A stretch of 60,765 nt of DNA from a virus: positions 1 to 60,765 of the IMG/VR virus record IMGVR_UViG_3300033148_002164; one strand, written 5' to 3'. Each line of letters opens with the position of its first letter. Positions within the stretch are counted from its first letter, which is position 1. Of this stretch, positions 1-60,765 are shown in pieces. The translations under genes were made by a program, and so were the position numbers. The notes under the pieces are model-generated. The model was not told the DNA's origin. It did no database searches and saw only the letters and a list, made by a program, of their open reading frames with translations.

Positions 1-114
1 CGTCATGTAGGGGCGCTTGCAGGCGATCCGGAGTGCGTTGCGGAAGCAGGCGTCGGCGTGGACCTCCTCCCCGCCAGAGGCCAGCCACCACGGACGGCCG
101 TCTACCAGCACCTC
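1..114. repeat. Terminal direct repeat, left copy
   Basis: Bases 1-114 are identical to 60652-60765. The repeat lies inside the coding sequence of an ATPase whose frame is continuous when the two ends are joined. The simplest reading is overlap of a circular or circularly permuted assembly, with a unit genome of 60,651 bp, rather than a true packaged terminal repeat. Confidence 0.97.
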
Positions 115-1488
115 AAGATCCAACTTGTCCCCGCCGAAGCGGAACGACACGGGGCCGGTGTCAAGGTCGGCGAGTTTCGCCTTGAGCGCAGCGCCGGGGG
201 CCTTGCGGACAGCCTCGACCAACGCCTCGGCGCGCTCGACAGCCTTGGTGGCGATGCCGACCGTGGTCTTGCTGGAGGCGGCGCCAGCCTTCGCAGCAGC
301 CAGCGACTCAGTGAGCGTCTGGACGACGGCGCCGCTTGCTGCCTTCTGTGCTGCCCGCCAGTTGTTCATGACGTTGTGCTGAGCCTGCAGGGCCTCGTGT
401 GCTGTCTCGCGGTCCGCGTGGTAGGCGGTGGCCTTCTCGTCGCGGGCCTTGGCCTCAGCGAGGGCCGCTGCTGCCGTCTCACGCTTCTCGGGTAGGGTCG
501 GGTCCTGTGCTCGGAGCCAGTCGATCACGTCGAACGGGATGCTTGTATTCATGGAGCCAAGGGCGTCGACGTACAGCTGGACTTTGTCAGCAGAGATGAC
601 CATCCCATCAGGAGTCTTGATATAGCCATCATCTTTCTCACCGTGGACTTTGCCCCACGGGGGCCGTTTCGCCTGACGTTCGATCTGCTTGTCCAACTCC
701 TCAAGAGCCCGCTCAGCCCGACCGAGCACCTTGCTCGCCTCGTCCATCTTCTTCCACGCATCCTTCAGCGCGATCCGGGTAGCGTTCACGTCGCCCTGCG
801 GAATGGGCGGGGCCTCTCCGACACTCGCAGCCGGTGCCTCCTTCGCTGCCTCTATGTCGGCCTCAATGCGGGTCACACGGCGCCCGCGCTCCGTCAGCGT
901 GGCCTTCGCCTTGGTGAGCGCCTTCTTGGCCGCCGTCCGGAGCACCGTGGCCTTCTTCTCGGTGCCGTTGAGCTCTCCGCCCTCGTAGCCCTTCGCCTTC
1001 ATCAGCGCGGTCACAGCCGCCTCGTGGTCGGCGCCGCCGAGCAGACGCAACAGCATCTCCTGCAGGGGCCGCCCACGCTCTCCGATGAGCTCGCGCCAGG
1101 CCATCGGGTTCAGGATGTAGACGAGGTCCTTGTTGCCCAGCCAGCCGAGCGCCTTGCGGAACGAGGTCTCGCTGCCGAACTTCTCCAGTTCGCCGCCGTC
1201 GCGTGCGAAGTAGCGGTTCACGCCACGGGCTTTGGTGATGGTCCGCTTGAGCTTTGAGGTTTCGCCGAGCCTGAGTTCCACGCTGGCCCGTGGGGAGCCG
1301 TCGCGGATTGCCTCAAGCGGGAAGGTGCCGCCGAGCGGGGAGCGCCCGAAGATCGCGAGGCTGAGCGCGATGGAGATCGAACTCTTCCCGCTCTTGCTGG
1401 TGGCCCGGATGCGGTTCACGCCGCTGGTGAAGTCTACGGCGTAGTCCTCGTGGGCGGCGAGGTTGGTGATGGTGAGGTGGGGGATCAT
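1..1488 (-). CDS. SMC/RecF-like AAA ATPase, N-terminal 496 codons (gene wraps across the window ends)
   Basis: The frame is open from ATG at 1488 to base 1 and continues into 60651-60502, giving a protein of about 545 aa. Residues 29-37 (ATSKSGKSS) form a Walker A loop with Ala in place of the first Gly. The middle (roughly residues 180-420) is rich in Glu, Lys, Ala and Arg and looks coiled-coil. An ABC-signature-like SGGEE occurs at residues 471-475, and a Walker-B-like MIVDD near 497-501. This domain order is typical of RecF/SbcC/SMC-type DNA repair ATPases. Its ATG overlaps the stop of the upstream gene (TAATG), and RecT and a YqaJ exonuclease lie just upstream in the same direction. A role in phage recombination or replication is inferred. 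Confidence 0.85.
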   Translation of the reverse strand, partial: MIPHLTITNLAAHEDYAVDFTSGVNRIRATSKSGKSSISIALSLAIFGRSPLGGTFPLEAIRDGSPRASVELRLGETSKLKRTITKARGVNRYFARDGGELEKFGSETSFRKALGWLGNKDLVYILNPMAWRELIGERGRPLQEMLLRLLGGADHEAAVTALMKAKGYEGGELNGTEKKATVLRTAAKKALTKAKATLTERGRRVTRIEADIEAAKEAPAASVGEAPPIPQGDVNATRIALKDAWKKMDEASKVLGRAERALEELDKQIERQAKRPPWGKVHGEKDDGYIKTPDGMVISADKVQLYVDALGSMNTSIPFDVIDWLRAQDPTLPEKRETAAAALAEAKARDEKATAYHADRETAHEALQAQHNVMNNWRAAQKAASGAVVQTLTESLAAAKAGAASSKTTVGIATKAVERAEALVEAVRKAPGAALKAKLADLDTGPVSFRFGGDKLDLEVLVDGRPWWLASGGEEVHADACFRNALRIACKRPYMT

Positions 1489-1916
1489 TAGCTGCCCCCC
1501 TTGCTGGTCGATTCAGGAATCCAGCCCTTGCCGTGCTTCTGTTTCCAGTTGACTCCGCCAGCCAGGATCCGTTTGGCCTCCCACAACCCACACCGCTCAC
1601 CGCCATAGCCTTTGATGCCAGTGTTGATGGCTTCAACCAAGGCGCTGCGCTCAACTTCTACACCAATCGCCTTGAGGATGTCCGCCCTGATCTCGGGATT
1701 CACCTTCGCGCCCTCAATGGCGGCCAGTACGATGTCACCCCAGTGAATGACGATGGCCTTCTTGGGGTCCGATGTGTGCTGGTACACCAAGCCGTACTTC
1801 ATGCAGTACGACCCACCGCCATCAGACGCGAGGCGCTGGCCTTCTTTTGTGAGGTCTACCTTCTGAGTGAAGGTGGACTTCTCGGGGCCAAAGTAGTTGG
1901 TCTCGGATTCACTCAT
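1488..1916 (-). CDS. Hypothetical protein, recombination operon
   Basis: This 142-aa soluble protein has no family that I recognise. The start at 1916 is chosen because it follows the recurring ribosome site GGAGAACGAC-ATG; an upstream in-frame ATG at 1958 would overlap the promoter. The stop overlaps the ATG of the SMC-like ATPase (TAATG), so the two are probably translationally coupled. It lies between RecT and the ATPase, which suggests an accessory recombination role by context only. Confidence 0.75.
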   Translation of the reverse strand: MSESETNYFGPEKSTFTQKVDLTKEGQRLASDGGGSYCMKYGLVYQHTSDPKKAIVIHWGDIVLAAIEGAKVNPEIRADILKAIGVEVERSALVEAINTGIKGYGGERCGLWEAKRILAGGVNWKQKHGKGWIPESTSKGGS

Positions 1917-1940
1917 GTCGTTCTCCGTGGTTACCCTCAA

Positions 1941-1990
1941 ACAATAACGCCCCGCCATACATAAAGCAAGGCGAGGCGAAAGATGATCGG
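1941..1990 (-). promoter_or_regulatory. Sigma70-like promoter with upstream GATC
   Basis: Reading the minus strand, TTGCTT (1969-1964) and TATTGT (1946-1941) are separated by 17 bp. A GATC at 1985-1988 lies upstream. The promoter precedes the gene starting at 1916 and falls in the gap between it and recT. Confidence 0.55.
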
Positions 1991-1996
1991 ATTGGC

Positions 1997-2848
1997 TCAG
2001 AAGCCCGAGCCGCCCCCGCCGCCCGCACCCTCTGGTTCATCCGTGCCCTTCTCGCCCGCTGGCTCATCCTCACCAAGCCCCAGCGCCTTGAGGGGCTTCT
2101 CAGGCAGCGGGACCTCGCTGGGCTCCTTGGTCTTCGCGACCACGTCGACCACATTCAGGTCCTTGTCCTCGATGTTGCTGATCCCGTTCATGATCTCGGA
2201 GGAGAGGGGCACGAGGCCGCCGTTGAGCAGGGCACGGATCGCGCTCTTGCGGGCCATGGCGGCGAAGTCGGAGTCCCACGGGCTGAAGCGACGGTTCCCG
2301 CCCTTGGCCTTGCGCTTGAGGATGTCCGCGCGGGTGAGTACGCCCTGAACCTTGGAGCCGTCCTTGAACTCGACCACAGCGTAGGCGGCGATGATGTTCT
2401 TGGGGTCGCGGTCGATGTCGTCCAAACTGAAGGCGTGCTCGATGGTGGGGGGCTCGACACTAATCTTGACCAACCCCTTCTCGTACTCGTCGCGGTAGAC
2501 GACTTGGGCGTTGATGCGCTTGACCTGACCGGAGCGGCGGGCGAGCTCAAGCAGACCCTTGTAGCCGATGATGACGGTGCACTCGCGCTTGTAGGGGATC
2601 AGGTAGATGTGGCCCAGCGCCCCGCCAGGCTCAAGGCCCAGTTGGGAGGAGACCATGATCGCGTTGACGACGCTCTCGGGCTCGCACTCAAACAGCTTCG
2701 GGTTGCGGCGGCCCTCGCCAACAAGGAGGCGGGCCAGCCGCTCGGGGGTCAGGTGCTTCGGGATGACGCTGCTGATCTGCTTGAAGTTCGCCTTGATCAG
2801 GCTCGCGAAATTGTGCTCTTGTCGAGCCAGTTGGGTGTTGTCGGACAT
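1997..2848 (-). CDS. recT: RecT-family single-strand annealing recombinase
   Basis: The 283-aa product matches the RecT family throughout. It has an N-terminal segment ending with PKLFECEPESVVNAIM, a core SSQLGLEPGGALGHIYLIPY, and CTVIIGYKGLLELARRSG, all hallmark RecT blocks. The last 40 residues are a Gly/Glu/Pro-rich acidic tail ending in Phe, like C-terminal tips that contact SSB-type partners; that comparison is an inference. RecT proteins bind ssDNA and anneal complementary strands. Here it pairs with the YqaJ-type exonuclease encoded just upstream (2861-3898), forming a RecE/RecT or lambda Exo/Beta-like recombination module. The start follows GGAGAACGACACC-ATG. Confidence 0.95.
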   Translation of the reverse strand: MSDNTQLARQEHNFASLIKANFKQISSVIPKHLTPERLARLLVGEGRRNPKLFECEPESVVNAIMVSSQLGLEPGGALGHIYLIPYKRECTVIIGYKGLLELARRSGQVKRINAQVVYRDEYEKGLVKISVEPPTIEHAFSLDDIDRDPKNIIAAYAVVEFKDGSKVQGVLTRADILKRKAKGGNRRFSPWDSDFAAMARKSAIRALLNGGLVPLSSEIMNGISNIEDKDLNVVDVVAKTKEPSEVPLPEKPLKALGLGEDEPAGEKGTDEPEGAGGGGGSGF

Positions 2849-2860
2849 GGTGTCGTTCTC

Positions 2861-3898
2861 CTAATTCACGCCATACAGGCGCAGTTGTCGGCTTGATGCC
2901 TTGGTTGTGATAAGTCCAGCCTCGCGCAATGCCTCGACTAAGTCGGGCCGCGTGGCTTCAATGAGGCTCAGGGCCTCCAGTTTCTCTCCGGCCTTGCTCT
3001 TGGTCGCCAGCACGCGTGCGCCGCCGTCCAGCCGCAGGCCATAGAAGCCATCCATGCTGCCCATGATCTGGTTCCTGAGCAGGGAGATCCGGCGCTTCAT
3101 GGTCTTCTCTTCGGACTGGAGCCGCGCCAGTTCGGCTACAAGGCTCTCCTCTTCGTCGCTTGCAGATCGGCGCTCGCCGTTGTGGCCGCCCTTGCCGAGG
3201 TGACGCCTGCACGCCCCGGAGCCGTCGATGATGGGGAGTTTCTCCTCGATCAGGTGCCGCTGCCGCCATGCTCCGACTTTGCGGACGAGCGCGGCCTGGG
3301 TCTTCTCGTCGCGCATGATGCGGATCACGCGGATCTCGTAGCCGCCGAGCAGGACCACGAGATCCCACCATGGGAGGCCGGTCACAGCCAGACACCCATA
3401 CACTTGGAGCGCATAATGAGGCGGGCACACCTTGGCGCTCTCAGGCCCCCATGCCTCGATCACGGTCCCGTCCTCGCCCCACTTCGCCCCGCGCGCGTCC
3501 TGGTCGGTCTTGATCTCCAAGCCGCCCTTCTCTCCGTCGCGGATCACGTAGTGGTCGGGGCTCACCGCGAGCCACGGGAGATCGTGCCGGTAGACGATCA
3601 CATCGTCGGTCTCGTAGGGCCACGCGAGTTCAGCCCCGGTCTTCTCCGCGTAGAGCTCCCGCACGAAACCCTCCCAGCGCTGGCCCCGGGTCAGGTCCCG
3701 GTCGTTGCGCGCGGTGTTCTCGGGCACGCCTTGGGCAGCCGAGAAGACCTCCCACGGACTGCGCCAGGGTGAGACGCCGAGCACTGCTGCGACGGTCGAG
3801 GCCCCGATACGGTGCTCTCCTGCTTTGCGGCCGGCGAGCCATGAGTCGCGGTCGGGGTATACCTCGGCGGTGAGATTGCCGGCTGTGATGGTCTTCAC
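2861..3898 (-). CDS. YqaJ/RecE-type recombination exonuclease
   Basis: This 345-aa protein has the N-terminal YqaJ signature GASTVAAVLGVSPWRSPWEVF at about residues 32-52. A later GLEIKTD block carries the Glu-x-Lys motif of the PD-(D/E)XK nuclease core. YqaJ/lambda-exonuclease-like enzymes resect double-stranded ends 5' to 3' and hand the 3' strand to an annealing protein, here RecT encoded immediately downstream. A Glu/Lys-rich helical stretch and a conserved-looking C-terminal segment follow the nuclease. The ATG overlaps the stop of the preceding 62-aa gene by 4 bases (ATGA). Confidence 0.9.
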   Translation of the reverse strand: MKTITAGNLTAEVYPDRDSWLAGRKAGEHRIGASTVAAVLGVSPWRSPWEVFSAAQGVPENTARNDRDLTRGQRWEGFVRELYAEKTGAELAWPYETDDVIVYRHDLPWLAVSPDHYVIRDGEKGGLEIKTDQDARGAKWGEDGTVIEAWGPESAKVCPPHYALQVYGCLAVTGLPWWDLVVLLGGYEIRVIRIMRDEKTQAALVRKVGAWRQRHLIEEKLPIIDGSGACRRHLGKGGHNGERRSASDEEESLVAELARLQSEEKTMKRRISLLRNQIMGSMDGFYGLRLDGGARVLATKSKAGEKLEALSLIEATRPDLVEALREAGLITTKASSRQLRLYGVN

Positions 3899-4083
3899 GC
3901 CATCTCCTTGAGTCGAGCCATCTGGCGCTCGTGCTCAACAGCGGTCCCGATGGTTCGCCGCTGCGCCAGCATGTTGTAGAGACCGATCGGCGTATCGAGC
4001 GGGTTGCTATTGTCGGCCCACCTGTTCTTGCCTCGCTTGGCCTGTCGACGCTTCTCAGAACGCCTCTTGCTCTGCTTGCTCAT
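3895..4083 (-). CDS. Small basic hypothetical protein, first gene of the recombination operon
   Basis: The 62-aa product begins with a very basic segment (MSKQSKRRSEKRRQAKRGK), which suggests nucleic-acid contact, followed by a predicted helical tail. The start at 4083 follows GGAGAACGAAC-ATG about 20 bases downstream of a strong sigma70-like -10. Its stop overlaps the exonuclease ATG (ATGA). A longer in-frame reading to 4224 would run through the divergent promoters and is rejected. Confidence 0.75.
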   Translation of the reverse strand: MSKQSKRRSEKRRQAKRGKNRWADNSNPLDTPIGLYNMLAQRRTIGTAVEHERQMARLKEMA

Positions 4084-4104
4084 GTTCGTTCTCCTTGCCA
4101 ACAA

Positions 4105-4146
4105 TCTATAGCACAGCGCGACAACAGGCGCAAGCAAACCCGATCG
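4105..4146 (-). promoter_or_regulatory. Promoter of recombination operon with CGATCG element
   Basis: On the minus strand TTGCGC (4133-4128) and TATAGA (4110-4105) are 17 bp apart. The palindrome CGATCG at 4141-4146 lies just upstream and is shared with the divergent promoter at 4147. Confidence 0.7.
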
Positions 4147-4190
4147 TTGCGTCATGTTCCGCCGTGTGATACGTTGATCACAACAAGGAG
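4147..4190 (+). promoter_or_regulatory. Divergent promoter and ribosome site of the 4197 regulator
   Basis: TTGCGT (4147-4152) and TACGTT (4170-4175) are separated by 17 bp, directly after CGATCG. GTTG-ATCA-CAAC (4173-4184) is a small inverted repeat over the predicted transcription start, a possible operator. AAGGAG at 4185-4190 is the ribosome site. Confidence 0.6.
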
Positions 4191-4196
4191 CCGAGC

Positions 4197-4676
4197 ATGT
4201 CAGCAAAACTGAAACTTCCAGCAACCAAAGATGAGTGGGCCGCTCTTATACGCAAGGCGAACTCAGAGTCGAAGACCGGTGGAGTCCTCGCGTCAGAGTT
4301 GGGTATTCCATACAGCAGACTGCTCAGCTTGAGCCGAGAATGCGGCGTGACGCTTCGGCATATGAACTCTGACTCTATAGACTTCAGGGAGTCACGAACG
4401 CGCCCGAAGAAGGAGACAAAAAACGACGCAAACCGGTATGAAGCGGGCCGCAATGCTCTGAAGGTTTGGATCGCCAGAAAAGGATTCACAGCCGCAGAGG
4501 CGAGTGATGCGCTTGAGATCACCGGCGCGTGCCTTCATGGTTGGCTGCGTTGCGGTCGGCGCCCTGGAAGCCTTGAGTCTACTGCCAAGGTCGAGCGACT
4601 GACTGGTGGAGCAGTCAAGATGGATGTCTGGATGGATAAGGAGGCCCGGAAGGACCTCCTCGCGTTCAGGGGTTAG
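4197..4676 (+). CDS. Helix-turn-helix DNA-binding protein, candidate switch regulator
   Basis: This 159-aa protein is the only plus-strand gene in the first 24 kb and is transcribed divergently from the recombination operon. Residues about 28-52 (GGVLASELGIPYSRLLSL) look like one helix-turn-helix. The C-terminal third (GFTAAEASDALEITGACLHGWLRCGR) resembles a Cro/CI-type helix-turn-helix. A basic linker lies between them. Position, orientation and two predicted DNA-binding units suggest that it controls the divergent promoters. No integrase is seen, so calling it a lysogeny repressor would go too far. Confidence 0.7.
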   Translation: MSAKLKLPATKDEWAALIRKANSESKTGGVLASELGIPYSRLLSLSRECGVTLRHMNSDSIDFRESRTRPKKETKNDANRYEAGRNALKVWIARKGFTAAEASDALEITGACLHGWLRCGRRPGSLESTAKVERLTGGAVKMDVWMDKEARKDLLAFRG

Positions 4677-4987
4677 CCTCGGTCGATTGCTTCGATCATT
4701 GCGACCGCGACGGCCGCGACTTGGACGAGTTCCTCTCGCATCCTCGCGGGGTCGACCTCGCATGAGGCCTCGGTCACCTCTTCATCGAGGATGAGCATCC
4801 AAGTCAGGGTGCCCTCCTCGGCTGCTTTGTCGCATGCTTCTTGGACTGCCCTGCAGGAATCGCGGAGCCCGTAGCTTGCGCCCATGGGGTGGTTCTGGGT
4901 GCCCCACTTTAGGTCTTGGTTGGCGCGTTCGTTGTAGATCTCGGTGAGCACTGAATCGGTGAGCCCTGGAAAGTTCGGGTTTCTCAT
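4673..4987 (-). CDS. MazG-like nucleotide pyrophosphohydrolase-related protein
   Basis: The 104-aa all-helical product has the block YNERANQDLKWGTQNHPMG and a C-terminal segment with DEEVTEA and REELVQVAAVAVAMIEAID. These match a small family found in phages and actinobacteria that resembles MazG/all-alpha NTP pyrophosphatases, in which acidic residues bind metal. A nucleotide-pool cleaning role is inferred. It overlaps the end of the plus-strand regulator by 4 bases tail to tail, and its own start overlaps the HNH gene stop (ATGA). Confidence 0.6.
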   Translation of the reverse strand: MRNPNFPGLTDSVLTEIYNERANQDLKWGTQNHPMGASYGLRDSCRAVQEACDKAAEEGTLTWMLILDEEVTEASCEVDPARMREELVQVAAVAVAMIEAIDRG

Positions 4988-5547
4988 GCGGATCCCTTAG
5001 CCATCTTGGCGGATCGTTTATGTCGATGCATCGCGATACACGTTCTACACTGTCTTCCGCCGCTTGGATATCGGTACAGATTGTCCCCGCTGAGAGGGTG
5101 ACCCCTGTTGCAATGAGTCTTCTTGGCATTGATGGCTGTCGGGCCGATTCCGCGGAGGGCATTCTCACGAGAAGTCACGGCTTCGAGATGGGCGGGATTG
5201 ACGCAGGACGGATTTCTGCACAGATGGTCCATGACAAGCCCATCAGGGATTTTGCCGTTGACAACCTCGTACGATACGCGGTGAGCTAATTTGTGCTTCT
5301 GCCCTACGCCCATGGTTCCATACCCCTTTACGTTCCTGCCGTTCTGCCAGATCCAGCACCCATTGGCATCCTGTTTTGACCCGGCGCGGATTCTCACGTC
5401 AAGGGGAGCCCCGCGCAGCCTTAGCGGAGTGTCAGTCGGCAGCCCTTTCCTGAGTCGAAGGTAGTGCCCATTGCACATCCCTCGTACTATTGCCTGCCTA
5501 TCGCAGACTGGACTTGCGCAGATCGGTCGGGTATTCTTGTTCGGCAT
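4984..5547 (-). CDS. HNH endonuclease, homing type
   Basis: The 187-aa protein begins with a zinc-knuckle-like segment (CASPVCDRQAIVRGMCNGHY). A classic phage HNH core follows: CWIWQNGRNVKGYGTMGV, HRVSYEVVNG, MDHLCRNPSCVNPAHLEAV. A C-terminal zinc ribbon (CNRGHPLSG, CRTCIAMHRH) completes it. This arrangement is typical of free-standing homing endonucleases that cut DNA near their own gene. The coupled ATGA overlap shows that it is transcribed with the MazG-like gene. Confidence 0.88.
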   Translation of the reverse strand: MPNKNTRPICASPVCDRQAIVRGMCNGHYLRLRKGLPTDTPLRLRGAPLDVRIRAGSKQDANGCWIWQNGRNVKGYGTMGVGQKHKLAHRVSYEVVNGKIPDGLVMDHLCRNPSCVNPAHLEAVTSRENALRGIGPTAINAKKTHCNRGHPLSGDNLYRYPSGGRQCRTCIAMHRHKRSAKMAKGSA

Positions 5548-5577
5548 CTCGGTCTCCGTTTTAGACCTGTCGGTGTA

Positions 5578-5611
5578 GAGGCCCTGCAGGATTACAGTCC
5601 TGCGGGGCCTC
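5578..5611 (-). terminator. Strong hairpin between methylase and HNH genes
   Basis: A 14-bp stem with one G-T pair and a 6-base loop (arms GAGGCCCTGCAGGA and TCCTGCGGGGCCTC) follows the Dam-like gene on the minus strand. No U-tract follows, so it may act as an attenuator or mRNA stabiliser rather than a full terminator. Confidence 0.55.
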
Positions 5612-5615
5612 GCAG

Positions 5616-6509
5616 TTATACCACAGGCTTGCCGACCAAGACCACCTCTTTCACAGGCAAGCGCTGCCCGCCTTTGCAGGAGATAGTCCGCTTCACGGTG
5701 GTCTCGTGAATTTCGAATCCGGAATACAGCTTACGAATCTCGGGCGTGTCGTGGTTACTGAGTACGACGGTCGCGCCGAGTTCAACCAGTCGTCCAGCGG
5801 CTCGGGCTACAGCTACCTGATCATGGAAATCAAAGCCGCGTGAGGTGTACCCAACAAAATTGGCCGTGTCGCTGATTGGCGTGTATGGACTGTCCATATA
5901 GACGGTATCCCCAGCCTTTACTCGAGCCAGCGCAACGAGGTAGTCACCGCCGAACAGGCTCGCACCCTGGAGGGCCTCAGAAGCCGCAAGCAAGCCAGGC
6001 GCCCGCACGAGGTCCTTCCCGAGCGTGCCCTTGTCGATCGAGACGTTGAAGCCACCCGACTTGTTGACCCTGTAGAGGCCGTTGAAGCAGGTCCGAATCA
6101 AGTAGATCATCCAAGCAGCCACCTGAGCATCGGTATAACTCGGGTCGTCGATGATCTTCGACCGCATCAGCTGGTAGTAGTCCACGCTGTGATTCTCGCT
6201 GTGGATCTCCATCAGCCGGATCACCTCGCCCACGTTGTCACGCAACGCGGTGTACATGCGGATCAGGCGCTGGTTCGCGTCCGAGAGCCGCGCCCACGAG
6301 TCGCCGCGCCCGCAACTCTCACACGTCGTCGGAGTAGTTGTCCACCCCTGAGCCGCGCGCCACTCCTGCAGCGCGAAGAAGGGAGCTCCACCACCGAGGA
6401 AAGGCTCGTGGTAGGTCGAGGTCTCCGACATGCCGGCGACAAGGTGGGGAAGGAGGACGCCCATCGAGCGGCGCTTGCCGCCTGTCCATCTGATTGGTGC
6501 TTTGCTCAT
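5616..6509 (-). CDS. Dam-like D12-class adenine-N6 DNA methyltransferase
   Basis: This 297-aa protein has the D12/Dam architecture: RWTGGKRR at residues 7-14 and LGGGAPFF at 38-45 (AdoMet binding), the FNGLYRVNKSGGFNV block at 142-156 characteristic of Dam enzymes, and the catalytic tetrapeptide at 206-209 as DSPY instead of the usual DPPY. A CxxC (63-66) is inserted in the target-recognition region. Dam relatives usually methylate adenine in GATC, but the specificity here is not known from sequence. The Ser for Pro change leaves Asp and Tyr in place, so activity is plausible. The start overlaps the preceding gene's stop (ATGA). Confidence 0.88.
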   Translation of the reverse strand: MSKAPIRWTGGKRRSMGVLLPHLVAGMSETSTYHEPFLGGGAPFFALQEWRAAQGWTTTPTTCESCGRGDSWARLSDANQRLIRMYTALRDNVGEVIRLMEIHSENHSVDYYQLMRSKIIDDPSYTDAQVAAWMIYLIRTCFNGLYRVNKSGGFNVSIDKGTLGKDLVRAPGLLAASEALQGASLFGGDYLVALARVKAGDTVYMDSPYTPISDTANFVGYTSRGFDFHDQVAVARAAGRLVELGATVVLSNHDTPEIRKLYSGFEIHETTVKRTISCKGGQRLPVKEVVLVGKPVV

Positions 6510-6892
6510 GGTGCTGCCTCCAGTGCGGCGACGAGTGCCTCTGCTTCGGTGTCACAGGCGACAGGCTTCAGGAAATCCTCGGCACCGTCCTTGACGATCC
6601 ATCCAAGTACGGGGTGCCTCTTGGTGTTGATGCCGAGCCGTCCCCACGCCTCCCGCACCAGCGCCAGTAGACAGCCAAGCGTGGCAGGGTCGGTGAGGTC
6701 TGGCGTAAGTCCGTCAAGCAGAATCCGCCGCCCACCACCGTAGTACAGCCACCCTCCTTCGATAGCAATAGCACGGAGCCAAGATGTGATTCCGCCGCCA
6801 AGAGGTCGCATAGCCAACATCCCAGGCATCCACCGCCAGTGCTTGGCGGAACTCGCGCGCTTGTCGACTTTGATCATCGCATTGCTCATCAC
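6506..6892 (-). CDS. Paralogous WMPGM/LEAAP-family protein, copy 1
   Basis: The 128-aa protein shares a layout with products at 14538 and 14930: an aromatic-MPGM motif near the N-terminus (WRWMPGM), a PDLTDPATLGCLLALVREAWG helix in the middle, and a C-terminal EALVAALEAAP. The last codons also form the ribosome site for the next gene (GGAGGCAGCACC-ATGA), so the methylase downstream is coupled to it. No function is known to me. The shared cassette suggests duplication within phage genomes. Confidence 0.75.
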   Translation of the reverse strand: MMSNAMIKVDKRASSAKHWRWMPGMLAMRPLGGGITSWLRAIAIEGGWLYYGGGRRILLDGLTPDLTDPATLGCLLALVREAWGRLGINTKRHPVLGWIVKDGAEDFLKPVACDTEAEALVAALEAAP

Positions 6893-7392
6893 GCACCCCC
6901 GAGAGGACCCATCACGTCCTCAATGGTCTTCTCGTTCTGCTCCTGAATCCCGACGGCGACGGCCCAGCAGTCGGGGCACACCCCAGAAGGGGCGGGCCCG
7001 ACCCAATCGACCTGCGGGGGCGCCGTTGCGTCATCGACCCATCGACCACAGGCGGCCTTGTGTTCGACCGTGACATACCCGCCAATCCCGAAACTCCCGT
7101 CCACCTTTAGCGCGACGTGGTCGATCTTCCTACTCACCACTCGGCGCTCGCCGAAGGTGAAGCACCGCTCGCCCATCAGCGCCGATACATTCTCGTGAGG
7201 CGTCCAAGCCTTGACGGCGGTCCCGAGTTTCTGCGAGAGCACACTGGCGTACTGTTTGGAGATGCCGAGGATTTCCCCGGCCTCGGTCAGGGTCTTCTGA
7301 TTCCGGAGCGCCACGATGAACTCGCGGGTCTTCTCCAGTCCGTGTTGCTCGATCAGGTTCCGCACCGTGTGCTCCCTGCTTGCTTCGCTCAT
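6889..7392 (-). CDS. Helix-turn-helix protein with C-terminal cysteine pairs
   Basis: The 167-aa product has a helix-turn-helix at about residues 34-58 (LTEAGEILGISKQYASVL). Its C-terminal half contains a HKAACGRW and a CPDCW pair that could bind zinc. It is probably a regulator or DNA-binding accessory. The start at 7392 follows GGAGAACGAC-ATG; a longer reading to 7530 would overlap the upstream gene out of frame. Its stop overlaps the next start (ATGA). Confidence 0.7.
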   Translation of the reverse strand: MSEASREHTVRNLIEQHGLEKTREFIVALRNQKTLTEAGEILGISKQYASVLSQKLGTAVKAWTPHENVSALMGERCFTFGERRVVSRKIDHVALKVDGSFGIGGYVTVEHKAACGRWVDDATAPPQVDWVGPAPSGVCPDCWAVAVGIQEQNEKTIEDVMGPLGGA

Positions 7393-7838
7393 GTCGTTCT
7401 CCTCGCCTTTCGGCGTTGGTCGTAGTCTCGGCGGACTGCTGCCCGCTGCTTTGTCTTGCAGTCGTCGCTGCAAGCGTTCTCGATGCCGCTCTTCTGCTCG
7501 TAGGTGAAAGGCTTGTCGCAGAACACGCAAAGCCGCGTGACCGTGATCACCTCCGGGCCGTGCTTGGTTCTGACTTGAGAGATCACCGCCCGGCTTGTCC
7601 CGAGTTCATCGGCGATCTCCTGGTAGGTCCAGCCCTGCTCAATCCTGCTGAGCACTCGGCGGATCTTCGGGTAGGTCCACGGCGTGTAGGTCCTCGCGAG
7701 GCCTCGGCTCCGGAGGGCGTCATAGGCCGCCTTGGGCTTCATCCCGAGTTCACGCGCAACGGCTGCGACGGATTGGCCCTTGGTCTCCCGTGCTTCGATC
7801 AGCCGAGCGATCACGGCGTCTGGATGTGGATGGCTCAT
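7389..7838 (-). CDS. Double helix-turn-helix protein with zinc finger
   Basis: This 149-aa protein carries two predicted helix-turn-helix units (QSVAAVARELGMKPKAAYDAL and WTYQEIADELGTSRAVISQV). A CxxC-x15-CSDDC zinc finger follows, which is the same style as the finger in the 50467 gene product. The basic C-terminus (RRDYDQRRKARR) supports DNA binding. The start at 7838 overlaps the upstream stop (ATGA). It is likely a transcription regulator of the early region, by domain content only. Confidence 0.72.
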   Translation of the reverse strand: MSHPHPDAVIARLIEARETKGQSVAAVARELGMKPKAAYDALRSRGLARTYTPWTYPKIRRVLSRIEQGWTYQEIADELGTSRAVISQVRTKHGPEVITVTRLCVFCDKPFTYEQKSGIENACSDDCKTKQRAAVRRDYDQRRKARRTT

Positions 7839-8230
7839 TTCAGCCCCCTGAACATCTGCAGACGGCGCGGGCCCTTGGTGGACACAATCGCCTTGCCTTT
7901 CTCGGCTGGCCCACGGTTCTCGGGATGGCGCGCGAGCTTCTTGCGCCGGTCCTGCATTGCGAAGGTCGCCCACGCTCGAGCAGTCCGAAGCATCCACCCA
8001 GCAGGGTCAAGAGCACCAGGCGGGCGCACGTCGGTCGCGTGCCGTGCCGCACTGGCGAGCAGTGTCCCGCCGCGTCGGAGTTCAAGGCGGCGCCCCGGGC
8101 GGTCCACGAGGTAGATGCCGGCGCTCCACTTGGCTACGCAGGCGGCCCGGCGTGCCTTGACGGTGGCGCGGGCGATGTCCACGAGATCGGCGGGGCGGGA
8201 CGGGACGGTGAGTAGGGCGAGTTGGGTCAT
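7835..8230 (-). CDS. Hypothetical protein coupled to cytosine methyltransferase
   Basis: The 131-aa basic protein has no recognisable domain. It is rich in Ala and Arg, with a C-terminal basic tail (KGKAIVSTKGPRRLQMFRGLK). Both ends overlap neighbours by ATGA, so it is co-translated between the C5-methyltransferase and the helix-turn-helix gene. Confidence 0.65.
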   Translation of the reverse strand: MTQLALLTVPSRPADLVDIARATVKARRAACVAKWSAGIYLVDRPGRRLELRRGGTLLASAARHATDVRPPGALDPAGWMLRTARAWATFAMQDRRKKLARHPENRGPAEKGKAIVSTKGPRRLQMFRGLK

Positions 8231-9636
8231 TGGTCGAACCTCAGCCCGAACATTGGGACCTGAGCCCTCTTGGAGAAGTCCACAGCGTCAGGGCAGCCCT
8301 TGCCGCCGAAGTTCGCCCGGACAAGCGCATCGACCACGGGAGGGGAGACGCTGTTGCCAATGCGGGCCACCTTGTCCTTCTTGGTCCCGGTGAGGATGTA
8401 CGAGTCTGGGAAGCCTTGGGCTCGCGCCAGTTCACGCGGACTCAGCATCCTCATTCCAATGTCGGTGATGATGTAGCGCTCGCCGTCGATGTTGACGGTG
8501 ATGAGCCCGAAGCGGTCCTTGCTCACGATGGTGTGCATTGGCTCGTTCAAGCCGGACCAGCCGTCATTGCCATAATATTTAATTAGGAAGCTGGATACCA
8601 TGCTGGCGTTTCCGAGGTTGTGCTTCGACAGCCCCGCCACAACGACGGCCTTGGTGTCAGTCCCGGTCACCGTGTGCATCGGACCAGACAGCGGTTGCCC
8701 CGTGGTCTTCCCATTATGTTTCGCCAGGAATGCAGCCACCAGCGCGTGCTTGTTGCCGCCAGCCACGATGGTCCCAAGCGGCGCTTCGAGGTTCAGGCAG
8801 CGCGGACGCTGACCCTTGCGCTCGCCGTAGCCCGTCTGAACCATGGAAGGCGCATAGGGCTTTCCGTCGACGTTCACAATGTAGGGATCACCGGATAGGA
8901 CGTAGCGACGAATGCCCTCAGCGATCCGGCGTTGGGTGGCTTCTGCGAGGTCCTTCTTCCGGGTGAAGATGCTCGGAACTGGAATGCTCCAGTCGATGCA
9001 CTCGGCAGCAATCCGGTACGGCGCCGCGCGTCCTGGCCCATGAGTCGGCTCAGGCCATACGATCGGCTTGCCGTCTCGCCGGCACACAAGAAACAGCCTC
9101 TTGCGCGTCGTCGGCGCGCCGTAGTCGCACGCCTTGAGCACCCGGTTCTCGACCACGTAGCCAAGTGCCTCAAGAGCACCGATGAACTCGCGATAGGTCT
9201 CGCCGGCCCGCTCCTTGATGGGCTTGTTGTTCTCATCCAGTGGCCCCCAAGTCTTGAACTCGGCGACGTTCTCCAGCATCAGCACCTCGGGAGCGACCTG
9301 CTTGGCCCACTTCTCCACCACCCACGCGAGCGAGCGGATGCCCTGCGACCGAGGCTTGCCGCCGCGCGCCTTCGAGAAGTGAGTGCAGTCAGGGGAGGCC
9401 CACAGGAGGTGGATCATCCGGCCAGCAGCAGCCTCGCCAGGAACAACCTCATAGACCGACTCGCATCGGTGCACAGTCATCGGGTGATTCGCCTCGTGCA
9501 TAGCGATGGCTGCAGGGCTGTGGTTGACGGCGAGAACGGGAGAGCATCCGCTGGCGAGGTCGATGCCGTGAGACGCTCCGCCGCCACCGGCGAACAGGTC
9601 GATCGAGATGAAAGTGCCTCTGGCGTTCACAGCCAA
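8227..9636 (-). CDS. C5-cytosine DNA methyltransferase
   Basis: The 469-aa enzyme has motif I DLFAGGGG at residues 13-20, the motif IV region ASPDCTHFSKARGGKP with the catalytic Cys at 84, and motif VI ENV at 122-124. It ends with LSPRELARAQGFPDSY and IGNSVSPPVV, which are motifs IX and X. SPDC in place of PPCQ is a known variant in phage and prophage members. The long central region with two related NEPMHTIV/GPMHTVTG segments is the target-recognition area. Together with the Dam-like and beta-class enzymes it gives the phage three methylation chemistries, presumably against host restriction. Confidence 0.93.
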   Translation of the reverse strand: MAVNARGTFISIDLFAGGGGASHGIDLASGCSPVLAVNHSPAAIAMHEANHPMTVHRCESVYEVVPGEAAAGRMIHLLWASPDCTHFSKARGGKPRSQGIRSLAWVVEKWAKQVAPEVLMLENVAEFKTWGPLDENNKPIKERAGETYREFIGALEALGYVVENRVLKACDYGAPTTRKRLFLVCRRDGKPIVWPEPTHGPGRAAPYRIAAECIDWSIPVPSIFTRKKDLAEATQRRIAEGIRRYVLSGDPYIVNVDGKPYAPSMVQTGYGERKGQRPRCLNLEAPLGTIVAGGNKHALVAAFLAKHNGKTTGQPLSGPMHTVTGTDTKAVVVAGLSKHNLGNASMVSSFLIKYYGNDGWSGLNEPMHTIVSKDRFGLITVNIDGERYIITDIGMRMLSPRELARAQGFPDSYILTGTKKDKVARIGNSVSPPVVDALVRANFGGKGCPDAVDFSKRAQVPMFGLRFDQ

Positions 9637-9809
9637 CTCACGGTTACGGGCTGACCATCGTGGAGAAACACGACGCCAGCAAGTTCATCCGTGTCTCGGT
9701 CGACGAGGCTGGCGCTCCACCCGAAGTCCTGCTTCGCCACGTCGAGAATCAGCAGGCCCTCGGTGTGGGCGGATGCTCGGAAGGCTTGGGCTGCTTGAAG
9801 TAGGCTCAT
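9627..9809 (-). CDS. Small hypothetical protein leading the cytosine methylase operon
   Basis: The 60-aa protein follows a GGAGAACGAG-ATG ribosome site and a promoter at 9834-9863. Its end overlaps the methyltransferase start by 10 bases, so it may act as a leader cistron. No family is recognised. Confidence 0.65.
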   Translation of the reverse strand: MSLLQAAQAFRASAHTEGLLILDVAKQDFGWSASLVDRDTDELAGVVFLHDGQPVTVSWL

Positions 9810-9833
9810 CTCGTTCTCCCTGTTTGCTCAATT

Positions 9834-9884
9834 AGAGTAACAGGCCAGAACACGCCACGTCAACAACAAACCCCTAAACGATCG
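9834..9884 (-). promoter_or_regulatory. Promoter of cytosine methylase operon with CGATCG element
   Basis: On the minus strand TTGACG (9863-9858) is followed after 18 bp by TACTCT (9839-9834). CGATCG lies upstream at 9879-9884, inside the end of the resolvase gene. Confidence 0.6.
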
Positions 9885-10404
9885 CCGAGTCTCGAATCTC
9901 CATCAACTCAAGCAGCCCGTCGATCCACCCGAGCCGCCCGAACGGTACGCCCATCTTCTCAATCTGCTTCAGAGTCAGGCTCGCAGTACCCGGCCGAGCT
10001 CGGCGCCCCGCCTCTTTGTTGTCGTGCCACGCCTTCCAGATCGGCCACACCCGTGAGATCGGCAGCGACCACGCCCCTTGTCCACGAACCCGCAGCGCCA
10101 CGAACCCAACGCCGCCCGCCGCCTCCATCCTCAGTATGTCCTCGGCCTGGTGCTTTTTGAGATTGGCCAGACTCCACGGGGCCTTGGTCGAATCCTTGGC
10201 GTCAAAGCAGACCGCCACCGAATCGCATGAGCCCATGAAGTCGGGCTTCCCCTTCGCCGTGATGATCACCTTGTCGCCCACCCGTTTGTGGGGCGGGTCA
10301 GTCGGGACAACCCAGCAGCGCGGGCCGGCGAGGGCGTGCCAGTCCTCGAGGACTCGTTGCCAGTCGAGGCCCGTGTTGTTGACGTTGGTGCGGCGGCGTC
10401 TCAG
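9874..10404 (-). CDS. RecU-like Holliday junction resolvase, probable CTG start
   Basis: The protein contains TNVNNTGLDWQRVLEDWH, then GKPDF, FDAKDS and LKKHQAEDIL, followed by GGVGFVALRV. This is the order of the RecU resolvase fold, with the Asp, Asp/Lys and Gln of a PD-(D/E)XK site. The conserved N-terminal block lies upstream of the first GTG (10281). The only suitable start is CTG at 10404, which overlaps the stop of the beta-helix gene as CTGA, matching the ATGA, GTGA and TTGA overlaps elsewhere. The product would be 176 aa. It would resolve branched DNA made by RecT-dependent recombination or replication before packaging. Confidence 0.72.
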   Translation of the reverse strand: MRRRRTNVNNTGLDWQRVLEDWHALAGPRCWVVPTDPPHKRVGDKVIITAKGKPDFMGSCDSVAVCFDAKDSTKAPWSLANLKKHQAEDILRMEAAGGVGFVALRVRGQGAWSLPISRVWPIWKAWHDNKEAGRRARPGTASLTLKQIEKMGVPFGRLGWIDGLLELMEIRDSAIV

Positions 10405-12437
10405 ATGATCCAGCGGCTGCGAGAGGCCTTGACAGCAACGATTCTCACCGAGCCGCCGTAACTCCCTGCAGCGGTGTGGGAGATCACGGCCGACAGGGCT
10501 TGGACGGGACTCAACGCGGACACATCAAGCTCAAGCGTAGTGGTGAAGACCACATCGTTGGACGCGATCGACAGGGTAGTCGTGTCGGTCACCGGGGTGT
10601 TGTCGGCGACAGATGAACCGTCGAAGACGTCTCCGTTCTGCCAGGTGGCAGTGTTCAGTGCCAGCACGACAGTGCCAGTCCCGGTCGTCGTTGGCGTCCA
10701 GTCGACATCAAACTTCACGGGCCGGCTGGTGTCGTCTCCGAGTTCGCCTGGAATCTCAGGCCAGCCAAGCCCGTCGCCCTGGCCAAGCAGGTTGCCGGAG
10801 GCGCTGAACTGGATGTTCGGAGAGACGAGGATGTTGCTGTTGCCAGGCGCAGCAGATCCGGTGAGCGGGATCGCGTTTCCGAGGGTGACGCCCGGAAGCA
10901 CCTCCTCTTGCACCGCGTTGCCGTAGCCCTCAAGCACAGCAGTCTCGGTGACGCTCACCCGATTCGTGCCAAGCTTTACCCGCTCAGCTTCTGGAATCGT
11001 TCCGATTACGCTGGTGATGCGGACGCGCAAGCCGTAGCCAGTGACTCCGTTGATCGTGTCGGTGACCCACGTCCCGGCGATGGCTGGCGAGTTGTAGCGG
11101 ATGTGTTGCTTCTCGACGTTCTGGAGGACGCCTTGATTCGGATACTGTGTGTCCGCTGCATCGTTGCTGCCCATGACTGGAACGGCTGTCCACGCTCCAG
11201 CGCCAGTCGTGTACTCGAAGACGAGCGCGCCGCCACCGAGGACTGCTGCCGTTGTGACGTCGATTACGATGTCTGGGAACTTGCGCGGAGTTTGGCTGAT
11301 CATGATCAGGCTGTTATCCACGCCGGTGCCTTGGAAGATCGGCGTCGTGCTCCCGGCTCTCGACGCCAGGATTGAGGTCAGATCGACGTATGTCGCGGTG
11401 CCGTCAAAGCTGAGCGTCTTCATGCCGAGCGTGGTGCTGTTGCCTTCCCCGAAGTTTGACTCAAACCCTCGAAGGCTGTTGCCGACATTGAACGCTCCGA
11501 GCACGCTGACGCCCGGATCGTCGTTGACGCCAGTATCCACTTGAAGAATCGCCGCATCGACAGCCAAGGCCCAGGCGAGGCCCCCGCTAAACCGTTCGAT
11601 CCTGAACTCGAACGATCCACTCAGGGTGGTCCCGACGCCAGTCAGGGCAGGGTCGACCAGAATGTCGAATGCTGAGGCGTGCAGATGCGTGCTCTCTATC
11701 GAGATGTCCAGGCCATCAGCCGCGATGTGCAGCCCGTTGACGACTGACGGGCTGTTCTCGGGCAGTGAGACCAGATCGAGGACTGCAGTGCCGCCTGATA
11801 TGTGCAGGTAGTCGGTGCATGCGTAGAAGGTGCTGTTCTGAATGAGCGACTTCCGAACGATGAGATCGCCGCCAGTCTGCAGAATGAAGTCATCGCAGGA
11901 GCCGAACGAACCGAAGGACTCCTCAAGAATCAGGTTCCCGCTCGTGAGATTGAAGACCGAGGAGAAGTTGCCCGAGATGTGGTAGAAGCCGATCAGAACG
12001 GTGACGGTTCCAGCACCGCCGCAAAGGACAGCTGGACCAGTGCCGCCCTGGCCAACGACCGCGATCTGAGCCAGAGCGGCGATGCCTGCGCCAGTCACAG
12101 CAGACGTGTCGATCACTGGATTAGCACCACTGACAGGACCGTGGACGGTGATGTTCTCCAGCGTCGTGATGTCGCTCATGGTCACGCGGGTGGACGTTGC
12201 GTCGGCGCCGCTGATGATCACGGTCTGCTGGGTCGAGGCGCTGATGACCGGCACCGCAAACTTCAGTGTGATCGACTCGGCGTAGTTGCCGGTATGGACC
12301 ATGACCGTCTGGCCTGGAGAGGCGTCGTCGATCGCGTCCTGAATGACGGTGTACTTCCGGCCGCTCTTGGCGACGTGGAGTTCTCCGCCTGCTGGGACAA
12401 AAGCCCCTGCTCCTCCGGGTGGGATTGATACACGCAT
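10401..12437 (-). CDS. Right-handed beta-helix protein, candidate tail spike or fibre
   Basis: The 678-aa product begins with a pectate-lyase/pectin-esterase-like opening (GRKYTVIQDAIDDASPGQTV, then VHTGNY). A long run of short, hydrophobic, Gly/Asn/Thr-rich repeats follows, as in right-handed parallel beta-helices, and then a C-terminal beta-rich domain of about 250 residues. Such proteins form trimeric receptor-binding or polysaccharide-degrading spikes. No catalytic set could be assigned. It is encoded on the minus strand between a resolvase and small early genes, far from the other tail genes, and is coupled to the 12437-12805 gene (TGATG). A function in host recognition is inferred. Confidence 0.7.
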   Translation of the reverse strand: MRVSIPPGGAGAFVPAGGELHVAKSGRKYTVIQDAIDDASPGQTVMVHTGNYAESITLKFAVPVISASTQQTVIISGADATSTRVTMSDITTLENITVHGPVSGANPVIDTSAVTGAGIAALAQIAVVGQGGTGPAVLCGGAGTVTVLIGFYHISGNFSSVFNLTSGNLILEESFGSFGSCDDFILQTGGDLIVRKSLIQNSTFYACTDYLHISGGTAVLDLVSLPENSPSVVNGLHIAADGLDISIESTHLHASAFDILVDPALTGVGTTLSGSFEFRIERFSGGLAWALAVDAAILQVDTGVNDDPGVSVLGAFNVGNSLRGFESNFGEGNSTTLGMKTLSFDGTATYVDLTSILASRAGSTTPIFQGTGVDNSLIMISQTPRKFPDIVIDVTTAAVLGGGALVFEYTTGAGAWTAVPVMGSNDAADTQYPNQGVLQNVEKQHIRYNSPAIAGTWVTDTINGVTGYGLRVRITSVIGTIPEAERVKLGTNRVSVTETAVLEGYGNAVQEEVLPGVTLGNAIPLTGSAAPGNSNILVSPNIQFSASGNLLGQGDGLGWPEIPGELGDDTSRPVKFDVDWTPTTTGTGTVVLALNTATWQNGDVFDGSSVADNTPVTDTTTLSIASNDVVFTTTLELDVSALSPVQALSAVISHTAAGSYGGSVRIVAVKASRSRWII

Positions 12438-12805
12438 CAGAGCACCTGCAGGCGCTTGAGGACCACAGTCACCGAGATAGCCGCGCCATCACCAGCGATG
12501 AACAGGCTCTTCGGCAGCAACTCCGGAAGCTGTCGCTCGTTCGCCGGCTGCTGTGGCCAGAAGTCCCCGTAGACCCCATTGGCTACGACTGGGAACCGGT
12601 TTGTTCCGACCGCCGCGCCATCCGTTGGTGCCTCAAGCGACCCAGTGACCCCCGCCTCTGAGAACGACATGAAGCCATCCCCCTCGGGGATCACGTCGGC
12701 ATCTGCCCAATCCGGGATCTTGACTTCCTGCCAAACCCCGTCCGAGGCCGTGAATGTGTGAGGCCAAGGAGCCTTGGTGATGTCGCTGAGGTCTATGGCG
12801 GCCAC
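12437..12805 (-). CDS. Virion-like accessory protein paired with the beta-helix protein
   Basis: The 122-aa beta-rich protein starts at GTG 12805 after AAGGAG. Its sequence (WQEVKIPDWADADVIPEGDGFMSF, ending with GDGAAISVTVVLKRL) resembles small head or tail decoration proteins in composition. TGATG coupling to the beta-helix gene suggests that the two form a two-gene structural unit. Confidence 0.6.
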   Translation of the reverse strand: MAAIDLSDITKAPWPHTFTASDGVWQEVKIPDWADADVIPEGDGFMSFSEAGVTGSLEAPTDGAAVGTNRFPVVANGVYGDFWPQQPANERQLPELLPKSLFIAGDGAAISVTVVLKRLQVL

Positions 12806-12864
12806 GGGCTCTCCTTGTCGGACCCCTCTGACGCCCAGAGTCTACCACGCCCGCGCCGTAGCGG

Positions 12865-13176
12865 CTACGTCATCTCGAATGGCTCCGACAGCCTGCGCAG
12901 CGCCTCTTGCACGCTGCTGCTCTTGGCGATCGCGTCGAGCACGATCTTGTCGGCTCCGAAGTGATTGGCCCCGTAGGCGACCCGCTTGGCGCAGTGGTCG
13001 CAGGCGAGCCCGTTCTTGGCCCCGTAGTGCCGCGCGGCCCCGCCTTTCCCGCACCAGGTGCAGCGCGGGATGCGCGCGAGCTCTTCCTGTAGGGCGGTGA
13101 TCAGGTCGCGCTCCAGGCCATTGCAGTCCGGAGTCCCGCCAGGTGTGAAGGCGTCATTGTCGCTCAGAACTGACAC
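12865..13176 (-). CDS. Small zinc-ribbon protein
   Basis: The 103-aa protein carries CTWCGKGGAARHYGAKNGLACDHC (split here as CxxC and CxxC), a likely single zinc site, flanked by helices. The start is GTG 13176, overlapping the upstream gene by 13 bases. No specific function is recognised. Confidence 0.6.
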   Translation of the reverse strand: MSVLSDNDAFTPGGTPDCNGLERDLITALQEELARIPRCTWCGKGGAARHYGAKNGLACDHCAKRVAYGANHFGADKIVLDAIAKSSSVQEALRRLSEPFEMT

Positions 13177-13394
13177 GAGTCGGCCTCATTGAGGTCGAGG
13201 TACTCGGCCCCGCCGTATCCAGCGTGAGCCCTGCGGAGCCCCGGGCGGCTGGCGATCATCTCCTCGATCGAGGCGCGGTTCGCGGCCTCCTGCTCCTCGG
13301 TGAGGTTGACCTTCATCGGGACATGGGCATCAGAACCCCGTCCGCTGATGTCGAGGCCGTGGTCGATGCTGCTGCTGAAATCGTCTTGGGTCAT
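13164..13394 (-). CDS. Small acidic hypothetical protein
   Basis: The 76-aa product starts at 13394 after GGAGAACGAC, 18 bases below a CATAGT -10 box. It is acidic with a helical middle (LTEEQEAANRASIEEMIA). It leads a short operon that includes the zinc-ribbon gene and possibly the beta-helix pair. Confidence 0.65.
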   Translation of the reverse strand: MTQDDFSSSIDHGLDISGRGSDAHVPMKVNLTEEQEAANRASIEEMIASRPGLRRAHAGYGGAEYLDLNEADSCQF

Positions 13395-13411
13395 GTCGTT
13401 CTCCTGCACTC

Positions 13412-13452
13412 ACTATGACACGGCGCTATAGTCACGTCAAGTATGCGATCGC
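13412..13452 (-). promoter_or_regulatory. Promoter with upstream GCGATCGC
   Basis: On the minus strand TTGACG (13440-13435) and CATAGT (13417-13412) are 17 bp apart. The 8-base palindrome GCGATCGC lies at 13445-13452. The promoter overlaps the 3' end of the upstream gene. Confidence 0.65.
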
Positions 13453-13790
13453 CCGAGGTGCCGATCAGTGTGCCCGCGAGAGCAGAGCCACTCCACATCG
13501 AGCGGCTTGCCGTGATCGTGGTGGTGCGCCTGGACTTTGAGCGACCCGCACGAGCAGGGCTTGCGGTGGATCTTCCCGTCTCTCAGGGCATTGTTCAGGG
13601 TGTACCGAGCTCGGTACTTGACCCGCTCATCGGGGGAGAGGTCGGCCATGCGCTGGCTTTGGCCGGGGCGTTGACGCCAGGCTCGACGGGCGATCCTTCG
13701 GCGCTCGGTGTAGCAGGCGTTGCAGGTGGCTTGGTTGTTCCGGTAGGCGTCGGCCGGCTTGGGTTCGCCGCAGGTCTTGCAGGCCTTCAT
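13437..13790 (-). CDS. Zinc-ribbon plus HNH-like protein
   Basis: The 117-aa protein has an N-terminal CxxC/CxxC ribbon (CKTCGEPKP, CNACYTERRR). Its C-terminal PCSCGSLKVQAHHHDHGKPLDVEWLCSRGHTDRH resembles a compact HNH/His-Me finger family in phages. The gene at 18693 has a related C-terminal domain. It may be a small nuclease. It is coupled upstream by ATGA. Confidence 0.7.
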   Translation of the reverse strand: MKACKTCGEPKPADAYRNNQATCNACYTERRRIARRAWRQRPGQSQRMADLSPDERVKYRARYTLNNALRDGKIHRKPCSCGSLKVQAHHHDHGKPLDVEWLCSRGHTDRHLGRSHT

Positions 13791-14275
13791 GCTTGCACCT
13801 TCGCCAGAAACTCAATCGCCTCGACGAGGTCGCGGTGATGTGCACTCAGTCCACCAGAGCCTTCCTCGCTCCAGTTGTCGACCCACCAAACCACAGGCAG
13901 CCGCACCCGAGTAGTCCGCCCAGCCATCCGCACCACATCAGCCGGCGTCAGCACATCACTCACATGCGCGTGGGTCTCCCACCACTCCAGCGGCTCCTCG
14001 TCCAACTGGAAGCACGCCGTAGTCCGCTCCTCGGCTCCGGTGGTGAGGTCGACGGTCACCCCAACGGTGAGCGGGTGGAGTTCGGCGAGGGCTCGGCGGG
14101 TGGTGGGGGAGAGGGCGAGCAGGGCGGTGTGGAGGGCGTTCATTGGTGCCTCGGTTAGGCTGGCCCGCCCCGTGGCGTCGGCGAGATATGCGATCGCGCA
14201 TGGATTGCCTTCGAGCGCGGCGGCCTCGATCTTCGCGATCTCAGCGGGCGTCAAGTTGCGGTATGCGCGAGTCAT
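13787..14275 (-). CDS. Hypothetical protein
   Basis: The 162-aa protein has an Ala/Leu-rich helical N-terminal half and a Trp-rich C-terminal half (EPLEWWETH, PVVWWVDNW). No family is recognised. Both ends overlap neighbours by ATGA within the 13.4-17.7 kb operon. Confidence 0.65.
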   Translation of the reverse strand: MTRAYRNLTPAEIAKIEAAALEGNPCAIAYLADATGRASLTEAPMNALHTALLALSPTTRRALAELHPLTVGVTVDLTTGAEERTTACFQLDEEPLEWWETHAHVSDVLTPADVVRMAGRTTRVRLPVVWWVDNWSEEGSGGLSAHHRDLVEAIEFLAKVQA

Positions 14276-14541
14276 GTTCGCCTCGGTGGGTTCGGGTCGC
14301 AGCAGGAGTTGGTGTCAAGCGGGCACCTGCTACAACTGATGGCAACAGCGTAGTTGTTATCCACCTTCGGGCAACTGTCCATGTACCCGTTTGGGTCGTA
14401 CTCAACAGTCTCAGCCAGAGCATCAAACCCCGCCCTCCACTGGCCATCCGCCAGCGTGCCGTCCTTGAACGGCCCCATGGTGTCCCCTCGCTTCTCTCCG
14501 TTGCGGCCCATCCGCCAGGCGATTGTGGTGGTGATGTTCAT
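14272..14541 (-). CDS. Small cysteine-rich hypothetical protein
   Basis: The 89-aa protein ends with a cysteine cluster (SCSRCPLDTNSCCDP) that could bind metal. The start at 14541 is set by the GGAGGCAGCACC-ATGA cassette formed by the end of the upstream paralog. A longer reading to 14625 lies inside that upstream gene and is rejected. Confidence 0.6.
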   Translation of the reverse strand: MNITTTIAWRMGRNGEKRGDTMGPFKDGTLADGQWRAGFDALAETVEYDPNGYMDSCPKVDNNYAVAISCSRCPLDTNSCCDPNPPRRT

Positions 14542-14933
14542 GGTGCTGCCTCCAAAGCTGCCACCAATGCGGCGGCCTCGGTTTTGCCGTATGCGATGGG
14601 GTCGCCCGGCATCCAGACGCGCCACTGCGGACGCTGACCTGGGATCATCTGCTGCGTGTTGACCGGACTACACCAAGCCACCCTCACCAGCGCCAACAGG
14701 CACCCGAGGGTCGCAGCGTCGGAGAGGTCTGGGATTTGCTCCGTGTCTCCAGTCCGAATCTCAGAAGCTGAACAGGCTCCGTGCTTGTCGAAGAACTCGA
14801 CATACCAGCGCCCTGCCTCTCCCTCCTTGGCCGAGAGGACTCGGTCGCCTTCGTCGTCCAGCATGCCCGGCATCCACTTGAATCCCTTGAGGCTTGCAAC
14901 AAGCTTGCCGAGTTCGATCATATCCTGAGTCAT
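14538..14933 (-). CDS. Paralogous WMPGM/LEAAP-family protein, copy 2
   Basis: The 131-aa protein has FKWMPGM at about residues 18-24, PDLSDAATLGCLLALVRVAW in the middle and AAALVAALEAAP at the end, closely matching the copy at 6506. Its final 17 bases are identical to those of copies 1 and 3 and supply the next gene's ribosome site. It lies directly beside copy 3, a tandem arrangement consistent with duplication. Confidence 0.75.
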   Translation of the reverse strand: MTQDMIELGKLVASLKGFKWMPGMLDDEGDRVLSAKEGEAGRWYVEFFDKHGACSASEIRTGDTEQIPDLSDAATLGCLLALVRVAWCSPVNTQQMIPGQRPQWRVWMPGDPIAYGKTEAAALVAALEAAP

Positions 14934-15298
14934 GGTGCTGCCTCCAGCGCCGAGACAATCACCTCGGCCTTACGGTTTGCCTTCCACGACCCAACGCCAG
15001 GCACGTCGAGATACCACCCGTTGGCCCGACCGAGGTCAGTCACAAGGCAGGGGTTCAGGTCGTGCCGGTCGTGCGCGATCATCACGAGGTCGAACACCTC
15101 AGCCAAGGTGCCGGTGTGGTCGAGGTCCGGCACGGCGTTCGCTGGCTCGCTCCAGTAGGCTGCCTCGTGTCGCGTGCCCCATAGCAAGCACCCGTTCGGG
15201 AGAGCCTCAGCGAGCACCACGCGGCCGTCGAGGTCCCGCATGCCGACGGTCCAGCGGAAGTGGCGGGAGTTGCGGGCGCGGAGCCCGAGGAGTCTCAT
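14930..15298 (-). CDS. Paralogous MPGM/LEAAP-family protein, copy 3
   Basis: The 122-aa product has FRWTVGM in place of the WMPGM motif, a central TLAEVFDLVMIAH helix and a C-terminal VIVSALEAAP. It is more divergent than copies 1 and 2 but ends with the same 17 bases. The start at 15298 overlaps the upstream stop (ATGA) after GGAGGTGACCCC. Confidence 0.7.
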   Translation of the reverse strand: MRLLGLRARNSRHFRWTVGMRDLDGRVVLAEALPNGCLLWGTRHEAAYWSEPANAVPDLDHTGTLAEVFDLVMIAHDRHDLNPCLVTDLGRANGWYLDVPGVGSWKANRKAEVIVSALEAAP

Positions 15299-15762
15299 GG
15301 GGTCACCTCCAGGCATTCCCACGCGAGAACCCAGCCGACGGGGCGCGTGGCTTCGAGGTCCTCTGACACGGTCGCCCTGCCGACTGCGCTATCAATCGAC
15401 GTGACGACGCCGACCTTCTGACCCTCAAGCGGCAGCATGAAGACGACCTTCGAACCAACATCTGGGCGAACCTGCTTCATCACTTCGGCGTTCTGGACCA
15501 TCCAAGCATTATTGGCTGCCCGCTTAGCTGAGTGGGTGCTGAACCCGTCGAGGTGGCTGACGAGCTGAGCGTCGATCGCCCAGCCTTCGTAATCGAGTTC
15601 ACGGGCAGCCTCATAGCCATCTTTGTGGCCGTACTGGAACACCTTCTTGATATCCGCCTTCTCCCCGTCATCGAGTTTGTCGTTCCACTTCTCGTAGTTC
15701 TCGACCCACTCGGCCACTGCTGCGTCGATGTAGCCGGCCCTCTTCGGGCGGGCGGGGATCAT
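15295..15762 (-). CDS. Hypothetical protein
   Basis: The 155-aa protein has a charged helical N-terminal half and a beta-rich C-terminal half (GSKVVFMLPLEGQKVGVVTSI). It ends with LEVTP, whose codons form the ribosome site for the next gene, echoing the LEAAP cassette. No function is recognised. Confidence 0.65.
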   Translation of the reverse strand: MIPARPKRAGYIDAAVAEWVENYEKWNDKLDDGEKADIKKVFQYGHKDGYEAARELDYEGWAIDAQLVSHLDGFSTHSAKRAANNAWMVQNAEVMKQVRPDVGSKVVFMLPLEGQKVGVVTSIDSAVGRATVSEDLEATRPVGWVLAWECLEVTP

Positions 15763-16178
15763 CCCTCACCCCCGCAGTCCGTAGCCAGGTCACCGTGCGC
15801 GCCGTCGTCGTTGTCGCTGGTCAGGTGCTCGTGGACCGCGCCTGCTCCGGTGCTGTCCTCGGCCCTCGCAAGGTCCGCTCCCCACTCGTCAATGGTGGCG
15901 TTGCAGTCATCGCAGTTCACGCGAGACAGGCTGTCAGTCAGCCCTTCGTTGGGGCCGTAGGCGCCGCACACCGCAGCGCCGAGGATTCCGTAGTGAAGTT
16001 TCATTCTGTTCTCCTGTGCTACTACAACCTTATCCGATTTGGATAACACGCGGTAGCACTTTCTCGGACAATCTCCCCCGCCCTCCACCACCCACCCCAC
16101 CACCACGGGATCTGCGGGGTGTTCGAGCTTGGCGCAGCGATCGTCGGGCAGGGCGTGATCGCAGGTGGCGCAGGTCAT
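15759..16178 (-). CDS. Cysteine-rich protein, possible two-start gene
   Basis: The full frame from ATG 16178 encodes 139 aa with an N-terminal Cys cluster (CATCDH, CPRKC) and a second Cys pair (CDDC). An internal start at 16004 follows a strong GGAGAACAGA-ATG site and would make an 81-aa product. Coding sequence between the two halves (KSDKVVVAQEN) spans a promoter-like stretch. Either one gene with an internal start or two once-separate genes joined in frame is possible. Confidence 0.5.
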   Translation of the reverse strand: MTCATCDHALPDDRCAKLEHPADPVVVGWVVEGGGDCPRKCYRVLSKSDKVVVAQENRMKLHYGILGAAVCGAYGPNEGLTDSLSRVNCDDCNATIDEWGADLARAEDSTGAGAVHEHLTSDNDDGAHGDLATDCGGEG

Positions 16179-16585
16179 CACCACTCCCTCGCCAGCCGGT
16201 CATCCTCACGCCTCACACAAGCCTCGTCGTCCTCCATCAGCGGCTCCCCCACCGGCTCTGGCTCGTAGCCTGCTGGCTGCTCCTGCTGCATCGCCCGGAT
16301 GTCCATCGCGCTCGGGTCCACCGAGTAGCCAGACCCGAACACCAGCCCGTTGCCCTCACACCACGCCACGACCTTCCTGCTCGCCAGCACCTTGCCCGCC
16401 TCGACCACCCGACCGCTGGCGCAGTTGCACGCGGCCTTGACGGTGATTACGGGCTGATAGCTGCTCCCGTCCAGGCGGGTCACTCGGGGCGCGCGGAAGA
16501 ACTGGCCGCGGCCCTCGCGGGTGAGTTGGGTGTGGGCGATCGTGGTTAGGCCCTCGGAGCAGTGGCGGCATCCTTCGCGGCTCAT
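16178..16585 (-). CDS. Hypothetical protein with N-terminal cysteine motif
   Basis: The 135-aa product begins MSREGCRHCSEG, a possible half zinc site, with further Cys at CNC and a charged C-terminus. The start at 16585 overlaps the upstream stop (ATGA). No family is recognised. Confidence 0.6.
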   Translation of the reverse strand: MSREGCRHCSEGLTTIAHTQLTREGRGQFFRAPRVTRLDGSSYQPVITVKAACNCASGRVVEAGKVLASRKVVAWCEGNGLVFGSGYSVDPSAMDIRAMQQEQPAGYEPEPVGEPLMEDDEACVRREDDRLAREW

Positions 16586-17073
16586 GAGAGCCACCACCCA
16601 GCAGCGTGGGCGGCCTCATCGGCAAGGCGTTGTGCGTCTTCAAATGATGCACAGCCGATACGTGCGCCGCCCATGTACCACCACACACCGCCCGCGCCGT
16701 CCTCGACCACCTCCGACCAGCCAGTTCCGTTGTCGTCGTGACGCACTGCGCGCTTGTAGGAGGTCCAGTCCATCGCCCATGTTGCCAGCGCTCCACGAAG
16801 CGGCTTCTCACCCCGGCCAACCCTCCGACAGCACTCTGCCAGCGCCGCAGGAATGCGCCTCGCCCACTCGCAGGGGTGGCCCTGCTTCTCCAGCCAGTAG
16901 CAGGCGAGATCTTGGGCCATGGGCTGGTCGAGGGGGAGTGTGTCGTGGTGCCCAGGCTCCGACCAACCGCCGACCTGCTCCCACAGCCCGAGGTCTTCGC
17001 CCACCCCGCGCCAGTTGGCCCACGCCTCATGTATTCCAGGCAGGTCGCTCGCATTCAGAATCAGATCGCTCAT
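16582..17073 (-). CDS. Hypothetical Trp-rich protein
   Basis: This 163-aa soluble protein contains many Trp residues and a C-terminal segment (GGVWWYMGGARIGCASFEDAQRLADEAAHAAGWWLS) that looks like a small alpha/beta domain. It is coupled by ATGA overlaps on both sides. No family is recognised. Confidence 0.65.
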   Translation of the reverse strand: MSDLILNASDLPGIHEAWANWRGVGEDLGLWEQVGGWSEPGHHDTLPLDQPMAQDLACYWLEKQGHPCEWARRIPAALAECCRRVGRGEKPLRGALATWAMDWTSYKRAVRHDDNGTGWSEVVEDGAGGVWWYMGGARIGCASFEDAQRLADEAAHAAGWWLS

Positions 17074-17690
17074 CGCTTCACCTCCAACAGCCCAGAGTTC
17101 CGCCCCTGCTCGAGCGCGTTCTTCGCCCCCTCAATCACCCGCTTAGCCTCCGCGCGCCCCGTAGCGCCGTCGTAGGCCTTGCGGAAGCTGGCCCGATTCG
17201 CCACCTCATCGAAGGACGACATCACCCCAACCTTGCGAAAGCCGCCCAACGCCTTCACCCCAGCAACGATACCCACCGCCGTAGCGTGGTGCTCGTGGGC
17301 GAGGAATGGACACAGGCCCCTCACCTCGGGGTCGTAGGCGTCCACCTCCGCTTGGGTCGCCACAGGCGTGTGGGTGCGCGTGTCCTTGTGGCTGGCTGAC
17401 TTCCGCATCACGCCCCACGCCTCGTCGGCGGTGAGTTTGAGGCTGGCGCCGAGCTCACGGCCGTACTTGATCACCGAGCCAGGCACGGGCCACTGGCGAT
17501 ACTCGTCGTCACGCATCCACGCCATTCCGGCGCCGAGGAACTTTTGAGGACTGAGATCGAAGGTCAGGTTGTCCCATAGAACGAGCGCTCGCTGATAGGC
17601 CGCCGGGTCAGACCAGCGCTTTGGCTTCGTGTAGCCTGCGTCCTCAAGTGCGTCGAAGAATGCCAGGATGGTGTCGTGCTTGGCGGTCAT
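17070..17690 (-). CDS. Replication-associated protein, possible helicase loader
   Basis: The 206-aa protein lies directly downstream of the initiator, where many phages encode a helicase loader. Its N-terminal region (ILAFFDALEDAGY, LWDNLTFDLSPQKFLGAGMAWMRDDEYRQWPVPGSVIKYGRE) resembles G39P-type loader/inhibitor domains in its helical pattern and the WPVPG turn. No Walker motif is present, so it is not a DnaC-type ATPase. The assignment is tentative. Confidence 0.55.
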   Translation of the reverse strand: MTAKHDTILAFFDALEDAGYTKPKRWSDPAAYQRALVLWDNLTFDLSPQKFLGAGMAWMRDDEYRQWPVPGSVIKYGRELGASLKLTADEAWGVMRKSASHKDTRTHTPVATQAEVDAYDPEVRGLCPFLAHEHHATAVGIVAGVKALGGFRKVGVMSSFDEVANRASFRKAYDGATGRAEAKRVIEGAKNALEQGRNSGLLEVKR

Positions 17691-17700
17691 TGCTACTCCC

Positions 17701-18696
17701 TTAGAATGGATAGGTGTCGTCGTAGAGGTTTGGCTCTTGGATTGCTGGCAGCTGCATCTCGTTCGGATCTGCTGGCGTTATGTCGCGGACCACTCTCTGG
17801 TTGCCGCCGAATCCGCGCCCAGATCTGATTCGGTCGTTCATCTCGCGGATCGACATGTCTTGGCCCATGTCCACCTTCTCGCCAGCGTCACTCCACCGGC
17901 GAGCCTTGGACAACTTGTCGGCCAACTTGGTGGTGCGGTAGATGTTCACCGGGAAGAGGTACTCGTTCTCGGTCCCGCCCTCTTTGTCGCCTCTGAGGTG
18001 CTGGGCTGAGAACTCAGGAGATTGGAAGGCCCAGCGGGCGATGAGGCACAGGTCCTCGGGGGTCTGCTTGTGCTTGCCCTTGAGGACCTTGGTGATGGCT
18101 CCTCGGCATGCCTTGGTCATCTGCTGGCTTCTGGGAGCTCCGGCTTTCTTGCCGGCGTCTTTGCGGTCACGCCAGAGGAGGAACCACTCGTCGAGGACTT
18201 GGTTGAGTTGAGCGGTCACTGGGTCCTGCTTGGCAGGGGCCGACGTGGCGTCAGCCACTATGGATGGTTCCTTGAATAGTTCTATGGATGGTTCTTTAAT
18301 AGTTCGTCGGTCCCTGGGTCCGGGGTTGGTGCACTCAGGGTCCGGGGTAGTGGCTTCAATGTCCGGGGTTGTGCACTCAAGGTCCGGGGTGACAGAGGGA
18401 CCGGAGTCAGACACTGAGGGTCCGGGGTTGTCCTCCTTTGGCAGATCTCCAATGATGATCTGCAGCAGCGCGACACGCCCGTGCCTTGCTGTGATTGACA
18501 GCCCCCGGCCCTCAAGACGTTTGAGGATGCGCCGCACTGACCGTTCGTTCATCTTGGTGTTCTGGGCGATCCGATTGACAGACGGCCAGCACTGGCCAGC
18601 GTCGTTGGCATATCGCCCGATGGCGAGGAGCACGATTACCTCTGATGTCGTCAGCCCAGAATCGAAGATCAGCGCATTGCGCTCGTACGTCTTCAC
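17701..18696 (-). CDS. Replication initiator (lambda O-like) with internal origin repeats
   Basis: The 331-aa protein starts at GTG 18696, overlapping the upstream stop as GTGA. Residues about 12-70 form a winged helix typical of phage replication initiators (GLTTSEVIVLLAIGRYAN, CWPSVNRIAQNTKMNERSVRRILKRLEGRG). A Pro/Thr-rich linker of repeated TTPDxEC-like units follows and is encoded by 21-bp DNA repeats that look like iterons. Next comes a tandem KEPSI segment encoded by AT-richer repeats. The C-terminal half contains a Lys-rich helical region and is probably the helicase- or loader-binding part. It likely binds its own gene to start replication, as lambda O does. Confidence 0.82.
   Translation of the reverse strand: MKTYERNALIFDSGLTTSEVIVLLAIGRYANDAGQCWPSVNRIAQNTKMNERSVRRILKRLEGRGLSITARHGRVALLQIIIGDLPKEDNPGPSVSDSGPSVTPDLECTTPDIEATTPDPECTNPGPRDRRTIKEPSIELFKEPSIVADATSAPAKQDPVTAQLNQVLDEWFLLWRDRKDAGKKAGAPRSQQMTKACRGAITKVLKGKHKQTPEDLCLIARWAFQSPEFSAQHLRGDKEGGTENEYLFPVNIYRTTKLADKLSKARRWSDAGEKVDMGQDMSIREMNDRIRSGRGFGGNQRVVRDITPADPNEMQLPAIQEPNLYDDTYPF
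18258..18304. repeat. AT-richer tandem repeat, candidate DNA-unwinding element
   Basis: Two back-to-back copies of a 23-24 base unit (18258-18281 and 18282-18304), each reading CTATGGATGGTTC then an A/T-rich end, lie next to the iterons. They are clearly richer in A/T than the surrounding DNA, as expected for the melting region of an origin. Confidence 0.6.
18317..18428. other. Candidate replication origin: six iterons in the initiator gene
   Basis: Copies of GGTCCGGGGT occur at 18317, 18339, 18360 (first base T), 18381, 18398 (degenerate GGACCGGAGT) and 18419. Spacings are 22, 21, 21, 17 and 21 bp, mostly two helical turns. The order iterons then AT-rich repeats, inside the initiator gene, mirrors lambda ori. 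Confidence 0.68.
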
Positions 18697-19148
18697 GATT
18701 CCGCCCTGATTTCTGCATGACGTTTCGTGTGGTGCTTCTTGCAGAGGAATACGACATCGAGCGGCTTCGAGTAGTCTTCGTGATGCGCCTCGGTTGGCGT
18801 TGCAGCGCACACTTCGCAAGGTAGCCGCTGCATGCGTCCTGCCTTGATAGCTCGCTGCACCTCTCCCCTTGCCTTTTCCTGCACTCTCCAGCCAGGAACC
18901 ATCATCCGGACCTTGTAGTCGGTGACCCCCCACCGCTTCGCGAGGTTGACCCGGCCTGGATACGGAGTCCCGTCGTGCAGTCTTTTGGCCTTGAGGTACC
19001 GAAGATCGCTTCTGATGGCGTCATCGCACCAAGGCTTTAGCAGTTCTCTTGCGACGGCTTCCCACATCCAGAACTCAACCCTGAAGGTGGATTCGTCGGT
19101 TTCTTGTACGTCGATGCCAGGCGCAAATGCGTCAGTCTTGGAGGTCAT
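18693..19148 (-). CDS. Protein with C-terminal HNH-like zinc domain
   Basis: The 151-aa protein has an N-terminal region of unknown family with a possible winged-helix portion (VNLAKRWGVTDYKVRMMV). Its C-terminal domain LPCEVCAATPTEAHHEDYSKPLDVVFLCKKHHTKRH is the same type as in the 13437 product. It may be a DNA-binding protein or nuclease acting beside the initiator. Its stop overlaps the initiator GTG start. Confidence 0.7.
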   Translation of the reverse strand: MTSKTDAFAPGIDVQETDESTFRVEFWMWEAVARELLKPWCDDAIRSDLRYLKAKRLHDGTPYPGRVNLAKRWGVTDYKVRMMVPGWRVQEKARGEVQRAIKAGRMQRLPCEVCAATPTEAHHEDYSKPLDVVFLCKKHHTKRHAEIRAES

Positions 19149-19183
19149 TGATTTTCTCGATTTTCAGTGTTCTCCAGGCCCGC

Positions 19184-19214
19184 CACCGAGCCGCCTTGCA
19201 AAGCGGCTTCGGTG
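19184..19214 (-). terminator. Hairpin between SLOG gene and initiator operon
   Basis: CACCGAGCCGC pairs with GCGGCTTCGGTG with one bulge around an 8-base loop. It lies in the 141-base gap after the 19290-19667 gene. No U-tract is seen. TATGAA near 19250-19255 (minus strand) in the same gap is a possible -10 box for the initiator operon. Confidence 0.45.
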
Positions 19215-19289
19215 ACTGCTCGTCCGTCGTGGTGAGCGTGGGCTGAAAAGAGAACGATGTGACCCGAAGGCTAACTACTTCATAGCACG

Positions 19290-19667
19290 TTATCGCCCAG
19301 CCGGCCACCACACCGCCACCCCATGCTCCTCACACCGCCTCGCCATATCCGCCGTGCCCCGACCTCCGTGGAAGCCGACCGCGCCGTCGAGTTTGCTGGC
19401 GGCCATCTCCGCGTTGCGGCGTGGGCCTGCGCTGTTGCCGTGCTTCTCCCAGTCGGCTGGGTGGGGCTCCTCAGTGAGGTTTAGCGCGGACTGGCTGAGG
19501 GCGAGCATGTAGCCGCACCACTCAGCGGCGAAGCGGTCGGCGCCGGTGGGGCACGCGCCGTGGACCAGGGTGAACTCCCCGTGTTTGGCGAGGAGGGCGT
19601 AGAGCGCGTCTTCTACGGCGCGGCGGTTGGGGTAGTCTCGGCCGCCGAAGATTAGGATGCGTTTCAA
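19290..19667 (-). CDS. DUF2493/SLOG-fold nucleotide-binding protein, TTG start
   Basis: The 125-aa product has RILIFGGRDYPN at the N-terminus and LVHGACPTGADRFAAEWC, with later HPADWEKHGNSAGPRRNAEM and GTADMARRCEEHGV. These are the conserved blocks of the DUF2493/YspA SLOG family, which bind nucleotide-derived ligands. The start is TTG 19667, overlapping the methyltransferase stop as TTGA. The phage role is unknown; SLOG proteins occur in nucleotide-signalling and anti-phage contexts, but nothing here shows that activity. Confidence 0.8.
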   Translation of the reverse strand: MKRILIFGGRDYPNRRAVEDALYALLAKHGEFTLVHGACPTGADRFAAEWCGYMLALSQSALNLTEEPHPADWEKHGNSAGPRRNAEMAASKLDGAVGFHGGRGTADMARRCEEHGVAVWWPAGR

Positions 19668-20773
19668 AACATCGACGACTGAACGCCGCTCCTCAAGTCC
19701 TTCACCACCATGTCGACATAGGCGGGGTCTGGCTCTATGCAGATCGCGCGCCTCGCCTCGCTTGCTGGCAACTCCTCGCAAGCCATGGCGGCCCTGCATG
19801 TCCCGCCGAACGGCTCAAGCACCACGTCGCCAACGCGGGAGGATGAGCGAATCAGCCTATCGTAGAAACTCAGCGGCTTCTGGCATGGGTGACTCTCACC
19901 GGCGCCAGTCTTCAGACGCGCAAGCCCAGCGACGGTTGGAGAACGCCACACGTTGCCGATTCCGGTTGGGTGGAAGAATGGCGAGCGGGCTGCCTCGTAC
20001 TCAGCGCGGAGGTGGTCGTACTCAGCGCGGAGGTGGTCGTACTCAGCGCGGAGGTGGTCGTACGAGGCGCGGAGATCTCCGCCAGGCCAGACGCTTGGGT
20101 GGACGAGGTAGGGTCGGTCTCTGTGTTGCCCATGCTCCGTCATTGCCTTGGCGCAGGTTTGATAGTGCTCCCAGATAGGAAATGACCCACCTTCCCAGTT
20201 GCTGACACAGCCAGTCAGACCACCAGTCCTGCTCGGAAAGTAGGCAGCCAAGCCCTTGACGTTGAGTCTGGCGGCGAGCCGCTCGGACTTAAAGAAGGCT
20301 GGCATCGGGTTGCGCTCGTCGGCGCCAGCCACGTCGGCGATCTCCGCGCCAGCCCCGCCGTCGAGGTTCCACTCGTCGCGCTGGTAGTGGTCGCATACTT
20401 CGGTGTAGTCCAGCCATTCCCGCATTCCCGCCGCTCCTATGTCCGCCTTCGATCCCCCCTTGTCCCAGATGATTCGCGTCTTCCTTCGCCACCCCATCGA
20501 CTCCACCAACTCCCGCAGCGCGCTTGCGCTGTCATCGGTGCCCCAGACGTACAGGTTCGCCGATGGCTTGCAGATGCGCCCAACCTGCTCCAGGTGCGGC
20601 CGATACCACTCGCGGAAGTGGTCCCACGACTGGAAGCAGTCCCAGTCGGCCTTGCGCATGTTGTACGGGCCGTCGAGTATCGCGAGGCTGCATAGGCCGT
20701 CTGGCAGTGACGGCGCTATCTTGTCGAAGGTGCCTTGGTGGATGGTCGACCTGCTGCTCTTGTATGCTTCCAT
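19664..20773 (-). CDS. Beta-class N4/N6 DNA methyltransferase with tandem heptapeptide insert
   Basis: The 369-aa protein has the catalytic motif IV as DGPY at residues 34-37 and motif I EPFGG at 320-324, the order of beta-class amino-methyltransferases. ESHPCQKPLSFYDRLI precedes motif I. DGPY differs from the usual DPPY but keeps Asp, Pro and Tyr. Between the motifs lie three perfect and one partial YDHLRAE repeats encoded by 21-bp tandem DNA repeats. The start at 20773 follows GAGGAGCAAGC. It is presumed to protect phage DNA from restriction; the target site is unknown. Confidence 0.88.
   Translation of the reverse strand: MEAYKSSRSTIHQGTFDKIAPSLPDGLCSLAILDGPYNMRKADWDCFQSWDHFREWYRPHLEQVGRICKPSANLYVWGTDDSASALRELVESMGWRRKTRIIWDKGGSKADIGAAGMREWLDYTEVCDHYQRDEWNLDGGAGAEIADVAGADERNPMPAFFKSERLAARLNVKGLAAYFPSRTGGLTGCVSNWEGGSFPIWEHYQTCAKAMTEHGQHRDRPYLVHPSVWPGGDLRASYDHLRAEYDHLRAEYDHLRAEYEAARSPFFHPTGIGNVWRSPTVAGLARLKTGAGESHPCQKPLSFYDRLIRSSSRVGDVVLEPFGGTCRAAMACEELPASEARRAICIEPDPAYVDMVVKDLRSGVQSSMF
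19997..20077. repeat. 21-bp tandem repeats inside the methyltransferase gene
   Basis: Three perfect 21-base copies (19997-20017, 20018-20038, 20039-20059) and a degenerate fourth (20060-20077) preserve the reading frame and encode YDHLRAE units. Copy number could change by slippage without breaking the protein. Confidence 0.9.
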
Positions 20774-20803
20774 GCTTGCTCCTCTCCGTTTCCTGTAACG
20801 CAA

Positions 20804-20890
20804 AGCGGCTCGCCTGCTCTTTCAACAGACGAGCCGCTATCGCTCGGGTGACGGCTGCTCGGTTGCCCGCCAAGGCTGTCAGCCGTCACC
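20804..20890 (-). terminator. Two consecutive hairpins upstream of the beta-class methyltransferase
   Basis: AGCGGCTCG/CGAGCCGCT (20804-20838) and an 11-bp perfect stem GGTGACGGCTG/CAGCCGTCACC (20847-20890) fill the 120-base gap. They follow the small gene ending at 20894 and precede the methyltransferase, so they could terminate upstream transcripts. No long U-tract is present. Confidence 0.5.
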
Positions 20891-20893
20891 ACC

Positions 20894-21118
20894 TCACTCT
20901 GGTTGGCCAGAGAACAGCCCGTACTGTCTGGGCTTGTTTGATGTTGGGACCTCTCTACAGCCTGGCGCGGCGCCACGAGCTCCCGCGAAGGCTTCTGCTC
21001 GAGTCTGCACCTCGACGCGGCGACCTTGCGTGCTGCGGGCCCACCAACTCCATGGGAGTCTGAGGCCGGGTCCGGCGCCTGCCTCGAGGCCGGTGGGGCT
21101 GTAGAGGAGGAGGGTCAT
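20894..21118 (-). CDS. Small hypothetical protein
   Basis: The 74-aa product starts at 21118 within an ATGA overlap after GGAGACGCGAC. It has a Leu/Gly/Pro-rich N-terminus and a basic middle. It is the last gene of the 20.9-22.8 kb string of small genes. No function is recognised. Confidence 0.5.
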   Translation of the reverse strand: MTLLLYSPTGLEAGAGPGLRLPWSWWARSTQGRRVEVQTRAEAFAGARGAAPGCREVPTSNKPRQYGLFSGQPE

Positions 21119-21354
21119 GTCGCGTCTCCAAACAGCAGGCAAAGCATCCGCCTGACCCTGGGGCGTTGCCGCTCTCGCTTCTTCGGCCAAGCGCGATGCC
21201 TGACTTCGGCGCCGACTGTCTCCTCGACGTAGCGGCGAATCTCGTACTCGGCCAGATTGCCGGATGCGCGAGCCCTGCAGGCCTTGGCGAAGGAGCCGGG
21301 GTGTGGGTCGGTTAGGTCTGAGGTGACGATGTTGATGAAGGTGGCGAGGGTCAT
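21115..21354 (-). CDS. Small basic hypothetical protein
   Basis: The 79-aa protein (MTLATFINIVTSDLTDP...) has a strongly basic second half (AWPKKRERQRPRVRR). Both ends overlap neighbours by ATGA. No family is recognised. Confidence 0.6.
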   Translation of the reverse strand: MTLATFINIVTSDLTDPHPGSFAKACRARASGNLAEYEIRRYVEETVGAEVRHRAWPKKRERQRPRVRRMLCLLFGDAT

Positions 21355-21563
21355 GTGATGCCGACTGCGATGACCACGTCGGTGATGCACTTGCGGGCAA
21401 GCTGCTTGCCGTGCTTGCGATGGTCTTCAGTGAGTTGATCTGGTGAGATGCTGAGCAGCCACGCGAGTTCTCGCAGGTTGTCGGCGATGGCGAGGTTCAG
21501 TTTGTGGATTCTCGCGTGCTCGTCGGCGACGATGTCGCGGTCTGCTTTGGCTGGGGCGCTCAT
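21351..21563 (-). CDS. Small helical hypothetical protein
   Basis: The 70-aa, mostly helical product (ARIHKLNLAIADNLRELAWLLS) starts at 21563 after GTGGAGGCGAGAC and is coupled by ATGA on both sides. No family is recognised. Confidence 0.6.
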   Translation of the reverse strand: MSAPAKADRDIVADEHARIHKLNLAIADNLRELAWLLSISPDQLTEDHRKHGKQLARKCITDVVIAVGIT

Positions 21564-21787
21564 GTCTCGCCTCCACTGAACGGCGACCCGTTGATGTTGT
21601 CGGGATGCAGCGCGATTCGCACCTGCTCGACACAGGCAGGGCAAGCCGTCAGACTGCCTCCAGCCTTGGCGTTGTAGGCCGCGTGGTCGATGCTGATGAA
21701 TGTGGAGCCGATGGCTCGGCGCCCGCACCATGTGCGCTTGTCGTGCTCGGCGTGGGTGTGGCGGATGCAGGTACTGGTGTCGCTCAT
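21560..21787 (-). CDS. Small zinc-binding protein
   Basis: The 75-aa protein contains TWCGRR and ACPACVEQ cysteine pairs with a HAAYNAKAGG link, like small zinc proteins common in actinobacterial and other phages. It is coupled on both sides by ATGA. Its role is unknown. Confidence 0.62.
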   Translation of the reverse strand: MSDTSTCIRHTHAEHDKRTWCGRRAIGSTFISIDHAAYNAKAGGSLTACPACVEQVRIALHPDNINGSPFSGGET

Positions 21788-22068
21788 GCTTTCTCCGAGT
21801 AGTCCGAGAGGCAGATGATGTGAGAAGTGCATGCATTAATCACGCCCTTGCGCGGCCTGCGGCTGGCCTTCTCCTGCTTCAGCATGGCCATCACCAGCAG
21901 CAGGTCGTACTCTGGATCGTGGTCGGCCTCGTCGCCAGTCAGCGGCACTACTCGCGGAAGTCTGGCGATGATTTGTTTCGTCGCGCCTCGCAGGCGGCCC
22001 ATGGCGTCTGCTCGGATATCGTCAGCGCTGAATCCGCTTGCCGTGATGCTGTCGTCTTCTGGTGTCAT
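21784..22068 (-). CDS. Hypothetical protein
   Basis: The 94-aa product starts at 22068 (MTPEDDSI...). It has an acidic N-terminus and helices (ATKQIIARLPRVV, YDLLLVMAMLKQEKASRRPRKG). No family is recognised. It is part of the coupled small-gene string. Confidence 0.6.
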   Translation of the reverse strand: MTPEDDSITASGFSADDIRADAMGRLRGATKQIIARLPRVVPLTGDEADHDPEYDLLLVMAMLKQEKASRRPRKGVINACTSHIICLSDYSEKA

Positions 22069-22247
22069 GCTGTCCTCGGGTGCTGCCCGGTGCGACGCAG
22101 CCACGACCAAACGTCGTGGGCGGTGCCGGTGTAAACGGTCTCTTCGGCGATGATCGTGGTGACGATAATCTCCTTGCGGTAGTTGCCTGCTGGTCGGGTG
22201 GTGTAGTTGAGGGAGGCGAGGACTTGGTGGAGGGTGGGGTTAGTCAC
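22065..22247 (-). CDS. Small hypothetical protein
   Basis: The 60-aa product starts at GTG 22247, overlapping the preceding gene by 8 bases. It contains a beta-rich core (YRKEIIVTTIIAEETVYTG) and a helical end. No family is recognised. Confidence 0.5.
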   Translation of the reverse strand: MTNPTLHQVLASLNYTTRPAGNYRKEIIVTTIIAEETVYTGTAHDVWSWLRRTGQHPRTA

Positions 22248-22494
22248 CGTCCACCTCCACCGCGTCCAAGTCTTCAAGAGGAGCCCACAACTCCACCGTC
22301 ACAGCACACACGCACTGCTCCCCCACCAGCGCGATCGGCTTCATGCCGGCCACCCCGCCAGGCCCGCCTACGTCGGCGCAGGGCTGGTTGCAGGCGGTGA
22401 GGTCGGGCTGCTCTTGCGGCGCTGGTGTGTCGAGGGACCACGCGGCGAAGAGGATGAAGGCGGGGATTGCGGCGAGTCGGAAGAGGTCGCTCAC
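22240..22494 (-). CDS. Membrane-anchored small protein with cysteine pairs
   Basis: The 84-aa protein has an N-terminal hydrophobic segment (LFRLAAIPAFILFAAWSL), then a Pro-rich link and CNQPC and CVC cysteines. It is probably an N-anchored periplasmic protein with disulfides. The start is GTG 22494 in a GTGA overlap. A spanin or superinfection role is possible but unsupported. Confidence 0.55.
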   Translation of the reverse strand: MSDLFRLAAIPAFILFAAWSLDTPAPQEQPDLTACNQPCADVGGPGGVAGMKPIALVGEQCVCAVTVELWAPLEDLDAVEVDGD

Positions 22495-22781
22495 GACTGC
22501 TCCTGTTTGCGCTTCCAGTCGACCAACTCGAAGAGGATCGGCCAAGGGAGGGTGACCATCTCAGCGGTGTAGCCCATGTGGCCGTGGCTTTTCTCGCCCT
22601 TGGTGGTGAGTCCGCCGCTGTCAGTGACGGCGCCGAGGTCGCTGTCGTCGAAGTAGATCTCTGGCTCGTCACTCTCGGTGTTCGGGTAGACGACCAACTC
22701 AGCGCTGGTGTGTAGATCCCGAATGGTATCGCCATGCTTGGCAGCGAAGTCAGCCTGGAGAGTGTTGAAGTATTCGTTCAT
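22491..22781 (-). CDS. Hypothetical protein, first gene of a small-gene operon
   Basis: The 96-aa protein (MNEYFNTLQADFAAKHG...) follows GGAGCACAGC-ATG and a clear promoter at 22825-22852. It contains a beta-rich middle (ELVVYPNTESDEPEIYF). No family is recognised. It heads the operon reaching to 20.9 kb. Confidence 0.65.
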   Translation of the reverse strand: MNEYFNTLQADFAAKHGDTIRDLHTSAELVVYPNTESDEPEIYFDDSDLGAVTDSGGLTTKGEKSHGHMGYTAEMVTLPWPILFELVDWKRKQEQS

Positions 22782-22824
22782 GCTGTGCTCCGTTGCGGTG
22801 GGCTTGTCCCCTCCCGACACACTA

Positions 22825-22871
22825 ACTATAGCACGGCGAAACATGGCGACAAGTAAATAACCGAGATGATC
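22825..22871 (-). promoter_or_regulatory. Sigma70-like promoter with upstream GATC
   Basis: On the minus strand TTGTCG (22852-22847) and TATAGT (22830-22825) are 16 bp apart, with GATC at 22868-22871. It lies just after the MopE-like gene and drives the 22781 operon. Confidence 0.7.
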
Positions 22872-22884
22872 GCGGAAAGGATCC

Positions 22885-23616
22885 TCAGTCGATCCGCCCA
22901 TCACAGTCATTGTCGGCCCCGTCCATCACTTCAAGCCCCAGCGGATGCGCCGAAGCATCCCCGTCGTCGCAGTCGCCCGGCTCATCAGCCCAAGCGTCGA
23001 GATTGCCCACGAGTTCCCACGGGGCACAGGCGGTCACCGCGATCCGGCTGTCGCCCCACCCATCCCGATCGAGGTCGGCGTACCAGGTGAAGGTGTCGGC
23101 CGGGGTCTCGTCCACCATGCCGTCGCAGTCGTTGTCGATGTGGTCGCACCACTCAACCGAGGTTCCAGGGTGGGTGTCCGCGTCCTCGTCGTCGCAGTCG
23201 TCGCCGCGCGCTGAGGAGTCCTCAGGAGGAGCGCAGGAGACCAGCGCAGCGCCAGTCCCGTAGCCATCGCCGTCCGCATCGAGGTAGTAGGTCAGCCCCG
23301 CGCCCTCGTCGATGAGCCCGTCGCAGTCATTGTCCAGGCCGTCGCAGAACTCCTCGGCGCCCGGGTAGGTCCACCCGCTGGAGTCGTTGCAGTCGCCGCC
23401 GACATCGGTCATCGCCGGGAGGAGTTCGCAGGCCACCATCCAGCGCTCGGGGTCTCCGTGGCCGTCTCCGTCGGTGTCGGCCCACTGGAGGACCGGGGTG
23501 CTGCTGGCGTCGAAGTCGTTGCAGTCGATGCTCGCGGGCCAGCCGTCTCCGTCCGCGTCGAGATCTGGGGTGAGAGGGGCAGTGGTGGTGCAGGCGAGTA
23601 GCAGGAAGAGGGTCAT
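22885..23616 (-). CDS. MopE-like metal-binding-repeat lipoprotein
   Basis: The 243-aa product begins with a very short hydrophobic stretch ending in a lipobox-like LLAC (Cys9). Repeated DADGDGW/DGDGY...DCDD...HPG..E.CD.IDNDCDG units follow, the putative metal-binding motif of MopE-type proteins (PF11617 style). At least three full repeats and one partial repeat are visible, with evenly spaced Asp and Cys. Such repeats are abundant in surface proteins of Myxococcota and relatives. It is likely exported and lipid-anchored, binding Ca2+ or Cu. The signal lacks the usual Lys/Arg at the start, so export is not certain. Its ribosome site GGAGAACGA lies in the last codons of the upstream HNH gene (ATGA overlap). 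Confidence 0.82.
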   Translation of the reverse strand: MTLFLLLACTTTAPLTPDLDADGDGWPASIDCNDFDASSTPVLQWADTDGDGHGDPERWMVACELLPAMTDVGGDCNDSSGWTYPGAEEFCDGLDNDCDGLIDEGAGLTYYLDADGDGYGTGAALVSCAPPEDSSARGDDCDDEDADTHPGTSVEWCDHIDNDCDGMVDETPADTFTWYADLDRDGWGDSRIAVTACAPWELVGNLDAWADEPGDCDDGDASAHPLGLEVMDGADNDCDGRID

Positions 23617-23972
23617 TCGTTCTCCAGGGGTTGTGCAAGTCGTTGGACGCGGGCTGCGATGATCTTGTTCATGGTGTCGGCGGACCGGACGGGGGAGAAG
23701 GGTAGGGTCTCCTCATCCTCGGATTCGGCCTGCCTGAGTCTCATGTGCTGCTGGTTGTGGCAGGGGCGGCAGAGCGTGATCCCGTTGTCGACGTCAAGCG
23801 CCACCTCGGGGTGCCTGTCCTTGAGGAGGATGTGGTGCGCCACGAGGTCCTCTTTGGTCTGGCAATGCTGGCAGGTGTGGCCGTCGCGTTCTCGGACCTT
23901 GTCCGACCACTGAGCCAGGGCGTAGGCGGTCGGGATCTTCACCAGCCTCAAGGGTGGGCGTTCGTCGCTCAT
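23613..23972 (-). CDS. HNH endonuclease near terminase
   Basis: The 119-aa protein has a canonical HNH core: CQHCQTKEDLVAHHILLKDRHPE, then VDNGITLCRPCHNQQH. Small HNH proteins next to terminase genes take part in DNA cleavage during packaging in several phages. Here the gene is on the opposite strand from terminase, 390 bases away. Its start overlaps the XRE gene stop (ATGA). Confidence 0.85.
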   Translation of the reverse strand: MSDERPPLRLVKIPTAYALAQWSDKVRERDGHTCQHCQTKEDLVAHHILLKDRHPEVALDVDNGITLCRPCHNQQHMRLRQAESEDEETLPFSPVRSADTMNKIIAARVQRLAQPLENE

Positions 23973-24307
23973 CGCATGCTCTCCAGTAGTTCGGCCAGCT
24001 GGGTCGCCTGCTTGTGGTGGAGTTCGTCCCACGCGCCAGCGATAGCTCGCAGCAGCCGCCCGCGTGGTGAGTCTGGCTCCTCATTGAAGAGGATCAGCTT
24101 TCCAGACCGCTCAAAGAGTTCGATCCGAAGCCTGGAAGGGTCAACAAAGTAGGCATCAGCTACCAAGACGATTTTGCTCGGAGTGATTGGCCTGTCCCTA
24201 ACTTCGATATCGCGGATATGCGGGGCTGACATCCCCAGCGCTTCGCCCATTTCACCAGCAGTCAGGCCGAGTCCTTTTCGGGCTTTTCTGAGATCAACCA
24301 GGTCCAT
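23969..24307 (-). CDS. XRE-family transcription regulator
   Basis: The 112-aa protein has an N-terminal XRE helix-turn-helix (LRKARKGLGLTAGEMGEALGMSAPHIRDIE) followed by a helical C-terminal part. It is transcribed divergently from the terminase operon and their promoters share the same -10 bases. It is a good candidate to control the switch to late (structural) transcription, by position. Confidence 0.8.
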   Translation of the reverse strand: MDLVDLRKARKGLGLTAGEMGEALGMSAPHIRDIEVRDRPITPSKIVLVADAYFVDPSRLRIELFERSGKLILFNEEPDSPRGRLLRAIAGAWDELHHKQATQLAELLESMR

Positions 24308-24346
24308 TTTTCGTCCGAGGCGGTGAGGCGTCGTTGCCTCATTCTG

Positions 24347-24375
24347 TTATAGTCTATCCCATGACCGGACCACAA
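24347..24375. promoter_or_regulatory. Overlapping divergent promoters sharing one -10 box
   Basis: TATAGT at 24348-24353 reads toward the terminase gene, whose ATG begins 7 bases later. On the other strand the overlapping TATAAC (24352-24347) has TTGTGG (24375-24370) 17 bp upstream and reads toward the XRE gene. The two directions cannot both be open at once. Confidence 0.6.
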
Positions 24376-25200
24376 ACGCCAGCGCTGACACCAGAGATGA
24401 AGTCCTGGCTCGACGGCCAACTCAAGGCGGGCGTCTCTGACTTCAGAGATCTCGCGCGAGGTCTGGCGAAGGCCAAACTCATCTCGAAGAAGTTGCCGGT
24501 CATGAGGTCCTATGTGCCACTCATCCGTCAGTACCTCATCGCGCACGAGGGACAGCGAGGCGTGACTCCAGGCTCGACAGCCAACGAAGTCCCGCCGCCC
24601 GTAAGCAACAGGGACATCAGATCGGGGCCCCGCGAGACGCCGAACATAGACCGACAGCAGCGCCGAGCAGCAGCGGACGCAGAGAAGCGCCAGAACGAGA
24701 CCAACAAGGCGGCCAGGCGCGCCCACGTCGAAGCCGTGATCATGCGGGGCGGCCTGACTCGGATGGCCGTGCTCGAGCTATGCGCCAAGTGGGGGTGCAA
24801 GCCAACCGACATCAAGGCCGACGAGCGGATCGTGCTGGACTCGATGACCGAGCAGATGTCCTCGGAGTCAGTCCTTAGCTACACCGCCCGCTGGTTCAAG
24901 GGTATGGACCTCTTGATCGCCGAGTCCGCCGATCGGGGCGACATGAAGACAGCGATGCGCGGCCAGATCGCGATGGGGGAGGCGCTGGGCATCCTCGGCG
25001 GGGCTGAGAACGCGGTGACCGTGGTGATCGGGGCCGAGCAGGACGCGGGGGTGTACGTCTCGCGCGACCCTGAGGCGCTGAGGCTGGCCCGGGTGAACCG
25101 ACGGGCTCGGCTGATTGAGTTGAGGCAGGAGAGGGCGGTGCTGGCTGAGGAGCGGGGTGGGCTCGTTCTTGAGGCTGTGCACCCGGTGATTGAAGATTGA
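24361..25200 (+). CDS. Terminase small subunit candidate, leaderless mRNA
   Basis: The 279-aa protein lies two small genes upstream of the large terminase. It has a charged helical N-terminal half and a helix-turn-helix-like middle (GGLTRMAVLELCAKWGCKPTDIKADERIV), in keeping with DNA-recognising small terminase subunits. The C-terminus is Arg/Glu-rich. The first ATG is at 24361, only 7 bases after TATAGT with no ribosome site, so the mRNA probably starts at the ATG. A TTG at 24334 lies upstream of the promoter and is rejected. Confidence 0.65.
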   Translation: MTGPQTPALTPEMKSWLDGQLKAGVSDFRDLARGLAKAKLISKKLPVMRSYVPLIRQYLIAHEGQRGVTPGSTANEVPPPVSNRDIRSGPRETPNIDRQQRRAAADAEKRQNETNKAARRAHVEAVIMRGGLTRMAVLELCAKWGCKPTDIKADERIVLDSMTEQMSSESVLSYTARWFKGMDLLIAESADRGDMKTAMRGQIAMGEALGILGGAENAVTVVIGAEQDAGVYVSRDPEALRLARVNRRARLIELRQERAVLAEERGGLVLEAVHPVIED

Positions 25201-25211
25201 AGGAGCATGAG

Positions 25212-25346
25212 ATGAGCGAGTACATGGAAAACAAAGGCGGGTCGCTCTATATATATGACGAGGGCTTCAGGCACGGAGTGGTTGAGAGCGATCTCGGACC
25301 GGGAGAATACGAACTCGTCTATGACGAGCGAGAGAAAGGCCAATGA
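25212..25346 (+). CDS. Small acidic hypothetical protein
   Basis: The 44-aa acidic product (MSEYMENKGGSLYIYDEGF...) is preceded by AAGGAG at a good distance. Its codon use is less GC-rich than its neighbours (TATATATATGAC). Its stop overlaps the ATG of the next mini-gene (ATGA). No function is recognised. Confidence 0.6.
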   Translation: MSEYMENKGGSLYIYDEGFRHGVVESDLGPGEYELVYDEREKGQ

Positions 25347-25435
25347 ATCAGAAAGTCAACCATCGGCCCAATAAGCGTCAAGCGATTGGAGGACCTTTTG
25401 CGTGGAGCTCGGCTACTTGGAAAGTGGGAGGCTAA
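25343..25435 (+). CDS. Mini-gene of 30 codons before large terminase
   Basis: ATG 25343 overlaps the previous stop (ATGA) and the frame ends at TAA 25435, just before the large terminase GTG. The basic 30-aa product ends WSSATWKVGG. Coupling supports translation, but the short length keeps confidence low. Confidence 0.4.
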   Translation: MNQKVNHRPNKRQAIGGPFAWSSATWKVGG

Positions 25436-25441
25436 GGAAGG

Positions 25442-27034
25442 GTGACCACCGAACACCTCGACCTCCTCGAAGCCCAACTCCTCGACGTAGACGCCGAACT
25501 CCGGCTGCTCGAAATCGAGGAGCGGGCCGACAACGCCGAACTCGCAATCCAGGGCGGGCGCGGAGCTCTCGCCGCGTTCGTGCGGTGGGCGTGGCCGATC
25601 GTGGAGCCGGGGGTCGTGCTCGAATGGTCGTGGTTCCTCGACCTGCTGTGCGAGGAGTGGGAACTCTTCATCAGCGGGAAGACTCAGGACCTCCTGATCA
25701 ACATGCCGCCCGGGATGATGAAGAGTTTGATCGGGTCGGTATTCGTGCCGGCGTTCGACTGGCTGCACCAACCATATCGGCGCTCCCTGTACTGCTCAGG
25801 TACGGCCAGCGTCAACAAGCGAGACAGCCGGCGCTGTAGGGATGTCATCCGGTCTGATGACTACATCGTGCTTGCAGCCGAGGCCGCGCGGCGCAGGGGT
25901 GAGGAGCCCTGGACACTCAAGAAGGACCAGTCTGAGAAACTGGATTATGCGAATACGATACAGGGCCAGCGCCTGTCTGTACCGCTGGGCGGTAGGATCG
26001 TTGGACAGCGCGGCAACATGCTGGTCGTCGATGACCCGCACGACGTGAAGGAGATCGTCCTGGGTGGACCCGACCAGGTCCGAAAGAGGCTCGCGGATCG
26101 CGTCCACATCTTCGACAAGGTGCTCCCCACCCGACTCAACGACCAGCGCAGGGACGGGCGCGCCGTGGTCATGCAGCGGCTGCACACCGACGACGTGTCG
26201 GGCCACTGCATCCGAGAGGGCGGCTGGCGTGTGGTGGTGTTCGCCATGCGCTTCAACCCGGACAACCCTCACAACCACCCGAAGGACCCGAGGACCGAGC
26301 GCGGCGAGCTGCTGGACCCGGTGCGGTTCCCCGAGGAGGTGCTGCGGAAGCTGGAGAAGCGCCTTGGCCCGTCACAGGCTGCCGCCCAACTCCAGCAGGA
26401 GCCCCGCATAGTCGAGGGTCTGAGGTTCAAGCGCGAGTGGTTCCGAGTCTACAAAGGCCTCCCGACCGCGATCGCCATGGCTTGCCAGATGCTGGTGCTC
26501 TCGGTGGACTGTGCCGCGTCGAAGAATAAGGAGGCGGACTGGACTGTGATGGTGCTCTGGGGGTTCATGCGTGGGCGGCGGTATCTGCTTGACCAGATCC
26601 GAGTAAAGAGCAACTACCCCGAGCAGAAGCGGGCTTTGCTTCTGATGTGGAACAAGTGGCGCAACGCTGGGGTCCGCAAGCTGCTGATCGAGAACAAGAG
26701 CAACGGGCTCCCGCTGATTGACGAGGCCTTGGTCGCAGGGATGCCCGCGATCGCCTTCAATCCGGGCTCCATCGGCTCCAAGGTGGACCGCGCCAGCTAC
26801 ACCGAAGGATGTGCTGAGGCCGGGCTAATCTACATCCCCGACGAGAAAGACGAGGCGTGGGTAGCTGATTGGGTGGATGAGCATTTGGCTTTTGGGCCTG
26901 GCTGCACGCACGACGACATGGTGGACGCGACCTCGCAGGTGATGTGCCACTGGGGGAAGGACTCGGGCACGGGGGATCAGGGGCTGGTTGGGGCGGACTT
27001 GGTCAAGCAGCAGTTTGCGTTTTTGCTTGGCTGA
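25442..27034 (+). CDS. terL: Terminase large subunit
   Basis: The 530-aa motor protein has Walker A as PPGMMKS (residues 89-95), Walker B VVDDPHD (195-201) and a C-terminal RNase-H-like nuclease with VLSVDCAASKNKEADWT, LIENKSNG and HDDMVDATSQV. It translocates DNA into the procapsid and cuts it. A start at GTG 25442 follows AAGGAAGG. The lack of recognisable cos sites together with the permuted ends would fit headful packaging, which is an inference. Confidence 0.95.
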   Translation: MTTEHLDLLEAQLLDVDAELRLLEIEERADNAELAIQGGRGALAAFVRWAWPIVEPGVVLEWSWFLDLLCEEWELFISGKTQDLLINMPPGMMKSLIGSVFVPAFDWLHQPYRRSLYCSGTASVNKRDSRRCRDVIRSDDYIVLAAEAARRRGEEPWTLKKDQSEKLDYANTIQGQRLSVPLGGRIVGQRGNMLVVDDPHDVKEIVLGGPDQVRKRLADRVHIFDKVLPTRLNDQRRDGRAVVMQRLHTDDVSGHCIREGGWRVVVFAMRFNPDNPHNHPKDPRTERGELLDPVRFPEEVLRKLEKRLGPSQAAAQLQQEPRIVEGLRFKREWFRVYKGLPTAIAMACQMLVLSVDCAASKNKEADWTVMVLWGFMRGRRYLLDQIRVKSNYPEQKRALLLMWNKWRNAGVRKLLIENKSNGLPLIDEALVAGMPAIAFNPGSIGSKVDRASYTEGCAEAGLIYIPDEKDEAWVADWVDEHLAFGPGCTHDDMVDATSQVMCHWGKDSGTGDQGLVGADLVKQQFAFLLG

Positions 27035-27055
27035 CCTGTTTCTCTGTGTTACGGT
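27027..27055 (+). promoter_or_regulatory. Promoter inside end of terminase gene
   Basis: TTGGCT (27027-27032) and TACGGT (27050-27055) are 17 bp apart, overlapping the terL stop. It would drive the accessory genes from 27080. CGGAGAGCGAG precedes that ATG. Confidence 0.5.
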
Positions 27056-27079
27056 ATTGGAGTAACAACGGAGAGCGAG

Positions 27080-27394
27080 ATGGGAGACAAGCACGAGGAC
27101 GAAGCCAAGGCTTTCAGAGATTATGTCGAGAAGGCGATGGGCGAGTTCGTCGGTGAACGACTGGATGACCCGACTCTGGCCAAGCGCGTGGCCAAGAAGC
27201 TTGGGGAGATTGTCGAGTCAATCGACATGCCGCCAAGCATCACGCTGGCCATGCTCGTCGACGTGTTCGAGATGGAATCTTCGACCATTCCGGAGTTCGG
27301 CGCAGCCTACCTCGCCAAGAGGGCGGTCGATGCGCTGGATTTGGCACTGGTGCAGCACATGGCGCTTGACCTTAAGGAGGCCGACAATGACTGA
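27080..27394 (+). CDS. Hypothetical acidic protein
   Basis: The 104-aa helical, acidic protein (EDEAKAFRDYVEKAMGEFVG, RVAKKLGEIVESIDMP) has no recognised family. It has its own predicted promoter and begins the accessory gene string between terminase and portal. Confidence 0.7.
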   Translation: MGDKHEDEAKAFRDYVEKAMGEFVGERLDDPTLAKRVAKKLGEIVESIDMPPSITLAMLVDVFEMESSTIPEFGAAYLAKRAVDALDLALVQHMALDLKEADND

Positions 27395-27788
27395 CATCAA
27401 ACGAACCGAGCGCGGCTGGGCGGGGCACTACATTCTCGCCAACCGCTGCCTCTTCCGGCGCAACACCCTGCTCCAGTACGCCGGACTCAGCGTGGTGGTG
27501 TCTACGGTTGGGCTTCAGGTGCGGCGAGAGAGTTTGATCGATCCTGGGGTTGAGGCCTCGCCGGAGGAGCATTTCGAGACGGTCGGCTCAGGGCGTTACT
27601 TCGAGACTCAGGCTTTCCACGCCATGGAGGGCGACCGCTGGCTTGATGCCGACGTGTGTCAGCCGATCAGTCTGAACTCGCCGCACACCATCTCTGAGAT
27701 CGACGCTGACGACAGAGCCAACAACATGCACGAGGCTGTTGTGGCTGAGCTCAGTGAGCGCCTTCTGGCTGGCGAGGTGTTGACATGA
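27387..27788 (+). CDS. Conserved-type phage hypothetical protein
   Basis: The 133-aa product (MTDIKRTERGWAGHYILANRCLFRRNTLL...) has the look of a phage protein family with an N-terminal RGWAGHY segment and beta-rich core. It overlaps the upstream gene by 8 bases and the downstream gene by ATGA. No function is recognised. Confidence 0.68.
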   Translation: MTDIKRTERGWAGHYILANRCLFRRNTLLQYAGLSVVVSTVGLQVRRESLIDPGVEASPEEHFETVGSGRYFETQAFHAMEGDRWLDADVCQPISLNSPHTISEIDADDRANNMHEAVVAELSERLLAGEVLT

Positions 27789-28357
27789 CCAAACCAACCC
27801 TACTCGTCACCGGCTTCAACCGCTGCGGCTCCTCCCTGATGATGAAGATGCTCGACAAAGGCGGGGCCGAAGTCATCGCCGAGAACACCGACACCTACGA
27901 GGTCTCGTGGCTCGCCGACCTGACCACGCCTCAAACCAAGGTGGTCCTGAGCCAGGCGCCCGGCCGTGCGATCAAGATCCTCGACCCGCACCTGAACTTC
28001 AAGCACCTGCCCGAGGGCGACTACATCGCGATCGTGGTGGAGCGCGACCACGGAGAGCAGGCCAAGAGCATCGTGCGGGTCATGCGGCTGGTTGGGGTGT
28101 TGGATGGCTCGGTAGACGAGGAGGAGGAGCGCCGGGTGCTGCGCAAGGTGAAGTCGGGGCTGAAGCAGGACCAGCCGAGGATGCTGGAGGAGGTCCGACG
28201 GGTGACTGGGGGGCGGTTCATTCGAGTCCGGTTTGAGAGTCTGCTTTCTGGCGAGTACCAGCCATTCTTCACCATGGGATTCGTCAGCAGCGTTTGTGCT
28301 GGCCTTGATCCAGAAGCCATGATGGACTGCATTCAGAAGCGCGGAGGTGACTCATGA
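27785..28357 (+). CDS. Sulfotransferase-like P-loop protein
   Basis: The 190-aa protein starts TLLVTGFNRCGSSLMMKML. The GFNRCGSS loop (residues 10-17) matches the 5'-phosphosulfate-binding loop of sulfotransferases. Later helices and VVERDHGEQAKSIVRVMR would correspond to the 3'-phosphate region. Its length is short for a full cytosolic sulfotransferase. It might modify a host or virion surface, or be a related NTP-binding enzyme. It lies in an accessory string between terminase and portal. Confidence 0.62.
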   Translation: MTKPTLLVTGFNRCGSSLMMKMLDKGGAEVIAENTDTYEVSWLADLTTPQTKVVLSQAPGRAIKILDPHLNFKHLPEGDYIAIVVERDHGEQAKSIVRVMRLVGVLDGSVDEEEERRVLRKVKSGLKQDQPRMLEEVRRVTGGRFIRVRFESLLSGEYQPFFTMGFVSSVCAGLDPEAMMDCIQKRGGDS

Positions 28358-28587
28358 AGCGCTTCATCCTGTTCACCACCGAGGACTACTACCCAGCGGG
28401 CGGCGTCAAAGACATCGCTGGGTCGTTTGACTCATTCGAAGAACTCGACCTCGCGCTGGTGTCGTCCAGTGACCGCTACGCCGACGAGGCGCAGTGTCTC
28501 GACACCCAAGACGACCGGAAGCGCATCAGGCGGAGGGTGGAGTACAGCAGCAAGTGGGAAGCGTGGCGCGACTGGGAGGAGGCATGA
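28354..28587 (+). CDS. Small hypothetical protein
   Basis: The 77-aa product has an aromatic start (MKRFILFTTEDYYPAGG) and acidic helices, and is coupled on both sides by ATGA. No family is recognised. Confidence 0.62.
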   Translation: MKRFILFTTEDYYPAGGVKDIAGSFDSFEELDLALVSSSDRYADEAQCLDTQDDRKRIRRRVEYSSKWEAWRDWEEA

Positions 28588-28859
28588 GCGCCGGGATCAC
28601 CAAGTGCGGGAAGCGCGCCTACCCCGGCCAGGCTGAGGCGAAGCGCGAGGCCAAGCAGATCCGCTACCGGTCGGGGATGCCGTTCCGCGCCTACCCGTGC
28701 CCCGACTGCAAGGACTGGCACATCTCGAAGACGCCGCCCCGCAACGGGAAGATCGGCGGGAACAAGAAGCGGAAGCGTGGGCGCCGGCCTGTTCGGGGTC
28801 AGACGTTCGAGGAACTGGCGAAGAAGATGCGCGAGGAGCGCGTGGGAGGTGAGGTATGA
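28584..28859 (+). CDS. Small basic zinc-ribbon protein
   Basis: The 91-aa protein starts at 28584 (ATGA overlap, GGAGGC). It contains TKCGKRAYPGQAEAKREAKQIRYR and AYPCPDCKDWHISK, a CxxC with His that occurs in a common phage family, and a very basic middle (KKRKRGRRP). Nucleic-acid binding is likely. Confidence 0.68.
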   Translation: MSAGITKCGKRAYPGQAEAKREAKQIRYRSGMPFRAYPCPDCKDWHISKTPPRNGKIGGNKKRKRGRRPVRGQTFEELAKKMREERVGGEV

Positions 28860-29452
28860 GTGAGTGGACCAAAGAACGCGAGGACGAGATCCGCGCGCGG
28901 TGTGAGGCGGCGACTGATGGGCCGTGGATCCGCTACAGCCATAGGACCGGCATCGTGCTTGGTTGCGGCGGAGCGAGCGCCATCTGTAATGCCAGAAACT
29001 CAACTCAAGATGCATCATTCATCGCTAATTCTCGCCAAGATCTACCCGACTCCCTGGCCGAACTCGACCGCCGCGCCGAAGCGCTCACCACCGAGCATAA
29101 CCTCGGCTACCGCAAGGGCTACTCCAACGGCCACTACGACGCCACGGAGGGCGAGGAGTTCAGCGACAGCCCCGGCGATTCGGCCGAGATCGAGCGGACC
29201 ACGGAGGCGGCGTATCTGGAGGAGATCGCGGCGCTGCGGACTCAGGTGCAGCGGGCTCTGAGGGTCGTCAATCGCTATCGCGGTGTCATCAGCGGCCGAC
29301 AGTCAGCCCACCCTGACGAGGTGGTGGCTGAGTTCTGCGCGGAGACCGAGAAGGACTACGCCGATGTGTTCAAGGCTGCGGACGAGGAGCGGACTCGGTG
29401 GCGCCGTCGCGGGATACCCTATCTGATGCCTGGGCGGAAGACTGATGCGTAA
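28856..29452 (+). CDS. Ead/Ea22-like protein
   Basis: The 198-aa protein has the family's opening: a helix, then ATDGPWIRYS, a beta segment and DASFIANSRQDLPDSLAELDRR. A long coiled helix follows (EEIAALRTQVQRALRVVNRYR). Ead/Ea22-like proteins are common phage accessory proteins of unclear function. Confidence 0.72.
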   Translation: MSEWTKEREDEIRARCEAATDGPWIRYSHRTGIVLGCGGASAICNARNSTQDASFIANSRQDLPDSLAELDRRAEALTTEHNLGYRKGYSNGHYDATEGEEFSDSPGDSAEIERTTEAAYLEEIAALRTQVQRALRVVNRYRGVISGRQSAHPDEVVAEFCAETEKDYADVFKAADEERTRWRRRGIPYLMPGRKTDA

Positions 29453-29879
29453 GGTCTTTCAGACGATCATCGACCGCGAGCGAGGCGACTGCGAACGGGC
29501 CTGCGTTGCGACCATCTTGGGGCTCCCCATCGAGGACGTGCCCAACTTCGCTGACCCAGAGATGCGGACCCACCTGCACTTGTGGATGCGCGAATGGCTC
29601 CACACGCAGGGCTATGGCATCATCGAGACCAAGCGGGATCTGGGGCCGGTCGATTACACCTGCACCGGGCTGTACCGGCTTGCGGCCATCGCCACCGTGC
29701 CGTCGCAGGTGTTCAAGGACGGCAAGCACGCCATCGTCGTAGGCTGGCGCGTCCACCCCGAATACGAGGGCGCGTTGGAATGCTACGTTGTCCACGACCC
29801 CAACCACAGCAACGCGCCCTATGGGGACGTCACGGAGTTGGTGGAGCGGCTGCGCTGGATTGTTCCCCACATGCTGTAG
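29445..29879 (+). CDS. C39-like cysteine peptidase fold protein
   Basis: The 144-aa product has GDCERACVATILGL near the start with candidate nucleophile Cys16, KHAIVVG with His95, and VVHDPNHS with Asp118 and Asn120. This is the Cys-His-Asp order of C39/papain-like peptidases. Similar small phage proteins exist. The substrate is unknown, perhaps a host protein or a virion precursor. Confidence 0.68.
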   Translation: MRKVFQTIIDRERGDCERACVATILGLPIEDVPNFADPEMRTHLHLWMREWLHTQGYGIIETKRDLGPVDYTCTGLYRLAAIATVPSQVFKDGKHAIVVGWRVHPEYEGALECYVVHDPNHSNAPYGDVTELVERLRWIVPHML

Positions 29880-29893
29880 AGCGAGTCATCCAT

Positions 29894-29954
29894 ACTCGTT
29901 GACTTCCAGCAACGAGTCTCGCCCCGCAAGACCCCTCACCTCGGTGGGGGTCTT
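29894..29954 (+). terminator. Two hairpins ending the accessory operon
   Basis: ACTCGTTG/CAACGAGT (29894-29917) and AAGACCCC/GGGGTCTT with inner CACC/GGTG (29928-29954) are followed by TCTTCTG. They lie between the C39-like gene and portal. TATTCT at 29984-29989 is a likely -10 for the portal transcript. Confidence 0.6.
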
Positions 29955-30008
29955 CTGCATTCGCCTTTCCAGCCGCGCGGCGCTATTCTATGCATCAGGA
30001 GGTAGCCC

Positions 30009-31568
30009 ATGGGTCTACGCGAAGATCTTCAGGACTTGCAGGACCGGGCCGCCAGTGGCTTTACGGGGCCAACATTTGAGCCGCTGCAACTCCCGGCGCC
30101 AGTTGAGAGGGTGGACACCGCGCAAGTAGAGGTGCTGCCGGCGCCGGAGCCATACCGGTCGGACTCGATCGCGAACTTCCAGACTGCGCTCGGGACTACG
30201 AGGGACAAGGGGCAGGCCGCGCGGCCGAGCCGGAACCTGCTGCCGCTCAGCTTCGCCGAACTCTACATCCTCTACCGGCACAATGGGTACGCCAAGCGCT
30301 TCGTCGACGTGGTGCCCGACAACGCCACCAAGAAGAACTGGCGGCTCCTGCTCCAGCAAGAGAAGGACGCCGACCCCGGCGAGAAGGTCAAGGTCCAAGC
30401 CGAGTTCCAGCAGGAGATCCTGAACGAGAACAAGCGGCTCTCTCTGGTGAGCAAGACGGCGGACGCAAACCGCTGGGGCCGGCTATTCGGCGGCGCTCTG
30501 ATGCTGATGATCACCGAGGACGATATCCCCGGTGACTTCGACGGGAACGCTCAGCAGTGGCTTGCACAGCCGCTGGACCTCGACAAGGTGAAGCGCCTGC
30601 AGAACCTCGTGGTGCTCGACGCGGTGGAGTTCACCGCCCAGTCCTACAACGACGACCTCACCTCCCCACGCTTTGGCCGGGTCGAGACATGGAGCATCAA
30701 CGCCAGCACGGGCGGGCACTCGGTGGTCGGGACCATCCACGCGACCCGCGCGCTGTACTGGCCAGGCGCCAAACTCCCGCCTAGCCGGTCGGTGGCGAAG
30801 GGCGGCATTGACGACAGCGTGCTGCAGGCTGCTTGGGACCAGCTGCGCAACAAGACCTCGGTTGACCAAGGTGGCGCCGTTCAGGCTCAGCAACTCACGC
30901 GGGACATCCTGACGATCAAGGACGTCAGCACGATGACCCTGAGCGATCAGGCAGCGACCTTCGCCATGCGGATGAAGGCGCTCGCGATGGGGCTCAGCGC
31001 CAACAACATGGCGATCATGAACGAGGGCGAGGACTTCAAGAGCCACGTCGCCAACGTCACGGGCTTCGACAAGCTGGACAACGCCGCCCGTAGCGCACTC
31101 GCTGCTGCAACCGGCATGTCTCAGGTGCGCCTGTTCGGGGAGACCCCCGGAGGCCTCAACAGCGACGGGGAGAGCAGCCAGCGCCACGACGCGAACATGG
31201 TGGCCGGCGTGCAGGAGACTATCTATCGGCCGAACCTTGAGCCGCTGTACACGGTGATGCTCGCCGCGAGCGAGGGGCCGTTTGCTGGCCTCGAGGCCGA
31301 CTGGAACCTTGAGTTTGTGCCCCTCGGCGAGCTCACGAAGAAGGAAGAGGCCGAGATCGGGGAGATCAACTCGCGCACTGACAAGAACTACACCGACGCC
31401 GGCGTGCTGCCTGCTGACCACGTAGCCGCCTCCCGATTCGGGCCTGGCGGGGATCAGGGCATTCTCCCGATCGACGCTGAGGCCGAGGATGCAGCCGACC
31501 TTGAGCGCACGCGGTTGGCGATGGAGGAGGAGAAGAAGCGGATCGCTGAGGAGCAGGCCGCAGAGTAG
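30009..31568 (+). CDS. Portal protein, DUF1073 family
   Basis: The 519-aa protein matches the DUF1073 portal type: SFAELYILYRHNGYAKRFVDVVPDNATKKNWR, ANRWGRLFGGALMLM, a central GRVETWSIN beta region, KALAMGLSANNMAIMNEGEDF and SQVRLFGETPGGLNSDGESSQRHDANMV. Twelve copies would form the DNA gate at the capsid vertex. The C-terminus is an acidic helix. The start follows AGGAGGT. Confidence 0.93.
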   Translation: MGLREDLQDLQDRAASGFTGPTFEPLQLPAPVERVDTAQVEVLPAPEPYRSDSIANFQTALGTTRDKGQAARPSRNLLPLSFAELYILYRHNGYAKRFVDVVPDNATKKNWRLLLQQEKDADPGEKVKVQAEFQQEILNENKRLSLVSKTADANRWGRLFGGALMLMITEDDIPGDFDGNAQQWLAQPLDLDKVKRLQNLVVLDAVEFTAQSYNDDLTSPRFGRVETWSINASTGGHSVVGTIHATRALYWPGAKLPPSRSVAKGGIDDSVLQAAWDQLRNKTSVDQGGAVQAQQLTRDILTIKDVSTMTLSDQAATFAMRMKALAMGLSANNMAIMNEGEDFKSHVANVTGFDKLDNAARSALAAATGMSQVRLFGETPGGLNSDGESSQRHDANMVAGVQETIYRPNLEPLYTVMLAASEGPFAGLEADWNLEFVPLGELTKKEEAEIGEINSRTDKNYTDAGVLPADHVAASRFGPGGDQGILPIDAEAEDAADLERTRLAMEEEKKRIAEEQAAE

Positions 31569-31572
31569 AAAA

Positions 31573-31597
31573 CCCGCCACCGATTGCTCGGGGCGGG
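31573..31597. terminator. Hairpin between convergent portal and minus island
   Basis: CCCGCC pairs with GGCGGG over a 13-base loop just after the portal stop and before the end of the convergent gene. It may end transcripts from both sides. Confidence 0.4.
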
Positions 31598-31617
31598 CGC
31601 CTTGTCGGGGGCTTGGC

Positions 31618-31860
31618 TTAGTCTACCACGGGAGCAGTCAAGTCGAGCCACTCTCCAGCCACCGGCTCGCGGTAGACGCGCTCTCCATTCACCACCCTCA
31701 CCTCAGTCATGCCGAGAGATACGGCTGTCGCGTTGACAGCGGCGATAAGGTCGGGAGTCCACTCCAAGGGTGGAGCACTGCGTGAGACTGGACCATCGTG
31801 AAAGAGTAGCGCCTTCATGTCCTTGTCCGAGAGGAGGATCGATATTCTCACGTTCATCAT
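31618..31860 (-). CDS. Small hypothetical protein in minus-strand island
   Basis: The 80-aa product (MMNVRISILLSDKDMKALLFHDG...) has an alpha/beta look and an acidic end. Its ATG overlaps the stop of the preceding mini-gene (ATGA). No family is recognised. Confidence 0.6.
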   Translation of the reverse strand: MMNVRISILLSDKDMKALLFHDGPVSRSAPPLEWTPDLIAAVNATAVSLGMTEVRVVNGERVYREPVAGEWLDLTAPVVD

Positions 31861-31943
31861 CCTTCACCTCGTAGCGTCCACGGCGTGAAGTCGGTCCGCC
31901 CTTCACGCGGGTCAGGACCAAGCCCCAGCGCGTGCTGCTCCAT
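31857..31943 (-). CDS. Mini-gene of 28 codons
   Basis: ATG 31943 follows GGGAGGCG and the frame ends in TGA that overlaps the next ATG (ATGA). The product ends DFTPWTLRGEG. Coupling and ribosome site support it; the size limits confidence. Confidence 0.45.
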   Translation of the reverse strand: MEQHALGLGPDPREGRTDFTPWTLRGEG

Positions 31944-31965
31944 CGCCTCCCAGAACTTCCGCTTC

Positions 31966-32097
31966 TCAGCGTCGCCGGCTGGGTCGCCCGCACAGGGCGT
32001 CCAGCATGTCGAGGGTGCTCAGGGTCTTCTCGTTGGTTCGGATGATTCCCTCGATACCGAGGCGGGTGAAGTTCTTGGCCAATTGCGTTGCGTTCAT
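31966..32097 (-). CDS. Small hypothetical protein, first of island
   Basis: The 43-aa helical product (MNATQLAKNFTRLGIEGII...) follows GGAGAACGAC-ATG and a consensus-like promoter. No family is recognised. Confidence 0.6.
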   Translation of the reverse strand: MNATQLAKNFTRLGIEGIIRTNEKTLSTLDMLDALCGRPSRRR

Positions 32098-32118
32098 GTC
32101 GTTCTCCGTTCTGCTTCT

Positions 32119-32164
32119 ACTATAGCACGCTGTAACGACGCGTCAAGGAACACGATCACACGAT
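32119..32164 (-). promoter_or_regulatory. Near-consensus promoter with two GATC sites
   Basis: On the minus strand TTGACG (32146-32141) and TATAGT (32124-32119) are 16 bp apart. CGATCA at 32153-32158 and CGATCC at 32161-32166 lie upstream. Confidence 0.75.
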
Positions 32165-32223
32165 CCCGCCCCGCGATTGACCGCCGCCCCGCTCGGCGAT
32201 AGCCTGAGACAGAGGAGGAACTC

Positions 32224-32709
32224 ATGACCGAACAACTGCGCCGAGCTCTCGCCCGATACAAGAAGCACTTCATCATCGGCTTCACCAAGCCCGTGGACCG
32301 TGACGCGGTGGCCCGCCTTGCGAGCCTGGACCACCTGAGTGATGAGGAGTTCGCCGTCCGCCTGGACTCCGCGCGCCGCGCCTGCAAGACCGTCTTCGGT
32401 AGGGGCTGCGAGGACTTCCTGATTGCTCAGGTCATGATCGCCGAGGTTGAGACCGTCGAGGTTGAGCGGTTGGTTGGGGTCGCGCCTGAGCTTGAGCCAA
32501 AGGTCGAGCCGCCCAAAAAGGAAGAGCCCGCCCCTACGAAGCCCGGCAAGCGACTCGCCTCGTGGATGGAGGTCAACAAGGTGCCCGACCTCTCCTTCCT
32601 CGCTGACTACACCGAGAAGGACCTGCTCGACTCCGATGGTATCGGCCCCGCCGTGCTCAAGGAGATCAAGGTACTGCTCAAGGCTAAAGGCCTCTCCCTC
32701 AAGGAGTAG
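32224..32709 (+). CDS. Protein with C-terminal helix-hairpin-helix / alpha-CTD-like domain
   Basis: The 161-aa protein has a helical N-terminal part, a Pro/Lys/Glu-rich linker (about 95-107) and a C-terminal domain of about 54 residues. That domain ends ADYTEKDLLDSDGIGPAVLKEIK, then VLLKAKGLSLKE, a pattern very like the C-terminal domain of bacterial RNA polymerase alpha (TEEDLL, NFGxKSLxEIK, GLSL). It could bind DNA or RNA polymerase. It lies between portal and the MuF-like gene, after AGGAGG. Confidence 0.6.
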   Translation: MTEQLRRALARYKKHFIIGFTKPVDRDAVARLASLDHLSDEEFAVRLDSARRACKTVFGRGCEDFLIAQVMIAEVETVEVERLVGVAPELEPKVEPPKKEEPAPTKPGKRLASWMEVNKVPDLSFLADYTEKDLLDSDGIGPAVLKEIKVLLKAKGLSLKE

Positions 32710-32712
32710 CCC

Positions 32713-33501
32713 GTGGCGGCCATAACCACAGCACCTGGATCTGAGGCGACCACCAAGCGCGCCAAATACTACCCCCGCCAGTGGGAGGGCCAGTATGCGC
32801 GGTTCCTGCGTCGTAGGGTGAAGATCCTGACGGCGCTCGTTGCGGACCAGGTAGCCGAGTTGCTCGAGGACGCCCAAGAACGGGAAGACCTCGATGCCAT
32901 GTTCCGCGCTGACTCGGACTCCGTCTTCGTGCGTGCCTTCGACGTGATGATTGAGGCCCTGCGCCGCGTGCTGCCGTCCATCGCGCTGATTCGCCCCAAG
33001 AGGCTGCTGCCCTTCGGCAAGGGCGTGGACCGGCACGCAGAGCGCACACTCGGGATTCAGGTCAAGGTCCCAGTGCGTGATGCCTTCACCGGCGACATCA
33101 TCAACAACTGGGCCCGGACGAACGCCGATCTCATCACCAACATGGGCCACACCTATCTGGACGACGTAGCCAAGCAGGTCTCAAAGGCCGTCATCGAGGG
33201 GACCACGACGAAGGACCTCGCCAAGATCATCAGGGAGCGGACTGGCGTCGGGCTTCGGCGGGCTGACCTGCTCGCGCGAGACCAGATCTCAACGCTCAAC
33301 AGCCAGATCACCCGAGCACGCCAAGAGGCGGCCGGGATCACTGAGTTCGTTTGGGTGGACAGCGGGGACAGCCGGGTCAGGACGAGTCATGAGCAGTTGC
33401 ACAATCAGACGTTCAGTTGGGTCACAGGCGCCCCCGGAGAGGGCCGGCCCGGCGAGCCGATAAACTGCCGGTGCACCGCTGAGCCCGTGATTCCTGACTG
33501 A
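32713..33501 (+). CDS. MuF/SPP1 gp7-like head morphogenesis protein
   Basis: The 262-aa product has the MuF-type C-terminal block: ARDQISTLNSQITRARQEAAGITEFVWVDSGDSRVRTSHEQLHNQTFSW, ending with PGEPINCRCTAEPV. The N-terminal half is helical. These minor head proteins bind portal and may enter the cell with DNA. Translation starts at GTG 32713. Confidence 0.92.
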   Translation: MAAITTAPGSEATTKRAKYYPRQWEGQYARFLRRRVKILTALVADQVAELLEDAQEREDLDAMFRADSDSVFVRAFDVMIEALRRVLPSIALIRPKRLLPFGKGVDRHAERTLGIQVKVPVRDAFTGDIINNWARTNADLITNMGHTYLDDVAKQVSKAVIEGTTTKDLAKIIRERTGVGLRRADLLARDQISTLNSQITRARQEAAGITEFVWVDSGDSRVRTSHEQLHNQTFSWVTGAPGEGRPGEPINCRCTAEPVIPD

Positions 33502-33612
33502 ACTCAGGGGCCCAGGTTGCTTGCGCGTCGAGACCAAGGCGCTCGGCGAGCGGTCGGGGCTTTGGGTGGTGGGGTCGCTTCAGGCCTTGGAAGGTGAAGC
33601 GGGGGTCGAGCA

Positions 33613-33978
33613 TCACCACTCACCCCGCAGAAGCACGCACCGGATCACGGCCTCGCCCATCGTCTGGCTTGCCGGTGTCCCGCTCATGCGCCCGAACTCG
33701 TCGCGCCATCGAAGCATGGGCTGCCGGTCCTCGCGCATCACGTTGAGGATGTAGCGGTGCCGGAGCATCGAGAGCAGGATGTAGCCGGTGCGCTCGTCGT
33801 AGGCGTCGACGATTCGAAGACCGAGATCGTGCGGCCAGTCGTATTCGCCATGGGGGTTCTCGTTCCTGCTGAGCCGGTGCCCGAAGTACTTCAGGGTCGG
33901 CAGTTGCGTGTTCATGCCGGGCTCCCAATGGAAGCCGGGCAGCCGCATTGCCTCTTGGACTTGCTCGACGGTCAGCAT
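33613..33978 (-). CDS. LPGFHWEPGM protein, distant member of the MPGM family
   Basis: The 121-aa product has a short helix followed by LPGFHWEPGM (residues 13-22), like the WMPGM motif of the 6506 and 14538 products, but lacks the LEAAP tail. The middle reads LGLRIVDAYDERTGYILLSMLRH. It overlaps the upstream gene by 7 bases. Function is unknown. Confidence 0.68.
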   Translation of the reverse strand: MLTVEQVQEAMRLPGFHWEPGMNTQLPTLKYFGHRLSRNENPHGEYDWPHDLGLRIVDAYDERTGYILLSMLRHRYILNVMREDRQPMLRWRDEFGRMSGTPASQTMGEAVIRCVLLRGEW

Positions 33979-34481
33979 GACTCGACCCCGAGCAGCGCCT
34001 TCAGCTGAGGCTCAAGACGCTCAACAGCATCTCGACCACTCTCGCCTTGCTCCAGATCGATGCCGCCGATGTAGGAGTAGACGCCGTGTGGGTCGTCCTC
34101 AATCTGCTGTTCATCGGTCCCGCACAACTCCCACACGGCGGCAACGGCGCGGTGGTAGTTCTCTGGACATGTGTGCTCGTCATAGAAATAGCTTTGGTCC
34201 TTCCCTTGTTCTCCGTGGCTCTCGAAGCGCATCCCTTCAACGATAAGCACGAGCGTCCCGCCCTCCAACTGGAGCACCTCAAGCGTCTTGATGCGGCGCT
34301 CGGCGCGAGCCTTCACGGTGACAGCCTGGCCATCCACGGTCCCCTCGTAGGCCCCGCCGCAATGGTCGCAGTACCACGAGCCCCATTGGCGCTTACTGTC
34401 GAGTAGATGGTCGATGCGCCCGGCTGGCTTGAAGCAGTGTGGGCAGATCACTCTTGTGATGGTTTCTGTTGTGGTGCTCAT
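33972..34481 (-). CDS. Zinc-ribbon hypothetical protein
   Basis: The 169-aa protein has an N-terminal ribbon (CPHCFKPAG, then YCDHCGGAY), a basic beta segment and an acidic helical C-terminus. It probably binds zinc; the role is unknown. Its start overlaps the upstream stop (ATGA). Confidence 0.68.
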   Translation of the reverse strand: MSTTTETITRVICPHCFKPAGRIDHLLDSKRQWGSWYCDHCGGAYEGTVDGQAVTVKARAERRIKTLEVLQLEGGTLVLIVEGMRFESHGEQGKDQSYFYDEHTCPENYHRAVAAVWELCGTDEQQIEDDPHGVYSYIGGIDLEQGESGRDAVERLEPQLKALLGVESC

Positions 34482-34807
34482 GGCCGGCCTCCCTTGCCCG
34501 GAGTTCCGCGCAGCACGCCGGGGCCCTGCTTGAGATTCCCGATCATCTTGCCAGCCATTGGCACACGGACGGACTCGCCGAGAATCGTGAGATTGAGCAT
34601 CGGATGGAACTGCCTCACCGGATAGTCGTGGCCTTGGTCGGAGTAGTGGATGGTCCTGAAGGTTGCCGTGTACTTGACGTTGGAAATGACGCCATCCGGG
34701 AACCTCACATCACAGCGCCCGTCGACTTCAACGAGTTTCACGCCGTTGACGGTGTAGGTGAGATGTTCCCACGAGTTCGTCACTTCCACCTTGTAGAAGT
34801 CAATCAT
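34478..34807 (-). CDS. Hypothetical beta-rich protein, first of island
   Basis: The 109-aa product (MIDFYKVEVTNSWEHLTYTVNG...) follows GGAGAACGAT-ATG. It is beta-rich, with a basic Gly-rich end (GVLRGTPGKGGRP). The longer reading to 35020 crosses two promoters and is rejected. Confidence 0.68.
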   Translation of the reverse strand: MIDFYKVEVTNSWEHLTYTVNGVKLVEVDGRCDVRFPDGVISNVKYTATFRTIHYSDQGHDYPVRQFHPMLNLTILGESVRVPMAGKMIGNLKQGPGVLRGTPGKGGRP

Positions 34808-34832
34808 ATCGTTCTCCATTCGATTCACCAGA

Positions 34833-34870
34833 ACTATAACGCAACGCCATGACAAGTCAATCAACGATCG
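34833..34870 (-). promoter_or_regulatory. Near-consensus promoter with CGATCG element
   Basis: On the minus strand TTGACT (34860-34855) and TATAGT (34838-34833) are 16 bp apart, with CGATCG at 34865-34870. Confidence 0.75.
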
Positions 34871-34879
34871 CCGCCCGTG

Positions 34880-34908
34880 TTGCCCGTGCCCCGAACCCGT
34901 GGTATTTC
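34880..34908 (+). promoter_or_regulatory. Promoter of DUF2213 gene
   Basis: TTGCCC (34880-34885) and TATTTC (34903-34908) are 17 bp apart, about 30 bases before the GTG at 34939. Confidence 0.45.
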
Positions 34909-34938
34909 TTGGGTATCTCTTGCGCGCGCGAGGCCCGT

Positions 34939-36153
34939 GTGACCGTCCTACAGTACCGCACCGACTCCGATGAAGACGCGCCCACGTCGTACCGCTACGA
35001 TCGGGGACAACTCGGGCCACCCCGCAAAACCAAAGAGGGCTACCTGATCCTTGAGGGCTACGCGGCCAAGCCGGGGATCCTTGAGTACCGGACTCCGAAC
35101 GGGATTCGTCGGGAGCTCGTGCTGCCGGATGAGTTGGCTCGGCCCTCCTCGATGGATTCGTTGAAGCACAAGCCGGCGACCTTCAAGCACCCGAAACCCG
35201 CAGACAGGCCGGTCGGGCCGCACAATGTGAAACGGCTTGGTGTTGGCGACGTGCCCAAGGTCTGGGTCGATGAGCACGGCTTCCTTCAAGTCAAGGTCAT
35301 CGTTCGGGACGCCGAGGCTATCCAGGCCATCGAGTCGCTGAAGTCCGTCGAACTCAGCCCCGGTTACATCGTCATGGTCGAAATGACCTCCGGCGAGCAC
35401 GACGAGTTTGGCCCCTACGATGCCATCCAGCGGGGCCGGTTGTATGACCACCTCGCCATTGTTGATAGGGCTCGCGGTGGCTCCGAAGTCCGCTTGCGGG
35501 TAGACTCTGACGACAACCAAGTAGACTCACCACCTGATGGCGCTCCTGCGCTGGAGGAACCAAAGATGAACCCCACTCTTCTGGCCGTCGCGATGCTTCT
35601 CAGCGTCCGAGTAGATGCCGCCGACACTGATGAGACCCTCGGGCCCAAGGTGACCGCTGCCGCACAAGACATCAAGGACAAGGCTGAGCGTGTTGACGCT
35701 GCCGAGGTCGAGGTCACCAGCGCCACTGAGCGCGCTGATGCCGCCGATGCTGCCAAGACCAAGGCAGAGGCCGACCTGGCCACCGAGCAGGAAGCGCACC
35801 GCGCCGACTCCATGGACCTGCCCGCCCTGCAGGATTGGCACGCCAAGCGCTCGGTCCTCGAAGCCCGCGCCAAGGTCGCCAAGGTCGAGAAGGTTGACGA
35901 GATGGACAACGAGGCCCTCACCAAGGCCGTCGTCGTCGCCGTCGTCACCGATGCCAAGACCGACGCTGAGCCCGCCTACTACTCTGCCGCCTTCGACATG
36001 CTCCCCGAGATCAAGGTCGACGGCGCTGGTTCGTGGTCCGGTCTCCGCAAGGAGCGCCGCAAGGACAGCGACGACAAGCCCGCCAAGCCGATCCAGACTT
36101 CCACCGCGAAGACCTGGAACAAGTCCTTCGAAGCCAATCGCCCTACCAAGTAA
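34939..36153 (+). CDS. DUF2213 protein, candidate prohead protease/scaffold
   Basis: The product of about 404 aa has the DUF2213 blocks GYAAKPGILEYRTPNGIRRELVLPDEL, KHKPATFKHP, NVKRLGVGDV and SVELSPGYIVMVE, with YDHLAIVDRARGG toward the end of the domain. An Ala/Glu/Lys-rich helix suited to scaffolding follows. This family occupies the protease/scaffold slot before the capsid gene. The start is taken at GTG 34939, after the predicted promoter; an ATG at 34849 lies upstream inside divergent promoter DNA. Confidence 0.82.
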   Translation: MTVLQYRTDSDEDAPTSYRYDRGQLGPPRKTKEGYLILEGYAAKPGILEYRTPNGIRRELVLPDELARPSSMDSLKHKPATFKHPKPADRPVGPHNVKRLGVGDVPKVWVDEHGFLQVKVIVRDAEAIQAIESLKSVELSPGYIVMVEMTSGEHDEFGPYDAIQRGRLYDHLAIVDRARGGSEVRLRVDSDDNQVDSPPDGAPALEEPKMNPTLLAVAMLLSVRVDAADTDETLGPKVTAAAQDIKDKAERVDAAEVEVTSATERADAADAAKTKAEADLATEQEAHRADSMDLPALQDWHAKRSVLEARAKVAKVEKVDEMDNEALTKAVVVAVVTDAKTDAEPAYYSAAFDMLPEIKVDGAGSWSGLRKERRKDSDDKPAKPIQTSTAKTWNKSFEANRPTK

Positions 36154-36184
36154 ACCCACCGGGCTTCGGCCCTTAGAATAGGAG

Positions 36185-37375
36185 ATGGCCATGACCATCA
36201 GCCAGCAGGCCACCGATGTCCGGGGAGATCGTTTTCTCCAGGGTCGTCCCGGTGAGCCTTCCCAGTACAGCCCGTTCAACAGCGTTCGGGACTTCATCAA
36301 CAGCGCGCCCCAGGCGAAGCAGACCGCGACCGTCGTGGTTGACACCGCCACCAACAGCACCATCTACACCTACACGGTGAACGGTGTGGACATCACCACC
36401 ACCTCGGACGCCTCGGCTACCAAGATCGAGATCGCTGACGCTCTCGCGGTAGCCCACAACTCCGAGCCCGCCGTTCGCGGTCAGGTCGTGGCCGTCTCCG
36501 ATGGCGTCGACACCGTGACCCTGACCAGCACCGTCTCCGGTCTGGCCTTCACTGCCTCCGATTCAGACTCCCGCCTGACCACCAGCGCCGGCACCTCCAA
36601 CGCCGCTGCTGACTCCATCGGGTTCGGCCTGATCCTGGTCGCCCTGGCCCTGTCCGCCTCCGACCGCATGCCGCCCTGCGCCCTGCCCAAGTCGAGCCTG
36701 TACACCGCTCAGGTGATGACCGGCGCCTTCACCTACCAGGTCGGCAAGATCATCCGCTGCCAGGTCATCGACAAGCACAGCGGAGCCGTCATCGCTGACG
36801 CCGAGCACGTGCAGGCCGCTGACCTCGCGACCTCCATCACCGCTCTCGTGGCTCAGCTGAATGCTCAGCTGCCCGCGAACACCGTGGTCGCGGTTGCCGG
36901 CGCTACCAGTTGGACCCTGACCGCCGAGAAGGCTGGCCTCGAGTTCGATGCCAACGTCTCCTCAGACGACAGCGTCAACGTTCTGGAGACCATCGCCTAC
37001 ACCACCGGCCCTTCTCCAGTCACCAGCCTCATCCGGTCCTTCATCGGGCTGTCCAAGGCTACCCTGGACGAGGAGACCACCACCATCGGCGGCGACACTG
37101 TGGCGTACCCCGCTAACGCTGGCGTCAAGGTCGGTCAGGAAGGTCACTACTGGGTCAGTCGCGACTCCAGCGAGACCATCTCCTTCGGTGACGGCGTCTA
37201 CGTCGAGATGGACGCCACCAGCGATGACATCGGCAAGTGCTTCCAGGCCACCTCTTCCACGCGGCTGCTTCTGCCCTCCGTGATCTGGGAGCGGACCGAC
37301 ACCGGTGATGTCGCCACCGACCTGATCGGTGAGATCTCCTTCAACTGGCGCTCCACCCGCGCCGCTGCCCAGTAG
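36185..37375 (+). CDS. Capsid cement/decoration protein
   Basis: The 396-aa protein lies directly before the capsid gene. It starts with a short arm, then a beta domain with YTYTVNGVDITTTSD and VTLTSTVSGLAFT, then a domain with DRMPPCALPKSSLYTAQVMTG, another VTLTA-type beta segment, and a closing barrel (VGQEGHYWVSRDSSETISFGDGVYV). Such architecture fits cement proteins on the capsid surface. The related small domain recurs in the 55852 product. Confidence 0.75.
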   Translation: MAMTISQQATDVRGDRFLQGRPGEPSQYSPFNSVRDFINSAPQAKQTATVVVDTATNSTIYTYTVNGVDITTTSDASATKIEIADALAVAHNSEPAVRGQVVAVSDGVDTVTLTSTVSGLAFTASDSDSRLTTSAGTSNAAADSIGFGLILVALALSASDRMPPCALPKSSLYTAQVMTGAFTYQVGKIIRCQVIDKHSGAVIADAEHVQAADLATSITALVAQLNAQLPANTVVAVAGATSWTLTAEKAGLEFDANVSSDDSVNVLETIAYTTGPSPVTSLIRSFIGLSKATLDEETTTIGGDTVAYPANAGVKVGQEGHYWVSRDSSETISFGDGVYVEMDATSDDIGKCFQATSSTRLLLPSVIWERTDTGDVATDLIGEISFNWRSTRAAAQ

Positions 37376-37383
37376 GATTCCCC

Positions 37384-38508
37384 ATGACTGTCCTCCACAT
37401 TGACGGCCGGGGAAACTCGCGCCCCTTCGCCCACGGCGATGCCCTCCTGAGTCGGCTTGAGGCAATCAAGCTCTCGGGTGATAGCTTCTCCACCTGGGCC
37501 CAGCACCAGAACGCTGACGCCTTCGACACCCTGCTGGCCAAGGACTCCGGTCTCGCGGCTCGCATCAAGGGCGTGCGCGTCGACGGCTACGAGGAGGTGT
37601 ACAACGCTGACGCCTTCTCCGACGCTGGCGGCCTGGCCCTTGCTCGTGACCTCGACTTCGTTCACCAGAAGGTGCTCGAGGAGGCCTCGCCTGCCAACAA
37701 CGCGCTGAACATGTTCGCCACCGGCACCGGGATCCCACAGGGCGCCCGCACCCACTCCGTCCGTCGTCTCCTGTACGATGGCGAGGCCGCTTGGCACCGT
37801 GGCGGCAACAACGCTCCTCGCGTCGGCGTTCGTCAGAAGGAAGAGCAGTTCCCCGTCCGTCACATCGTGACCTCGGTGGAGATGAACCTCTTCGAGATGA
37901 TGAGCAGCAACTTCGCCAACCTGAACGCCTACCAGCGCAAGCTGCGCGGCGCCCGCAAGGTGATGGAGAAGTTCCTGAACCACGCCCTGTGGAACGGAGA
38001 CGAGGACCAAGGCTACAAGGGAGTTCTGAACTACCCGTACCTGGCCAAGAAGACCGCCGCGACCGCGTTCGACGGGTCCGCTACCGCTGCTGCGATGCTG
38101 GCTGAGCTCAACTCTGCCGCCAACTACCCCGGTGAGCAGTCTGGCGCCGTGTTCATGCCCAACCGCATGGTCACCAGCCCCCGCGTGAAGAACCTCCTCA
38201 TGCAGACGCAGAACAGCACCGCCAGCGACACCACGCTCGGCGAGTACTTCCTGCGGAACAACGACGAGATCGCCCGCATCGAGGCCGCCCGCGAGCTCAA
38301 GGACTTCAACGGCGTCTCCGGCGTCGATGCGATCCTGTTCTACAACGACGAGCCCGACAGCATCAGCCACGAGACCGTGGCCGGCATCCAGATCCTGCCC
38401 CGTCAGGTCTTCGGATTCGATGAGGTCACCTACATGTACATGAGCACTGGCGGTATCGTCATGCGTGATGCTGGCAACAACATCCTGCTCCTCGTGACCG
38501 CCGCTTAG
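37384..38508 (+). CDS. Major capsid protein, DUF2184 family
   Basis: The 374-aa protein is DUF2184-like: a long N-terminal arm, an LNMFATGTGIPQGARTHSVRRL segment, KEEQFPVRHIVTSVEMNLFEM, KVMEKFLNHALWNGDEDQGYKGVLN and a C-terminal beta part with EVTYMYMSTGGIVMRDAGN. It forms the HK97-fold shell. It is followed by a strong terminator, in keeping with high expression. Confidence 0.93.
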   Translation: MTVLHIDGRGNSRPFAHGDALLSRLEAIKLSGDSFSTWAQHQNADAFDTLLAKDSGLAARIKGVRVDGYEEVYNADAFSDAGGLALARDLDFVHQKVLEEASPANNALNMFATGTGIPQGARTHSVRRLLYDGEAAWHRGGNNAPRVGVRQKEEQFPVRHIVTSVEMNLFEMMSSNFANLNAYQRKLRGARKVMEKFLNHALWNGDEDQGYKGVLNYPYLAKKTAATAFDGSATAAAMLAELNSAANYPGEQSGAVFMPNRMVTSPRVKNLLMQTQNSTASDTTLGEYFLRNNDEIARIEAARELKDFNGVSGVDAILFYNDEPDSISHETVAGIQILPRQVFGFDEVTYMYMSTGGIVMRDAGNNILLLVTAA

Positions 38509-38527
38509 TCAGCGACTTCGCGTCAAC

Positions 38528-38558
38528 CGCCCCGGCTGCCTTCGTGGTAGTCGGGGCG
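38528..38558. terminator. Terminator after capsid gene
   Basis: CGCCCCG and CGGGGCG form a GC-rich stem with extended pairing, followed by ATTTG. It lies between the capsid stop and the end of the convergent minus-strand gene and may serve both. Confidence 0.7.
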
Positions 38559-38565
38559 ATTTGCG

Positions 38566-38922
38566 TCAGTCTTTGCGGCCCTTCGCTGCGTCGATCCAGC
38601 GCTCTTTGTTCTCCGCCCACTCCTCCAGAACAACAATGAGTTGCTTCTGGCAGTCCTCCGGATCCCACCAGCCCGGATAGCCGATGCCGGCGTAGACATC
38701 GAGAACAACGCTGTAGCCGTCGACTTGCTGCCCAAGCACGGCTGACACTGGGTCAAGCCCTGCTTCAACGATTGCCACCCTTGAGACGCCTCTGGCTCGG
38801 AAGTAGAACGGGTAGCCGTCGACAGTTCCGGTCGCCTGGACTGGACACTGGCCGCCGCACTCTTCGGTGAAGTGGATGATTGCTGGCGGTGTTGGCGTTG
38901 CTGTCGGTAGCCTGAAGGTCAT
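38566..38922 (-). CDS. Conserved-type phage hypothetical protein
   Basis: The 118-aa protein has IIHFTEECGGQCPVQATGTVDGYPFYFRARG, a recurrent pattern in phage accessory proteins, then DVYAGIGYPGWWDPEDCQKQL. Function is unknown. Its start overlaps the upstream stop (ATGA). Confidence 0.7.
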   Translation of the reverse strand: MTFRLPTATPTPPAIIHFTEECGGQCPVQATGTVDGYPFYFRARGVSRVAIVEAGLDPVSAVLGQQVDGYSVVLDVYAGIGYPGWWDPEDCQKQLIVVLEEWAENKERWIDAAKGRKD

Positions 38923-39374
38923 TGGTCTCCCCCGTCAACGGCTGGCGGCTCCATCTTGGCGATCGCTCTCGCGAATGCAGCAGCGGCCTTGCACCGTTGA
39001 CCGCAGTAGAGGAGGGGTCTGCCGGACGCTTTCCGCCCCGCTTCATCGTGTCCACCAGTTTTGCAGACGAACTCGGTGCTGCACACCCTGCATTTGCGAA
39101 GCTTCCAGCCTGCCCATCGGACGAACTCGGAACCGACTTTTGTCGCCTTGATCAAGTCCGTTGACTCAACGTAGACAAGCCCCCTACGGACTAACTCCCA
39201 GATCGTCTTGGAGTGATACTCGGAAATGTCCAGCCCGTTTTTACGTGAAGCGATGTCCTTGAGCGCCTTCACCATGTACTGGGTTGGCTTGTTGATTGCG
39301 TTCAGGATTCTCGCGGTCTCAATATCTGGCTTGGTCGCGTTCTTGTCCGGCCACTTGTGTTCGGCTGTCGCCAT
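38919..39374 (-). CDS. Winged-helix-like protein with zinc finger
   Basis: The 151-aa protein has a helical N-terminal part with a possible winged helix (HSKTIWELVRRGLVYVESTDLIKATKVG) and a C-terminal CRVCSTEFVC, then LLYCGQRCKAA zinc motif. It may be a regulator. The start follows GGGAGACCGAT-ATG. Confidence 0.65.
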   Translation of the reverse strand: MATAEHKWPDKNATKPDIETARILNAINKPTQYMVKALKDIASRKNGLDISEYHSKTIWELVRRGLVYVESTDLIKATKVGSEFVRWAGWKLRKCRVCSTEFVCKTGGHDEAGRKASGRPLLYCGQRCKAAAAFARAIAKMEPPAVDGGDQ

Positions 39375-39398
39375 ATCGGTCTCCCTGTTCGTGCTTAG

Positions 39399-39447
39399 AC
39401 GATAGCACGGTGCTACAACAAGTCAAGCCACAACCCCAACACGATCG
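39399..39447 (-). promoter_or_regulatory. Promoter with upstream CGATCG
   Basis: On the minus strand TTGACT (39426-39421) and TATCGT (39404-39399) are 16 bp apart, with CGATCG at 39442-39447. TACACT at 39469-39474 is a possible -10 for the divergent plus transcript. Confidence 0.65.
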
Positions 39448-39493
39448 GCTTTTCCTCCCGAATCGCGCTACACTACAAGCGAGGAGGCTATCC

Positions 39494-39802
39494 ATGCAGA
39501 TCATCAACACAACCAACAGCCCGATATCCCTTTGCCCCGCCCTACCCCTTGAGCAGATCAAGAAGTTGGACGAGGCCTTCCTGTCGGACTCCACCCCGCG
39601 CATCGACTCCGAGGGCAACCACACCCCCGGCCCTGGCGTCCTGGTCCATCTCGGCTGTGACGCTGACAAGAACGTCGTCGGTGCCGTCAAGCCCCGGGTC
39701 GAGGTCTCCGAGGACTTCCTTCGGAGCATCATGCAGGACAAGACCTGCCGGGCTCTCTTCGAGCGTGGCGACCTGCGCCACGACAACCCCATCGCCATCT
39801 GA
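39494..39802 (+). CDS. Hypothetical protein after capsid
   Basis: The 102-aa protein (MQIINTTNSPISLCPALPLEQIKK...) follows GAGGAGGCTATCC. Its place between capsid and the DUF4054 connector suggests a virion or assembly protein. No family is recognised. Confidence 0.68.
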   Translation: MQIINTTNSPISLCPALPLEQIKKLDEAFLSDSTPRIDSEGNHTPGPGVLVHLGCDADKNVVGAVKPRVEVSEDFLRSIMQDKTCRALFERGDLRHDNPIAI

Positions 39803-39812
39803 GGGATAGGCC

Positions 39813-40256
39813 GTGTCCACAAGTACCGATCTCCTCGACAAGGTTGCTCCTGAACTCGAATCTGTTGATTCGGATATCAAGGACCTATTCATTGAGACGG
39901 CCACGACTGCGCACACGGCCACCCCTTGGGGCAACATTTACCTGTTCGCCATGGTGAACTACGCGGCGCACCTGATGACCCTCAGCGGCTACGGGTCCTC
40001 CGACCCTGCTGCTGCATCTGGCGCGGCTGCGGGCAACGCTGGGGCCGCCACAAGCAAGAAGGAGGGCGACCTTGCCCTTGGCTTCGCTTCGGCCTCAAGC
40101 GTGGCCTCTACGGTCGAGCAGGCCTGGCTGATGGAGACCAAGTACGGGCGCACCTACCTGGCCCTGCGCAAGACGCGCGCCGTTGCTGCCCCGGGCCTGA
40201 TCTACATCCTTGAGGGCAGCACCCCAAGCACCTTCGTCACCAGCGAGACGACATGA
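39813..40256 (+). CDS. DUF4054-like head-tail connector
   Basis: The 147-aa protein starts at GTG 39813. It has a helical core (WGNIYLFAMVNYAAHLMTL), an Ala/Gly-rich loop and KKEGDLALGFASAS, then KYGRTYLAL, as in DUF4054 adaptor proteins that attach to portal. Confidence 0.78.
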   Translation: MSTSTDLLDKVAPELESVDSDIKDLFIETATTAHTATPWGNIYLFAMVNYAAHLMTLSGYGSSDPAAASGAAAGNAGAATSKKEGDLALGFASASSVASTVEQAWLMETKYGRTYLALRKTRAVAAPGLIYILEGSTPSTFVTSETT

Positions 40257-40714
40257 GCGAGGTCATTGACCGGGACATGGGCATGGCCCAACTCATGCGC
40301 GACTTCGCCGACATCGACCGCGCCGAGGTCTACGTCGGGATCCGTGGTGTGCGCGGCGCCCAGAAGGACCCGAGCGAGAATCTGAACCTCGCCGAGATCG
40401 CTGCGGTCAACGAGTTCGGCGGCGGCAACGTGCCCGAGCGCTCGTTCCTGCGGTCCACCGTGGACGAGAACGAGAAGAAGTACACCAAGCGGATCGAAGG
40501 CATTATCACCGGTGTCATCGACGGCAAGCGCGGGCTTGACCAAGGGCTCGACCTGCTCGGGCTCAAGGTGGTGGGCGATGTGCAGCGCAAGATTCGCGAC
40601 TTGAAGACGCCGGTAAATGCCCCGTTGACCATTGCGCTCAAGGGCTCGGCGAACCCGCTGATCGACACCGGCCGCCTTCGCCAGTCCATCGACTATGAAG
40701 TGGTGAAGTCATGA
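40253..40714 (+). CDS. Neck/tail-completion protein (HK97 gp10-like class)
   Basis: The 153-aa product has EVYVGIRG, LNLAEIAAVNEFGGGNVPERSFLRSTVDEN and LIDTGRLRQSIDYEV. The NEFGxxxxPERSFLR and DTGRLRxSI blocks are typical of tail-completion proteins of this class. Coupled by ATGA to both neighbours. Confidence 0.8.
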   Translation: MSEVIDRDMGMAQLMRDFADIDRAEVYVGIRGVRGAQKDPSENLNLAEIAAVNEFGGGNVPERSFLRSTVDENEKKYTKRIEGIITGVIDGKRGLDQGLDLLGLKVVGDVQRKIRDLKTPVNAPLTIALKGSANPLIDTGRLRQSIDYEVVKS

Positions 40715-40881
40715 AGACCTACGGCGGCGAGAAGGCTGCTGCATGGGCTTGGCACGACTGGTGCGGCTGCCCGCGTTGTGAACGGAAGGCGCTGGCGCCC
40801 AACGAGAAGCGCCGCCTGAAGACTATCGCCCGCCGTCAGGGTCGACGTGAAATCGCCGCCCAACTCAGGGGTGCGTCATGA
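40711..40881 (+). CDS. Small basic cysteine protein in neck operon
   Basis: The 56-aa product (MKTYGGEKAAAWAWHDWCGCPRCERK...) has a CGCPRC cluster and a basic helical tail. It begins and ends in ATGA overlaps, so it is probably translated. Function is unknown. Confidence 0.6.
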   Translation: MKTYGGEKAAAWAWHDWCGCPRCERKALAPNEKRRLKTIARRQGRREIAAQLRGAS

Positions 40882-41240
40882 TCGGCGGCCCCATGCTCGG
40901 CGCCCAGGACATCACCTTGCGCCGTTACGCAGTTGGCTCTGTCGGCTCCGACGGGCGCCGCTCCGAGGGCTCCTCTGCGGACACCACCATCAGCGCGGAC
41001 GTGCAGGACATCCCGGGCCGCGACCGCCAACTGCTCCCCGAGGGCAAGCGCCAATCCCAAGGGCTCCGGCTCTACGTCCCAAGCGCCAACCCGCTTAGGA
41101 CTGCGAACCAGTACACCGGCACGCGCGCCGATCAGGTCATCGTGGATAGCCGGGTCTACGACATCATCGTGGTCCAGACGCGCACCGCCATTATCCCGCA
41201 CTGCAAGGCGCTGGCGATTCTCGTGCAGGAGTCCGAGTAA
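40878..41240 (+). CDS. Head closure/connector protein
   Basis: The 120-aa beta-rich protein lies between the neck and terminator genes. LTLRRY-like opening (ITLRRYAVGSVGSDGRR), DIPGRDRQLLPEGKRQSQGLRLYV and VDSRVYDIIVV are typical of small head-closure beta barrels. The assignment rests on composition and gene order. Confidence 0.68.
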   Translation: MIGGPMLGAQDITLRRYAVGSVGSDGRRSEGSSADTTISADVQDIPGRDRQLLPEGKRQSQGLRLYVPSANPLRTANQYTGTRADQVIVDSRVYDIIVVQTRTAIIPHCKALAILVQESE

Positions 41241-41812
41241 TGGCTTCGACTGTCGAGCAGGTCACCCAAGCCGTGCGCGAATGGCTCAAGGCTGCTGGCG
41301 CAAGCGGTGGTCTCACAGACGCTCAGGTCATCATCCCCGAGGGCGACAACACCCGTCCTCCGCTGCCCTACCTCACGGTCAAGCGCCTCAGCGATGCAGG
41401 CGTGGCCGAGCCCTCCGATGTCTACAGCACCAGCGGCGGGGACCCGACGGTCTACTTCACCCAAGACCGGGCCGCGACCTACAGCGTCCAGGGCTACGGC
41501 CGCACCACCGAGGAATGGCTCGAGCGAGTCGACGCCATCAAGCGCGACCCGACCATTCAGGCCCTCCTGCTCTCCAGCGGGATCACCGTTCGGCCTGGCC
41601 CTGTCGTGGACATCTCCGACATAGTCGCGAGCGGGTGGGAGACGCGCTATTCCATGGATGTTGCGGTAGACTATCGACGGTCCTCCGCCACCGATACGGC
41701 CACAGAGGTCGGTCTCGGCGAAGTCTCCGTCGACTACACCCAGAACTCCCACCTGCCCATCTCGGAGACAGATCCGGATGAGCTCCAGCAAACTGTCACC
41801 ATCACCGTGTAG
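41240..41812 (+). CDS. Tail/neck terminator protein
   Basis: The 190-aa protein has PPLPYLTVKRLSDAGVAEPSDVY and YSVQGYGRTTEEWLERVDAIKRDP. The PYLTV opening and the GYG/EWLERV helix match phage neck-terminator proteins that cap the tail before joining. Confidence 0.78.
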   Translation: MASTVEQVTQAVREWLKAAGASGGLTDAQVIIPEGDNTRPPLPYLTVKRLSDAGVAEPSDVYSTSGGDPTVYFTQDRAATYSVQGYGRTTEEWLERVDAIKRDPTIQALLLSSGITVRPGPVVDISDIVASGWETRYSMDVAVDYRRSSATDTATEVGLGEVSVDYTQNSHLPISETDPDELQQTVTITV

Positions 41813-41820
41813 GAGGGCCC

Positions 41821-42897
41821 GTGACCACCACGCACGACCCGAACATTACAGTCAACGTCTACCTGTCGGCCTCGCCGGTACAGCGGGCGTCCTTCTCCAT
41901 CCCCATGTACATCGTGCCGCTCGCCACCAACTCCCTGGACGGCAATCGGACGGTCACGTATGCCAACGTCACCGACGCTGCAGCTGATGAGACCTCGGGC
42001 TTCATCTCGAGCCAGACGCTTGCGGTGATCACTCGGGCGTTCACGCAGAACCCGAAGCCCGCGTCCTTCAAGGTTGGCTACATCGACCTGGTCGGCGTCG
42101 AGACCTACTCGGCCGCGCTGATTGCCATCATCGCCGACGATCCTGACTTCTACATCCCACTCAGTGAGACCCGTGTGGCGGCTGACATCGTGGACATCTC
42201 GGCGGCTGTCGAGGCTCAGGCCAAGAAGATGCTCTACATCTCCCAGTCCGCAGATGCTGACTGGATCACCTCAGGCGTGCCTGCTGGGTTCAGTACCATC
42301 GTGACCAACGAGCGCACTGGCGTGCTCTACCACGACACCGACGCCAACCCGAACGCCGAGGGTTGGGCCTCTGCTGTGGCTGTCTTTGACTCGGATATCC
42401 AGTCTGCTCCATGGACCCGTACCGTCAAGAGCGGGGACGTGCTGGCGACCCAGATCACTGAGGCAGAGCGCCAGATCATTTTCGCGAACTTCGCGAACGT
42501 GGGTCTGCCCTACGGCGCCTCAAACTACTTCGTGGACTCCGGCCAGAGCATCACCGGCCGGCCTATCTACGAGCAGGTTACCGCAGACTGGTTCGCCACT
42601 CGAATCGCCGAAGATGTGGCCGAACTCGTCCAGGCCACCAACGACCTCGGTCAGAAGATCCCCGTCAGCGCTGCCGGTCAGGTTCGGATTCTGGCCATCC
42701 TCAAGAGCCGACTCGCACAGGGTCAACAGGCTGGCCACTTCGACCCAGACCCGGACGAGGTGAGCGCCGTCGCTGAAGACATCACCGCAACAGACGAGAC
42801 GAATCAGCGCATGCGGTTCACCGTCCGCGCAAAGAGTTCGATCAGCGCGCGTATCTTCACGTTCGATGTGTACTCTTCCACCACCTCCATCCAGTAG
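41821..42897 (+). CDS. Contractile tail sheath protein, DUF3383 family
   Basis: The 358-aa protein opens with ITVNVYLSASPVQRASFSIPMYIVP. It continues with FTQNPKPASFKVGYIDL, SAALIAIIADDPDFYIPLSETR and a C-terminal RFTVRAKSSISARIFTFDVY. This is the DUF3383 sheath type of myophages. It shows that the virion has a contractile tail. Confidence 0.92.
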   Translation: MTTTHDPNITVNVYLSASPVQRASFSIPMYIVPLATNSLDGNRTVTYANVTDAAADETSGFISSQTLAVITRAFTQNPKPASFKVGYIDLVGVETYSAALIAIIADDPDFYIPLSETRVAADIVDISAAVEAQAKKMLYISQSADADWITSGVPAGFSTIVTNERTGVLYHDTDANPNAEGWASAVAVFDSDIQSAPWTRTVKSGDVLATQITEAERQIIFANFANVGLPYGASNYFVDSGQSITGRPIYEQVTADWFATRIAEDVAELVQATNDLGQKIPVSAAGQVRILAILKSRLAQGQQAGHFDPDPDEVSAVAEDITATDETNQRMRFTVRAKSSISARIFTFDVYSSTTSIQ

Positions 42898-42906
42898 GAG
42901 TAGGCC

Positions 42907-43350
42907 ATGTCCTCAGCACCCATCAAAACCTACGACCTGGATCGGGTGATCCTCGTCGTCGGAGGCCTACCGGTCAACGGCTTCGGCGAGACCGATGCAG
43001 TCTCCATCGAGCCCGTGGAGCAGCGCACGGTCGTCAGCTACACCGCAGACGGCCAGGCTACTGCAAGCCGCAGCGGCGTCCGTGGCTACCGCGCCACCAT
43101 CACCGTCAGCGAGACCAGCCTTGGCTACAAGACCCTGGCCGGCCTGCAGGCTGTTCAGCGCGCACAGAACCCGATCGTGCAGATGCCGTTCGCCTTGGAG
43201 GACCTGAACAACGGGGACTCCGTGATCGACCAGTACGCGGTATTCACCGACGCCCCGACCATCTCCAAGGGCAAGACCGTCGGGGAGCGCGTGTTCGTGA
43301 TCGAACTCACCGCCCCCGTCGTTCTCGAAGGCGCCCTGATCTCGGCGTAG
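42907..43350 (+). CDS. Tail tube protein, DUF3277 family
   Basis: The 147-aa product has the DUF3277 pattern: KTYDLDRVILVVGGLPVNGFGETDAVSIEP, a Ser/Arg-rich GVRGYRATITVSETS and FALEDLNNGDSVI. It forms the inner tube under the sheath. It is followed by a strong terminator. Confidence 0.92.
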   Translation: MSSAPIKTYDLDRVILVVGGLPVNGFGETDAVSIEPVEQRTVVSYTADGQATASRSGVRGYRATITVSETSLGYKTLAGLQAVQRAQNPIVQMPFALEDLNNGDSVIDQYAVFTDAPTISKGKTVGERVFVIELTAPVVLEGALISA

Positions 43351-43372
43351 TTCCGCCCCCTCGGCTACGCCT

Positions 43373-43403
43373 GGGCCCCGTCTGTGTTCTGCAGGCGGGG
43401 CCC
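43373..43403 (+). terminator. Strong terminator after tail tube
   Basis: GGGCCCCG and CGGGGCCC form a perfect GC-rich stem followed by TTT, the clearest intrinsic terminator in the structural arm. Confidence 0.8.
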
Positions 43404-43440
43404 TTTGGTGTCGGGACCGTGGCCATTTTGGTTGTAGAAT

Positions 43441-43456
43441 TGTACTGCCCAGTACA
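43441..43456. promoter_or_regulatory. 16-bp inverted repeat, candidate operator
   Basis: TGTACTG-CC-CAGTACA has perfect 7-base arms. It lies about 40 bases upstream of the TACGAT (43498-43503) -10 box of the tail chaperone transcript. GTTACGAT occurs twice, at 43477 and 43496. No other exact copy was noticed in the window. Confidence 0.55.
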
Positions 43457-43524
43457 CTGTCCGTAACATCCAGCCCGTTACGATCCTCTCGCCGTGTTAC
43501 GATACCCCCACACGAGGAGGTCAA

Positions 43525-43989
43525 ATGTCCGAGAGTTTCGTCCTGAAGGACGCCAACGGTGAAGAGCACGCTTACGAGGTCATCCTGCACGGCGCCCGCG
43601 CTGGTCGGCCCATTCACTTCGCCCTGATGCGCATGAGCGCCCGCCCGCTGCTTGAGGCGCTGGAGCAGGTGGCCAAGTCGGGTGAACTGATGGACGCGCT
43701 CTTCAGCGACAAGGGGGATGCCGCCGCCGCGCTGATGGGCGACCCGCAGGCGATGATTGAGAAGCTGAACCTCGGCGGTCTCGGCTCCAAGATCTCCACC
43801 GCGCTGGCCTCCGAGGACCTTGAGAACCTGAGCGATCTCATCTTCGCCCACACCAGGCGTGACAAGACCGCGCTCTCCGATGGGGTGGTCTTCGACCTCG
43901 CCTATCAGGCCAACTACGGAGAGATGCTGCTGGCGCTCATCAAGGTCATCAGGCTCAACCGTTTTCTGCCGCTGCCCGGTATCTCCTAA
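43525..43989 (+). CDS. Tail assembly chaperone, short form
   Basis: The 154-aa protein sits between the tail tube and the tape measure, the usual place of the tape-measure chaperone. It is helical with conserved-looking FALMRMSARPLLEALEQ and YQANYGEMLLALIKVIRLNRFLPLPG. A -1 shift near its end gives a longer form (see next feature). The start follows GAGGAGGTCAA. Confidence 0.82.
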   Translation: MSESFVLKDANGEEHAYEVILHGARAGRPIHFALMRMSARPLLEALEQVAKSGELMDALFSDKGDAAAALMGDPQAMIEKLNLGGLGSKISTALASEDLENLSDLIFAHTRRDKTALSDGVVFDLAYQANYGEMLLALIKVIRLNRFLPLPGIS

Positions 43990-44204
43990 ACAAAGAGGAC
44001 GGAGCAGGGGCATCGCGACTCGTCCAGCGGGCCTTTGACCGAGCAGCAAAGGGCGGCGTTGACATGTGGATCTGGCGGCTCGTCGGGGACTCTCGTATCC
44101 CCGATGGGATGGCCCAGATCAAGCGCGAGTGGTCGTTTGCTGATACATTAGAGGCGCATCTGTTCCTCGACGCCTTGGATACCTTGAAGCCAACCCCGGA
44201 GTAG
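43525..44204 (+). CDS. Tail assembly chaperone, probable -1 frameshift extended form
   Basis: The -1 frame is open through the short gene's end and on to TAG 44204, just before the tape measure. A slip on CGT-TTT-C at 43960-43966 would join it as ...RF-SAAARYLLNKEDGAGASRLVQRAF..., then MWIWRLVGDSRIPDGM and an acidic ending. The product is about 226 aa. This short/long pair is the classic G/GT arrangement of tailed phages. The slip site lacks a perfect X-XXY-YYZ heptamer, so the exact site is uncertain. A separate start at ATG 44062 has no ribosome site. Confidence 0.7.
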
Positions 44205-44207
44205 CCC

Positions 44208-45989
44208 TTGGCTCAGCGCCGCACCATCCGAGAGTTGCTGGTCAAACTCGGCATTGACGCCGACACCAAGGCGGTCAACGACTTCGACAAGTCGCTTGGC
44301 AGCGTCAAGAGCACGATGGTTGGGGTCGCCAAGGTGGCCGCCGCTGTTGCTGGTGCGTTTATCGCGGTGGGCACTGCTGCCTTCGGGATGGCGGTAGCCA
44401 CAGCTACAGCGGGCGACGAGGCGAGCAAGGCGGCCAAGCGAATCGGGGTCACTGCCGAGGAAATGCAGGAGCTCACCTTCGCGGCTGGCCAGTCTGGCGC
44501 GGCGATGGCTGATGTTGAGGTGGGGTTCAGGACCCTGGCCCGAAACGCGCTGATGGCATCGCAGGGCACAGGGGAGGCGGCCAAGGCCTTCAAGCGGCTT
44601 GAGGTGGACGCGACAGACAGCAACGGGGAACTCAAGGGCTCGCTCGACTTGTTCACCGAGTTGGCGGGAGCTCTCGGCGGGCTAACAAACGAACAGGAGC
44701 GCTCGGCTCTCGCTCAACAGTTGTTCGGCAGGGGCGGCGCCAAGCTGCTCCCACTGCTAACGGCCGGCGCCGGTGGCATCGAAGAACTCCGCAAGCAGGC
44801 CCAAGCCCTCGGCCTGGTCATGTCCAACGAGGCAGCCAAGGCATCCGAGGACTTCGTTGATCGCATGGGCGAGGTCAGGGGCATCATGACCGGCCTCAGG
44901 AATGAGATCGGCGCTGAGTTCATGCCGGTCTTCTCCGACATGATGATCGCGTTTCGGGAGTGGTTCCTCTCGAACAAGGACCTGATCAACCAGAAGATCG
45001 ACAAGTGGGCGGGCCGTGTGGCTGACGCCTTCCGAGAGGTCGGCGTCTGGCTCCAGAAGGTCGACAAGTTCGTCCGCGAGAACCTCGGCGGCTGGGATCG
45101 GGTCATCCGGACCACGGCTATCGTCGGGAGCATCGCCGCGATCACTGCCGGCCTGATTGCCTTCGGTCCCGCCATCCTCGCCGCCGCTGAGGGCGTGTTC
45201 ATCTTCACCGCCGCACTGGCCACCCTCTTGCTCACCCAGCCCGAGATCTTGATCGTCGTCGCAGCGCTGGGGCTCCTGGCTTTGATTGTTGAGGACATCG
45301 TGACCTTCATGCAGGGCGGCGACTCGGTGATTGGCCGATTCTTCGACGCATGGGAGCGCGGCGGTCCAGTCCTGAATCAGGTAAAGCGCATCTTCGAGGG
45401 CCTGAAAAGCATCGTCGTCACCCTCACCAGCGCCGTGCTGGCCCAATTCCGCATAGTCGGTGAGGTCTTCGGGTTGATGAAAGACATCGGCCTTGAACTC
45501 CTCGACGTGATCTTCCCCGGCATCAAGACGGCGGTCGACAACATCACCAACTCGCTCACGGGTGAGTTCGCGGACTCTCTCGGGTTCGTCGCCAGCCTGA
45601 TCGAGCGCATCGCAGCGGCTATCGCCAGCTGGCCCGCTGAGATTCAGAAGTCGGTGGACTACGCCAAGGGGCTCCGCGAAGAGTTCAGCAGCCTCACGGA
45701 CAACCCCGTGTTCAGCGCTTTGGCGTCTGGGGCCCGCGCCATTGCCGGCCCTGCTCAAGAGGCCATGGACTTCGCCACCACGCCACAGACCGCGCTTGGA
45801 GCGAGTCTCGCCAGTCAAGTCTCCAACGTCTCGACCAGCAACCGGACCACGACTATCGGCGGGGACACGAACACCTTCAACATCGGCAGCGGCGGAAACC
45901 AGTTGGCTGAGTTCCAAGAGGTCCAGCGCAAAGAGGGCGAGAAGAGGCGGCGCCACATGTCCGCAGCCATTGCCGGAGCGGAGATGTAA
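44208..45989 (+). CDS. Tail tape measure protein
   Basis: The 593-aa protein starts at TTG 44208 after GGAG. It has a helical N-terminus, an Ala-rich hydrophobic segment (about 38-70), a conserved-type KRIGVTAEEMQELTFAAGQSGAAMADV block and long helices. Further hydrophobic segments near 300-360 (AAITAGLIAFGPAILAAAEG, LIVVAALGLLALIVEDIVTF) resemble membrane-active regions of tape measures. Its length sets tail length, which would be short to medium. Confidence 0.88.
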   Translation: MAQRRTIRELLVKLGIDADTKAVNDFDKSLGSVKSTMVGVAKVAAAVAGAFIAVGTAAFGMAVATATAGDEASKAAKRIGVTAEEMQELTFAAGQSGAAMADVEVGFRTLARNALMASQGTGEAAKAFKRLEVDATDSNGELKGSLDLFTELAGALGGLTNEQERSALAQQLFGRGGAKLLPLLTAGAGGIEELRKQAQALGLVMSNEAAKASEDFVDRMGEVRGIMTGLRNEIGAEFMPVFSDMMIAFREWFLSNKDLINQKIDKWAGRVADAFREVGVWLQKVDKFVRENLGGWDRVIRTTAIVGSIAAITAGLIAFGPAILAAAEGVFIFTAALATLLLTQPEILIVVAALGLLALIVEDIVTFMQGGDSVIGRFFDAWERGGPVLNQVKRIFEGLKSIVVTLTSAVLAQFRIVGEVFGLMKDIGLELLDVIFPGIKTAVDNITNSLTGEFADSLGFVASLIERIAAAIASWPAEIQKSVDYAKGLREEFSSLTDNPVFSALASGARAIAGPAQEAMDFATTPQTALGASLASQVSNVSTSNRTTTIGGDTNTFNIGSGGNQLAEFQEVQRKEGEKRRRHMSAAIAGAEM

Positions 45990-46552
45990 TGCCGATCGGA
46001 ATCTACCGAGACAGCGACGGTGCGCAGATGGTCTTTGATGGCGTGCTCGGGTACAGCCTTGACCCGCGCGTCATCCTGACCGAGCACCCGATCGAGGATG
46101 GCTCGTCGGTATCAGATCACGCTATCAAGATGCCTCTCCGGCTCACCATGCGAATCCAGGTGAGTGAGTCGCCCATGGTTGCGAATGAGTCCACCGAGAC
46201 CATCACGGGCCCCGCACGGCTTCAGGAGGCCATGCGCTTCCTGTCTGAGTCAGTGGGCGAGTTGATGACCATCACGGACACGAAGGAGGGCACCTTCGAG
46301 AGCATGGCAATCGAGTCCTACCCGCACTCCTACGGCACGCATGAGTCCATCCAGCCAGTGATCACCTTCAAGCAGATCGAGATCCCGACTTCGATTACCA
46401 CTGAGATCCCGGCGACCGTACCGCGCGCTGATGTGGCTGCTGGGGCGGCGACGGAGAAGCAGCTCGGGCGACAGGCAACGAAGAAGATCGCCAAAGAGTC
46501 AGCCGCAGCGCAGGCCGACTCCTCAATCCTCGTCTCAATCCTGGGGTTGTAG
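45989..46552 (+). CDS. Baseplate Dit-like/hub adaptor protein
   Basis: The 187-aa product has HPIEDGSSVSDHAIKMPLRLTMRIQVSESP and SVGELMTITDTKEGTFESMAIESYPHSYGTHESIQ, typical of the Dit-like N-terminal family in myophage baseplates. The C-terminal tail is Ala-rich and helical. Confidence 0.78.
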   Translation: MPIGIYRDSDGAQMVFDGVLGYSLDPRVILTEHPIEDGSSVSDHAIKMPLRLTMRIQVSESPMVANESTETITGPARLQEAMRFLSESVGELMTITDTKEGTFESMAIESYPHSYGTHESIQPVITFKQIEIPTSITTEIPATVPRADVAAGAATEKQLGRQATKKIAKESAAAQADSSILVSILGL

Positions 46553-46900
46553 ATGCCGCTTCAACTGCCCAACTCTCCCAATGAGCCGAGCCACCGGATG
46601 GACATCACGCTCGGGGTCGATGACTTCGAGTTCCGGTTCACCTGGCGGACTCGCATGTCGTCCTGGTACTTCGACCTGTTCGACGCCAGTGGGGCTCTCC
46701 TGCTTGGTGGGTGTCGCGTATCTACCTCATGGGCCCCGATTCAACTCTACCACCTTGAGAACGGACCCAACGGGACGCTCTACATCAGCGGTCCAGACGA
46801 CTACCTGCAGGGCGACATCGGCGACTCGGTGAATGTGCGCTTCTACGAGGAAGACGAGATCACCATCCCAGACGCTGACGACGCGGTCATCATCACCTGA
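46553..46900 (+). CDS. Baseplate plug-type protein
   Basis: The 115-aa beta-rich protein has VDDFEFRFTWRTRMSSWYFDLFDASGALLLGG, a pattern found in small baseplate plug proteins such as those of Pam3-like phages, then RFYEEDEITI. It sits between the Dit-like and hub genes. Confidence 0.7.
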   Translation: MPLQLPNSPNEPSHRMDITLGVDDFEFRFTWRTRMSSWYFDLFDASGALLLGGCRVSTSWAPIQLYHLENGPNGTLYISGPDDYLQGDIGDSVNVRFYEEDEITIPDADDAVIIT

Positions 46901-47685
46901 TGGCGAACTTCGGCCGGCGCGTGCAAATCCAACTCGGAACCGAGGGCCTGCCCGGCCGGACCATCGAGGGGCTACGGGTTCGCTTCCAGGTCGAGCACAC
47001 CCGCACCGGAGCTCCAAGCACTGCCGTCATCGAGATCAACAACCTCGCGCCGGAGTCTCTTGGGCTACTCGAGGGCGACGGTGCGCTGATCCGCCTGTCC
47101 GCTGGTTATGACTCCCCGCTGCTCGTCTTCAGGGGCAACCCCTCCAAGGTGGTCACCGAGAACCACGTCACCCGCGTGGAAGCCGAGGACGGCGGCGAGA
47201 CCTATCGGGAGGCCCGCCTGAGCATCAGCCTGGCCACTGCGGTCACCATGCAGGACGTGCTGGACGAAGCCGTGAGTCAGCTCGGGGTCACCAAGGGCAC
47301 GATTCGGTCGGACCTCACCGCCGAGATCAGCAACGGGATCTCCTTCTCCGGGCCAGCGCGCGACATGCTCGACCGGCTCGCGGAGACCACCGGCAGCGAT
47401 TGGATGATCCAAGACGGCGCGCTGCAGTTCATCGAGCGCGGCGGCCAGACCACCCAGACCGTGGTCGTCTTCTCCGTCGAGGGCCGCAGCATGGTCGGCA
47501 CCGCCTCAAAGACAGACACCGGGGTCGAGGCCAAGGGCTTCATTGCTCCTCAACTCCGCCCCGGTGGGCTGTTCGAGATTCGCGCCGAGCGCTACTCAGG
47601 GACCTACATCGCCGATAAGGTCACGTTCATCGGCGACACCCACGGGAACGACTTCTACACGATCGCCCGTGGTCGGCCAGTCTGA
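46900..47685 (+). CDS. Baseplate hub protein (gp27/gpD-like)
   Basis: The 261-aa protein has ANFGRRVQIQLGTEG, RFQVEHTRTGAPSTAVIEINNL, a GYDSPLLVFRG barrel and MLDRLAETTGSDWMIQDGALQFIERG, the blocks of hub proteins that hold the spike. It ends with THGNDFYTIARG. Confidence 0.85.
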   Translation: MANFGRRVQIQLGTEGLPGRTIEGLRVRFQVEHTRTGAPSTAVIEINNLAPESLGLLEGDGALIRLSAGYDSPLLVFRGNPSKVVTENHVTRVEAEDGGETYREARLSISLATAVTMQDVLDEAVSQLGVTKGTIRSDLTAEISNGISFSGPARDMLDRLAETTGSDWMIQDGALQFIERGGQTTQTVVVFSVEGRSMVGTASKTDTGVEAKGFIAPQLRPGGLFEIRAERYSGTYIADKVTFIGDTHGNDFYTIARGRPV

Positions 47686-47840
47686 CGCCTGCCGTCCTGA
47701 CTGCCGTGGACATTGCGGCGCGGCTTCCCCCGTGGGTGAGGCGTCTTGGGGGCGACCCATCCTTTTGATGGCTTCATCCTCTCGGCTTCCTTGAAGAGGA
47801 GGAGCACCTCCAGCGGCAACAGCTTGGGATCAAAAGCCAT
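47655..47840 (-). CDS. Small basic hypothetical protein
   Basis: The 61-aa product (MAFDPKLLPLEVLLLFKEAERM...) has a helical start and a very basic second half. It overlaps the end of the hub gene by 31 bases tail to tail and the upstream gene by 11 bases. Confidence 0.5.
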   Translation of the reverse strand: MAFDPKLLPLEVLLLFKEAERMKPSKGWVAPKTPHPRGKPRRNVHGSQDGRRQTGRPRAIV

Positions 47841-48066
47841 CGTGGGCCAGCGCCAGCAACCGCACGTCTTCAACCACCACCATCGCGTCGGGCCCGCGCC
47901 CTGCTACGAGGTTCGGATGTTTGCCGACGTGGACGTTGTAGCAGGTGAACGTCCCGACCGTGGTGGCCCACGCATTAACAGGCTGCCCTTGGAATGTGGC
48001 AAAGAACACATCATCAGCTTGAGTCCAGCCGATCGGCCAGATGTTCGACAACAGATCGAGGGTCAT
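47830..48066 (-). CDS. Hypothetical protein
   Basis: The 78-aa product (MTLDLLSNIWPIGWTQADDVFFATFQGQ...) is alpha/beta with VVVEDVRLLAL near the end. No family is recognised. Coupled to the winged-helix gene upstream by ATGA. Confidence 0.6.
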   Translation of the reverse strand: MTLDLLSNIWPIGWTQADDVFFATFQGQPVNAWATTVGTFTCYNVHVGKHPNLVAGRGPDAMVVVEDVRLLALAHDGF

Positions 48067-48311
48067 AGCCCAGCCTTCACGGCGCGCATGCCGTCAGGGG
48101 TGAGGGCGAACAGGTTTGCATGCCTGCCCGCTGTTGGGGCGGCGCCGACGATCTCGACCAATCCCTTGATCACGAGAGCGGTCATCGACTGACTCAAGCT
48201 GCTGGCGCCGTGGCCCATCTCCTCCTGGTCTGTGACCTGCCGGATCGTTGTGGTCCGGTGCTTGCGGAGGTGGTGCAGCAGCCAGCGCTGGCGTGAGCCG
48301 AGGTAGGTCAT
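48063..48311 (-). CDS. MarR-like winged-helix protein
   Basis: The 82-aa product (MTYLGSRQRWLLHHLRKHRTT...) has a winged-helix pattern with a recognition helix in SSLSQSMTALVIKGLVEIVG and a wing before LFALTPDGMRAV. It is probably a small DNA-binding regulator. The start at 48311 overlaps the upstream stop. Confidence 0.68.
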   Translation of the reverse strand: MTYLGSRQRWLLHHLRKHRTTTIRQVTDQEEMGHGASSLSQSMTALVIKGLVEIVGAAPTAGRHANLFALTPDGMRAVKAGL

Positions 48312-48913
48312 GCCTTGAACTTCGGGTCGGATGGGTGGCGGCCTGCGGCTTCGACCTCGGCGTCGGTTGCTGGGCGGTAGTGCTTTGGCTCGACCAGACC
48401 GATTACCCCGAAGCCATACTCGGACCATTCACCAAAGAGCATGCCGTGGGTCTTGTCCTCAGTGAGGTATCTGAGCGAACTATCTGAGTTCTCATCTGGG
48501 ATATGCACGACATACCCGTCCGGGTTTACGCGGTATCCGTCGATTACTCGCTCGCCCTTCTCAGCAAGCAGGCTTGCCACCTCCTGCCGCGCCAGCGCCA
48601 ACTCGGTGCTGAGGCGCTCGATCTCCTCGTTCTTGGTGAGGATGATCCCGGTCTGGTGGTTGGCAGCATCCTCGGCGTCCTTGCGGTGTCCCTCGTGGTC
48701 GAAGACTGCAGCAGCGAGTTGGTCGGCGAGCCGGGCCACCTTGCTGCGCATGCTGATGTTCTCTTTGCTGATGGAGGCCCGTTGTGTAGCCGATGCGGCC
48801 ATATCCAACTCGAGCGCCTCCGCTCGGTCGGTCATCGCCGCCAAGTCGCGGCGGGCCTCGGCCAGTTCGAGGGCTCGGTCTTCGATGTGGTTCAGCAGTT
48901 CTGCGGTGTTCAT
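48308..48913 (-). CDS. Coiled-coil protein
   Basis: The 201-aa protein has a long N-terminal coiled coil (about residues 5-115) and a C-terminal globular part with GYVVHIPDENSDSSLRYLTEDK and EPKHYRPATDAEVEAAGRH. The start at 48913 follows GGAGAACGAC-ATG. Function is unknown. Confidence 0.68.
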   Translation of the reverse strand: MNTAELLNHIEDRALELAEARRDLAAMTDRAEALELDMAASATQRASISKENISMRSKVARLADQLAAAVFDHEGHRKDAEDAANHQTGIILTKNEEIERLSTELALARQEVASLLAEKGERVIDGYRVNPDGYVVHIPDENSDSSLRYLTEDKTHGMLFGEWSEYGFGVIGLVEPKHYRPATDAEVEAAGRHPSDPKFKA

Positions 48914-48930
48914 GTCGTTCTCCCGTTGAA

Positions 48931-49365
48931 TTAAAGTGCTTCCACCCAAGCGATCCCCGTAAGCAGGAAGCACCGGGGCGCGTTCTTGTCCAGATCAGCG
49001 CAGAGGATGGCCTTCCCATCATCGCGCGGGACGATTCTCCCGATGCGCCTTGGCTCCACCTTGTCCTTCTTGATGTAGCCGATCCACATCTCCTCGCGGA
49101 GACATGAGGCCTCACCAAGCGCGCGGGCGATGGCGAAGTGGGTGGTGTGGCGCCCGGGTGGTAGGCGCTTCGAGTTCAACTCAACCTCGGAGTCGTCGGC
49201 GCGGTAGACCAGCCTGGAGCGGTCGCCGTCGTTGATGGCCAGCAGGTAGCCAGTGCGGCCCTCGGCGTGGATGGCGCCTACGGTGAGGGTGGTCGGCCGT
49301 CCTGAGTCTACGCAAGGATCATCTGTGATGATGACCTCGGCGTGCTGTCCCTTGATGGCGCTCAT
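48931..49365 (-). CDS. Hypothetical protein
   Basis: The 144-aa beta-rich protein (MSAIKGQHAEVIITDDPCVDSG...) has no recognised family. Coupled upstream by ATGA. It lies in the largest minus-strand island of the structural arm. Confidence 0.65.
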   Translation of the reverse strand: MSAIKGQHAEVIITDDPCVDSGRPTTLTVGAIHAEGRTGYLLAINDGDRSRLVYRADDSEVELNSKRLPPGRHTTHFAIARALGEASCLREEMWIGYIKKDKVEPRRIGRIVPRDDGKAILCADLDKNAPRCFLLTGIAWVEAL

Positions 49366-49670
49366 GACTGCTCCAGTGTGGCGGCGACGTGCTTTCTCAG
49401 ATCGGCGTCGGATGCGAGAGACAGGTCCGGATTGACGGCCTGATTCGTCAGATCGTCAAGTTGCTGATTTAGCTTGGCTGTCGCCTCCTCGAACGCCCTA
49501 CGGTGCGCAGTCCTGCTGTCTTTGGTCCATGCCTGGAACCCTATAGATGCTCGGAGGCGCGCCCGAAGAGACGGGTCACTCTCTCCTGAATACCTCGGAT
49601 AGATGCCGAAACTCTCGACCAGTCTGTCGAGGTCTTCCCCGATTGCTGTATCTACGCTGTAGAGGCTCAT
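49362..49670 (-). CDS. Hypothetical protein, first of island
   Basis: The 102-aa product (MSLYSVDTAIGEDLDRLVESFGIYPR...) has a segment SDPSLRARLRASIGFQAW that resembles part of gp25/DUF-type baseplate helices, followed by a long helix. The start follows GGAGAACGGA-ATG. Function is unknown. Confidence 0.65.
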   Translation of the reverse strand: MSLYSVDTAIGEDLDRLVESFGIYPRYSGESDPSLRARLRASIGFQAWTKDSRTAHRRAFEEATAKLNQQLDDLTNQAVNPDLSLASDADLRKHVAATLEQS

Positions 49671-49692
49671 TCCGTTCTCCTTTGCTACAACC

Positions 49693-49754
49693 ATCCTATG
49701 CCAACTGTAACGCCACGTCAACAAACAGCCCGAGAATGACCCGGAGCGCGATCG
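49693..49754 (-). promoter_or_regulatory. Promoter with distant CGATCG
   Basis: On the minus strand TTGACG (49721-49716) and TAGGAT (49698-49693) are 17 bp apart. CGATCG lies at 49749-49754, farther upstream than at other promoters, between the divergent promoters. Confidence 0.6.
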
Positions 49755-49764
49755 GGGGTATACT
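49736..49764 (+). promoter_or_regulatory. Leaderless promoter of spike gene
   Basis: ATGACC (49736-49741) and TATACT (49759-49764) are 17 bp apart. ATG follows 6 bases after TATACT, so transcription should start at or next to the start codon. Confidence 0.65.
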
Positions 49765-49770
49765 GCTTCC

Positions 49771-50424
49771 ATGTCCTCAGAAGATTCAGACGCCCAGATC
49801 GCGATCGACGTAGCCCGCGCCCAACTCGGGCCCGTGCGAATCGCCATGCCTGGCAAGATTTCCGCCTACGACCACACCACCCAGCGCGCCAAGATCAAGT
49901 TGATCGTGCAGTGGGCCTACCGGAAGAAGGACGGATCGATCGAGCAGTATGATCCGCCAATACTCGACGGCGTTCCTGTGCAGTTCATGTCAGCAGCAGG
50001 GCGGGCGGTTACGCATCCGCTCTCAGTCGGTGACGAGGTTCAGGTGTTGGTCAACGACCGCTCCATTGATGAGTACCTCTCGACTGCTGCAGACAGCACA
50101 ACGCCCCGCGACTTGCGCCGCTTCGACATCTCGGATGCCGTGTGTTGGCCGGTAAACATTGCTGCCGAGATCCCAAGCGCCGGCGTCGATTCGGTGGCTA
50201 CCGTGATCTATGCGCCCGAAGTGAAACTTGGGAGTTCAGGAGCAACCAAGACCGTCGCCCTCAGCCCAGACGTGGACAATCAGAACACCCTGCTCGCGAA
50301 CGTGTTCTCCACGTGGGTCCCGGTCCCGAACGACGGAGGCGCAGCACTCAAGGCGCTCTTGACCACGCTCATCGCGACGGGCTGGCCGTTTGCTACTGGG
50401 GCGACGAAGGTCAAGGCAGAGTAG
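49771..50424 (+). CDS. Baseplate spike protein (gp138/Mu gp45-like)
   Basis: The 217-aa protein has RIAMPGKISAYDHTTQRAKIKLIVQW, then PPILDGVPVQFMSAAGRAVTHPLSVGDEVQVLVNDRSIDEYL and RRFDISDAVCWPVNI. These are the gp138/gp45 spike N-terminal OB-fold blocks. The C-terminal beta segment would form the membrane-piercing tip. It starts without a ribosome site from the leaderless promoter. Confidence 0.88.
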   Translation: MSSEDSDAQIAIDVARAQLGPVRIAMPGKISAYDHTTQRAKIKLIVQWAYRKKDGSIEQYDPPILDGVPVQFMSAAGRAVTHPLSVGDEVQVLVNDRSIDEYLSTAADSTTPRDLRRFDISDAVCWPVNIAAEIPSAGVDSVATVIYAPEVKLGSSGATKTVALSPDVDNQNTLLANVFSTWVPVPNDGGAALKALLTTLIATGWPFATGATKVKAE

Positions 50425-50431
50425 CGGCGGC

Positions 50432-50460
50432 TTGCTGGTTCGGTTCCGCCGTGTTATGGT
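50432..50460 (+). promoter_or_regulatory. Leaderless promoter of Lys/Ala-rich gene
   Basis: TTGCTG (50432-50437) and TATGGT (50455-50460) are 17 bp apart, and ATG follows after 6 bases. Confidence 0.65.
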
Positions 50461-50466
50461 TTTTCC

Positions 50467-51252
50467 ATGGGAAACAGAACAAAGAATACGGTTTCGCCCC
50501 TTCAACAGGCCCTGCTGGATAGGCTGGTTGCTGGAGAGTTGGTTCCAATAGTTTCAGTCAGAGTCACCACATGGCGCGGGCTTGTAACCAGGGGGTATGC
50601 CAGATTAGTCGGCGATAAGATCGTGGCGGACATGCGGACTCTTACGCCGCAGGAGGGTCCATCCAAGGCAAAGTTCCGAGCCGATAGGGCCAAGGCCAGG
50701 GCTAAAGCCAGATCCGAGAATATAGCCCAGGCCAAGCGCGAAGCCCAAGCTGAGTGCGAAGCCAAGGCTAAACGTAAGGCTAAGGCTAAGGCTAAGTATA
50801 GGGATGTCTATAGGGCTATATACAGAGCTAAGGCTGAGGCTCGCGAGCCGATGATTCTGGAGTGCTCTACGTGCAGTCTTACCTTCACCTACAAGGGGAG
50901 TGGTAGGCCAGAAAAGTTCTGCTCGGACGAGTGTCGGCATCCTGCAATGTCCACAGTGAAGCCCAAAGCTCCACCCCTCAAGGTTGGCCATGGTTGCGTT
51001 GAGTGCGGCGCTTTTAGGCGCGACCCACGCAAGCGGAGGTGCTCGTCCTGTATCAGCCGGCGTCAGCTGTTCTATACCAGGATGGCCACTCGCGCTGAAA
51101 GCAGCAGCGCTCAGGATATTCGCCAGTCTATGGCCAGCAGGCTGGAATCGCTCCAGATTCTGGAAGTCTTCCACTTAGAGAAGCGCCGGTTGCCGTGTTG
51201 GCGTAAGTGGCAACCCATCTTGACCCCAGAGAGTCAACTCTTCTGCAAATAG
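50467..51252 (+). CDS. Histone-H1-like Lys/Ala-rich zinc-finger protein (moron)
   Basis: The 261-aa protein has an N-terminal wHTH-like part. A Lys/Ala/Arg-rich region at about 68-125 follows, with KAKAKAK-type repeats encoded by AAGGCT repeats and resembling H1-like tails. Two zinc motifs come next: CSTCSLTFTY with CSDEC, and CVECGAFRRDPRKRRCSSC. Codon use is less GC-rich (many ATA, AGG, TAT) than in flanking tail genes. It has its own leaderless promoter. It interrupts the baseplate operon and looks like a recently acquired DNA-binding moron. Its role is unknown. Confidence 0.75.
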   Translation: MGNRTKNTVSPLQQALLDRLVAGELVPIVSVRVTTWRGLVTRGYARLVGDKIVADMRTLTPQEGPSKAKFRADRAKARAKARSENIAQAKREAQAECEAKAKRKAKAKAKYRDVYRAIYRAKAEAREPMILECSTCSLTFTYKGSGRPEKFCSDECRHPAMSTVKPKAPPLKVGHGCVECGAFRRDPRKRRCSSCISRRQLFYTRMATRAESSSAQDIRQSMASRLESLQILEVFHLEKRRLPCWRKWQPILTPESQLFCK

Positions 51253-51274
51253 AAGAGGGGCGGCAAAGTAGCGA

Positions 51275-51532
51275 CTATGCCGCGTAGAGGACTACTGCGT
51301 CGTCCGCGAAGTCGAGCCAGCCGTGGATGATTCGGTGCCAATCATTGCCGTGGAGTGGGCAGTCCGGGTTTGACTCATCCAGCGGGCTCTTGATGTCGAC
51401 CACCTTCATCAGACTGTCGCACAAAGAATCATCTGGGGTGACGTTGTGATCGGTGACGCCAACAACGACAACAGCGGTGCTACCAATCGCGAGCACGTCG
51501 CCAACCTTTGGATCGTTCTTCGGATCTCGCAT
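51275..51532 (-). CDS. Small hypothetical protein
   Basis: The 85-aa product (MRDPKNDPKVGDVLAIGSTAVVVVGV...) looks like a small beta-barrel with a helical end. GGAGGGTGCC precedes ATG 51532. No family is recognised. Confidence 0.6.
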   Translation of the reverse strand: MRDPKNDPKVGDVLAIGSTAVVVVGVTDHNVTPDDSLCDSLMKVVDIKSPLDESNPDCPLHGNDWHRIIHGWLDFADDAVVLYAA

Positions 51533-51642
51533 GGCACCCTCCAGAGTAAAAGAGGAGCACGTCCGGCCAGCATGGGATGGGGAGAACGACAACCGGACGC
51601 GCCCCTGATGCGTTACTATAGCGCTGTACCCCAGGAGGCGCA

Positions 51643-52068
51643 ATGCCTGCACAACGTAGCTATCAGGACATCGGGCTCACAAGCACGCTCGACCTGCCGG
51701 TGAATGCCGCGTATGTCGGGGGAGAGACGGTCATCGCGCAGCGCGTGAAACTCGGCCTGTCGCTGCATCTCGGGGAGTTCGCTTTCGATAAGCGCGTGGG
51801 CATGCCCTACGTCCAGTGGTCCGAGGTCAAGCCGGCCCCGCTGGCCACCATCGCCGCCAAGGTCCGCCAGGTCATCGACCAGACTCGGGGCGTGGTCTCC
51901 ATCCAGAACTTCTCGCAGACCTTCGAGGATCAGGAGGTCAAGATCACGGCCTACATCCTGACCGACGACGGAGAGGTGACCGTCGAACTCGTGAGGGATG
52001 CCGAGGGCCCCGCAAACATCTGGGCTGGCTGGCAAACCCTCGTTCGCTCCGGTCCAATCTCACCGTGA
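51643..52068 (+). CDS. gp25/W-like baseplate wedge protein
   Basis: The 141-aa product has LGLSLHLGEFAFDKRVGMPYVQW and a VRQVIDQTRGVVSIQNFSQTFEDQEVKITAYI segment, the gp25/gpW-like fold. TACTAT (51614-51619) and AGGAGG precede it. Confidence 0.82.
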   Translation: MPAQRSYQDIGLTSTLDLPVNAAYVGGETVIAQRVKLGLSLHLGEFAFDKRVGMPYVQWSEVKPAPLATIAAKVRQVIDQTRGVVSIQNFSQTFEDQEVKITAYILTDDGEVTVELVRDAEGPANIWAGWQTLVRSGPISP

Positions 52069-52080
52069 TAGGGTAACCCC

Positions 52081-53223
52081 ATGGCTGCACTTACTGACGA
52101 GGGCTTCATTGCCCCACGCACCGCAGATTTCTCCAGCACCTTCCGCTCTACGGTGGAGAGTTCTGGGGTCGCTCCTGACTGGGAGTCCAACGAGGTCTGG
52201 GGCAATCTCGATGCGTGGATCACCCCGCTGCTCGGTGAACTCGGAGAGGCCTCGCAGGCCTCGTACGACGCTCGCGACGTGAACAACGCGACCGGCATCC
52301 ACCTGGACAACGCGGCCAACCTCGTTGGAGTCGAGCGGCATGATGCATCCCTATCCACTGTGACGCTCCTACTGCAGGCCACCAAGGCTGTGACCATCTT
52401 CCTCGGCGACAAGGTCCAGGACGTGGTGACTCTGGCGTTCTGGGTTGCGACCGAGGAGGTGGTGTTCACTGCTGCTGGCGCTAAGGAGTCTGTGTTCCAG
52501 GCGGACACTGCTGGCGCTGTATCGGCAATCGCGGGCGACATCACCAAGATCGTCACCCCTCGCGACGGCTGGGGCGCTGTCGCTAACGCAGCAGACGCCA
52601 ACCAAGGTGTGGACCGAGAGAGTGACACCAGCCTCCGCAGGCGCCGCGCTGAGTCCGTACAGGCGGCCGGCAGCACCAGTCAGAACTCAATCCGAGCGCG
52701 GATGCTCGCTGTTGACGGCGTGCTCGCTGGGTTGGTTCTCCAGAACGACCTCGGAGTCTCCCAGACCATTGAGGGGAAGACGCTGGACCCTCACAGCATC
52801 TTCGTGATCGCGTACCCGTCGACCATGAATGGCGACCAACAGGACGCGCTGGCTCAGGTGCTTTACGACCACAGCAGCGCCGGGATCAAGATGATGGGCA
52901 CCGACGTCACCAAGACCGTGACGGACATTGCTGGCGGCTCGAGGCCTATCGCGTGGGACTGGGCCACCGCCAATCCGGTCACGCTTGGCGTCGTAGTCAC
53001 GCTCGATCCGCGCTACGACCTCGCCACGGTCACCCCGCAGATTGAGGCCAACGTGCAAGCGTACTTCGACAGCCTGCTTGTGGGTGAGGATGTGCGTCAG
53101 CTGCAACTCTGCATCGCGGCCGGCACCGTTGACGGCGTGCTCTCGGCGGTCTTCACGCCGGGCACCGACATCCCGATTCTCGCCACCGAGGTCGCTACCC
53201 TGTCCAGCCTCACGGTGACCTGA
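52081..53223 (+). CDS. Baseplate J-like protein
   Basis: The 380-aa protein has AASQASYDARDVNNATGIHLDNAANLVGVER-type opening (here within residues 58-88). DTSLRRRRAESVQAAGSTSQNSIRARMLAVDGV follows, then ILATEVATLSSLTV near the end. These blocks are typical of gpJ/gp6-like wedge proteins. Confidence 0.92.
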   Translation: MAALTDEGFIAPRTADFSSTFRSTVESSGVAPDWESNEVWGNLDAWITPLLGELGEASQASYDARDVNNATGIHLDNAANLVGVERHDASLSTVTLLLQATKAVTIFLGDKVQDVVTLAFWVATEEVVFTAAGAKESVFQADTAGAVSAIAGDITKIVTPRDGWGAVANAADANQGVDRESDTSLRRRRAESVQAAGSTSQNSIRARMLAVDGVLAGLVLQNDLGVSQTIEGKTLDPHSIFVIAYPSTMNGDQQDALAQVLYDHSSAGIKMMGTDVTKTVTDIAGGSRPIAWDWATANPVTLGVVVTLDPRYDLATVTPQIEANVQAYFDSLLVGEDVRQLQLCIAAGTVDGVLSAVFTPGTDIPILATEVATLSSLTVT

Positions 53224-53825
53224 TGGCAACAGACGACATCACCCTCTCCTACATCCAGGACTGGGAGAGCAAGGCGATCGCCGCCCTCCCGACGATGTTC
53301 AGGAATCAGCCTGGCTGGATTGCGCTGGCGCGGGGCTTCGGGGCCGCTGCCCAACTCCAAGAGGACGCGAACTTCGACCTGCTCAGCGGGACGACCCTGG
53401 AACTCGCGACCGGTGTTCACCTTGACCGGTGGGGTGACATCGTTGGACAGCAGCGCTTGGACTTCTCGGACACCGAGTATCGCGGGTTCATCCGCGCCCG
53501 CATCATCGCCAACACCAGCAAGGGCCACCCCGACGAGCTCCTGGCGATCCTGAACCTGACCATGGACCCGCTGGGCCTCCAGATTGTCGACATGCACCCC
53601 GCCGGCCTCAAGATCTACGTGCTCCGCGCCTCGTTCGTGCGCGACACCGTAGCCAGCGCAGTCGGCCGCATCATGGACGACGCCAAGCCCGCTGGAGTCA
53701 CGCTCTACCTCGTAGAGGCTCTGACCGGGTTCTTCGGCACCGCTGGCGACTACTCCGAATCCTTCACACCTTACGGCCCGCTCGGCGTTGATGTCGGCGT
53801 GCTGGCCCGAGAGATCATCACATGA
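53223..53825 (+). CDS. Baseplate wedge gpI-like protein (DUF2612-like)
   Basis: The 200-aa product has LELATGVHLDRWGDIVGQQRLDFSDTEYRGFIRARIIANTSKGHPDELLAIL and MHPAGLKIYVLRA. This is the pattern of DUF2612/gpI tail proteins that follow gpJ. It overlaps both neighbours by 1-4 bases. Confidence 0.85.
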   Translation: MATDDITLSYIQDWESKAIAALPTMFRNQPGWIALARGFGAAAQLQEDANFDLLSGTTLELATGVHLDRWGDIVGQQRLDFSDTEYRGFIRARIIANTSKGHPDELLAILNLTMDPLGLQIVDMHPAGLKIYVLRASFVRDTVASAVGRIMDDAKPAGVTLYLVEALTGFFGTAGDYSESFTPYGPLGVDVGVLAREIIT

Positions 53826-55039
53826 CCACGCCTGTCCTGAACTTCGCCAACGGCGCAGCGTCTACTCGCATCAACAAGCCGCCCGATCAGGTGATTGACC
53901 AAGGCTTCAACGCTGGCGAGGTCGTCCCCCAGCAGACGTTGAACTGGCTGATGCAGAAGGTCGGCGGAAGCATGGCGTTTGCTGGTGTGGCTGGTGCAGT
54001 ACAGGAGTTGCTTCCAGGCATGACCGCCGTGGTGAATGAGGCTGACACCTCGGCATCACCACTGGATCTCGTCGCCACTTCATCGGTCGGAAGCATCTTC
54101 CAGATCATCACGAATTCCAGATACATCATCCTGTGGATTGGGACGGATCTTGTTGTCTTGAACCGGGATACGCTGGCCATCGTTCGGACGCTGGTTGCGG
54201 CTGGTACTGCCGGCCAGATCGCAACTGATGGGAAGTACGTATACAGGTCTGATGGTACCGATATTGAGGGCTACGAGATCGAGAGCGGCGTCTTGAGGTT
54301 CACTGTCGCGAATACTCAGAACGTCGAAACGTCTGATGGTCGGTATATCTACACAAGATCAGGCAGCAACGCCTACGCCATCGACGCCACGACCGGTGCA
54401 GCAGTGTGGGGGCCATACAGCCACAACGCGACAATCAGAAACCTCCGAAGCAACGGGCAGCAGTTGTTCCTGATCGGCTCTGCGTCTGGACACGCCTCCA
54501 CCGCCACCGTGCGAGCTATCGAGGCCGCCACCGGCAAAGACGCAGCAAACGAGGGGACCCTTGGGGCAAGTACCGAGCCATGGGTCTGGGACTCAGCTCC
54601 AGCAGGTCTGCCTCCATCGGCAATCTCGCGGGTGCGTTTTGACGGGAGCCATGTATATGTCACTGGCTCAGACCGAATCCAGGCCCTCAACGCAATCACG
54701 GGCGCGCTCATCCGGGAGCACACTGGCCTCGCATCGCCTGGGTTTATGACAGTGGACCACCGGTACATCTACCACTCAGACGGAACAGCGGTCCACGTCT
54801 ACAGCAAGGGGCTTGATTCACTGGCTTATGCTGGATCCGTCAGCGCCACTGCGGCGTCAATGATAGATGTAGCCTCTGATGGGTCTGGCTTGTACATCGC
54901 CGATCAGCCTGGCTCTGGTCCGCGTGTAGTGAAGATCAACATGCCGAACCCTCAGCCGACTCGCTACCTGCTCACCGATCCAGAGGTCGACTTCTACCGA
55001 GTCTTCCCGAATCTCCTGCTTCAGCCTTTGGGGGCATGA
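53822..55039 (+). CDS. Beta-propeller tail protein, candidate receptor-binding protein
   Basis: The 405-aa protein has an N-terminal virion-attachment region of about 80 residues (PPDQVIDQGFNAGEVVPQQTLNWLM). At least six blades with WIGTDLVVLNRDTLAIV, DGKYVYRSDGTDIEGYEIESGVLRF, DGRYIYTRSGSNAYAIDATTGAAVW and VTGSDRIQALNAITGALIRE follow, as in PQQ/YVTN beta-propellers. Such a propeller at the usual fibre position may bind host surface glycans or proteins. Confidence 0.72.
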   Translation: MTTPVLNFANGAASTRINKPPDQVIDQGFNAGEVVPQQTLNWLMQKVGGSMAFAGVAGAVQELLPGMTAVVNEADTSASPLDLVATSSVGSIFQIITNSRYIILWIGTDLVVLNRDTLAIVRTLVAAGTAGQIATDGKYVYRSDGTDIEGYEIESGVLRFTVANTQNVETSDGRYIYTRSGSNAYAIDATTGAAVWGPYSHNATIRNLRSNGQQLFLIGSASGHASTATVRAIEAATGKDAANEGTLGASTEPWVWDSAPAGLPPSAISRVRFDGSHVYVTGSDRIQALNAITGALIREHTGLASPGFMTVDHRYIYHSDGTAVHVYSKGLDSLAYAGSVSATAASMIDVASDGSGLYIADQPGSGPRVVKINMPNPQPTRYLLTDPEVDFYRVFPNLLLQPLGA

Positions 55040-55491
55040 TGGACATCACCTCACACTTCACTCTCGCCGAGATGACCCGGACCAATCACCGGAGCCTGGC
55101 CGAGGCGAATCGCACCAACGCAGAGGCTCACCTGCAGCCGCTCACGCTCGTCTGCACCATGCTCGAACGCATCAGGGCCCACTTCGGGAGAGCCGTCATC
55201 ATCCACAGCGGCTACCGCTCCAGCGCGCTCAACGCGGAGATCGGTGGCAGTCGGACCAGTCAGCACGTCAAGGGCGAGGCGGCCGACTTCCACGTCTCAG
55301 GGGTTGACCTGCGCGAGGTCTTCGACTGGATTCGCAACGAGTCGGGCTTGGAGTGGGGTCAACTGATCCTTGAGGGCAACGTGAAGGGCATGCCGTCGTG
55401 GATTCACATGAGCCTCGGCCACCCATGGCGCCCACTGGCGAAGTCTCAGCAGGTGCTGGTGATGGATGCCGGCAAGTGGACCCGCCTCTAA
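55036..55491 (+). CDS. M15-type peptidase endolysin
   Basis: The 151-aa protein carries the M15A zinc-peptidase motifs: HSGYRSSALN (residues 57-66), SQHVKGEAADFH with His77 and Asp84, and WIHMS with His124. It would cut peptidoglycan cross-bridges during lysis. ATGA overlaps the propeller gene stop. Confidence 0.9.
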   Translation: MMDITSHFTLAEMTRTNHRSLAEANRTNAEAHLQPLTLVCTMLERIRAHFGRAVIIHSGYRSSALNAEIGGSRTSQHVKGEAADFHVSGVDLREVFDWIRNESGLEWGQLILEGNVKGMPSWIHMSLGHPWRPLAKSQQVLVMDAGKWTRL

Positions 55492-55545
55492 GTAGGCAGA
55501 ACCCAGCGCGCGGGCTACTATGGACCCGTACCACGAGGAGGTCAC

Positions 55546-55842
55546 ATGAAGCCCTTGAGAATCCGCCACATCGTCTCCAGCATCAAGCGAGACCAGGACG
55601 CCATCGACCTGATCGAACTGCTTCTGAAAGGCGGTTACAGCCGCAATGAAGTGATCAGCGTGGTCGCCGAGTTCCTGGATGAGAAGGTCGACTTCGTGGC
55701 CGTCGTGCCCGGCCCTGCTGGTGCGACCCTTGAGATCGTGGACGGCCCTCTCTTCCGCGCTGCCCTGATGCTGGTGGTCCCCGCCATTCAGCGCGGCATC
55801 GAGAAGGCTCGACTCAAGGCTGAAGAGATCGCCAACAGTTAG
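55546..55842 (+). CDS. Small helical hypothetical protein
   Basis: The 98-aa protein (MKPLRIRHIVSSIKRDQDAIDLIELLL...) has a mildly hydrophobic middle and a charged end. CGAGGAGGTCAC precedes it and TACTAT at 55514 is a possible -10. No family is recognised. Confidence 0.65.
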   Translation: MKPLRIRHIVSSIKRDQDAIDLIELLLKGGYSRNEVISVVAEFLDEKVDFVAVVPGPAGATLEIVDGPLFRAALMLVVPAIQRGIEKARLKAEEIANS

Positions 55843-55851
55843 GAGTTCCCG

Positions 55852-56646
55852 ATGAGCACAGCCACCACCGCCAATGAGCTCGCCGTCCTCTTCGGGGGAC
55901 GCAAACCCGAGTGGTCGCAGCAGGCGAACATCTTCCAGATCCCGATCAACCCTTCGGCGGGCGTGGATACTGGTAACTCTGTCGTCACCATGTTGGCTGT
56001 CGCTCTTCGGCGGGTCGCGCATTACCGCTCGGCCCGCGTCACGATCACGACCTTCGATGGCACGGCCAACTGGACCGTCACCATCAACGGAACCGGCATC
56101 ACGGCGACCAATCCATACGCCGATGTGGACGCTGCGCTGAAGGGGCTCTTCGACGCAATCGCCGCAGATGCGACGGTGGGTGGCGCTGCTGGAGCGAACC
56201 AGGTGGTGAGTTCTCAGCTGTTGGACTCGAATGGAGCCGTCACCCTTGGTTCGGCTGCTGCTGGCAATCCTGCGGTGACCCTGGAAGTCTTCGGCAGCAA
56301 TGTCGACATCACCCTTGCGGACATCGATTACTCGATCGACAAGTCGGCCAGCGCCACAGGCGTTCTGGCTGTCGACGCCGACGCGCTCACCGCCGACATG
56401 CGGGTGTACTTCTCGGCGCGCGGCTCCGGTCAGAACCTCCCGATCCCCGGCCCTGAGTGGTGGTCGGTTCAACCCACCTACTCCATCGAGACCCGTGGGT
56501 TCATCGAGCGCCTTGACGTTGGTGGTCTGCAGAAGGGCGCCGCCGCACTGTCGAATCTTGTCGGGCACGCCACAGACGGGGTCACCGTCACCTACACCGA
56601 CTCAGCCACCGTCTGGTGGGGGCCTGCTGCACTTGAGGGCGGCTGA
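55852..56646 (+). CDS. Virion structural protein related to cement domain
   Basis: The 264-aa protein contains WTVTINGTGITATNPYADVDAALKGLFDAIAAD and QLLDSNGAVTLGSA, the same kind of small domain seen in the capsid cement product. A C-terminal barrel-like region with PEWWSVQPTYSIETRGFIER follows. It is probably a tail or head surface protein. Confidence 0.65.
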   Translation: MSTATTANELAVLFGGRKPEWSQQANIFQIPINPSAGVDTGNSVVTMLAVALRRVAHYRSARVTITTFDGTANWTVTINGTGITATNPYADVDAALKGLFDAIAADATVGGAAGANQVVSSQLLDSNGAVTLGSAAAGNPAVTLEVFGSNVDITLADIDYSIDKSASATGVLAVDADALTADMRVYFSARGSGQNLPIPGPEWWSVQPTYSIETRGFIERLDVGGLQKGAAALSNLVGHATDGVTVTYTDSATVWWGPAALEGG

Positions 56647-57290
56647 TGTCTGGCATCACCAGCGCGATTGCTCCGCCGCCCCCTCCGACCCCGCCTGCTC
56701 CGCCTCCAGTTGGAGCCGAGAGCGCCATCGATCTATCCAGTGGCGACTGGACGCTGAGCGCAGACCCGAACAATCTGATCAACTCAGTAGGCAAGAATCA
56801 GGTCGTGGTCAACGCCGTCTCAGCTGATGCCGGCGCCGCGTCTTACGCCTGGTTCACCGGCCCCGTAATCACAGCAGGTAAGAAGTACGTCTTCAGGCAG
56901 AAGATCACCCAAAGTCAGTCGCGGATCGAACTCTTCATTGGTGTGCTCACTGCAGCAGGGGAATGCTGTCAGGGCATTCTCGACGACACCAGCACCGTGA
57001 GCCATCACACCCTGCTGGCGGGCAACGTGGCCACCGTGTCAAACAACGCCGCCTCAATCTACATGCACGTCGACGTGCTGATCGAGGGGGACGGAGACGT
57101 TGCAGCCTACATCGACGCTTATGTGCTGGACGTGAACTATGAGCGAACCAGCGACAAGCACGGCTTGAACGGCGAGAGCGCCGCATCGAACTTCATCGTA
57201 GGTGTGCGCCACCTCGGCACGAACGTGGGCACGCTGGACTTCTGGCTGACCATGGAAGAAGACGAGATCGGCCCGGATGAGTCGCTATGA
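56646..57290 (+). CDS. Virion protein with proline-rich N-terminus
   Basis: The 214-aa protein starts with a Pro-rich arm (APPPPPTPPAPPPVG). A beta-sandwich-like domain follows (GKKYVFRQKITQSQSRIELFIG, DVLIEGDGDVAAYIDAYVLDVNY), resembling carbohydrate-binding modules of tail fibres. It is probably a tail accessory. Confidence 0.62.
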   Translation: MSGITSAIAPPPPPTPPAPPPVGAESAIDLSSGDWTLSADPNNLINSVGKNQVVVNAVSADAGAASYAWFTGPVITAGKKYVFRQKITQSQSRIELFIGVLTAAGECCQGILDDTSTVSHHTLLAGNVATVSNNAASIYMHVDVLIEGDGDVAAYIDAYVLDVNYERTSDKHGLNGESAASNFIVGVRHLGTNVGTLDFWLTMEEDEIGPDESL

Positions 57291-57763
57291 CCACTACCGA
57301 TGCCGGGGAATCTGCCGCCGTTATCTTCGACCACCTGAAGAACGGAGACACGCACCCAGACGAGGTGATGGAACTCCAAGCCATCCACAAGGACCTTCGG
57401 GCTGAGTTGGCTGGACTCAAGGAGCGGGTCGATGCTCAGGACGCATTCGGCGACCTCATCACCGCGCTGGATGACACGCTCTCCAACCTGAGTGGAGACG
57501 TGGCGACCACAACCGCTATCGCCGCTCAGGTGCAGCCGCTGCTGGTGGAGTTCATGGCCTTGAAGGGGAGAGGGCAGGAACTCAAGGCCGAAGAGCTCCG
57601 CGTGCGTACATTAGAGGCAGAGGCCCTCAAAGAATCGGCAGCGAACAACATCAGCCTGCTTGAGATCATGAAACGAAGGGACGTATGGGCAGCTATGGGG
57701 GCCCTCATTCCAACAGCGGGCGGCGTTGGTGGGTTGCTTACGTTCCTGTTTGGAGGCTCCTGA
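57287..57763 (+). CDS. Holin candidate with coiled coil and C-terminal membrane segment
   Basis: The 158-aa protein has a long helical region and a single C-terminal hydrophobic segment (VWAAMGALIPTAGGVGGLLTFLF). This XhlA-like layout, near the endolysin, suggests a membrane protein of the lysis system. Confidence 0.6.
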   Translation: MTTTDAGESAAVIFDHLKNGDTHPDEVMELQAIHKDLRAELAGLKERVDAQDAFGDLITALDDTLSNLSGDVATTTAIAAQVQPLLVEFMALKGRGQELKAEELRVRTLEAEALKESAANNISLLEIMKRRDVWAAMGALIPTAGGVGGLLTFLFGGS

Positions 57764-57933
57764 TGACACGCACAATCCTCATGCTTGAAGAGGTACGAGT
57801 GGAAGTCCCGTCCTCCGAGAAGGACCGCCAGGCCGTGACCACCCTCACCGCCAAATTGAGGGCGCGCCTGAAGGACCGGCAGGATAGGGTAGAGGCGCAG
57901 CGGCGCCGGATCAACGAGCCGCTGAGACACTGA
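57763..57933 (+). CDS. Small charged helical protein
   Basis: The 56-aa product (MTRTILMLEEVRVEVPSSEKDRQAV...) has a long charged helix (LTAKLRARLKDRQDRVEAQRRR). Coupled to the holin candidate by TGATG. Function is unknown. Confidence 0.6.
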   Translation: MTRTILMLEEVRVEVPSSEKDRQAVTTLTAKLRARLKDRQDRVEAQRRRINEPLRH

Positions 57934-57939
57934 GGTTCC

Positions 57940-58227
57940 ATGGGTCACGACGTCGCCAACATGTCCAACGGTCTCCACATCCAGCCTGGCGGTAGCATCG
58001 GCTACCGATATCAGATCGGATCTCAAGCGCCGTGCTTTCACGGCTTCTCGCCAAACATGACGAAGGCGCAGTTTGAGTCGATCCTGTCAGATGCTGACGT
58101 CAACAAGACTGACTGGCTGAACTCTATGCCGGGCAACGTGAAGATTTGGATGAACAACCGACTCACTGCCGAGCAGGATGCATTCCGCCTCCTCGACATT
58201 GAGGAGGCTTCAGTCAGAGGGCTCTAA
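57940..58227 (+). CDS. Hypothetical protein, last plus-strand gene
   Basis: The 95-aa product (MGHDVANMSNGLHIQPGGSIGYRYQIG...) has no recognised family. It ends tail to tail with the minus-strand gene at 58224, overlapping by 4 bases. Confidence 0.62.
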   Translation: MGHDVANMSNGLHIQPGGSIGYRYQIGSQAPCFHGFSPNMTKAQFESILSDADVNKTDWLNSMPGNVKIWMNNRLTAEQDAFRLLDIEEASVRGL

Positions 58228-58523
58228 GTCCTCCAGAAGCACCACCATCTCTGTTGGTGCTCAAGTCGCCTCTCAAGAAGCGTCACCCTCCCCATCAGGT
58301 GGCGCTCTCTTTGCTCTGATCTACTCTCCATTTCACGAGCGAAGAGCAGCATGTTGTCGAGGTAGTCGCGCAGCATGAGCACGCGGCGGTCCCTCAATTC
58401 CATGGCTGTCATCTCTTCGATTGGCATCTCGCGCAATCGATCTTGCATGGTCTGGTCTATCTGCATGTCGACCAACGCCAGCCGTTCCCGTTGCATCTGC
58501 AAATCAGCCGATAGTCCGGACAT
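58224..58523 (-). CDS. Coiled-coil protein
   Basis: The 99-aa product (MSGLSADLQMQRERLALV...) is almost entirely a charged coiled coil ending WWCFWRT. CTGGAGGCGTAAA precedes ATG 58523; ATG 58568 and 58631 are alternative starts. The aromatic tail might touch membrane. Function is unknown. The gap from 58524 to 58674 holds a possible promoter (TTGAGC with TACTCT nearby) and nothing else clear. Confidence 0.6.
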   Translation of the reverse strand: MSGLSADLQMQRERLALVDMQIDQTMQDRLREMPIEEMTAMELRDRRVLMLRDYLDNMLLFAREMESRSEQRERHLMGRVTLLERRLEHQQRWWCFWRT

Positions 58524-58674
58524 TTTACGCCTCCAGTAGTCTCCTCCTGACTGCAGGTCTTGTGCCATCCTCTGACCCCGATAGTTGGCGTTGCTTCGTT
58601 CGACGATTGCGAGGCGATGGCGAAAATGCAATCAGCCCGCCACTCGTCGCGATATCGCCATCAGAGTAGCACGC

Positions 58675-58938
58675 TCAAGGCACGCCCGACCGCCACAAAG
58701 CATGGTCATCACACCAAGCGATGGTCGGCAAAGCGAGCACATACCCGGGGGCCTTCCACACACAACAGAACCCGGTAAGGCGCCGCTGCGGTTCCCCACA
58801 CCGCTCAGATAGCGCCAGCGTCCTCTCGGCCACACCAGAAGCCTCGAACTGCTCCACGAGCGTCTGGAGGCCGACGTGCACCACTTGGCCCGGCGTTGTA
58901 GCGGCCCGATGGATGCGCCGCTGTAGTCCGTTGCTCAT
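58675..58938 (-). CDS. Hypothetical protein
   Basis: The 87-aa product (MSNGLQRRIHRAATTPGQVVHV...) has two Cys (FCCVW) and Trp residues. AGAAGGCAGCATC-ATGA, a variant of the LEAAP-type ribosome cassette, precedes it. No family is recognised. Confidence 0.6.
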   Translation of the reverse strand: MSNGLQRRIHRAATTPGQVVHVGLQTLVEQFEASGVAERTLALSERCGEPQRRLTGFCCVWKAPGYVLALPTIAWCDDHALWRSGVP

Positions 58939-59003
58939 GATGCTGCCTTCTCGTTGTACTTCTCACGCAGTAGGTCGAACTGGATCGGCGTGTCGGCGCT
59001 CAT
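58935..59003 (-). CDS. Mini-gene of 22 codons
   Basis: The frame MSADTPIQFDLLREKYNEKAAS starts and ends in ATGA overlaps and its last codons form the next gene's ribosome site. It may be a real micro-protein or a coupling cistron. Confidence 0.45.
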   Translation of the reverse strand: MSADTPIQFDLLREKYNEKAAS

Positions 59004-59326
59004 GCGTCCACCTGCTGAGCCATCGCGATACTAACGGACGCTGCGTACTGCCGGAGTTCACTGATATCGAGAACGATGGTGTCGGAGTCAGACGCGCGCA
59101 TCAGCCTGACGGTCTCGGTCAGGAGACTCGATATGTTCGCGAGTACAGACACCGTTGTCGGGTCGCTGCTGTAGATGGCGTTGACGAAGAACACCTTCCC
59201 GTCAGCCAGGGCTGTCCATGCTCCTTGTCTGCGGTCCTCTACGCACTTACCGACGAGTGCGCCTGCCAGTTGATCAAGAGATAGATCGCCGACGACCATG
59301 GTGCTGAGGTCTTTATTCGTTTCCAC
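59000..59326 (-). CDS. Hypothetical helical protein
   Basis: The 108-aa product (METNKDLSTMVVGDLSLDQLAGALVG...) has a C-terminal helical half (LANISSLLTETVRLMRA). It is followed downstream by the 22-codon gene. No family is recognised. Confidence 0.62.
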   Translation of the reverse strand: METNKDLSTMVVGDLSLDQLAGALVGKCVEDRRQGAWTALADGKVFFVNAIYSSDPTTVSVLANISSLLTETVRLMRASDSDTIVLDISELRQYAASVSIAMAQQVDA

Positions 59327-59329
59327 TGT

Positions 59330-59623
59330 TCACCTTCCTCGCGGGACGAACCCGCCTTCTTTGCTGCTGACCTTCATGGCCAAAATTAGATGCCACCCGC
59401 GACCACCGAAAGGGCCGACCGATGTGATGCGATGGAGTTCTCCATTCTTGTCGCGCATGATGTCGAAGACGCGATTGTCTTTCATGCACGCCACAAGGCT
59501 GCCTCGGCGGTAGGCCGGGAGGCCTCGTTGTGAGTTGCCGCGATCAAGTTCGAAGTTGAGGCCGATCAGAATCTCCCCGATCTTCTTCTTGTCTGCTGGA
59601 GTGAACTTGTACGGATGACTCAT
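59330..59623 (-). CDS. Hypothetical protein
   Basis: The 97-aa basic product (MSHPYKFTPADKKKIGEILIGL...) is alpha/beta with GGRGWHLILAMKVSSKEGG near the end. The start overlaps the upstream stop (ATGA). No family is recognised. Confidence 0.62.
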   Translation of the reverse strand: MSHPYKFTPADKKKIGEILIGLNFELDRGNSQRGLPAYRRGSLVACMKDNRVFDIMRDKNGELHRITSVGPFGGRGWHLILAMKVSSKEGGFVPRGR

Positions 59624-60315
59624 GCCGCCACCCCAACAGGAGCAACCCCAAGAGCCGCGCACGCCTCCAGGTACTTGTCCCGATCAGCGATCCAAGCCCT
59701 GTGCCCTCTCGCCACCTGGCCGATCATCGTCCGCGCGTCGGCGATGTGCCTGAGGTAGCCCTTCGCCCCACGAGGCCGGACTCTCCAGTGGTTCTTTCCG
59801 GCGAGCAGGTTCAGGTCCTCGTTGCACTTGTCGATCACCTCGCCGATCCGTGAGGTCGGATTCCTCGCCATGATGCGGGCGAACACCTCGATCACTCGGT
59901 CGCGTGGAATGCCGGCCGGCCTCGATGGCTTCGCCCGCTTGCGGACTTGCCTCGACTTGAAGGGCATCTCCTTCACCTTGACCGCCTTCCCGGTCAGAAT
60001 CTCGGACCAGCGGATCAGCGCCTCGTCGCCGTCTTGGTGGAGTTCGATGAACAGGCGCCGGAGCTCGCGCCGGCCCTCAACGATGGGCTGGAACGAGTCC
60101 ATCTCGATCGCCGTCTTGATCTCCTCGTCGGTGCTGCCCTTGACGTAGAACATGATCATCGCGGTCTTGACGTGCTCGGGGAGGTGAGCGGCCTTGATGA
60201 TGGCCTTGAGTTGCTTTGGGTGGAGCACGTAGTAGGCGAGCGTTGCGGGCACGTGGGCCTTGGTGATGAGCAGGTGGAAGTCGTGGCGCCGGTGGAGCGC
60301 GGTCTGCTTACTCAC
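59620..60315 (-). CDS. Basic helical DNA-binding-type protein
   Basis: The 231-aa protein is helical and basic, with HLPEHVKTAMIMFYVKGSTDEEIKTAIEMDSFQPIVEGRRELRRLFIE resembling a sigma-region-4-like or small-terminase-like helix-turn-helix. KVKEMPFKSRQVRKRAKPSRP is a basic linker. Possible regulator of the recombination arm; family not recognised. Confidence 0.6.
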   Translation of the reverse strand: MSKQTALHRRHDFHLLITKAHVPATLAYYVLHPKQLKAIIKAAHLPEHVKTAMIMFYVKGSTDEEIKTAIEMDSFQPIVEGRRELRRLFIELHQDGDEALIRWSEILTGKAVKVKEMPFKSRQVRKRAKPSRPAGIPRDRVIEVFARIMARNPTSRIGEVIDKCNEDLNLLAGKNHWRVRPRGAKGYLRHIADARTMIGQVARGHRAWIADRDKYLEACAALGVAPVGVAA

Positions 60316-60505
60316 GGTTTGCCTCCAGCCACGCCCGCCCCGAATCCGTGATCAATGCGCGGTCCTTCCGGTACTTCGCGAACTTCCGATCGACCAGCCC
60401 ACGAATGGTGGCGATCGGAAACTCGATGATGAGCACCCCGTTGGAGTTCTGGCTCAGGCGGTAGAGCGCGCCTGCTTGCTTCGGTGTAGGTGGTGCGGTC
60501 TTCAT
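60308..60505 (-). CDS. Small winged-helix-like protein
   Basis: The 65-aa product has PKQAGALYRLSQNSNGVLIIEFPIATIRGLVDRKFAKYRKDRALITDSGRAWLEAN, with strong wHTH character and a Ser/Gly wing. It is coupled by ATGA to the SMC-like ATPase stop. Confidence 0.65.
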   Translation of the reverse strand: MKTAPPTPKQAGALYRLSQNSNGVLIIEFPIATIRGLVDRKFAKYRKDRALITDSGRAWLEANRE

Positions 60506-60765
60506 GTTCCCTCTGTGGTTGCGGCCTTGGCCAGTTCTTCGAGTTCAGCCAACTTGGCCAACTCCTCCTCGGTGTAGGTCTCAAGCAGGATCGTCTGGCC
60601 CGACCACTTGGGCCAAGCGCCAGTCCACGCCCGCGCGTCGTCGACGATCATCGTCATGTAGGGGCGCTTGCAGGCGATCCGGAGTGCGTTGCGGAAGCAG
60701 GCGTCGGCGTGGACCTCCTCCCCGCCAGAGGCCAGCCACCACGGACGGCCGTCTACCAGCACCTC
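60502..60765 (-). CDS. SMC/RecF-like ATPase, C-terminal part (continues from base 1)
   Basis: This is the end of the gene that begins at 1488 and crosses the window junction. The last 114 bases repeat 1-114. It holds SGGEE, the MIVDD Walker-B-like motif and an acidic helical tail (EELAKLAELEELAKAATTEGT). The stop overlaps the next gene's ATG (ATGA). Confidence 0.85.
   Translation of the reverse strand, partial: EVLVDGRPWWLASGGEEVHADACFRNALRIACKRPYMTMIVDDARAWTGAWPKWSGQTILLETYTEEELAKLAELEELAKAATTEGT
60652..60765. repeat. Terminal direct repeat, right copy
   Basis: Identical to bases 1-114. Removing one copy closes the ATPase frame and gives a 60,651-bp circle. Confidence 0.97.

Follow-up and report, generated by a model that had tools for sequence, protein, structure and literature searches.

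A basic zinc-finger gene with HNH-type motifs in the spike-gp25 junction of a phage tail operon

Results

A zinc-finger gene lies between the spike and gp25 genes. The window analyzed here is the whole of a 60,765-nucleotide stretch of viral DNA (IMG/VR record IMGVR_UViG_3300033148_002164). In its baseplate operon, the original prediction had placed an ORF encoding a Lys/Ala-rich protein with zinc motifs, and we found this ORF at the position given in Table 1. We took it as coding because its family matches fall in frame and because third-position GC is the highest of the three positions in that frame. Its codon use is so atypical that a gene caller trained on the codons of this phage passes over it. 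The GC3 of the gene is 0.62, versus 0.67 to 0.86 in the other genes listed, and AGA and AGG account for 16 of its 33 Arg codons, versus about 11% for the phage. Deviant codon use had been claimed for this gene, and these values bear it out; they support horizontal acquisition from a source whose codon use differs.

Table 1. Features of the spike-gp25 junction and of the zinc-finger gene
Feature	Position	Strand	Basis or remark
Reverse-strand cassette in the baseplate hub-spike junction (at most four ORFs)	47830-49365	-	
Baseplate spike-like protein, upstream neighbor	49771-50424	+	PF18352, E 2.1e-20
Possible leaderless promoter, TTGCTG-17-TATGGT-6-ATG	50432-50469	+	Read from the sequence by eye
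Zinc-finger gene (261 aa, pI 10.3, net charge about +31)	50467-51252	+	ORF list, codon use, PHROG 1271
N-terminal domain, residues 1-64	50467-50658	+	Winged-helix-like by eye only; low-confidence model
Ala/Lys/Arg-rich region, residues 65-125, one predicted 61-residue helix, about 90 Angstrom	50659-50841	+	AlphaFold2
AAGGCT run	50764-50796	+	Within the Ala/Lys/Arg-rich region
Zinc motif 1, FCS type, C133-x2-C136-x15-C152-x3-C156 with GRPxKFCSDxCR	50863-50934	+	PHROG 2308, PHROG 1271
Zinc motif 2, C177-x2-C180-x11-C192-x2-C195	50995-51051	+	Motif reading
C-terminal tail, residues 196-261, partly helical in model	51052-51249	+	No Pfam or PHROG match
Reverse-strand ORF in the junction, 85 aa from likely start	51275-51532	-	Own Shine-Dalgarno TGGAGGGTGCC
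gp25-like baseplate wedge, downstream neighbor	51643-52068	+	PHROG 120, E 7.7e-16

Another IMG/VR record contains one contig with near-identical sequence (1 mismatch in 12.1 kb, at 45993). The zinc-finger gene is identical in the two, so an assembly slip in its frame is unlikely. Apart from this contig, the collections searched held no full-length relative of the protein: an 8-mer scan of viral contigs returned that contig alone, and scans of species genomes and of plasmids returned no relative. There was also no match for the 261-aa protein among solved structures searched by sequence or among defence families, and an Rfam search gave none. The phage itself has only distant relatives; by its spike, gp25, J, and hub proteins, we found none exceeding about 34% identity across most of the protein length. 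Lipoproteins with MopE-type metal-binding motifs are common in Myxococcota, and the window encodes a probable lipoprotein with three such motifs (22885-23616, minus strand; PF11617, E 2.1e-29), which makes a Myxococcota host possible.

The junction carries an insert that distant relatives lack. The spike is 34% identical to a gene that lies between hub and gp25 in the locus L005. In L005, Vibrio phage 13VT501A, and Klebsiella phage MEW1, all distant relatives, the spike gene adjoins gp25 and the insert is absent. Together with the foreign codon use, this absence supports the description of the gene as moron-like. The gene had also been said to split spike from gp25; it does lie between them, but not alone, since the reverse-strand ORF, which matched no known family in our searches, is there too. 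We found no convincing repeats flanking the insert. In Psychrobacter phage pOW20-A (L050, 3851-4575), the same junction holds two small unrelated genes, of which one probably encodes a lipoprotein. In our phage, the cassette between hub and spike includes a winged-helix-like protein (48063-48428, minus strand) and a coiled-coil-like protein (48308-48913, minus strand) with an early-type ribosome-binding motif. Because of the pOW20-A genes and this cassette, we consider that the tail module accepts cargo at its junctions and that the zinc-finger gene is one such cargo.

The sequence GGAGAACGAC recurs directly ahead of several reverse-strand genes, where it forms the ribosome-binding region (for example, at 1917, 2852, 7393, 13395, 32098, and 48914). 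With at most one mismatch, it occurs at 19 sites in the window, versus 5.9 expected. One exact plus-strand copy, at 51581 in the spike-gp25 junction, has no start codon at the usual distance.

The start of the gene may be leaderless. Most genes of this phage have a Shine-Dalgarno sequence, while none precedes the start of the zinc-finger gene. The spike gene starts in a similar way (TATACT-6-ATG), and a promoter scan of the window reported the spike site; it did not report the site at 50432-50469. A leaderless promoter had been proposed for the zinc-finger gene. Promoter-like letters can indeed be read there, but the window shows no enrichment of TANNNT-6-ATG (6 sites versus 4.8 expected), and for this reason we regard a leaderless start as plausible only.

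The basic region is predicted to be one helix. Residues 65 to 126 (62 residues) comprise 19 Ala, 12 Lys, 10 Arg, 5 Glu, 2 Asp, and 1 Pro among others, with the sole proline at the edge of the segment. In both AlphaFold2 models, residues 65 to 125 form a continuous helix with pLDDT above 90 over most of its length; Ala-rich charged sequences of this kind are readily scored as helical. The region had been described as encoded by AAGGCT repeats, and we found five copies in the gene, three of them in tandem. As a null, we shuffled synonymous codons among their positions in the gene 5000 times. The shuffled genes contained a mean of 3.8 copies; five copies were reached in 1478/5000 shuffles, and a run of three arose in 324/5000. 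Period-6 identity was mildly raised, the observed value being reached in 124/5000. Since synonymous shuffles give similar counts, the repeat comes mostly from K-A dipeptides and the codons of the gene. The copies are thus real but little beyond what protein sequence and codons require, and they are at most a hint of slippage. The top-scoring tandem array of the window lies elsewhere, at 19995-20074 (21-bp unit, 3.8 copies, 94% match).

The zinc motifs match modules of phage HNH proteins. Both predicted zinc motifs are present as Cys4 motifs. The whole protein matches PHROG 1271 (HNH endonuclease) over residues 90 to 200 (profile 131-243 of 361, E 1.1e-5), a match that takes in part of the charged helix as well. 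The zinc part alone matches PHROG 2308 (function unknown; profile 57-125, E 9.1e-5), PHROG 16925 (E 2.1e-4), and PHROG 1271 (E 2.8e-4). These matches are modest (E 1e-5 to 1e-4), and none of eight scrambles with the Cys positions fixed matched any of the three families. Mycobacterium phage Optimus gp1, annotated as an HNH endonuclease, aligns through both fingers. An HNH protein in L035 has several FCS fingers, a charged helix, a further finger, and an HNH domain. Degenerate scans with the zinc alignment brought in relatives of the zinc part only, mostly prophage proteins of a streptococcal type, in which two fingers follow an HTH-like N terminus. First-finger spacing was the same across the rows examined except for one (16 instead of 15). 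The combination had been called rare in phages. The parts taken singly do not bear this out: phage HNH and HTH proteins also contain FCS zinc modules, and one of these proteins has a charged helix next to them.

In a model built with the zinc rows, a helix falls on each second Cys pair or directly behind it and the first finger has short strands, in keeping with the treble-clef fold. Fold searches gave no significant structural match for the protein. The best nonsignificant matches in the PDB were YacG (top, E 0.29), MYND, and TRASH, and the nonsignificant viral matches that carry a name included several HNH, NinG, and endonuclease VII proteins. We rejected C2H2 matches to solved structures (profile A3), which stem from streptococcal rows in which HDKTKTAYxELTCQNCG resembles C2H2 linkers. 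Within the window, the early region encodes other zinc proteins: one at 7389-7997 (minus strand) has HTH motifs, an FCS zinc finger after them, and a basic tail and matches PHROG 2308 and PHROG 1271, and those at 4984-5547, 13437-13790, and 23613-24032 (minus strand) are HNH or endonuclease-VII-like.

The gene has no recognizable nuclease domain. The match to PHROG 1271 stops at profile position 243, and the phage's own HNH protein at 23613-24032 (Pfam HNH) matches positions 256 to 325. The C-terminal tail stands where PHROG 1271 has its HNH domain, and in residues 196 to 261 we found no HNH signature and no Pfam or PHROG match. Pfam and PHROG searches returned no nuclease family for the protein. 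We found no HNH catalytic domain in the gene or in any of the six frames down to 51660, and a frameshifted HNH domain downstream was rejected on the same search. The N-terminal 64 to 66 residues matched no Pfam, PHROG, or HTH family, and BLAST gave no alignment between this part and the phage's own winged-helix-like protein.

Discussion

With HNH-type fingers and no nuclease, the protein is probably a DNA-binding relic or regulator derived from a mobile gene and not a histone. Our main reading is that it is a DNA-binding protein built from non-catalytic modules of HNH or homing-type endonucleases, lacking a recognizable nuclease and either acting as a repressor or decaying; we put this at roughly one chance in two. 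The DNA binding suggested in the original prediction is probable, since the fingers are of a type found in phage HNH nucleases. Loss of the nuclease from an HNH ancestor can only be inferred, because the collections searched held no full-length relative. The modules could also have been joined without any nuclease ancestor, as in HTH-zinc proteins.

The strongest competitor, which we hold to be about half as probable, is that the gene is a transcription-regulator cargo, with an N-terminal winged helix and zinc fingers, that never had a nuclease and acts on host or phage promoters. Streptococcal-phage proteins that combine an HTH with two FCS fingers and no nuclease argue for this, as do the match of the zinc part to PHROG 2308, the presence of another HTH and FCS-finger protein in this phage (7389-7997), and the possible promoter of the gene's own at 50432-50469. 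Against it, the N-terminal 66 residues match no HTH family and do not align by BLAST with the phage's winged-helix-like protein. Moreover, the match to PHROG 1271 reaches into the charged helix, and the HTH-zinc proteins have no such helix.

A histone-H1-like protein that compacts or masks DNA, as originally predicted, is improbable. The net charge of about +31, the pI of 10.3, and the Ala/Lys/Arg-rich segment are compatible with this role. However, the segment is predicted to be a continuous helix that contains Glu and Asp and a single proline, its repeat run is short, and HNH-type zinc fingers follow it. In AlgP- and Hc2-type proteins, the basic repeats are long and either disordered or regular (PMC9239181, PMC2848022). 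Structure prediction, proposed as a check, gave a helix and not H1-like disorder; nothing specific pointed to compaction or masking, and site binding by an HNH-type module fits better.

Two further roles are very unlikely. The first is a YacG-like gyrase inhibitor whose FCS finger would dock on GyrB. The zinc-finger protein YacG inhibits gyrase (PMC10886550) and was the top structural match in the PDB, but that score was nonsignificant, the finger fold is common to many unrelated proteins, and Pfam scans listed no YacG family match. The second, a role in baseplate structure or assembly, draws on the location of the gene, which shares a strand with spike and gp25 and lies between them, and is opposed by its foreign codon use, its absence from the tail modules of relatives, and its HNH-type zinc signatures.

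If our main reading is correct, a small N-terminal domain, possibly a winged helix, would precede the charged helix, which would act as a spacer and make nonspecific DNA contact, and two FCS-type treble-clef fingers would grip DNA. The gene would have arrived from a source whose codon use differed, entering a cargo-tolerant junction of the tail operon. The likeliest surviving role may be repression, of the gene's own promoter or of the late operon, by binding at one site or at a few, much as I-TevI acts on its operator; alternatively, the gene may be a relic in decay. A bolder version is doubtful: a homing-type protein without its nuclease would have been domesticated as a late-gene regulator, with its own leaderless promoter in the baseplate operon and the charged helix serving as a ruler between two DNA contacts. 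The kinds of parts are already known, so the novelty of their combination is modest, and the protein is an orphan. The gene would indicate that modules of phage HNH enzymes can be maintained in the absence of the nuclease and that cargo genes enter the spike-gp25 junction. If the protein is a regulator, it would be a case, open to test, in which a mobile nuclease has become a repressor.

Among the closest known systems are the PHROG 1271 enzymes (Optimus gp1 and the L035 protein), which are likewise free-standing phage genes with tandem FCS-type fingers bearing GRPxK[FY]CSDxCR; the L035 protein also shares the charged helix. Unlike these enzymes, our protein has no HNH catalytic domain, an N-terminal domain that matches no family, and a C-terminal tail without relatives. 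The streptococcal-phage HTH-zinc proteins, such as the Javan93 zinc-finger protein, resemble it in having a putative N-terminal DNA-binding part, two fingers with identical first-finger spacing, and no nuclease. They begin with an HTH-like part, have a short link, and run to about 150 aa, whereas ours has 261 aa, with a charged helix of 61 residues and a tail of 66; their second finger is C-x2-C-x13/14-C-x3-C, versus C-x2-C-x11-C-x2-C here.

The histone-like proteins Hc1, Hc2, and AlgP are similarly basic and Lys/Ala-rich. The H1-like tail of AlgP consists of disordered KPAA repeats (PMC9239181), and Hc2 is a regular array of basic pentamers (PMC2848022). The protein studied here differs in lacking a long basic repeat array, in its predicted helix in place of disorder, and in its zinc fingers.

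I-TevI of T4, a GIY-YIG homing endonuclease with a zinc finger, represses its own late promoter through its DNA-binding part, and T4 I-TevIII is inactive through a deletion (PMC2988022). The likeness of our protein to I-TevI is one of layout only, with a long linker, a zinc finger, a putative DNA-binding part, and possible autorepression. The nuclease family of I-TevI is a different one, and our protein matches no nuclease domain in family searches. As with free-standing homing endonucleases, including the seg and mob relatives of I-TevI that lie between conserved genes, the zinc-finger gene is inserted between genes that adjoin each other in relatives, here distant ones.
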